Source of the DNA: a virus
IMG/VR virus record: IMGVR_UViG_3300027977_000139
Coordinates: 1 to 30,206 of that record
DNA: 30,206 bases
Direction: 5' to 3' (one strand)
Position numbers and translations under genes: made by a program. Shown piece by piece: positions 1-30,206 of the stretch; position 1 is the first letter of the stretch; every line of letters starts with the position of its first letter. The notes beneath the pieces were generated by a model that saw only the letters and a list, made by a program, of their open reading frames with translations, did no database searches and had not been told where the DNA came from.

Positions 1-1839
1 GACTAAATCAAAGTTAAAATTATCTTCAATGTCTGCATCACCATCAACTACCCATATCATGTCAGTGTCACATAATGTTGCTGCTTTGATATGAGCATTG
101 TGAATGCCTTTTACACCATGTACTCGTTTTGCTCTAGGGCATTTACCAAGCAATCTAAAATAATTTTCTTCAGCATTGACTTCATTATAAGATATAAACA
201 CCACATCATATATACGATGCTTAGATACTGTAATATCGTGTTCTTTTTTCTCAATTAAAAATCTGTGATTGAACTCTCGTTGTCCGATAAGTTTATCTTT
301 AGAAAATAAAATAACACCATTGTTGTGAATTTCTGAGTCGTTAAACATGTGTTTGAACGTGTGATTTTCTTTACGATCATGATCGTACTTTCCGTCATTG
401 GGATCAAAGTATAAATTAAAAACTGTATTATCGACAACTTCTATTTCTGGCCATATTCCCCAGAACATCGGCTGTAGTTCATTGTTGGCAATTTTTACAT
501 ATTCATCGTAAGATGATAATACGTATTTGTTGTATCTATACCGACTAACAACTAACGGGTATTCTTTTTTGTCAATTAAATATCTACGATTAAATTCGCG
601 TTCCGAAATAATTCTTTCTTTTGAAAACAAAACTAGTCCACACAGGTATGTTTCTTTATCATTGCACGAGTTTTTAAAAACATGATTTTCTTTACGATCA
701 TGATCGTACTTTCCGTCATTGGGATCAAAGTATAAATTAAAAACTGTATTATCGACAACTTCTATTTCTGGCCATATTCCCCAGAACATAGGTTGAGTTT
801 GGTTTCCAAAAATCTGTAAGTATTCCGCGTAGGTTGTTAAAGTATATCTAGGGTAAACATAACGGCTAACAACCAAGTCATGTTCTTTTTTGTCAATTAA
901 GTATCTACGATTAAATTCTCGTTCTGAAATTATTTTTGTTGTAGAAAATAACACTACTCCACTTAGATATGATTCTTTATCGTTACACAAGTTTTTAAAT
1001 ACATGATTTTCTGATCTATCATAGTCAAAGGTTGAATCATTAGGTTTAAAGTAAAGATCAAAAATAGATGTATCTATTACTTCTGTTCCGTCCCAAACGC
1101 ACCAGAACATGGGTTGTTGACTAGTATTAATAATTTCTAAATATTCAGCGTAATTATTAATGGTATAAACAGGATATTCAAATTTACAAACTACTATATC
1201 GTGTTCTTTTTTGTCAACAGCATATTGTGTTTCAAATTCTTTTTTGGTTAAGAGTTTGAATTTGCTGCAAAGAATCAAACCAGTTAGGTAAAGTTCTTCA
1301 CCGTTACACAGATTTTTAAAAACATGATTTTCTCTACGATCATAACTGTTATGATGACTAAAATATAAATCAAAAATTTCTTCGTTTAGAATCTTGATTC
1401 CGGGAGACACTACCCAAAACATATCGTCTGTAATTGTTTGATATTCTTCAAACGTAGAAAGATGATATTTGTTATATTGTTTTGGCTTACTGGCAACGAT
1501 ATCTATTTCTTTTTTATCTGTAAAAAATCTATGATAAAATTCTCTACGAGAGATAGTTGTATTTTTAGGAAATAAACATATTCCATCATAGTGATCATTG
1601 TTTTTAAAGACATGAACATACATGTCGTCCCACTTATCGGCTTTATAATCTAATAGGTTAAATGAAGTTAGATCTACATCGTCCCAGATGACCCAGAACA
1701 TGTTTGTAAAAGATTTAGATTGTATTTCTTTGTATGATTTTATGTTTGTTAATTTTTGAGCAAGAGGATACCTAGACTGTATTGTTAACCAGTCTTTGTC
1801 ATTTCCATTGCTTGTTGAAACATAAAAAATATCATACAT
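1..1839 (-). CDS. Repeat-array protein with C-terminal glycosyltransferase-like domain (partial, 3' end outside window)
   Basis: I read this frame by hand: from ATG at 1839 it stays open for 613 codons to position 1, so the C-terminus lies outside the window. The start overlaps the stop of the upstream glycosyltransferase gene by 8 nt. Residues about 14-540 hold five repeats marked by MFW at residues 47, 140, 244, 351 and 458. Each unit then has a FDLYF-like strand, ENHVFKN, a LFSK-like strand, REFxRRY and DKKEHDIVVS. From residue 543 an intact GT-A type start follows: YDVVFISYNE, then PRAKRVHGVKG, then DGDAD at 599-603, matching the neighbour at 1832-2749 (DAD 61-63). The family recalls glycosyltransferases of marine T4-like phages. 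The likely role is sugar transfer, with the repeats as binding or scaffolding units; that role is inference. No signal peptide or membrane segment is seen. Confidence 0.85.
   Translation of the reverse strand, partial: MYDIFYVSTSNGNDKDWLTIQSRYPLAQKLTNIKSYKEIQSKSFTNMFWVIWDDVDLTSFNLLDYKADKWDDMYVHVFKNNDHYDGICLFPKNTTISRREFYHRFFTDKKEIDIVASKPKQYNKYHLSTFEEYQTITDDMFWVVSPGIKILNEEIFDLYFSHHNSYDRRENHVFKNLCNGEELYLTGLILCSKFKLLTKKEFETQYAVDKKEHDIVVCKFEYPVYTINNYAEYLEIINTSQQPMFWCVWDGTEVIDTSIFDLYFKPNDSTFDYDRSENHVFKNLCNDKESYLSGVVLFSTTKIISEREFNRRYLIDKKEHDLVVSRYVYPRYTLTTYAEYLQIFGNQTQPMFWGIWPEIEVVDNTVFNLYFDPNDGKYDHDRKENHVFKNSCNDKETYLCGLVLFSKERIISEREFNRRYLIDKKEYPLVVSRYRYNKYVLSSYDEYVKIANNELQPMFWGIWPEIEVVDNTVFNLYFDPNDGKYDHDRKENHTFKHMFNDSEIHNNGVILFSKDKLIGQREFNHRFLIEKKEHDITVSKHRIYDVVFISYNEVNAEENYFRLLGKCPRAKRVHGVKGIHNAHIKAATLCDTDMIWVVDGDADIEDNFNFDLV
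362..468 (-). repeat. 107-bp exact direct repeat, copy A (repeat unit 5)
   Basis: This block is identical base for base to 683-789, at an offset of 321 bp, which is exactly 107 codons. It encodes the PMFWGIWPEIEV to DRKENH part of repeat unit 5. The flanks differ from the first base outside the block on the right (c versus a) and just outside it on the left. Exact identity inside a diverged array points to recent duplication or gene conversion between units. Confidence 0.97.
683..789 (-). repeat. 107-bp exact direct repeat, copy B (repeat unit 4)
   Basis: This is the second copy of the block at 362-468. It keeps the reading frame and encodes the same stretch in repeat unit 4. The DNA on both sides (unit ends and the linker YxEYxxI) has diverged between the two units. 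Confidence 0.97.
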
Positions 1840-2749
1840 TCGTGGGTACCGGCATCTTAAAATAGGTGTCGTTTAAACTCATTGTTTCGTTGTATAGATC
1901 TAAAGTAAATTTACTTTGTTTGGCATCTAACCACGGCCAGTCCAGGCCTAGACCAATTTTTATTTTTTCACCTAGATTTTTAATCTCATCCTCAAGACCA
2001 TCACCGTTTACATCTTCGTAAGGTTTACCGTATTGAAAATATATGTCTCTAAGTATTTCAAAATCTCTTACATCGACATAATTCCATTGTGTGCAGTTAG
2101 CCATCCATGTTCCTAATCTAGCACCATAGACTGCATAGATACCGTTTTGTTCATGAGCACCGACTGTTGACCACATCCGCAGTCTATGAATATTGTGCCA
2201 CCATACACGCTGTGAGATTTCCATGGGAGGGATCTTTACTCCGTCCAACAATGTCATTTTTACACCTTCACGGAACCCTGCCCGCCATGCTTGAAAGGGG
2301 TTACCTGTGATGATACTTTCGCTAAATGTTAACGGAAAATTACGATAGCCATCTTCCCAACAGAAATCTACCTGGCCTCTATCACTGTCTGAATTTTCAT
2401 GTGTTCGCATATTCAGAACAAAATCTTTATTCCATATTTTCAATCCGCCATTTCCATAACGAAGTCCATTGATCGCATTACGACCACACCATCCATAGAC
2501 CTGTATCTTAGGATCGCTCATGTCAAGGTCGATGTTAAAGAATCTAGGATCTACAATATTGTCTGCGTCAACTGTGATAAACCAATCTGTTTCGCTAGTT
2601 TCTGCTGCGGCTTTATGAGCATGGTCTGATCCTTTGATTCCGTGTATGCGTTTTGCCCACGGAACCTTGTTACAAAGGTCAGCATAATGCAGATCTGCAT
2701 TAGGCTCGTCGTAGCTTAAAAAAATAACATCAAATTCTATAACTTTCAT
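1832..2749 (-). CDS. Glycosyltransferase-like protein, GT-A fold type
   Basis: 305 residues. The N-terminus reads FDVIFLSYDEPNAD (6-19), then AKRIHGIKG (32-40), then a hydrophobic strand ending in DADN (61-64), the expected place of a GT-A metal-binding DxD. A conserved WCGRNAINGLRYGNGGLKIW stretch (87-106) and several Trp-rich segments follow. NGDGLEDE (248-255) resembles a calcium-binding loop. The start ATG overlaps the previous gene's stop as ATGA, and its own end overlaps the next gene by 8 nt, so translation is probably coupled. The first 75 residues match the C-terminal domain of the gene at 1-1839, so the two are paralogs in that part. The donor and acceptor sugars cannot be told. Activity is likely but not shown. 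Confidence 0.8.
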   Translation of the reverse strand: MKVIEFDVIFLSYDEPNADLHYADLCNKVPWAKRIHGIKGSDHAHKAAAETSETDWFITVDADNIVDPRFFNIDLDMSDPKIQVYGWCGRNAINGLRYGNGGLKIWNKDFVLNMRTHENSDSDRGQVDFCWEDGYRNFPLTFSESIITGNPFQAWRAGFREGVKMTLLDGVKIPPMEISQRVWWHNIHRLRMWSTVGAHEQNGIYAVYGARLGTWMANCTQWNYVDVRDFEILRDIYFQYGKPYEDVNGDGLEDEIKNLGEKIKIGLGLDWPWLDAKQSKFTLDLYNETMSLNDTYFKMPVPTNV

Positions 2750-3366
2750 CGGTATGCAATCACATAGTTCTTAAATAAACGTCTTGTATAGACACTAAAA
2801 TTTTCATAACTGATGTTTTTTATAATTTTTGATTTACCCACCAGTTCATTTATTTTAACACTTACTGTCTCTAAAGTCAAATTAGGATCATTATATTCAG
2901 TGATATAAAAATCCATTACAGTATCACCATCCCAAATTATATTGCGTTGTCTATATGGGATCTTGGGGTGTTTAGTCCCTCCAAATTCCTTGCCTAGTTC
3001 TATTTTCAGTGTTTTGTTTTTCTTACTGTGGGTAAGATATATGTCTGGTTTTTCAATGTCCGAATACTTGCTTGATATTATCCTGTGCAGGATATCATCT
3101 ATTTTATACATGTTCTGAATTTCTGCAACTTCAATAGTATTTGAATTAATGTCTACCACACAATTACTAATTTTTATTTCCGATTTAATGATAGATTCTG
3201 CTAATTCTTGATCTATAGTTATTTTATGTTTTTGATCTGTAAACGCATGACTAGGACCTACACTAGTTACTGCCATGGTAGTAGGGTCAAACACTGCCAC
3301 AAACTCTATTGGTGGAAGCTTGTAATTTTGAATCCATTGATCAAAATCCATTAGTTTTTGTTCCAT
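2746..3366 (-). CDS. Unknown protein conserved next to phage glycosyltransferases
   Basis: 206 residues with no recognised catalytic motif. From memory, similar proteins of unknown function occur in marine T4-like phages (features FVAVFDP, VGPSHAF, IDDILHRI, DIEKPDIYLT, FSVYTRRLFKNYVI), but this was not searched. It looks like a soluble mixed alpha/beta protein; no signal peptide or membrane helix is seen. The start overlaps the upstream gene by 16 nt and its stop overlaps the next start as ATGA, which places it inside the same operon as three glycosyltransferase-like genes. A partner or accessory role to them is a guess from position alone. Confidence 0.8.
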   Translation of the reverse strand: MEQKLMDFDQWIQNYKLPPIEFVAVFDPTTMAVTSVGPSHAFTDQKHKITIDQELAESIIKSEIKISNCVVDINSNTIEVAEIQNMYKIDDILHRIISSKYSDIEKPDIYLTHSKKNKTLKIELGKEFGGTKHPKIPYRQRNIIWDGDTVMDFYITEYNDPNLTLETVSVKINELVGKSKIIKNISYENFSVYTRRLFKNYVIAYR

Positions 3367-4193
3367 ACTATCTCCTCGAGAATATTAATTATTTCTTTGT
3401 CAATTTTATCTTTTTCTACATAGTGTACTATGTTATGCTGTTGATAATTTCCTATTTTTAATTGACCTTTTCTATTAAGATAAAATCCCACATGATCGCT
3501 CCACTTGTCTGCAGGCCATGGCCAATTCTGTATCATTGGTTTCATGTGTACTATTCTAGGAAATTCTAAAGGGTAGGATATGTCGTCGGCGATATCTAAA
3601 ATTTTTGCTGCCAATGCAAATGCTTCATCTGTACCAATAACTTTAGGTTTGTGATCTGATAAAAAAACGTTTGAAAATTCTGTAGGATTTTTAATTATTG
3701 TTCTTCCAAGATCAAAAAATTCTTTAACTATCGTACTATTCTTTTTAAAAAAAGTATAGAAGCTGTAAAGATTAGGCAACTTATTTCGTTGAAATGCTTT
3801 ACGATAATGTTGATCGACTACAACTTCTCCTCTGTAGGTATAGCTGTTGTTAGCAACATAAAGTTCGCTGTTCTCAATAAAGTATTCTACCCAATGACTG
3901 TAGTCCCTCATGAACAACATGTCTACATCTAGGCATACAGTATAGTCAAACGGGGTAAGTTCATCCATCCACGATCTGCCATTCCAAAACGTCTGTTCAT
4001 TCCATTCTATAACATGATCAAACACCCAGGGACTCTTGATAGCTTTGAGTTTGTCTTTAGTGTCTATCACCAATGCTACCTGATCAAATCCCTGTTTCTG
4101 CGTATTTTTTATGCTCAATGCCAGTGCATAGGCCAGCTGTAGATAATCTACAGTTTCATGCTCTGCCACTACCAGTAGATATCCAAATTTCAT
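3351..4193 (-). CDS. Glycosyltransferase-like protein (GT8-like, DVD motif)
   Basis: 280 residues. MKFGYLLVVA opens a Rossmann-like strand; LALSIKN (24-30) is typical of the GT8-like helix after it. The predicted metal site is LDVDML (88-93), after YDTVCLD-like residues (here FDYTVCLDVD). GTDEAFALAAK (187-197) fits the usual Asp-Glu region of the acceptor side, and HNIVHYVEK (253-261) resembles the C-terminal His-x-x-x-Lys element of the family. Length is normal for this family. It begins with an ATGA overlap with the upstream gene and is the closest relative in layout of the gene at 4190-5050. The substrate is unknown. Confidence 0.75.
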   Translation of the reverse strand: MKFGYLLVVAEHETVDYLQLAYALALSIKNTQKQGFDQVALVIDTKDKLKAIKSPWVFDHVIEWNEQTFWNGRSWMDELTPFDYTVCLDVDMLFMRDYSHWVEYFIENSELYVANNSYTYRGEVVVDQHYRKAFQRNKLPNLYSFYTFFKKNSTIVKEFFDLGRTIIKNPTEFSNVFLSDHKPKVIGTDEAFALAAKILDIADDISYPLEFPRIVHMKPMIQNWPWPADKWSDHVGFYLNRKGQLKIGNYQQHNIVHYVEKDKIDKEIINILEEIVWNKN

Positions 4194-5050
4194 ATCAACT
4201 CCAACAATCGATCGCTGTTTCTTACCACACTCTGTTTGTTCATCACATGTATATCAATATTACTAAAAGATGCTGCACAATAGTTTGAATCAAACTTTGG
4301 AGATACTAACACAGTTAATTTGTCGGCATCGACTGCGTGTAAGATATCCCTGTCTTGTAATGTCAGTATCGGAGGTAATCTTCCTGTGTAAGATTCTTCA
4401 AATCCATCAATAATATGCTTTGCCACACTAAATGCTATATCATTTCTATATTGTCTTGAATCAAATCTATAAACGTCAGCAAAATATCCATAATTATCTT
4501 TAATATAATTTACCAGATTAAAAAACATCTCAGTGTTTTCATTCTTGGTAAACATCACGGTAGTAGCCCAATATAATTTTATTCCTACGTCAGATACATA
4601 TCGATCATGATATCCTAACCTAGGATTATCATAGATATCATTAGCAGACTCGGCTATCATTAAATCTTTGTCAATATTCCAATATTCTCCCAATCTTGTA
4701 GAAAAAATTAAGAAATCGCTATCAATTAAAAGAGTTCTGTCATAAGGAGTTAGATCCCAAGCTGAACATCGGTTTGAATTTACAAAAGGAATCACACTGT
4801 TAGTTTCACCATCGTGTAATCTTCGCATGTTATTGGTCTGTGGTCTGTCTGTCACAATAATATGCTCAAACAATTTGTTAGCCTTGTTGTAAATTTTAGA
4901 TTGCTTCATCCATTCTACTGTAGATGCATCAGTGATCAATGACGCAGGAACTCCGAGATGTTTTTTGGCCAGGCCGCCCGATATAACTGCCATTAGAGCA
5001 TAATCTACTGCAGGACTATTATGTGCATAAAGCAGTATACCTTGAGTCAT
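4190..5050 (-). CDS. Glycosyltransferase-like protein (GT8-like, DSD motif)
   Basis: 286 residues. ILLYAHNSPAVDYALMAV (5-22) starts the fold. LTPYDRTLLIDSDFLIF (100-116) carries DSD at 110-112, preceded by the same TPxD-hydrophobic strand as DVD in the next gene. RNDIAFSVAKHIID (202-215) matches the family's Asp-containing helix, and IHVMNKQ (267-273) resembles the His/Lys ending. It overlaps the 117-residue gene upstream and the glycosyltransferase gene downstream by 4 nt each (ATGA). The two adjacent GT8-like genes look like an old tandem duplication, with low identity but the same motif order. Confidence 0.75.
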   Translation of the reverse strand: MTQGILLYAHNSPAVDYALMAVISGGLAKKHLGVPASLITDASTVEWMKQSKIYNKANKLFEHIIVTDRPQTNNMRRLHDGETNSVIPFVNSNRCSAWDLTPYDRTLLIDSDFLIFSTRLGEYWNIDKDLMIAESANDIYDNPRLGYHDRYVSDVGIKLYWATTVMFTKNENTEMFFNLVNYIKDNYGYFADVYRFDSRQYRNDIAFSVAKHIIDGFEESYTGRLPPILTLQDRDILHAVDADKLTVLVSPKFDSNYCAASFSNIDIHVMNKQSVVRNSDRLLELI

Positions 5051-5400
5051 GATGACAACAATTTTTCTACCGATCTGCTTTTTTTGAGATTTTGATTGTG
5101 TTCAAAATACTGATTAGTGGCTTCAAAATATCTGCTGAAACATTCATCTCGAAATTTTTCTAGATCGTCAATTAATACAGGATTATCATTGGTATCTATT
5201 AACACCACTCCAGAATTTCGACCCTTGGTCAATAACATTTCTAAAAAGGTCAGCAGAGTTTGGTCAATACGAAATAATCCTCCGTTATGCCCAAGAGTTA
5301 ACTTGGCGGAAATTTTTTCTTTGAGTATCTTGCGTTGGATTGAAAAGGTCTGCTGATAGTTAGCAAACTCTAAGGCTTTTTTCAGCTGTGCATCACTCAT
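5047..5400 (-). CDS. Small protein of unknown function, first gene of the glycosyltransferase operon
   Basis: 117 residues, mostly helical by eye, with many Lys, Glu and Asn. Visible elements are ALEFANYQQTFSIQRKILKE (9-28), LGHNGGLFRIDQTLL and a VVLIDTNDNPVLIDD hairpin. No catalytic motif is recognised. From memory it resembles small unknown proteins of marine T4-like phages. The ATG at 5400 has the best ribosome binding site in the window (AAGGAGA, 5405-5411) and a TAAATA promoter 28 nt upstream, so expression of the following overlapping genes may depend on it. Confidence 0.8.
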   Translation of the reverse strand: MSDAQLKKALEFANYQQTFSIQRKILKEKISAKLTLGHNGGLFRIDQTLLTFLEMLLTKGRNSGVVLIDTNDNPVLIDDLEKFRDECFSRYFEATNQYFEHNQNLKKSRSVEKLLSS

Positions 5401-5404
5401 AGTT

Positions 5405-5411
5405 TCTCCTT
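5405..5411 (-). promoter_or_regulatory. Strong ribosome binding site (AAGGAGA)
   Basis: On the minus strand AAGGAGA lies four bases before the ATG at 5400, a near-perfect Shine-Dalgarno match. Neighbouring genes have weaker sites or rely on overlap with the upstream gene. It fixes the start of the 117-residue protein and the start of the operon. Confidence 0.85.
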
Positions 5412-5427
5412 GATTATATACGCACTT

Positions 5428-5435
5428 TATTTAGT
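5428..5435 (-). promoter_or_regulatory. Candidate late promoter (ACTAAATA)
   Basis: The minus strand reads ACTAAATA in a 60-bp gap, the second-largest gap here. It is a 6 of 8 match to the T4 late promoter TATAAATA and resembles the CTAAATA core described for T4-like cyanophages. The start codon is 28 nt downstream, leaving room for a leader with the ribosome binding site. A 4-bp inverted repeat (CACT/AGTG) brackets the core; it may be chance. Confidence 0.55.
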
Positions 5436-5460
5436 GGTATATATCTATAGAAGGAAAAAA

Positions 5461-6414
5461 CTAGGGCGAAGGTGCTGCTATGCTGATCGTAGGCAGTGTC
5501 ACACTAAAAGGTGTAAATGCTGGTGATAATACCCCAGTCGCATATAACACATTAACATTGACTGTAAAGGTTCCGTCAACTGCATCACCGGGGGGAGGAC
5601 TAACAGACTCAAATGGATCTGTGTAGTTGTCAACGAAACGCACACGTAATTGCAAAATTCTTGCTGACCCTGTACTGTTATCTGGTTGATCAGCACATCG
5701 GGCATCTATCTGTAAGCTGTTTGATCCATAGGGGCTTGATCCAGTAGTACTGGACCACTGTTGAAAACTGTTGGTACATCTATACCAATTTTGACCGTTA
5801 GAACTACCAGGTAATCCTGCAGTTGGAGTATTGCCGCCAAACGACTGTGTGCCTACTGAACTTAGCAGTGATGTCCATTCATTAGCCTGGGTCGTAGTCA
5901 GCGTAGTAGCTGTTCTTGAGGCTGAAATTCTTACTAATCCGCCACTGTTAAAGAAATGTCTCGCTTGATCGGCGGTAGCAAACGTTACTGTTATAGTGTT
6001 AGAAATCAGACTGTTCCACGTTGATCCGTATGGTCCTGGCCAACTTGTAGATGCTGATCCAAAACTCTGCGTGGCAGATTGGCTACCAGCAACTGTAAAT
6101 CTATTACTGACTATGGTATTTGCTATAGTATCATAGGTAGTAACCGGAGCATCTACAGCACTAAATCTAATAGCGCCACCTTCTAGTACTGTTACTGGGA
6201 CTGGATCTGATCCAAAAATATGCCTGTAGGAGTTGATGATGTCAAATCGAAGATTAGTGTACTGCCCGACTGTAACTTTGGTTCCTTCTGTTACCGCAGA
6301 GCTTTGAAGAATCTGACCCCATCCAGAATCTATATTGCCAACGCCCAACACATTGGCAACTTTATTTCTGATAGAATTGTAGTCAGATTCTCTTATTGTG
6401 TCATTAACAGCCAT
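5461..6414 (-). CDS. Putative virion protein, paralog of the gene at 6449-7357
   Basis: 317 residues. It aligns with the neighbouring 302-residue protein along its length: an N-terminal helical part (SDYNSIRNKVANVLG), a QSS/LRFDII segment, a central conserved core with ADQARHFFNSGG, a SFGG-like turn, and a Pro-rich hinge SPPPGDAVDGTF near the C-terminus followed by beta strands. The middle is rich in Ser, Thr and Asn, as in fibre or adhesin beta domains. No enzyme motif is seen. The position downstream of four fibre genes suggests a virion or fibre-tip protein. The start ATG at 6414 has a weak ribosome binding site; a TGTAAATA element lies 24 nt upstream. Confidence 0.8.
   Translation of the reverse strand: MAVNDTIRESDYNSIRNKVANVLGVGNIDSGWGQILQSSAVTEGTKVTVGQYTNLRFDIINSYRHIFGSDPVPVTVLEGGAIRFSAVDAPVTTYDTIANTIVSNRFTVAGSQSATQSFGSASTSWPGPYGSTWNSLISNTITVTFATADQARHFFNSGGLVRISASRTATTLTTTQANEWTSLLSSVGTQSFGGNTPTAGLPGSSNGQNWYRCTNSFQQWSSTTGSSPYGSNSLQIDARCADQPDNSTGSARILQLRVRFVDNYTDPFESVSPPPGDAVDGTFTVNVNVLYATGVLSPAFTPFSVTLPTISIAAPSP
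5942..5973 (-). repeat. 32-bp exact repeat shared with 6900-6931 (conserved core of paralogs)
   Basis: The DNA is identical to 6900-6931 and encodes ADQARHFFNSG in both paralogs, while surrounding sequence has diverged widely. Identity at the DNA level over synonymous positions suggests gene conversion or very strong constraint. The second copy is at 6900-6931. Confidence 0.9.
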
Positions 6415-6437
6415 GAATGTCTTTGAAGTTTATCATG

Positions 6438-6445
6438 TATTTACA
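6438..6445 (-). promoter_or_regulatory. Candidate late promoter (TGTAAATA)
   Basis: In the 34-bp gap before the 317-residue gene the minus strand reads TGTAAATA, one mismatch from the T4 late promoter TATAAATA. It lies 24 nt upstream of the ATG at 6414, the same range as the other candidates. In AT-rich DNA such a match can occur by chance. Confidence 0.4.
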
Positions 6446-6448
6446 GCA

Positions 6449-7357
6449 TTAACTACCTGTAATTGCTGAAAGTGAATATGTTGGACTTGTAATGGTAAAT
6501 GTTCCTGATGGTATCAGACTGCCAGAAGCTTTGAGTTCATCTACTGCTATAGTCAATGTACCGTCAACTAAATCTCCAGGTGGGGGAGACGGTTCCGGAC
6601 CCGGGTCTACATAATTATCAGCAAGTGTAACTTTTAAAAATAATTGAGTGGCTGTTCCTGTGCTGTTGTTGGCCACATTAGTTTTGGCCTCAAGTTTAAA
6701 GGTATTGGAACTATATGGGGAAGAAGCTGAACTTTGAAAATAAATTTGGTAAGCATTGGTTAGTGTGTAGTAATTTACCGTAGGGTCTGTGTCTGCACCA
6801 AATGATCTAGTAGCTACAGAGTTTAAAAAATTTACCCAGGCGTTGTATTGTTGAGTCGGTGTTCCGCCGGTTAACGTGGTTGTAAATCTCATTTTACTAC
6901 CACTGTTAAAGAAATGTCTCGCTTGATCGGCAGACGCAAAAGTTGCTGTAAGAGTGGCTTCGCATTGTGTCGACCAAGAGGTTGATCGAATTTTAGAATC
7001 GACAACAGTAATTACTGCTTGGCTAGCATTTATTTGAAATCTATTGGAATCTGCAGTTGCTAATAGAGTCGCATAATTGTTGTTGGGAGCAGACGCACCA
7101 TAACCTATTACATCTCCTGTAGTTAAAGTTACAATACCGGCAGGAACTATGCCGTCTTGATGCAACCTAATGCTAACAATATCATATCTCAATGCATCCC
7201 ATTGTGCCTTTGTGATTGTATTACCAACAAATACATCTGCGCTCTGCACAGCCTGGCCATATCCTCGACCGGCTATGCCTGTTCCTAACAAACGTTCTGC
7301 TGTGTCTTGTATAGCCACATATTCTGAGGCTAAAATATCTGTGCCTGAGGCTGCCAT
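6449..7357 (-). CDS. Putative virion protein, paralog of the gene at 5461-6414
   Basis: 302 residues. Order of parts: N-terminal ASEYVAIQDTAERLLG, RYDIVSIRLHQ, then a beta-rich middle with ADQARHFFNSG, a SFGADTDP turn, and the hinge SPPPGDLVDGTL before the last strands. The shared landmarks with the downstream 317-residue protein occur in the same order and spacing. No signal peptide, membrane helix or catalytic motif is visible. ATG at 7357 follows the upstream stop after one base, so it is translated with the 599-residue fibre gene. A role in the virion is inferred from position. Similar proteins are recalled from marine phages as hypothetical. Confidence 0.8.
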   Translation of the reverse strand: MAASGTDILASEYVAIQDTAERLLGTGIAGRGYGQAVQSADVFVGNTITKAQWDALRYDIVSIRLHQDGIVPAGIVTLTTGDVIGYGASAPNNNYATLLATADSNRFQINASQAVITVVDSKIRSTSWSTQCEATLTATFASADQARHFFNSGSKMRFTTTLTGGTPTQQYNAWVNFLNSVATRSFGADTDPTVNYYTLTNAYQIYFQSSASSPYSSNTFKLEAKTNVANNSTGTATQLFLKVTLADNYVDPGPEPSPPPGDLVDGTLTIAVDELKASGSLIPSGTFTITSPTYSLSAITGS

Positions 7358-7358
7358 A

Positions 7359-9158
7359 TTATAATACCACCGATTCTATAAGTTTAACATCTTCGCTGTC
7401 ACTGCTTTCCATAGCAACGGCAAAAGTATCCAATCTATCTTGAGCAACTTCTGCACATCCCCAATTACTAGCAACTAGTCTATCACCTTTACGCACTACC
7501 CCTTTAACCTTGATTGGCACCCGCCCTTTCAAGGCCACATATATTCCGCCTTCTAGTTCGCTGTTCATCATGATCGCTGGGTTTTCACTGATAACTCCTA
7601 TAGCCAGCTCACCGTAGGTAGATGCAGTTACTTCGGCAGCACCCCCTACTACCATTACTGTGCCTACTTCATATTCTGCATCAGAAAGATATTTTTCAGC
7701 TAAATCAGCATAACGTGCAGAGGTAGCGGTACCCTGGAAAAGATTAGCAGTAATATCACCGCTAGAATTACGTGCTACTATACTATAGGCAGTGGCTGTT
7801 AGCTTTGCAGTTCTGTATTGAGTGCTAATTGTAGCACCATTCCATGTTGGGTCCACTACGGTTCCACTAGCATCAACAAACGTTCTGTCTGACTTATCTG
7901 TAGTACCGATAAATTGATTGGCGGTTATATTACCGGTAGAGTCTCTAACTGTAATTGTAGCCAGTCCCGATCCAGAAATAGTCGTCGACGGAAATAGACC
8001 AGTTAACTGTGAAGCAGTTGTTGCAGTGGCTGCTGAGCCTGTGCAGTTTCCTGTTAGTGTACCGATTATGGACACACCTACAGCGCCAATCTGCTTGGTA
8101 GCTGAATTGACCAGTATTGTGGTATCTGAAGCCAGCACATTTCCAGTATGTGCTCCTGCAGTTGCGCCGGTAACATTACCTGTTAAATTTCCGGTGAACG
8201 TAGCAGAATATACATTGTTCCAACGAGATACAGGAACACCTAAAGTGTAAGCATTATCATTACCGGGCTGCAGGCTGGTGCTGTTGATTACTGCAATATC
8301 ACGTTCATCTGTAGTTTCAACGACTGTAATTCTAAATGTTATGGGATTTCCTAGGCGATTTTCGACTATTACTTCGTCGCCACCTTCAACCCGAAGTCTA
8401 AAATCATTACCATCTCCTACTGAAAATCCTGGATCTCCAAACGATACTTCACTGGTAAATGCATTTTCTCCCTGCTTTATATATTGATCTGCAGTAAATC
8501 CGCCAAGGCGAGTTGCATTGCTTGCTGTACCCCACATCACATAGTCATCTGTGCCTACACCGGTCTGAGACTTAGCCAATGTAAAACCTTTCTTGACCAC
8601 TGTAAAATCGTCTATGGCATTTTGTGCGTTGTCTAGGGTGAAGGCTGTTTTACTAAAAATTCCTATGACCTTGTCATCAGCTATAACTTTGAGTATAGTA
8701 TGTGGCCCTACTGCCGTGCCTACTGTGCCTTTCACCACTGCTGCACTTACAATCGACGATCCTAGATCTGGACTAGCTTCGGGTCCTATAAGTGCAAAAT
8801 CTGTACCAGTCCATGCATATAATTGTTTAGCCGCAGAATCCCACCAAAAATCACCAGTGCTTAACCCGCTGGGTGCGGTGGTGCTAACTTCTGCTCCACC
8901 TGCCAATTTAAATCGTGAGCCATCATAAAATTTTAATTTTTTATTAGCACTGTCAAACCAAATTTGACCAGTAACTACTTTAGGAGGAGCAGAGGTGTTA
9001 GAAAAGTTTTCCAAAAGATGCAGGAAATTTTCATTCTGTACTTCACCATAACCTGCATAGTTTTTACCTACAAAACGCAGATCCGATGTGGAGTCAATAG
9101 TACCGTCTGCTACAGATACAAAAAAAGCTCCATTAAATTTATCTACTTGATATGCCAT
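7359..9158 (-). CDS. Tail fibre-like protein with shared N-terminal domain and DLAE-type C-terminal module
   Basis: 599 residues. The N-terminus (about 1-170) is the shared domain of the four-gene fibre array: VGKNYAGYGEVQNENFLHLL, then ENFSN, GQIWFDS and a second copy of the WxDS/FYDG pattern (WWDSAAKQLYAW). The middle is a Gly, Thr and Ser-rich beta repeat region (TGNLTGNVTGA). The last 115 residues (from about 483) start with ARYADLAEKY and continue with GTVMVVGGAAEVT, AIGVISENPA, ALKGRVPIKV and RKGDRLV; the gene at 9221-11200 has the same module. That module resembles C-terminal chaperone or autoprocessing domains of phage fibres, which I cannot prove. GGAGT (9165-9169) is its ribosome binding site, and TATAAATA lies 21 nt upstream. 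Confidence 0.85.
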   Translation of the reverse strand: MAYQVDKFNGAFFVSVADGTIDSTSDLRFVGKNYAGYGEVQNENFLHLLENFSNTSAPPKVVTGQIWFDSANKKLKFYDGSRFKLAGGAEVSTTAPSGLSTGDFWWDSAAKQLYAWTGTDFALIGPEASPDLGSSIVSAAVVKGTVGTAVGPHTILKVIADDKVIGIFSKTAFTLDNAQNAIDDFTVVKKGFTLAKSQTGVGTDDYVMWGTASNATRLGGFTADQYIKQGENAFTSEVSFGDPGFSVGDGNDFRLRVEGGDEVIVENRLGNPITFRITVVETTDERDIAVINSTSLQPGNDNAYTLGVPVSRWNNVYSATFTGNLTGNVTGATAGAHTGNVLASDTTILVNSATKQIGAVGVSIIGTLTGNCTGSAATATTASQLTGLFPSTTISGSGLATITVRDSTGNITANQFIGTTDKSDRTFVDASGTVVDPTWNGATISTQYRTAKLTATAYSIVARNSSGDITANLFQGTATSARYADLAEKYLSDAEYEVGTVMVVGGAAEVTASTYGELAIGVISENPAIMMNSELEGGIYVALKGRVPIKVKGVVRKGDRLVASNWGCAEVAQDRLDTFAVAMESSDSEDVKLIESVVL

Positions 9159-9164
9159 TATAAT

Positions 9165-9169
9165 ACTCC
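9165..9169 (-). promoter_or_regulatory. Ribosome binding site (GGAGT) of the 599-residue fibre gene
   Basis: GGAGT on the minus strand lies six bases before the ATG at 9158. It sits in the short leader that would follow the late promoter at 9179-9186, which supports this start codon. Confidence 0.7.
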
Positions 9170-9178
9170 GCTATTTTA

Positions 9179-9186
9179 TATTTATA
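9179..9186 (-). promoter_or_regulatory. Late promoter, exact T4 consensus (TATAAATA)
   Basis: The minus strand reads TATAAATA, identical to the T4 late promoter consensus recognised by the gp55/gp33 sigma system. It lies in the longest intergenic gap of the window (62 bp, 9159-9220), 21 nt before the ATG at 9158. A transcript starting 6-7 nt downstream would carry a short leader with the GGAGT site. No convincing terminator hairpin is seen in the rest of the gap. Confidence 0.75.
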
Positions 9187-9220
9187 ATTTCTTAATGATA
9201 GGCTTATGTTGCCATTCTCG

Positions 9221-11200
9221 TTAAGACCTTCCTACCATTATTTCAATTTCTCCCAATTCTCCATGAAAATCTTCCAAAGCTTTACCTATAATCTGGCCCG
9301 CTTTTGGTTCTAAATTTTCACAAGATCGAGCATATCCTTGTCCCGCACTAATCATAATATCGCCTTTCCGGATCCTACCCACTACCTTACAAGGTACACG
9401 TCCCTGCAGAGCTACGGCTACAACAAATTCACCCGTGCATGCACTATTCATAAGATGTGCAGGTTCAGTGCTTACTATTCCGGCTACAGCTGTGGTATCT
9501 ACAGAAGCCAGCGTAACTTCAGTTGGGCCGCCTATCATTAATACAGTTCCTGCTGGATAGTCTGCGTCAGCTACATAGTTTTCGGCAAGGTCACTGTACC
9601 GAGCTGCGGTAGCAATCCCTGTGAATACGTTGGCAGTAATATTACCGTTATTGTCTCGAGCAGCGATGCTATAGGCTGAGGCTACAAGTTTTGCAGTTCT
9701 GTATTTGGTGCTAGCAGTGCTATCATTCCACACAGGATCTGTCACAGTATTTGTAGAATCAATAAATGTTCTATCTGTATTATCTGCCGTACCTTTAAAC
9801 TCATTTGCGTAAACTTTGTTAAATCCGCCAAACAACGGAGACGGAAATCCAATGTTTGTTTGTCTGGCATCTCCTGAAATAATTGCTGGAGCATTATCGG
9901 CTCCATAAGAAAGAGCTGTTGAAGAGTTGACGAATGAAATATCAGGACCACTTGGTCCCATATCAAAATTTAGAGTACCTGTGCTGGATCGTATAGTGGG
10001 CACCGTGGTAGAGGCAACAAACATTTTTAATTGTCCAGCACTACCTATGTTGACTCCGTTGTCATTTACATTTAGATCGATCAGCGTTCCAACCTGTTGT
10101 AGGCTGGACTGAGTAACTGTGGAATTTAAAATAGCACCTGTTAACGTTGTTGCTGCTGCTGGTACCGTAATGTCACTGGTGCCGTCAAAGTTTACACCGT
10201 TTATTTTTCTTGCTGTCTGTAATTGAGCTGCTGTAGAAGCATTTCCTATTGTAGAGCCTATAAATGAATTGGCTTGTATCACATTAAATGTACTGGTACC
10301 AATAGTAGCAGTCACATTACCGGTTAGATTACCTACAAAATTAGCAGTAATAGTACCAGCTGAAAATCCACCTTCGGAGTTTCTGGCCACCACTTTTCCT
10401 ATTACATTTGATGGTGTTGCATCAACAGCCCAAGTAGTTGCTGAACTACCATCAAAATCTGAACCTGTGATGTAGGTGCCTTTAAACAGTTTGTTGGTTG
10501 TGGATGATTTTACTGTGATATTTTGTTGGCCGTCAAATCCTACGCCATTTATAGTTCTTGGTGTGCTAAGTTTATCTGCACTACCAGAATTACCTGTGAT
10601 ATCACCTTTAACTTTGGCTGTAGATGATAGATTAATACCTGCGATTAAACTGCTGTCAAATCCTGCAACTGCCGAACTGGCATTAATATTAAATGCTTCT
10701 GCAGTGATAATAGCTACGGGATTATCATTAGTGGTCAATATGATAACTGGTTTAGCATTTCCTAAAGTGTTGTCTAGCGTTGTGGATCTGGCTTTAGTAA
10801 TTCCAAATCCTGCTACTGCTTCAGCACCAATAAATACCCATTGATTTCCGGTGTATACCTTTAATTGATCAAGCGTGGTATCCAACCATAGAGCTCCTGC
10901 ATTGGGACTTAGAGGGGCTGTTGTGCTTAGAGTGGCAGCACCTATAGGGCTCCATACGTTTCCGTCGTAGGCATAAGCCAGGTTGGCAGTGGTATTAAAC
11001 CAGATTTGTCCCTGTAAAGGTCTCGATGGCGGAGATACATTAGCAAAATTTTCCAGTAAGAAAACAAAGTTTTCATTCTGTGTCTCACCGTAGCCTACGT
11101 AATTTCTGCCAACTAGGCCTAGACTAGTGGAAGTATCAATAGTTCCATCTTCTAGAACTAGTAACTGCGTTCCACTAAATTTGTTTACTATATAGGCCAT
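9221..11200 (-). CDS. Tail fibre-like protein, paralog of 7359-9158 with the same C-terminal module
   Basis: 659 residues. The N-terminal domain again shows VGRNYVGYGETQNENF, LLENFAN, GQIWFNT and LWLDTTLDQLKVYTGNQWVFIG. Residues about 170-530 are low-complexity fibre beta repeats (TGNSGSADKL, INGVNFDGTSDITVPAAATT, repeated ASTAAQLQTAR-like steps), a pattern seen in many phage tail fibres. From about residue 535 the module ARYSDLAENY, GTVLMIGG, GRVPCKVVGRIRKGD closes the protein. It starts with ATG at 11200 after AGGAGCG; the gap to the upstream gene is 20 bp with no promoter core. Host-binding function is inferred. Confidence 0.85.
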   Translation of the reverse strand: MAYIVNKFSGTQLLVLEDGTIDTSTSLGLVGRNYVGYGETQNENFVFLLENFANVSPPSRPLQGQIWFNTTANLAYAYDGNVWSPIGAATLSTTAPLSPNAGALWLDTTLDQLKVYTGNQWVFIGAEAVAGFGITKARSTTLDNTLGNAKPVIILTTNDNPVAIITAEAFNINASSAVAGFDSSLIAGINLSSTAKVKGDITGNSGSADKLSTPRTINGVGFDGQQNITVKSSTTNKLFKGTYITGSDFDGSSATTWAVDATPSNVIGKVVARNSEGGFSAGTITANFVGNLTGNVTATIGTSTFNVIQANSFIGSTIGNASTAAQLQTARKINGVNFDGTSDITVPAAATTLTGAILNSTVTQSSLQQVGTLIDLNVNDNGVNIGSAGQLKMFVASTTVPTIRSSTGTLNFDMGPSGPDISFVNSSTALSYGADNAPAIISGDARQTNIGFPSPLFGGFNKVYANEFKGTADNTDRTFIDSTNTVTDPVWNDSTASTKYRTAKLVASAYSIAARDNNGNITANVFTGIATAARYSDLAENYVADADYPAGTVLMIGGPTEVTLASVDTTAVAGIVSTEPAHLMNSACTGEFVVAVALQGRVPCKVVGRIRKGDIMISAGQGYARSCENLEPKAGQIIGKALEDFHGELGEIEIMVGRS

Positions 11201-11220
11201 TTATGCCGCTCCTGTATTCA

Positions 11221-13077
11221 TCATGGTGGTAAAGTTGTATCTGTCTGCCATGTCCACGCACCGGCCACTATCAAGAATGTTTTGATAATTCTTGTGGTTG
11301 AAATACTTGCTGCTGTAATGTTTGCTGTAGGAAATGTAATACCAGTAACAGCTTGAGCAGTATTAAAAAGATTATCTATAACGAAAGGATTGGTACTAAT
11401 GCCGGGAGGTAATGCATTGATAGACAACGAAGTGCTAGAATTACTTAATAACGTACACAATATCCTTGCATAAGTTCCATTCCTGAATTCAGCTACTGGT
11501 GCAAGATTATTTAATATATTGTTGATAATGTATGTGTTAGATTTTCCATCAGACAGATCCATGCTAAACACCAACGGTCTTAATTCAATGGTGTTGTCTA
11601 CGTATTCTTTTGTAGCAGCATCCTGCTGTCCCACTGGATCTTGCAGGCCTGTTATCCTAGGAGAACCGATCAATGCTACGTTTCCTGAGCCGTCTGGCTC
11701 AAGTTCGATATCGAAATTCGTAGATAATGTGCTGATCCTGTGATTTTCAAAACGCAGTTGGGCCACAGGTGGTAGTCCCGGGCCAACGTTGATAACATTT
11801 AGTGTACCAAAAGATGTAACTCCCGGAATGCTGGTAATTGCAGATCCAAGACTGTTTCCATCAATTACTTTCACTCCTCCTATCTGCAACTGTTTACCTG
11901 CTGCTAAATTTACATTCTCACTGACGTCAAATACTCCATCAAACGGAGGAGAAATCAAACTTCCGGTAGACCTGTATATGATAGTTTTATTATAGGAAGA
12001 CGAATCATTGGCGTCGGCTCTAATAATAATTCCTGCGCCGTTGGCTGTAGTTTCACTGGGTGATACCGTAGCAGCCAATGTAAGTGTTTGATCCTCTATA
12101 ACAACATTTTCGGTGTTAATTGTTGTGGTGGTTCCTTGTACTGTAAGGTCACCGCCAACCACAAGACTTCCTCCTAGATTCACTGTGCTATCAAGAAAAC
12201 TCGAATACATATTTATTGAGCGTGTTACAGGTTCTATAAGGATAGCATTTTCTAGGTCAAGATTTTTTCTAACTCTTAAAAACAAACTTTTGTCAGTGGC
12301 AGAATTGCCTATAAACACATTTCCCGAAGTAACTGTGAGAGTTAGTTGCCCCGCAGATCCGATAATGAGTCCTGCATCATCTTGAATATTAATTTGGCCG
12401 GCAAACGTGTTACCTGTATCTGTTCGAGCATAGATAGTAGCTGCTGCACCTCCTAGTTGTTCTGAATTGGTACAAGTAACTCGAAACTTGATGTTGGCCA
12501 ATGTGCCTGCGTTGAATCCAGGTTCTATAGTACCACTAAATCCTATAATAGCAAGTTTAGGCGTGAAACTATCTTTAGAAAAAATCCCCAACAATATGCC
12601 GTTGTTATAAAGATAGGTAATAATTTTAGTCTGATTAAGAGTGTCAAGTATACTGGCAACTTCTAATCCGCTTTTACCTTGGATCGTGGAATATGCTGGC
12701 CCAATTAGTATAGGCAGGTTGCCATCGAAGAAATATAATTGCGCACCTACATCATCAAACCATAAATCACCAATAGACAGAGTAGCAGGCTGTGAACTGG
12801 AAATAGTTGCAGAGCTTACAGGAATAAATGTCGTACCATTGTAAACCTTAAGTTTATTTTCTGCGCTATCGAACCAAACTTGACCTTTGACCGGATGTAG
12901 GGGAGCAGTAGTACTAGAAAAGTTTTCTAGAATCTTAACAAGATTTTCATTAAACGCTTCGCCGAATCCGCTGTAGTTTTTTCCGATAAGAGTGATGTCA
13001 GTAGATAGTGTATCTATTTGTCCATCTGCTACTGTGGCTACAATAGTTCCGTCTGTTTTGTTTATTTGATATGCCAT
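11221..13077 (-). CDS. Tail fibre-like protein with distinct C-terminus
   Basis: 618 residues. It shares the array's N-terminal domain (IGKNYSGFGEAFNENLVKIL, GQVWFDS, LWFDDVGAQLYFF). Near residues 300-345 it has LGGSLVVGGDLTVQGTTTT followed by NTENVVIEDQTLTL, a fibre motif known in many phages, and near 476-500 ITGLQDPVGQQDAATKEYVD, a typical segment before trimerising coiled or beta parts. The ending (residues about 505-618) matches none of the neighbours and finishes GAWTWQTDTTLPP. The start ATG at 13077 has AGAGAA upstream and lies in a 13-bp gap. A role as a trimeric fibre or baseplate pin (in the positional range of T4 gp10/gp12) is inference. Confidence 0.85.
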   Translation of the reverse strand: MAYQINKTDGTIVATVADGQIDTLSTDITLIGKNYSGFGEAFNENLVKILENFSSTTAPLHPVKGQVWFDSAENKLKVYNGTTFIPVSSATISSSQPATLSIGDLWFDDVGAQLYFFDGNLPILIGPAYSTIQGKSGLEVASILDTLNQTKIITYLYNNGILLGIFSKDSFTPKLAIIGFSGTIEPGFNAGTLANIKFRVTCTNSEQLGGAAATIYARTDTGNTFAGQINIQDDAGLIIGSAGQLTLTVTSGNVFIGNSATDKSLFLRVRKNLDLENAILIEPVTRSINMYSSFLDSTVNLGGSLVVGGDLTVQGTTTTINTENVVIEDQTLTLAATVSPSETTANGAGIIIRADANDSSSYNKTIIYRSTGSLISPPFDGVFDVSENVNLAAGKQLQIGGVKVIDGNSLGSAITSIPGVTSFGTLNVINVGPGLPPVAQLRFENHRISTLSTNFDIELEPDGSGNVALIGSPRITGLQDPVGQQDAATKEYVDNTIELRPLVFSMDLSDGKSNTYIINNILNNLAPVAEFRNGTYARILCTLLSNSSTSLSINALPPGISTNPFVIDNLFNTAQAVTGITFPTANITAASISTTRIIKTFLIVAGAWTWQTDTTLPP

Positions 13078-13090
13078 TCTGTTTCTCTAA

Positions 13091-15190
13091 TTAAAATAAC
13101 GGTGGTCCAGATCTAATAATGTAATTTATTGTTAGAAATGGATTCATAATACCAATCGGAGTACTTGTTGTTGGAACGCCTAACATGTCTCCAGTTCTTT
13201 CTAAGTACTGTGCCTGTCCAGGAGCAGTAGGCCCTAGCCCGGTAGTTGCTAGTGGATCTATTGTGGTTGATACAAATACAGCTTTATAATCTTGATTTCC
13301 AGAACTTAGAGTGTGTCGATGTTGTGGTAAATTAGCCGGAATTAATGTGGCTGAACTTGAGCCGGCATCTCCACCAAGAGTAATAGCTTTTACGTCTGGT
13401 ACACGACCAGCAGTGCCACCTCCTCCATCTATACCACCACCTATTGCTAATGGCACTGTTCCTGCATTATCCATATTATCTTTGCCTAACGCAAATCTGC
13501 CTCTTAAATCTGGTAATCTAAATGTAAGAACCCCAAGCAAAGGAGATGCTCCATTGTAGATAGGACCAATAACATCAAATAACGCCTGAAACTTGGTTCT
13601 TTCAACCTCCGAGCCATCGCAGAATAAAAATCCATATGGAGCTATAGCCCCTGCATAAGGTATAATACCACCAATTGGGATTCCCATGTCTCCTACGAAT
13701 GCATCTCTAGTTTGTTTTAATAGCCCTGACGATGCCAGTGTTGCGTCACTACTTCTGTAGGTCAACACATAATCATTTGGTTTTGAGGTAAACGCTTCAA
13801 TTTTATTAGCAATAATATTGGCAGTCAGTGAAGTATTGAATACCTTAATATAGCTGCCTAGCTGACCGTCAAACTGTACAGCCGGACTTGCTACATCTCC
13901 TGTCAGTTGAAAACTAGTTACGTTGGAGAGAGCAGTAGCAGTGTTAGCATTACCACTGATGTTTCCGGATAATACACCTTCTATAGTATCTGCTATAACA
14001 GTTTTAGCTCTTATAGTTCTCCAACGTTTAGTAGTTGTCCCAAGATCGTGTAAATCGGTGTTCTTCGGTTGTATGAGATTGGTCTGCGAAACGCCAGTAA
14101 TGTCAACACCATCACCTACCAATAAATTTTTAGTAACTGCAGCGCCTCCGGCAGTTCTAAAACTTCCATTATTTAAGTTTGTGCTTGCAGAAATATTAGT
14201 TACTATTACCGAACCAGTGAGTGTTAAACTACCGTCAATGTCCAAGGCTTGGCTAGGAACGGCTTGATTGATTCCTACTTTGTTGTCTACTACCTTTAGA
14301 ATCGTAGATGGAATACCGTCTCGATTTAATTGAATATCTATAGAACTACCTGCAGCACTATTATATATTTTAGCTGCTGTGGCTGTTGTTCCAATATTAA
14401 ATGTTTGATCAACCCCAACTGTAACACCATTGTTATTTCTTATATTAAATGCAAAATCTGTGGTATTGATTGTGTCAGATCTTAAGAATTTTGAAGATTG
14501 AATTATTAATCCACCCACAGTCAAGCCATCGGCTGTAGATGCTGGTCCAAATAGTGTTGGTTCAAATCCGCCCGAAAATTGTGCTACTTCAACCGGAGTG
14601 CTAGGATTAGCTATGTTTATACCGGAACGAATAACATCAAATCCAGATATCAATATTTTAGGTGTAAAACTATCCTTGCTAAAAATAATTACCGGTATAT
14701 CTGCAATATAAAATGTAAGAACATATCTATCAACGTTATCTGAGTCTGCGATCTTTTCAATTACAGGACCATATCTCAATCCGCCCACTGAGCTTTCTGT
14801 AGGACCTACAAGAATCCAACGTGATCCTGTGAAAATACGCAACTGTTGGTTAGTGGTGTCAACCCATAATTCACCCACCTTGCTGACTGCCACTGAGGGT
14901 TCGCTTACACCTTTCTGGATTCCAGATGCTGCTTTCCACGCAGTATTATCCCAGATCTGAAGAATTCCATCTGTACTATCATACCATAACTGTCCTTCTA
15001 TGGGGTTAACTGGTTCGTCAGCAGATGCAAAATTCTCTAACAATGCTAAAAAGTTTTCTGCAATAATCTGTCCATATCCGGTAACATTGCGTCCTGGAAA
15101 TGTAAGACTGGTGTCTGTACTAGAGGTATTATCAAAAACCGTTATGGGTGTTTTATTTTCTTTATCTGTAAAATTAACTATATATGGCAT
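13091..15190 (-). CDS. Short tail fibre-like protein with phage tail-collar domain
   Basis: 699 residues. The N-terminal domain is the most divergent of the array (PGRNVTGYGQIIAENFLALL, GQLWYDS, LWVDTTNQQLRIFTGSRW). From about residue 503 a tail-collar type domain follows: GIPIGGIIPYAG, APYGFLFCDGSEV, then RLPDLRGRFALGKDN (about 559-573) and LPQHRHTL (about 617). The collar family is found in T4 gp12, the short tail fibre, and many other fibres. The gene order (behind a gp6-like gene and a giant baseplate-region gene) fits a gp12-type function; it is not shown. ATG at 15190 follows the previous stop after a further TAG triplet (3-bp gap), with AGAGG upstream. Confidence 0.88.
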   Translation of the reverse strand: MPYIVNFTDKENKTPITVFDNTSSTDTSLTFPGRNVTGYGQIIAENFLALLENFASADEPVNPIEGQLWYDSTDGILQIWDNTAWKAASGIQKGVSEPSVAVSKVGELWVDTTNQQLRIFTGSRWILVGPTESSVGGLRYGPVIEKIADSDNVDRYVLTFYIADIPVIIFSKDSFTPKILISGFDVIRSGINIANPSTPVEVAQFSGGFEPTLFGPASTADGLTVGGLIIQSSKFLRSDTINTTDFAFNIRNNNGVTVGVDQTFNIGTTATAAKIYNSAAGSSIDIQLNRDGIPSTILKVVDNKVGINQAVPSQALDIDGSLTLTGSVIVTNISASTNLNNGSFRTAGGAAVTKNLLVGDGVDITGVSQTNLIQPKNTDLHDLGTTTKRWRTIRAKTVIADTIEGVLSGNISGNANTATALSNVTSFQLTGDVASPAVQFDGQLGSYIKVFNTSLTANIIANKIEAFTSKPNDYVLTYRSSDATLASSGLLKQTRDAFVGDMGIPIGGIIPYAGAIAPYGFLFCDGSEVERTKFQALFDVIGPIYNGASPLLGVLTFRLPDLRGRFALGKDNMDNAGTVPLAIGGGIDGGGGTAGRVPDVKAITLGGDAGSSSATLIPANLPQHRHTLSSGNQDYKAVFVSTTIDPLATTGLGPTAPGQAQYLERTGDMLGVPTTSTPIGIMNPFLTINYIIRSGPPLF

Positions 15191-15193
15191 CTA

Positions 15194-15865
15194 TTATACC
15201 TCTGTGAAACCAGTTAGACTTTGTACACGTATGGTATAGTCAATCTGTAACAGTCTGTTTAGAGATTTCTGAACTGGATGAAAGACTACATGAGTCAGCA
15301 GCTTTCCGGTACCGGTTGGATTGTAACTGATTAATCCAAGCTCATCAAAAACAAAATTTCCATTCATGTCTACTGAATTATCAAAGGCCTGTTGCCCTAA
15401 AGGTTCGCCGTAGTCTAACAAACAACTGATCAATATATCACTATATGTAGCACCACTAACATGTCTAATCTGCATGAGATTTCTTGCAGGATCTGTGTTT
15501 GCAATGGCATTTTGATCCACAATTTTGACATAGGTTTGGTTATACAAACTAGAATTTACTCCTATGGTATTTGGTGTCAAGTATGTGATCAATCCTGTTG
15601 GGTCAACTATGGTGCCTCCAGAACCAAATGCCATTTGAAAAACAGTACCCAACCCTTGATTGCTTAAACTTTGCACCATAGCCACACTCATGTTTTCATA
15701 ATGTATAGCATTGCGTTTATCAATAAACACTTCTTTGGTGTCGGGATCAAAAATTTTGATATGTCCTTCAAAATTGAAACCACCTGTTTCGTTAGGTCTC
15801 GACTGGGGGATCTCGGGCTTTTTTGATTGATTTTCTTGCATTTTGTTCTCTGTTGAATTCATCAT
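15194..15865 (-). CDS. Virion-associated protein of unknown function (start at 15865 or 15841)
   Basis: 223 residues from ATG ATG at 15865, or 215 from Met9 at 15841. The first 30 residues are Gln, Asn, Lys and Pro-rich and probably flexible. The rest is a compact beta-rich domain with FDPDTKEVFIDKRNAIHYENMS (about 38-59), MAFGSGGT, DELGLISYNPTG and LQIDYTIRV. Proteins with this pattern are recalled from marine T4-like phages as structural or hypothetical. The position after the giant gene is where T4 carries gp8, but length and sequence do not support a gp8 call. The second start is preferred if the overlapping GATAAATA (15867-15874) is a promoter, because only then does it leave a leader. 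Confidence 0.75.
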   Translation of the reverse strand: MMNSTENKMQENQSKKPEIPQSRPNETGGFNFEGHIKIFDPDTKEVFIDKRNAIHYENMSVAMVQSLSNQGLGTVFQMAFGSGGTIVDPTGLITYLTPNTIGVNSSLYNQTYVKIVDQNAIANTDPARNLMQIRHVSGATYSDILISCLLDYGEPLGQQAFDNSVDMNGNFVFDELGLISYNPTGTGKLLTHVVFHPVQKSLNRLLQIDYTIRVQSLTGFTEV

Positions 15866-15866
15866 G

Positions 15867-15874
15867 TATTTATC
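15867..15874 (-). promoter_or_regulatory. Candidate late promoter overlapping a stop codon (GATAAATA)
   Basis: The minus strand reads GATAAATA, one mismatch from TATAAATA. Its TAA is the stop codon of the 4604-codon gene (15870-15872). It is too close to the ATG at 15865 to serve it, but 26 nt from the in-frame ATG at 15841, in line with the 21-28 nt spacing of the other three candidates. Confidence 0.4.
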
Positions 15875-18800
15875 GAGGTAACAGAGTAGTCTTCTCTGCT
15901 ATGAATCTTGCTATAGAATTTGTATTGTCTAACAATGTTTGGCCATTAGAAGCTGTGGTTTGCCCCCTATCATACCAAGTTTTTCCAATTCTTTTTATCA
16001 CTGTAACTCTTGTTCCTGCTGCTAACGGTTCTGTTAACCTGATATAAGCTGTTGTACCGTCCACTGCGAATTCTGCTTCACGTGTTTCATCTGCGGTTGG
16101 ACTATAGGCACCATTAGATTCAACCCACACATCGATGGGGTCTTTGCGCAGACGGCGACCGCCTGCAAATATTTCAATTTGATCACAGGGACCGTAGCTG
16201 CCAGGAACAGTGTTCCTAAACCATGAAGTTCTTGCGCCTTGCGCAGGCACAAAATTCAAAGGTCCTATTAACAGCGTACTGCCGTCGCTGACAAAATCAG
16301 TTCTATCCTGTGTTTCATTATAAGGCAATGTTTGGTTAGCACCTACATCTATAACTGAGGAGCCTAAAGCATAGACTTCTGCAATAGCTGTTCCTTGCGA
16401 ACCCCTGCGTAACTGCGATAATAAATTGCCCGCCTTACTCATGTATTCTATTCTTTCTCCTTCGATAAGTATGATTCCGGGAACGTTTCTAGAAGGTATC
16501 GGAGCAGTTAATTGTGATCCGTCAGTGACTGTTATCGTAGTATCGTAATAGTGAAGTGCTGTTGCTAGTGTTACTTCATTTTTAGAAAATCTATTATAAT
16601 GATAAATGTTTAACATATCCTTATGAATTTCATAGGCACTAGGCAATCGATAGATATCTGAGGAAAAAAGAACTATTTTAATTACATCAGTAAGAACAGA
16701 GTTCATGTCTATATAAACTACATTTCTAGGTATATTTACATAATAATCTTGATCTTGTGTAAGACGAACACCATTTTTATAGACCCAGACATAGCTAGCA
16801 GATATAGGAGCTCTAGGCAATTGGTATTGTACTTTGCCTCCAGAAATCTCGTCTGATATTATATCCAATATTGAATATTGGCTAAACCATGTAATGTTTA
16901 TTTCTACATTATCCGTTTCGTTAGAGGAGAACATTGGAACAGCTGAATCTATCACAAGATTGGAACCAACTATAAAATATTGTGCTCTTCGATTGTTTTC
17001 AATTTTTATATTATCTCCTACATTGAGGATGACGGGATAAATTGTTAACTCTTTAGAGGTACCATTATAGCTATAATCCGTGACATAGGTCTTCAACTGA
17101 TTATTAACATATACTGATATGTTGATAGGTAAAATTGTACCCGGAACTTCAAAAGGATCTTGTCCTAGAATAAATGCATTATTAGTACCATCATATTCAA
17201 CATAAATTGTGTCTGACCCTTGGAGTATCTGGCCTTCGACTTCTACTATTATTGAATTAGGGGCTGATCCAGCAGTCAATGCAACAAACCCTTCAAGATC
17301 AAAACTTCTCGTACTACCTTCAAAGTATAGTGTTTGCTTGTTGACTTGTACTACAGAAACTCCTGAACTATCAACATCAGCATTGGCTTCAAGACTGATT
17401 ATTCTAATCACTGCGGATGCTGGAGGTACTATGCCAAACTGTACCAGAGTTTTTCCTGGAGCATCAACAACTCCTGTGCTGTTTATAAATCCAATATCTA
17501 CTGGTTCGCCGTTAAGTGTCACAAATACTCGTGCAGTATCGACATAGTTGGCATCTGTCAAAAATAAATTAGTGGTGCCATCGGCAATAAACATATCACT
17601 AGATAATATACCAATTCCACCTATGCCAATTGAGATAATTTCTATTACAGAATTGTTGATAGGTGCCGTTATAAATTCAACACGTGAAGCAGATAGATCT
17701 AATGTATAATCTAGACCAAAATATTTTTTAATTTTGTTAACATACACGATTACAGAATTATTTTCAAGTATTTCTTGATCGATATTAAAATCAGTGAGTG
17801 TGCCGTCACCTTTGATTATTTTAGATTGTAAAACTGCTGACCCCGTAGAAGTTGATTGGAATACTTTAATAGACACACTGTCCATTATCTGCCCAGGAAC
17901 GTTTTCTTCTGGGGCAGGAACATGATCAGGTTCGATAAATTTACCGCCGACGACAACTATTTCTTCTGCTGTGATTCCTTTGGCTGTGACATACACACTA
18001 TCTATAGCTGATAATGTACCACCACTTAGTTGAGTGTCTAACAGATTGTCGTCTGTAATCGTCACAGATCCGTCACTTTCTATAGGACGGAAAATTAATA
18101 TGTCTCCATTAACTGTTTCTATATAACTACCAATTTCTATCACATTGTTAATGCCATTTCCTATAAATGTAGGCATTTCTGCATTAGGATTTATACTTGT
18201 AGAAGAATCAACTTGATTTGTATAAGCCGGATCATCTATTCTGATAGTTTGGTTAGTTCCTGCTCTTTTGATGTAGATATTGAGAACCTGATCTACATTA
18301 GGAATGTAGGGCAAAGTTACTGTAGAAGTACTACCATCACAAATAACATAATAGTCGCTGTTAGTTTCAACACTGTCCCAGTTGTCTGTAAACCACGGCA
18401 GTGCATCCCACCCACCTGTAACTTCGAACGTTGTGCCTTGAATCTGCACTCCGCCAAAATCTATTCCGGTCATAAGTTGATTAAGTTCTTTGCCAATCAT
18501 GCCAGCTGTTGGATTATAAAACCTATCTATCCTATTCACGGCTGATAATAATTCAATATTTGTTTCATAGATTACTGTGATTACGTCAGCAGGTGCTCCT
18601 GACTGCCCTGGAGGCGGAGGACCGTTGGGTGCTACGTTGAATATAATCTTTCCTCTCAATAACTTATAACTGTCAGTTGATGCATAATAGAGACTGAGCG
18701 TGTATTCGTTGTTTAACACCAATTGATCGTTTTTAAATATAGTGATTTTAGTCTTGTCTTTGGTAGGAGCATAATTAAGTTCAAATACCGATGTGTTTCC

Positions 18801-21800
18801 GGTAGCAACAAATGTTTGATTCTGTGTATATACTTGATAGTCGCTAGTTTTGCTTATTCTATCAAATTTTATTGTAAGATCAAAAGTTCTAATCTTGGTA
18901 TCACCTAGTACTGCTGTGGCTTTGGCCTGTATTCCGTCACCGGAATTTCCTCCTACCAATACAATTGTTGGTCTTTGTGTGTATCCGATTCCAGGAGTTA
19001 ATATTTTGATACCGGATACTTTACCATTAGATATATAGGCTTGGGCCGTGGCACCGGTTCCATTTCCTTCTATAACTACTCGAGGAACCGTGGTATACGC
19101 AGTGCCATAATTGTGTAACAAGATGTTAACAACAGAATATCCATTATTATCTGTCCACCATTTCCAAGGATATTGTTGCAATTCAGCTTGTCCGTCAGTT
19201 ATAGACACTACCCGACCGTCTGGGACTGAATAACTAGGAGCAAGATCAAAGTCTGTAGTATCTGCCTGATACGGCTCATTTTCTTTATACAGGCTTATAT
19301 ATTCTCTAACGGTGGTTCTAAATGGTTTTACTTCGTCTATATACTGTTGATAACTTTCTAGATTGTCATTTTTATAATTGATCCTAGGATAAGTTAAATC
19401 TCCAACAGTGTGAGTGGCATTTAAAAAACTGGTTTTAAACACCCAATCAACGTATGGTTGTTCAGAGAGAGCATATCGTATACTGGAGAAAAATAATTTG
19501 TTCCATTCTATTGCTAAATCAGAGATAAAAATATCTTGTTTAACTGCCTGTAAAATATTTCTTAATTCAATAGAATTAGAAATGTCATATGTTGTATTGT
19601 CAAAAGATTGTGTATTATCAAATCCTATACCTGCTAGTGCTGTATCATATAATGAAGATTTTAATTCTATAGTTCCATTTTCTCTTGCCACCAATTTAAA
19701 TCTATCAGAAAAAGCACTTGCTGTGTTTGTAATTTTTTCAAATACTGCCCACCCACCTGTGCCATATTCCTTAACTCTGATAAGATCTCCTACGGAAATA
19801 AAATACTCTGGTTCTTGAAAAACACTTAAAATTTCTCTAGTAACCTGTATGTTTGCAGAATATCCTGTATCATACCAATCTATATTATTCCAATATTTGG
19901 TTGTATCGTAGGCTTGAGATCGACTACGGAAAAACACTTTTCTAACGTCGTCCCAGGCATAGATACTCCAAAAATTATTGATAGTGGAATCATTTGTTAC
20001 CAGCACTGAAAAATTCCGTACGTTAGCCAACAATGTTCGATAATTTTTTCCTCTCGATGTTACCGTTGCAGTGGCTACCCTTCCTTGATTATCTAGTACC
20101 AGCGTAATTTTGGCTCCCGAGCCATCACCGTTTATAACTACCGGTGGAATCACTTTATATCCTGATCCTGAATCAATAATATCAACTGTATCAAGTTCAC
20201 CGTCAACTAAATTGGCTCTGAGAACCGCCTGTTTGATTCTTACTGTTCCTACGATCTGTAGCTCTATCTCTGTATCTACGGCGATATCATATAGATTTAA
20301 TATCGGTACTGGCGGAAGATCTGTAGCATTGAGTTTTGTGAAGTTTATTAGATCAGCAAAGGGCTGTTTAGTCAGAACACTATTAATATTTGTTACAGCT
20401 AATTTCAATGCCATAATTCTATCAACAAACATGCTCTGGCGAGGCCTAAAATTAATTCCGTATTTTTGCTTGGCTGACAGTTTTGTATCCGGCACCCTAT
20501 TACCGTTAATGTCTGTGCCTACTAGACTATCAATCCATTTATTTTCTAACTGTTTAGTAGGCACACTACCGGCAACAGATTCTGTCAACAGTTGATATTC
20601 GCTATGTATAGGTCTCAGAGATGCCAAATCATTTCTGTATTTGATATTAAGAAGAGCGGTATCCGATGACATTACTGAATTAAGATTGTACAAAATAAAC
20701 TTGTTAGAATCTATTAGCGATACAAATGTAACTCCAGTACCTACGGGATTTGCAATAATGTTTGCCACTTCTGCCGCACTACGTGATCTACCTGGCATAT
20801 TTGCAGGTATAATAGTTATATTTTTTACCCAGTAAAAGTAAAGAGTTTGTTGAACCAATCCTGTTGCTGGGTTTATTATTTGTTTTACACTATATACATC
20901 ATTGTTAGGATATAACGGTTGACCGCTGATTCCTCTCACGAATCCTTCATTGGTATCTGCTATTGCTGCCCACTCGTTTGGTAATAGGGCACTTTGAATC
21001 CATTCGTATACATCAATACTGCTGCCAAGGGTCAGTCTATTCCAGTTACCTGTTCTAAAAGCAGTATCACCTTGTTCAGCATAAATCCATTTCGCAGTAT
21101 TGGTATTCCACCATAATTTACCGACATTAGCCTCATACCAAGCAATTGCGGCATCAGTTACTACTTGATCATTACCGATAGTATATACCGCCGGATCGTA
21201 AGGAGTTTTGAATTTAATTTCCTGTTCGGCAATATTAAGTATTTTTCCTTTGGCAGAGTCTATAAAATCAATATCTTGAATCTTAACATTACGCACATTA
21301 TCATAGAGTTCTATGCTTCTTATTTTGCGTATGTCAACTACAGGTTGTTGTGATCTTATAGTATTCCAAGAGGATACCGCTGTGTCTTTCTTGAACAATC
21401 TGGCATTACCTATGAAATCTCCTTGGTAAACCACGGATCCTGAAGCTGTTTCATTTGGAGGTCGATAGAAAGGCGATCCTACTGCCACATAAGAACCAAC
21501 ACAGTCTATACTAAAACCAAACGATTCACCTGGCGAAAATATCTCTTGAAGTTTTTCAGTGAGAAAAAACGTTTGATCTTTTTTATCAAATATATAAACT
21601 CCGCCTGTATATCCTTGATTAATAGAAAATCTAGTCGATGCATTGTCGAAAGTAGTACCTCGTAGAATGTCAAATGTTATAGGTAGCTGAGTAGAAGCAT
21701 TTCTTGCTCCGACAGCAATTTTTTCCGCGTCGGGACTAATAGAAACTCCATAGCCGAAATATTCATTAGGATATGTTTCAAAGCTCTCTAGCCGCTGTTT

Positions 21801-24800
21801 TACTCTGTATTCGGTGGTGGCAGTGTCTAGTTCTAATACGTATACGCTGCCTTGATCTTGATAATTAATGTCTGCTTTAGGACTTGATACAACTAAGGTA
21901 TTTCCAGTAAAATCTGTGTCCATAGAAAATCCAAACTGATCTCCAGTGCTGATTATCAATCCAGAATCTATATCTGAGAATGAACTAATAGATGCTGCAT
22001 TGATCATCTGTTTAAGTTCATAGACATCGCCTGCGGTGCGAGCGTAAACATAGACCTTACCACTGGATTGAGTAGTGCTGTCTCCTACCACTTGCCAGTT
22101 GACACTGTTTGAAGGATCTTCATTGTAGCTTCTATAGGTAGAATCTGCTCCGAGAAACGCATCACCTAGGCGATAGTATTGATAGGAATCACCCGGTGCT
22201 GTGAGATCCTTAAATCTCACAACTTCACCTTCTACATATTCTACATCACCTCTCCACAGTCCTCTATAGTTGGGAAAATATTGTCCATCAGCATCTGGAG
22301 CACCGATAATCAGTATACTACCATTGCTGTTCATGGCCATGCTCGATCCAAATTTATCACCCTGTTTGACCAATTCTGCAGTCTGTGTTTGACTCAACAA
22401 ACCCGTGGTAGCAAATTCTAGAGTTGATCCGTCATCTTCTACTGACAGTGAAGTCGGTAAAGAACAATTTGTACTGATGTCGCTGACCTTTAACCAACCC
22501 TGAGACTCTATAGTAATAGTGCTGCCATCTGAGGTAGAATCTTCTAGATTCATCCATAGATTTCCTCTCACGGCTTCTGCTAGAGGATCCTGTGCGGCTT
22601 GCCATACAATTTCACCTGCCTTATAGGATTCTTGGAAATCATACACACCTTTGTACATGGGATTTTCTAAATGTCTCCATGCGGTGCCATCAAATTTAAA
22701 CAGATACACTCGTCCTGTGTTATTATAAGAGCCTGTGGCCGATACTGCCATATAGTATGAGCTGCCGCTGACAGATACAGTTATTTCGCTGCCAAATTTT
22801 TCATTATCTGCGGGTCTTGGGCTGACAAAAGCTGCGGTGTTTGAAAATCTCCCATTAGCATAGGTATAGACTGCTACCATTCCTTGTTGAGTTAAGGAAG
22901 AAGTCGAGCCACTTGTAGTGGCTGGTATAATAGTGGCTAATTCCCAATCGTCCGTATTGATGGCTAATTCGCTGCTGCCGTCTCCTATCACGGTGTTGGC
23001 ATTTTTAGCCTTATAAAGTCTACCACCGTATAGTACAACATCATCCTGTGCATAAAATTTTAAAGTGCTCCAGAGCCCACGGAATGTGCTAGTTACTCCG
23101 CTGGCTTCATCTGCACCTATAACTAACAATGTTCCATTAGGACTTATAGCCATTTTATTGCCGAATGACCCTAGAACGTTGTTAAAGAATCCCACGGGCG
23201 GCGAGATAATCTGTTTCAATATCAACCCGGCAGCACTTTCTGCATATACAATTACTATACCAGATCCAGGCATACTAACTATCATCTGTTTGTTTATTGT
23301 GTCGTAGATAACTTTCTTACCAGCATTTATAGGACTAGTAGTGGCATAATCGATGATTGCGTTGGCACTATACTGTTTTTGTTTTTGTATTACTTCCCAC
23401 AAATTGCTGCCGTTGTTGTCAATGAATAATTTTGAACCGTTATCTAACAGTGCGGCCTTGGCTTGATCTAACATCTGATAATCATTAAATCTACTTTCTG
23501 TAAGAATAATAGGATTTGTCACTGTGCTTGAATCTATTTCAGGATCTAGAATGTCGGAATCAACCTGAACGTTAATAGTAATATTAGTAACCGAAACAAT
23601 TTTAAAAAATCCTTGTAGATTGATTATGTTTCTAAATCCCACATAAGTATCAGTTTCGAATACGTGTGGTCGATTAAAAGTTACGGTTACTGTGGTGTCA
23701 TCAAATCTTGCAACCTCGGCTACAATCAACATTTCAGATGTGTTTACTCTCAATACCGTCCACGAATCTTTATTAAACGTAACCCATATATGATCGTTAT
23801 CATCAACCGTAGCAATGTCTAATGTAGTTAATGCTGCCTGCGTGGGTATTTCATGGTCATATTGATCGTTGCTGACATACCCGGCTGTGACCGTTGGGTC
23901 TGTTTCGAACGAAGTTGCGGTAATATTAGTTGCATATGGTACCGGGCTAATTGTAAAATCGCTGGCTGTAATTCTATAATTTTGATCGTTGACCGTGGTT
24001 GTTTCTGTAGATTCAATTAGAAATAACTGAGGATTAAGTTGAAGCTTATTTTTTTCTATTTGTATTTCTATTTCAGTGAGTTGGTCTGTGCCGCCTATTC
24101 GTCCAACTAAAAAGGCCCACTCTTCATTCAGCGTGATACTGTCGGTTCCCGAACGACTCAACTTATCAAATATTTTTGTGATAGCATTAGCCGAACCCTT
24201 TTCACGAATAAATCCTTGATACAATTGAAACTGACTAACAGGATCCTCTGCTAAATTATTTAAATAATCCCTCTTTTGATATCCTATAGTGTGTCTTGCA
24301 AGAGCTCTCTGATTTTGATTAGTACCTTCGGATGCTGTTTCAAAATAATCACTGAATTGTTTAATTTTATAATCAAAATTTGGAATCAGTTGTTTAAGTG
24401 GCGTGGAATCTACCTTGGTCCAATAGGCATCATTAAATAGTTCAGTGCCTAACTGATTAATTAAACTGGTCCAATTAAAACTTTTGTACGAAACTATGTC
24501 ACCTAATTTGTAGTCTCTAAATGGCTGCCATGCTTGTATGTTTACGTTATCAAATATGAATCCTGGACTGGTGTAATCGCCATCCCAGTCTACTGTGCGG
24601 AATCCCTGAGACTTGATACGTTCTTGGCGGTAACCCGTAGTCTTGTCGTAAAGAATATCATTGAAAACAGTTCTATCATCGAAAACCGTCACGTGTTCTT
24701 TAAGAACATAATTTAATTTTAAGAAAAATATACCGTCTGTGGTGTTGGTAGTTTCTACAGTAATGTTTTGAAAACTACGATTTACATTTATAAATCTTTG

Positions 24801-27800
24801 TTCTAACGGTTTTCCGTCACCCTTCAAGACTTGGTAATCATAAAATCCGTCAAGGATGTTATCTGCCACTCCGACAGGAATTATCACGTCTACCTTTTGT
24901 GCCACAGGGCTAACAGCTAGTAAAGATCCCAATTCCCAGTTGTGTTTGGTCCAGAACATAAATTCTTTAACACTACTGAGCCAATCTTGGCTTACTTGAT
25001 TTTCCTTATCATATCTGTTAAACCTAAATCCTAATTCTTTCAGATAGCTTTCGTATCCTAATAGAAAATCTACCACCTGTTGTATAGAGGTAAACAGTGT
25101 TCCATAACTAACACGTTTCACTGCTAGGGTATTAAATTCACGTCTACGTAGTGCTTCTACCGCGCCGATTTTAGGAATAACACTTAATTTCTGCCACGCT
25201 GTACTATCAAACACATCTCCGCTGTTATGTGTTCTTAAGGCTCTGTAAAAATCATTAGAGTATCTAATCAACACACCATTGTTATAATTTTTATTTGAAG
25301 TCCATTCTAAAAATGTTGCGCTGATTCCTCCTACCGATATCAAAGGATCTCGTTGACTGGTTAGTGCCTGGTGATATTTGAAATAAGGATGTATGTCATC
25401 GTAGCCTGTGACTATCCAACCGCCTTCGGTCTTTTCAAAAATTACTCCGCTGAAAGCCACGGTAGCTACAGGAGCACTTACATTGAAAATAATGTCATAA
25501 TTTTCTGCAGGCACATATATACTGGAGGTTGTTGCTGCTGGACTTTTTGAATCCAGTAAAAATTTTTGTTGTTGTTGGTCAACAAATCCACTCATCCTAT
25601 AACTTAGCCCAACATTTAATTTATCTATTTTTTCGATTGTGGTATCTTGTGATAGTCCTCTTGATTTTACATAGGCTGTTATGTATTTGATTAAACCTAT
25701 ATGTGGATCTGATAGTTTTCCAGGTGCTACCTTATCTAGTGTACTAAACAAAGAAGTTGTGTTGTTTACTGTTTGGCCTAGTATGTTGATGGAAGTTCTT
25801 GACCTATCAAAATTGTCTGTGATAAATTCAAAAGGTTTCATCAGGCACATGGCCATAACAACTGCAAACGGCCATTCTGAACTAGACCTCCAGGCATATT
25901 CAACTGGGCCACTATCTCCAAGTATAAAAGATCCTCGGTTATTGATCAGTGAAAAATCTTGTGCTAGTCCACTGTCTAATGGGCTTAATAATTTGCCGTC
26001 GCTGTCTGTAGGAATATGACTTAATAATCCTGGGCGTTTGTACCTATCGTAACGTCCGGCTCTGGTTCCTTGCCTAATGTGTCCGTTTTCAAGATCCTCC
26101 CAGAGTATTAAATTATTGCGTGTATATGGGGATGGACCGTATTGTGTTTGCCACCAAGTAGGCTCCTGTGAAAATCCCAACATTTCCCAAGGACAACGAT
26201 GCGGACGATCTGTATCATAGAACCATTTATAAACTCCTCTCCAATATCCAGGCAATGTCTGTGTTTTAGTAGGATCTGACATTCTAGAATAGGTGTAGGT
26301 AAAACTGTTCTCACTATCAAAATATGTGTTTAACGTATAATTGATGTTGGTGTTTTGTATCCACTTCAAAAATTCTTGATTAACAATATCATCAAGCTGC
26401 GACTTGGTGTAAAGTCCGTTGCCGTAGTATCCTCCTAGAATAGAATCAATATCAAATATTTCAGGATCATATTCCTGTTTTATATTGTTATAGATACGAT
26501 ATTCAAGTTCTAGTATTAAATCATCTCTAAAATCGCCATATGCCGTGGTAATACTACCATCGTGTCCTTGTATAACTTCTCGAGGCTCTTGATAGGTATC
26601 ATCTATAAATTTCATAGGAGTATATTTTTTATACAGTCCCATACTTGTAGGAGTTAGCGGAATATAATTTGTTGCTGTAGAAATGTATTCTCGTATTTCT
26701 ACAATATCGTTTTGTTGAATAGGCACAGTGAGTTGTACAAATCCAAATGTAGAATTAAATTCATAATCTTTAGTATTCAATAATTGACTGCTATTAAGAT
26801 AGACATAAACAGCGCGGCTACTAAGACTTACAAGATCGAATTTTTCACTTAGTGCAAATATTTTTATACCTACGTCTTCTACTTTGTATGTTATGGCAGT
26901 ATAGGCTCCTGCGCCCAGCATATCGCTGTCTGCAAAAGAACTTACCGAAGTTTTATTTTTTGCTAGTCTATCGATGATGTCGTCAACAAAATTAGGTACA
27001 CTATCATTATACTCAATTTCTAGTGCTCTTATGATAAAATTATTTTTAAAATCTGTGTAAGATTTTTTAGCATATTGTATTGATTTAATGATATTGTGAG
27101 TTTTATCACACAGTGTCATAATAGCCAACGGTGCTATTCCAGAGTGTTTAACAAACCTTTTAGCATGTTTCTGATATCCACTAATATCTCTTAAATTACT
27201 GGCTCCTGGTATATTTCCAGTGACTACTGGTTGAAATTCTACAGCAGAAATAACATGGTCTACTGCTTGTCCTAGTGTGAATGATTGGAGTTCTGCATTA
27301 AACGGATTTTTTTCTATTCCTATTGGTATTTCATAATAACCTTGATCTGGATCAAGATCTGCGATAACTTTTAATACTACTGCATCTTTTGCAGATAATA
27401 TAAATGGGAACACAAATATATTATCTGTTCTAGTATACGTTCCGTTGTATTTGGTTCCATTAATATAAATGTTTATAATCGGTTCAACAGTCAGTAGATT
27501 CCAATTTATGGTGTTAAACGTAAGTGTATTGGTATCGTTTATTATTACTTGACTATCTATGATAGGTTGTGTGTATTCTGTACCTGCTAATAACCAGCCA
27601 TTATCATAAACTGTATCTGGATTAAATTTATAAAATCCTGTTGAAATCTTAACACTCTTAGGTATACGTGTTTCTGTATACTCCGCGATATCTGAGTCCC
27701 AGTCAAAGTTAAATTCGATATCACCAACATTATCAATATTTAGGTAGCTGAGACTAAATCCTAATTCCGTGTCTATTCTACCAGATCCTTGTTTATAACT

Positions 27801-29684
27801 TAAGATTTTTGAACCAATGAATGAACTAGTGATGTATTTCTCACTATCAGCAAAACTCACGCCTGCAGAATCAAACACATCAAACCGTGGAGCCTGATTT
27901 ACTGTGGTTTTTGTTTGGCTTGGCACCCAAGAGGTACCGTTGTAATGGAACATCCGGCCACCATTCTTATTGCCTCTGCGTACTAGTACTCCTTGTCCTA
28001 ACACACTGTCGCTGTCTTCGGTTTCTACTAAATGTATCTGCCTAGAATTTATGTGTCTAATAAATCTTACCTCATATATTTTGTTATTGGTTAGTCTATC
28101 AGTGTCAGCTGTTGCTAGTATTCTAGCACCGTCGAATAAAAATTCTCCGTCGACGTTATAGCCTGCACTACCTTCAATAAGAGATAATATATCAGTGGTG
28201 TTGTCATCAAGATAATCGACAGTTTTTTTGGCCACTGCTCCGTGATCAAACAACTGTAGGTTGGAGGAAAATTCTATAATTGGACGTTTGGCTCTTGTAT
28301 TTTCTTCGGCCGGAAAGTCTTGTCCTCTAAATGTATAGGCTATTTCTAACACATTTCTGTGAAACCAACGATTATATCTTGACCAAGGATTAGCATCAAT
28401 ACTATCTTTAGCAATAGTGATGTAATCTTTAAAGGTGGGGTAGGCTGCGGCATCATCAAACGGTTCTGTATCAAATCCTGCGTTGTCAAACAACACTTCG
28501 GGAACTGTTGCAGTTAACACCGGCACTATTAGGTCAGAGAATTTAGTCAACGTTATAGCGGTTCCAACTCCTTCTATCAACCATGTGTCAGTGGCGTATT
28601 TTTCTGGATTCACATTTCCACGAAATTCTACTACCATTCCATTGCTGAATGTAATGCCATTACTGCTGACATAGGTAGATTTGCCAGCTATGTCTTTGTC
28701 TACATTGATATAGGTATTAGATTCAATATCAGCGATTACAAATCTACCAAATGTATCTGGTGTGATTAACCCTTGATAATATAAGGTATCTGGCGCATCA
28801 AAGGGCACGGTAAAAGTCAGTGTACCGTTTTCAATACCATTGTTGGTTACTCCTTTGTTATATTCTAGAGCTGCTCCAGATGATGCTGGTTCAAGGTATT
28901 CCCAATCTTCACTGTCTATAGTAATCGAACTAAGATCTCCGGGAATTATTTCTTTTTTAGCTCTATACAGTTTATTATCGTACACGGCCAAAGAACCAAC
29001 CGTATACAATCCAAATCCGGGCTTAAATATTAGTGATCCTGTATCGTAGTTGGTTCTAATGCTGAAACCTTCACCCGGGGCGTTTATTCTAAATTTGTAT
29101 GTCTGTCCTCGGTATAATGTTAGGGTTGGATTATTGGTATAGGCATCGGGAGTAAAAACAAAACTGTTTTTTGTCGTACCTAATATCACTCGATATGTGC
29201 TACTGACTGTGCCACTTTGACCATATATTGGTATACTAGGTGGTCCATCGGGGATCCAATAGTATTCTCGATAGTTAATAAACATGTCCCAGTCTATAGG
29301 CGGATTCCATGTATAATGTTCTTGGCTGGTAATTTTATCATCACGTTCTTGGGTGTTACCGAAGAATTTTAGTTGATTTTTAAAATCAATGTAATCCCAA
29401 AATCCTTCGATCTCATTGTGATTTTTTAAAATTACACCTGGTTCTAATTGATATGCACTCCTTAGTGTGGCATCTGTATCTACATACAACTCGCTGCCAT
29501 TATAAGTTTTTCCAAACCTGCGGCCAATATAGCCTGTAACTTTGTCTAGTAACCCAGGCTGCACTAAGGGATCTACAACTCCTGCAAGAAATTTATCGTT
29601 GGCTTCAGTTTGAAAAACTTTAGGTAAAAGTTCAACTGATTTTCTTATAGGTAGTTTACTGAAAGGAAAAAATTTATCTGACAT
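15870..29684 (-). CDS. Giant modular virion structural protein (4604 residues), in the position of a baseplate wedge gene
   Basis: One open frame of 4604 codons, roughly 500 kDa. Parts by approximate residue: 1-110 conserved start (LPKVFQTEANDKFLAGVVDP, GRRFGKTYNGSELY); 1180-1310 with RGSFILGDSGPVEYAWRSSS; 1815-1890 with LYQGFIREKGSANAI and EWAFLVGRIGG; 2170-2770 six FG-GAP type repeats; 3165-3590 three GSGY-like strands; 3640-4340 several V-x-NG-xx-DY beta units; 4345-4604 a C-terminal domain with ILIEGERIEYM and LRRGSQGT. No signal peptide or protease motif is seen. It follows the gp6-like gene after 2 bp, where T4 has gp7, and similar giant proteins are recalled from marine T4-like phages. 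I see no sequence match to T4 gp7. A baseplate or long-fibre scaffold role is inference. Confidence 0.9.
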   Translation of the reverse strand: MSDKFFPFSKLPIRKSVELLPKVFQTEANDKFLAGVVDPLVQPGLLDKVTGYIGRRFGKTYNGSELYVDTDATLRSAYQLEPGVILKNHNEIEGFWDYIDFKNQLKFFGNTQERDDKITSQEHYTWNPPIDWDMFINYREYYWIPDGPPSIPIYGQSGTVSSTYRVILGTTKNSFVFTPDAYTNNPTLTLYRGQTYKFRINAPGEGFSIRTNYDTGSLIFKPGFGLYTVGSLAVYDNKLYRAKKEIIPGDLSSITIDSEDWEYLEPASSGAALEYNKGVTNNGIENGTLTFTVPFDAPDTLYYQGLITPDTFGRFVIADIESNTYINVDKDIAGKSTYVSSNGITFSNGMVVEFRGNVNPEKYATDTWLIEGVGTAITLTKFSDLIVPVLTATVPEVLFDNAGFDTEPFDDAAAYPTFKDYITIAKDSIDANPWSRYNRWFHRNVLEIAYTFRGQDFPAEENTRAKRPIIEFSSNLQLFDHGAVAKKTVDYLDDNTTDILSLIEGSAGYNVDGEFLFDGARILATADTDRLTNNKIYEVRFIRHINSRQIHLVETEDSDSVLGQGVLVRRGNKNGGRMFHYNGTSWVPSQTKTTVNQAPRFDVFDSAGVSFADSEKYITSSFIGSKILSYKQGSGRIDTELGFSLSYLNIDNVGDIEFNFDWDSDIAEYTETRIPKSVKISTGFYKFNPDTVYDNGWLLAGTEYTQPIIDSQVIINDTNTLTFNTINWNLLTVEPIINIYINGTKYNGTYTRTDNIFVFPFILSAKDAVVLKVIADLDPDQGYYEIPIGIEKNPFNAELQSFTLGQAVDHVISAVEFQPVVTGNIPGASNLRDISGYQKHAKRFVKHSGIAPLAIMTLCDKTHNIIKSIQYAKKSYTDFKNNFIIRALEIEYNDSVPNFVDDIIDRLAKNKTSVSSFADSDMLGAGAYTAITYKVEDVGIKIFALSEKFDLVSLSSRAVYVYLNSSQLLNTKDYEFNSTFGFVQLTVPIQQNDIVEIREYISTATNYIPLTPTSMGLYKKYTPMKFIDDTYQEPREVIQGHDGSITTAYGDFRDDLILELEYRIYNNIKQEYDPEIFDIDSILGGYYGNGLYTKSQLDDIVNQEFLKWIQNTNINYTLNTYFDSENSFTYTYSRMSDPTKTQTLPGYWRGVYKWFYDTDRPHRCPWEMLGFSQEPTWWQTQYGPSPYTRNNLILWEDLENGHIRQGTRAGRYDRYKRPGLLSHIPTDSDGKLLSPLDSGLAQDFSLINNRGSFILGDSGPVEYAWRSSSEWPFAVVMAMCLMKPFEFITDNFDRSRTSINILGQTVNNTTSLFSTLDKVAPGKLSDPHIGLIKYITAYVKSRGLSQDTTIEKIDKLNVGLSYRMSGFVDQQQQKFLLDSKSPAATTSSIYVPAENYDIIFNVSAPVATVAFSGVIFEKTEGGWIVTGYDDIHPYFKYHQALTSQRDPLISVGGISATFLEWTSNKNYNNGVLIRYSNDFYRALRTHNSGDVFDSTAWQKLSVIPKIGAVEALRRREFNTLAVKRVSYGTLFTSIQQVVDFLLGYESYLKELGFRFNRYDKENQVSQDWLSSVKEFMFWTKHNWELGSLLAVSPVAQKVDVIIPVGVADNILDGFYDYQVLKGDGKPLEQRFINVNRSFQNITVETTNTTDGIFFLKLNYVLKEHVTVFDDRTVFNDILYDKTTGYRQERIKSQGFRTVDWDGDYTSPGFIFDNVNIQAWQPFRDYKLGDIVSYKSFNWTSLINQLGTELFNDAYWTKVDSTPLKQLIPNFDYKIKQFSDYFETASEGTNQNQRALARHTIGYQKRDYLNNLAEDPVSQFQLYQGFIREKGSANAITKIFDKLSRSGTDSITLNEEWAFLVGRIGGTDQLTEIEIQIEKNKLQLNPQLFLIESTETTTVNDQNYRITASDFTISPVPYATNITATSFETDPTVTAGYVSNDQYDHEIPTQAALTTLDIATVDDNDHIWVTFNKDSWTVLRVNTSEMLIVAEVARFDDTTVTVTFNRPHVFETDTYVGFRNIINLQGFFKIVSVTNITINVQVDSDILDPEIDSSTVTNPIILTESRFNDYQMLDQAKAALLDNGSKLFIDNNGSNLWEVIQKQKQYSANAIIDYATTSPINAGKKVIYDTINKQMIVSMPGSGIVIVYAESAAGLILKQIISPPVGFFNNVLGSFGNKMAISPNGTLLVIGADEASGVTSTFRGLWSTLKFYAQDDVVLYGGRLYKAKNANTVIGDGSSELAINTDDWELATIIPATTSGSTSSLTQQGMVAVYTYANGRFSNTAAFVSPRPADNEKFGSEITVSVSGSSYYMAVSATGSYNNTGRVYLFKFDGTAWRHLENPMYKGVYDFQESYKAGEIVWQAAQDPLAEAVRGNLWMNLEDSTSDGSTITIESQGWLKVSDISTNCSLPTSLSVEDDGSTLEFATTGLLSQTQTAELVKQGDKFGSSMAMNSNGSILIIGAPDADGQYFPNYRGLWRGDVEYVEGEVVRFKDLTAPGDSYQYYRLGDAFLGADSTYRSYNEDPSNSVNWQVVGDSTTQSSGKVYVYARTAGDVYELKQMINAASISSFSDIDSGLIISTGDQFGFSMDTDFTGNTLVVSSPKADINYQDQGSVYVLELDTATTEYRVKQRLESFETYPNEYFGYGVSISPDAEKIAVGARNASTQLPITFDILRGTTFDNASTRFSINQGYTGGVYIFDKKDQTFFLTEKLQEIFSPGESFGFSIDCVGSYVAVGSPFYRPPNETASGSVVYQGDFIGNARLFKKDTAVSSWNTIRSQQPVVDIRKIRSIELYDNVRNVKIQDIDFIDSAKGKILNIAEQEIKFKTPYDPAVYTIGNDQVVTDAAIAWYEANVGKLWWNTNTAKWIYAEQGDTAFRTGNWNRLTLGSSIDVYEWIQSALLPNEWAAIADTNEGFVRGISGQPLYPNNDVYSVKQIINPATGLVQQTLYFYWVKNITIIPANMPGRSRSAAEVANIIANPVGTGVTFVSLIDSNKFILYNLNSVMSSDTALLNIKYRNDLASLRPIHSEYQLLTESVAGSVPTKQLENKWIDSLVGTDINGNRVPDTKLSAKQKYGINFRPRQSMFVDRIMALKLAVTNINSVLTKQPFADLINFTKLNATDLPPVPILNLYDIAVDTEIELQIVGTVRIKQAVLRANLVDGELDTVDIIDSGSGYKVIPPVVINGDGSGAKITLVLDNQGRVATATVTSRGKNYRTLLANVRNFSVLVTNDSTINNFWSIYAWDDVRKVFFRSRSQAYDTTKYWNNIDWYDTGYSANIQVTREILSVFQEPEYFISVGDLIRVKEYGTGGWAVFEKITNTASAFSDRFKLVARENGTIELKSSLYDTALAGIGFDNTQSFDNTTYDISNSIELRNILQAVKQDIFISDLAIEWNKLFFSSIRYALSEQPYVDWVFKTSFLNATHTVGDLTYPRINYKNDNLESYQQYIDEVKPFRTTVREYISLYKENEPYQADTTDFDLAPSYSVPDGRVVSITDGQAELQQYPWKWWTDNNGYSVVNILLHNYGTAYTTVPRVVIEGNGTGATAQAYISNGKVSGIKILTPGIGYTQRPTIVLVGGNSGDGIQAKATAVLGDTKIRTFDLTIKFDRISKTSDYQVYTQNQTFVATGNTSVFELNYAPTKDKTKITIFKNDQLVLNNEYTLSLYYASTDSYKLLRGKIIFNVAPNGPPPPGQSGAPADVITVIYETNIELLSAVNRIDRFYNPTAGMIGKELNQLMTGIDFGGVQIQGTTFEVTGGWDALPWFTDNWDSVETNSDYYVICDGSTSTVTLPYIPNVDQVLNIYIKRAGTNQTIRIDDPAYTNQVDSSTSINPNAEMPTFIGNGINNVIEIGSYIETVNGDILIFRPIESDGSVTITDDNLLDTQLSGGTLSAIDSVYVTAKGITAEEIVVVGGKFIEPDHVPAPEENVPGQIMDSVSIKVFQSTSTGSAVLQSKIIKGDGTLTDFNIDQEILENNSVIVYVNKIKKYFGLDYTLDLSASRVEFITAPINNSVIEIISIGIGGIGILSSDMFIADGTTNLFLTDANYVDTARVFVTLNGEPVDIGFINSTGVVDAPGKTLVQFGIVPPASAVIRIISLEANADVDSSGVSVVQVNKQTLYFEGSTRSFDLEGFVALTAGSAPNSIIVEVEGQILQGSDTIYVEYDGTNNAFILGQDPFEVPGTILPINISVYVNNQLKTYVTDYSYNGTSKELTIYPVILNVGDNIKIENNRRAQYFIVGSNLVIDSAVPMFSSNETDNVEINITWFSQYSILDIISDEISGGKVQYQLPRAPISASYVWVYKNGVRLTQDQDYYVNIPRNVVYIDMNSVLTDVIKIVLFSSDIYRLPSAYEIHKDMLNIYHYNRFSKNEVTLATALHYYDTTITVTDGSQLTAPIPSRNVPGIILIEGERIEYMSKAGNLLSQLRRGSQGTAIAEVYALGSSVIDVGANQTLPYNETQDRTDFVSDGSTLLIGPLNFVPAQGARTSWFRNTVPGSYGPCDQIEIFAGGRRLRKDPIDVWVESNGAYSPTADETREAEFAVDGTTAYIRLTEPLAAGTRVTVIKRIGKTWYDRGQTTASNGQTLLDNTNSIARFIAEKTTLLPR

Positions 29685-29686
29685 AG

Positions 29687-30206
29687 TTAATAGGTAGAAG
29701 ATACCACACTGGTTATAGCAGAACCAATTTCAGCTGCTGTAATAGCCGTAACTATTTCAACATCTGCGACTGTGGCTCCGCTGATTAGGATTTCATCTGA
29801 TCTGCTCTGAATCTCAAATAAGCTGCCGAATGATTGACTGCTTTGTTTAGGACATATCACTATATTGCTAATATCTGGTGCTGTAGAATTTAGTATGTAA
29901 GTAGTAAGTTCTCCCATATAAAACCTGTCTCCGAAATCCCAGTTGTTGACGTCAAAGAACGCATTTATCGCTGCGATAACTCGAACTTTTAAATCGTTGT
30001 CATTAATAGATTGCCCAGGATTTTTAACCACTTTGAATGTGGCCTGTAGTTTAGGATCTGCTTTTGAACCAAACAGCACTTTGTATTTCACCGTATGATA
30101 AATGATTTCATCACTGATAGATTTAATAGCAGACAGATTTGAACCAAATGTTATTCTTAGACTGTCTGTGCTAGGAGGTTCTGGTGCCACAGTTGATCCG
30201 CCTGCA
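29687..30206 (-). CDS. Baseplate wedge protein gp6-like, C-terminal part (5' end outside window)
   Basis: The frame is open to the right edge (AGGSTV before the GTG at 30190), so this is the last 172 or so codons of a longer gene and no start is present. The end includes LKVRVIAAINAFFDVNNWDFG, MGELTTYILNSTAPDI, VICPKQSSQSFGSLFEI and SDEILISGATVADVEIVTAI. That pattern is the C-terminal part of T4-type gp6, the baseplate wedge subunit that forms the inner ring. The stop TAA at 29687-29689 is 2 bp before the start of the giant gene, so the two are expressed together. GTG at 30190 is an internal codon, not a start. Confidence 0.7.
   Translation of the reverse strand, partial: AGGSTVAPEPPSTDSLRITFGSNLSAIKSISDEIIYHTVKYKVLFGSKADPKLQATFKVVKNPGQSINDNDLKVRVIAAINAFFDVNNWDFGDRFYMGELTTYILNSTAPDISNIVICPKQSSQSFGSLFEIQSRSDEILISGATVADVEIVTAITAAEIGSAITSVVSSTY

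Follow-up and report, generated by a model that had tools for sequence, protein, structure and literature searches.

A phage protein with a predicted tandem array of pseudo-glycosyltransferase units ahead of a terminal glycosyltransferase domain

Pseudo-glycosyltransferases have so far been described as single chaperone or accessory domains (PMC7185993, PMC6082870). COSMC (GT31) and the accessory domain of LH3, for example, are GT-A domains that were judged non-catalytic and that serve, or are fused to, an active enzyme (PMC7185993, PMC6082870). Glycosyltransferase (GT) genes are also found in phage host-recognition regions. An account of the pelagimyophages describes a host-recognition cluster in which GT and radical SAM genes lie near baseplate and tail-fibre genes, and a role in modification of the host O-chain has been proposed there for GTs that related aquatic phages encode in the tail-fibre region (PMC7029224). 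Here, a viral contig was examined in which a GT-like domain is preceded by tandem repeats of about 100 residues. The complete 30,206-base record of this contig is referred to as the window.

The repeat gene and its surroundings

The window encodes a fragment of a baseplate wedge subunit, a 4,604-aa virion structural protein, and several tail-fibre- or collar-like proteins. The structural genes are followed by a minus-strand run of GT-like genes; the repeat gene, downstream of the baseplate, tail-fibre and collar-like genes and on the same strand, is the last of the run and is truncated by the contig end. The run includes a 286-aa GT-like gene with a DSD motif (4190..5050, minus strand) and a 280-aa GT-like gene with a DVD motif (3351..4193, minus strand), both assigned by motif reading, the latter with phrog_1903 (unknown function) as best family match at E 0.002. 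A 206-aa gene of unknown function (2746..3366, minus strand) and a complete 305-aa GT paralogue (1832..2749, minus strand), with VDADN instead of VDGDA, complete the run upstream of the repeat gene. This paralogue and the repeat gene overlap by 8 nt, and therefore translational coupling of the two is likely; the same overlap was counted in 120 of 189 repeat-gene ORFs, from loci that partly duplicate each other.

Elsewhere in the window, four successive tail-fibre-like genes (7359-9158, 9221-11200, 11221-13077, and 13091-15190) share a similar N-terminal region of ~90 residues and form a paralogous run. Two adjacent proteins of 317 and 302 aa (5461-6414 and 6449-7357) are paralogous in appearance, and no match for the second was found in PHROGs.

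The repeat-protein ORF (1-1839, minus strand) encodes 613 aa, is open at the contig end, and contains five ~100-residue repeats (residues 14-112, 108-212, 209-319, 316-426, and 423-533). The repeat region (217-1839, minus strand), which an earlier note on this DNA had located correctly, runs into the start of an intact GT domain at residue 542. Unit 1 (residues 1-107; 1519..1839) is a putative pseudo-GT-A unit that retains the first strand and helix (MYDIFYVS...) and has WDD in place of DGD. The putative pseudo-GT-A units that follow are shortened, with DGD replaced by SPG in unit 2 (residues 108-208; 1216..1518), WDG in unit 3 (residues 209-315; 895..1215), and WPE both in unit 4 (residues 316-422; 574..894) and in unit 5 with its linker strand (residues 423-541; 217..573), all on the minus strand. 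The terminal GT is represented by its first 72 residues (YDVVFISY...VVDGDADIEDNFNFD; 1..216, minus strand) before the contig end truncates it; in complete relatives the domain has ~227 residues. A 107-nt tract in unit 4 (683..789, minus strand) is identical to one in unit 5 (362..468, minus strand), and this pair is a substrate for recombination or gene conversion.

The strings quoted in the earlier note, TDMIWVVDGDADI for the intact domain and QPMFWGIWPEIEV for the repeats, were exact, as was its list of the five DGD replacements. One string had been misplaced: FDVIFLSY, attributed to the terminal domain, comes from the neighbouring complete GT gene (1832-2749, minus strand). The actual start of the terminal domain, YDVVFISY, resembles MYDIFYVS of unit 1 at least as well.

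Homology and predicted fold of the repeat units

Relatives were drawn from viral and genome collections, and an HMM was built from the repeats with the GT domains excluded. This repeat-only HMM matched 45 of 46 terminal GTs (best 1.4e-10 at Z = 10,000), with zero matches among shuffled or reversed controls. Of the 38 paralogues in the GT family to which the next gene belongs, it matched none, and the link therefore runs through the terminal GT. Profile-profile comparison of the repeats with the terminal GT gave a probability of 97.6% over 87 columns. Furthermore, blastp aligned the window array with the complete GT of a near-identical relative, L023, at E = 7e-6 over residues 1-97 (unit 1). 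Across the family, 6,828 array-GT pairs were found at E < 1e-5 (best 4e-22), and no pair fell below 1e-3 when arrays were compared with shuffled GTs.

Searches of Pfam, PHROGs, and NCBIfam with the window protein or the near-identical relative yielded no significant family, and sequence-profile searches of the PDB yielded chance matches only. Matches to PF00535 and PF13641 below threshold were present in 22 (best E 1.1e-3) and 21 of 74 members, respectively; the PF00535 gathering cut-off was not reached, with L028 scoring 17.5 bits versus 23.3. PF08437 (Glyco_transf_8C) matched some repeat arrays (best E 1.5e-6) and was rejected, its score being the sum of repeated ~20-residue matches, none of which reached significance by itself.

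AlphaFold modelling of the five repeats was based on 57 aligned arrays from which the GT domains had been left out (pLDDT 85.4, pTM 0.65). When the array model was compared with the PDB using Foldseek, matches 1-4 were the PBCV-1 capsid glycosyltransferase (probability 0.99-1.00), other leading matches were GT-A enzymes such as beta-1,4-galactosyltransferase 7 and GlyE, and GT-A enzymes and related nucleotidyltransferases together made up most of the top 50; the best E-value was 8e-3, and none was below 0.001. In a viral structure library the array model matched two uncharacterised phage proteins (2e-12 and 6e-11), then mostly glycosyltransferases. A model of the last unit of L023 (unit 4) together with its GT (pLDDT 91.4) gave 93 PDB matches at E <= 0.001, coming mainly from the GT domain; GT2-type enzymes such as chondroitin polymerase led them, and all 50 matches listed were glycosyltransferases or their complexes.

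In the units, a strand, a helix, and a strand precede the DxD position, and a short strand and two more strands follow it; a long strand ends each unit and leads into the next. The full first strand and helix are kept only in unit 1, units 2 onward being without one N-terminal beta-alpha segment, either the first or the second. Many internal units retain a YDIF-like strand at the start but lack the next ~25 residues. None of the units extends as far as the GT's C-terminal helices. The repeat units thus appear GT-A-like in homology and in predicted fold, although the fold E-values are modest. The proposal that the repeats derive from the GT was supported, as repeat-only HMM matches, blastp, and the predicted GT-A fold of the repeats alone all agree, and the profile searches produced no credible alternative family. 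Derivation of the array from the GT-A fold is accordingly considered very probable. The repeats had also been described as copies of the nucleotide-binding half of the enzyme; the GT-A origin holds, but the extent does not, with units reaching the strand after the GGVKL-like strand.

Loss of the first Asp from each copy, noticed in the window, extends to the whole family. The first DxD position was Asp in 0 of 418 units, with Trp in 250, Pro in 85, Ser in 37, and Tyr in 22, while the third position was Asp, Glu, or Asn in 361 of 418. The last DxD Asp was retained in 93% of first units, which may therefore have residual metal or ligand binding. All 34 terminal GTs sampled had both Asp residues. 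Two segments that vary little or not at all among terminal GTs, the N-P-x-N-x-L-x-Y-G loop and DMTTS, do not occur in the units, and 98-99% of internal units retain the G and L of the GGVKL strand, which belong to the fold core. The units also have conserved features of their own, namely the His in H-V-F, a nearly invariant Glu, and a KKE stretch, the strongest being a charged segment, E..R...KKE, where one unit joins the next.

The repeat units are under purifying selection: between relatives, dN/dS of the array was 0.07-0.13 (about 0.1), close to the GT value. With this selection and their own conserved signature, the description of the copies as decayed is contradicted. The units combine a GT fold lacking DxD with retention under selection, as expected of a pseudo-GT, and they lack both the DxD and the C-terminal acceptor/base region of a catalytic GT-A enzyme. 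On these sequence features, the repeats would be non-catalytic. The terminal domain has both the GT-A fold and DxD and is probably active.

Copy number and distribution in relatives

Complete relatives carry 1-14 units followed by one intact GT, so the fivefold amplification reported for the window is true of this phage only. In a tree of units, the first units formed one clade (28 of 29, support 0.90), the terminal GTs formed another (32 of 34), and the middle and last units were scattered and intermixed. From this tree, unit 1 appears to be a single old clade, and the other units appear to have been gained and lost within lineages. The gene of L023 (6896-8881) equals the window gene minus exactly 321 nt and is otherwise identical in the shared part, with the breakpoint inside the 107-nt tract that unit 4 of the window shares with unit 5. 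This is consistent with recombination that removed or added one unit; the 321-nt difference may also be an assembly collapse of the tandem repeat.

A standalone GT without repeats is encoded in three Photorhabdus genomes (L112:3995-4699, L113:1178-1882, and L114:3995-4699), which supports the GT as the ancestral form. In L112 it adjoins three further GT-like genes.

Several relatives depart from the common architecture. The longest array observed (L158:998-5866; 14 units, 1,622 aa) alternates VPSDV-like and VW(Y/H/T)D-like units as a two-unit super-repeat. An extra N-terminal head of ~110 residues occurs in L138, L149, L153, L156, L162, L163, L165, L167, L168, L180, and L181; its alignment with the GT (E 8e-5) covers the span from DxD to GGVKL, in which it often keeps an Asp (VDPD, VDPG, VDDS), and it is perhaps an older, more diverged copy. 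In L186 the repeat gene is split into overlapping frames (2686-4014, with 4 units, and 3992-5890, with 4 units and the GT), through either a frameshift or an assembly error.

More than 500 stretches encoding this enzyme family came up in a viral scan, and the best 80 of them carry the array almost throughout. Radical SAM-like ORFs were present in 139 of 193 loci and lay within 4 kb downstream of the repeat gene in at least 54 of 107, a lower bound from a count that excluded starts overlapping by more than 100 nt. The downstream gene of L018 encodes a twitch-domain radical SAM protein (NF033640; 312.9 bits versus a curated cut-off of 170). In L185 (4001-6895) such a domain is fused behind the GT (361.4 bits versus 170), and in other loci it is a separate gene adjoining the repeat gene.

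The carriers of the array are uncultured T4-like phages: a T4-type gp23 capsid gene was found in 6 of 8 long related records, one of the gp23-type proteins being closest to those of jumbo phages (66-71% identity). In a collection of isolated phages, there was no match for the array, the next-gene GT, or the Photorhabdus homologue, and the 14-unit relative gave chance matches only; a tail protein and a capsid protein, used as controls, did match.

Possible role of the array and comparison with known systems

Taken as a whole, the protein is probably best explained as a pseudo-GT array, in which one intact, C-terminal GT2-like GT-A domain is preceded by tandem pseudo-GT units of the same fold. 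A GT-A domain would have been duplicated, would have lost its metal motif, and would then have been amplified into a conserved array. One old duplication would have produced the first unit, while later units would have lost one N-terminal beta-alpha segment and would grow or shrink in number through recombination between units. The units would transfer no sugar; their conserved surfaces would build a semi-rigid arm holding the terminal GT, and possibly the GT of the overlapping upstream gene as well, with a length set by the number of units. The arm would keep the enzyme on a repetitive acceptor, e.g. a tail-fibre protein or a host surface glycan.

A scaffold or positioning arm, rather than a sugar-binding or catalytic array, is the most likely role, at a little less than an even chance, based on domain order, conservation, and the precedents of COSMC (PMC7185993) and the LH3 accessory domain (PMC6082870). 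A more speculative extension, which we hold to be unlikely, would make the pseudo-GT an evolvable spacer, the unit number (1-14), as changed by recombination, setting the reach of the terminal GT along its acceptor and thereby tuning glycosylation pattern and host interaction.

Alternatively, in line with the sugar-binding array suggested in the earlier note, the array could be lectin-like, each pseudo-GT unit retaining an emptied sugar or glycan site and the whole gaining avidity for a polysaccharide acceptor. Trp residues often stack on sugars, and Trp occupies the first-Asp position in more than half of the units; the shared GT-A-like fold and the location among GT-like genes next to those for baseplate and tail are also consistent with this reading. 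However, the presence of Pro, Ser, or Tyr there in many units is unusual for a shared binding residue, and the strongest unit-specific conservation, the E..R...KKE junction segment, is structural in appearance. A lectin-like array is therefore possible but rather doubtful.

The gene follows baseplate, tail-fibre, and collar-like genes in the same orientation, a position that would also suit a virion component, in which the array would serve as an adhesin or spacer resembling a fibre and the host surface would be bound by the terminal GT-like domain. This is quite improbable, as every terminal GT sampled has kept DxD and the immediate neighbours, GT-like genes and a radical SAM gene, encode enzymes and not structural proteins. 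Some GT-A families, GT14 and bacterial GT6, work without DxD (PMC7185993), and active, metal-independent repeats would account for a GT-A-like core preserved under purifying selection; with neither the N-P-x-N-x-L-x-Y-G loop nor DMTTS, and ending before the C-terminal helices, the units make this highly improbable. A resemblance of short aromatic and acidic motifs through chance or convergence can practically be dismissed: internal units of the window average only 16-20% identity with terminal GTs, yet the HMM controls gave no matches and the blastp controls none below 1e-3, the array model provides independent fold evidence, and the secondary-structure elements of units and GT come in matching order.

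A tandem pseudo-GT array of up to 14 units before one active GT was not found in Pfam, PHROGs, NCBIfam, or the isolated-phage collections searched, nor was a description of one found in literature searches. The pseudo-GT array suggests that dead enzyme domains can be reused as building blocks; here an enzyme fold has become the repeating module of a protein, and forms of 0 to 14 copies are open to comparison. Furthermore, the repeat-GT protein is a testable candidate for glycosylation of fibres or host surfaces by large aquatic phages.

With respect to known systems, the pelagimyophage cluster of T4-like aquatic phages resembles these loci in having both kinds of gene, GT and radical SAM, close to those for the baseplate and tail fibres, but the available part of that account describes no pseudo-GT array (PMC7029224), and the major capsid protein of one relative here has its nearest counterparts in jumbo phages. 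The best viral structural matches to the array, UniProt A0A6J5LK21 and A0A6J5L5L5 from uncultured Caudovirales phage (E 2e-12 and 6e-11; 804 and 1076 aa), are named only 'Uncharacterized protein' and are probably members of the family. GT2-type GT-A enzymes (PF00535, PF13641; chondroitin polymerase K4CP, which tops the PDB matches of the unit-plus-GT model, polypeptide GalNAc-transferases, and RmlT) share DxD and the GT-A fold with the terminal domain, whereas no Pfam GT match here exceeds the gathering cut-off and the repeats are without the first DxD Asp and the C-terminal part. The best solved structural match to the repeats, the viral PBCV-1 capsid glycosyltransferase (PDB 2p72, 2p6w, 2p73), is a single small enzyme of ~200 residues that has a part in glycosylation of the major capsid and has no repeat array. 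Finally, COSMC and the LH3 accessory domain are single domains or proteins, while the units described here occur in phages as 1-14 tandem copies that are shortened after the first.
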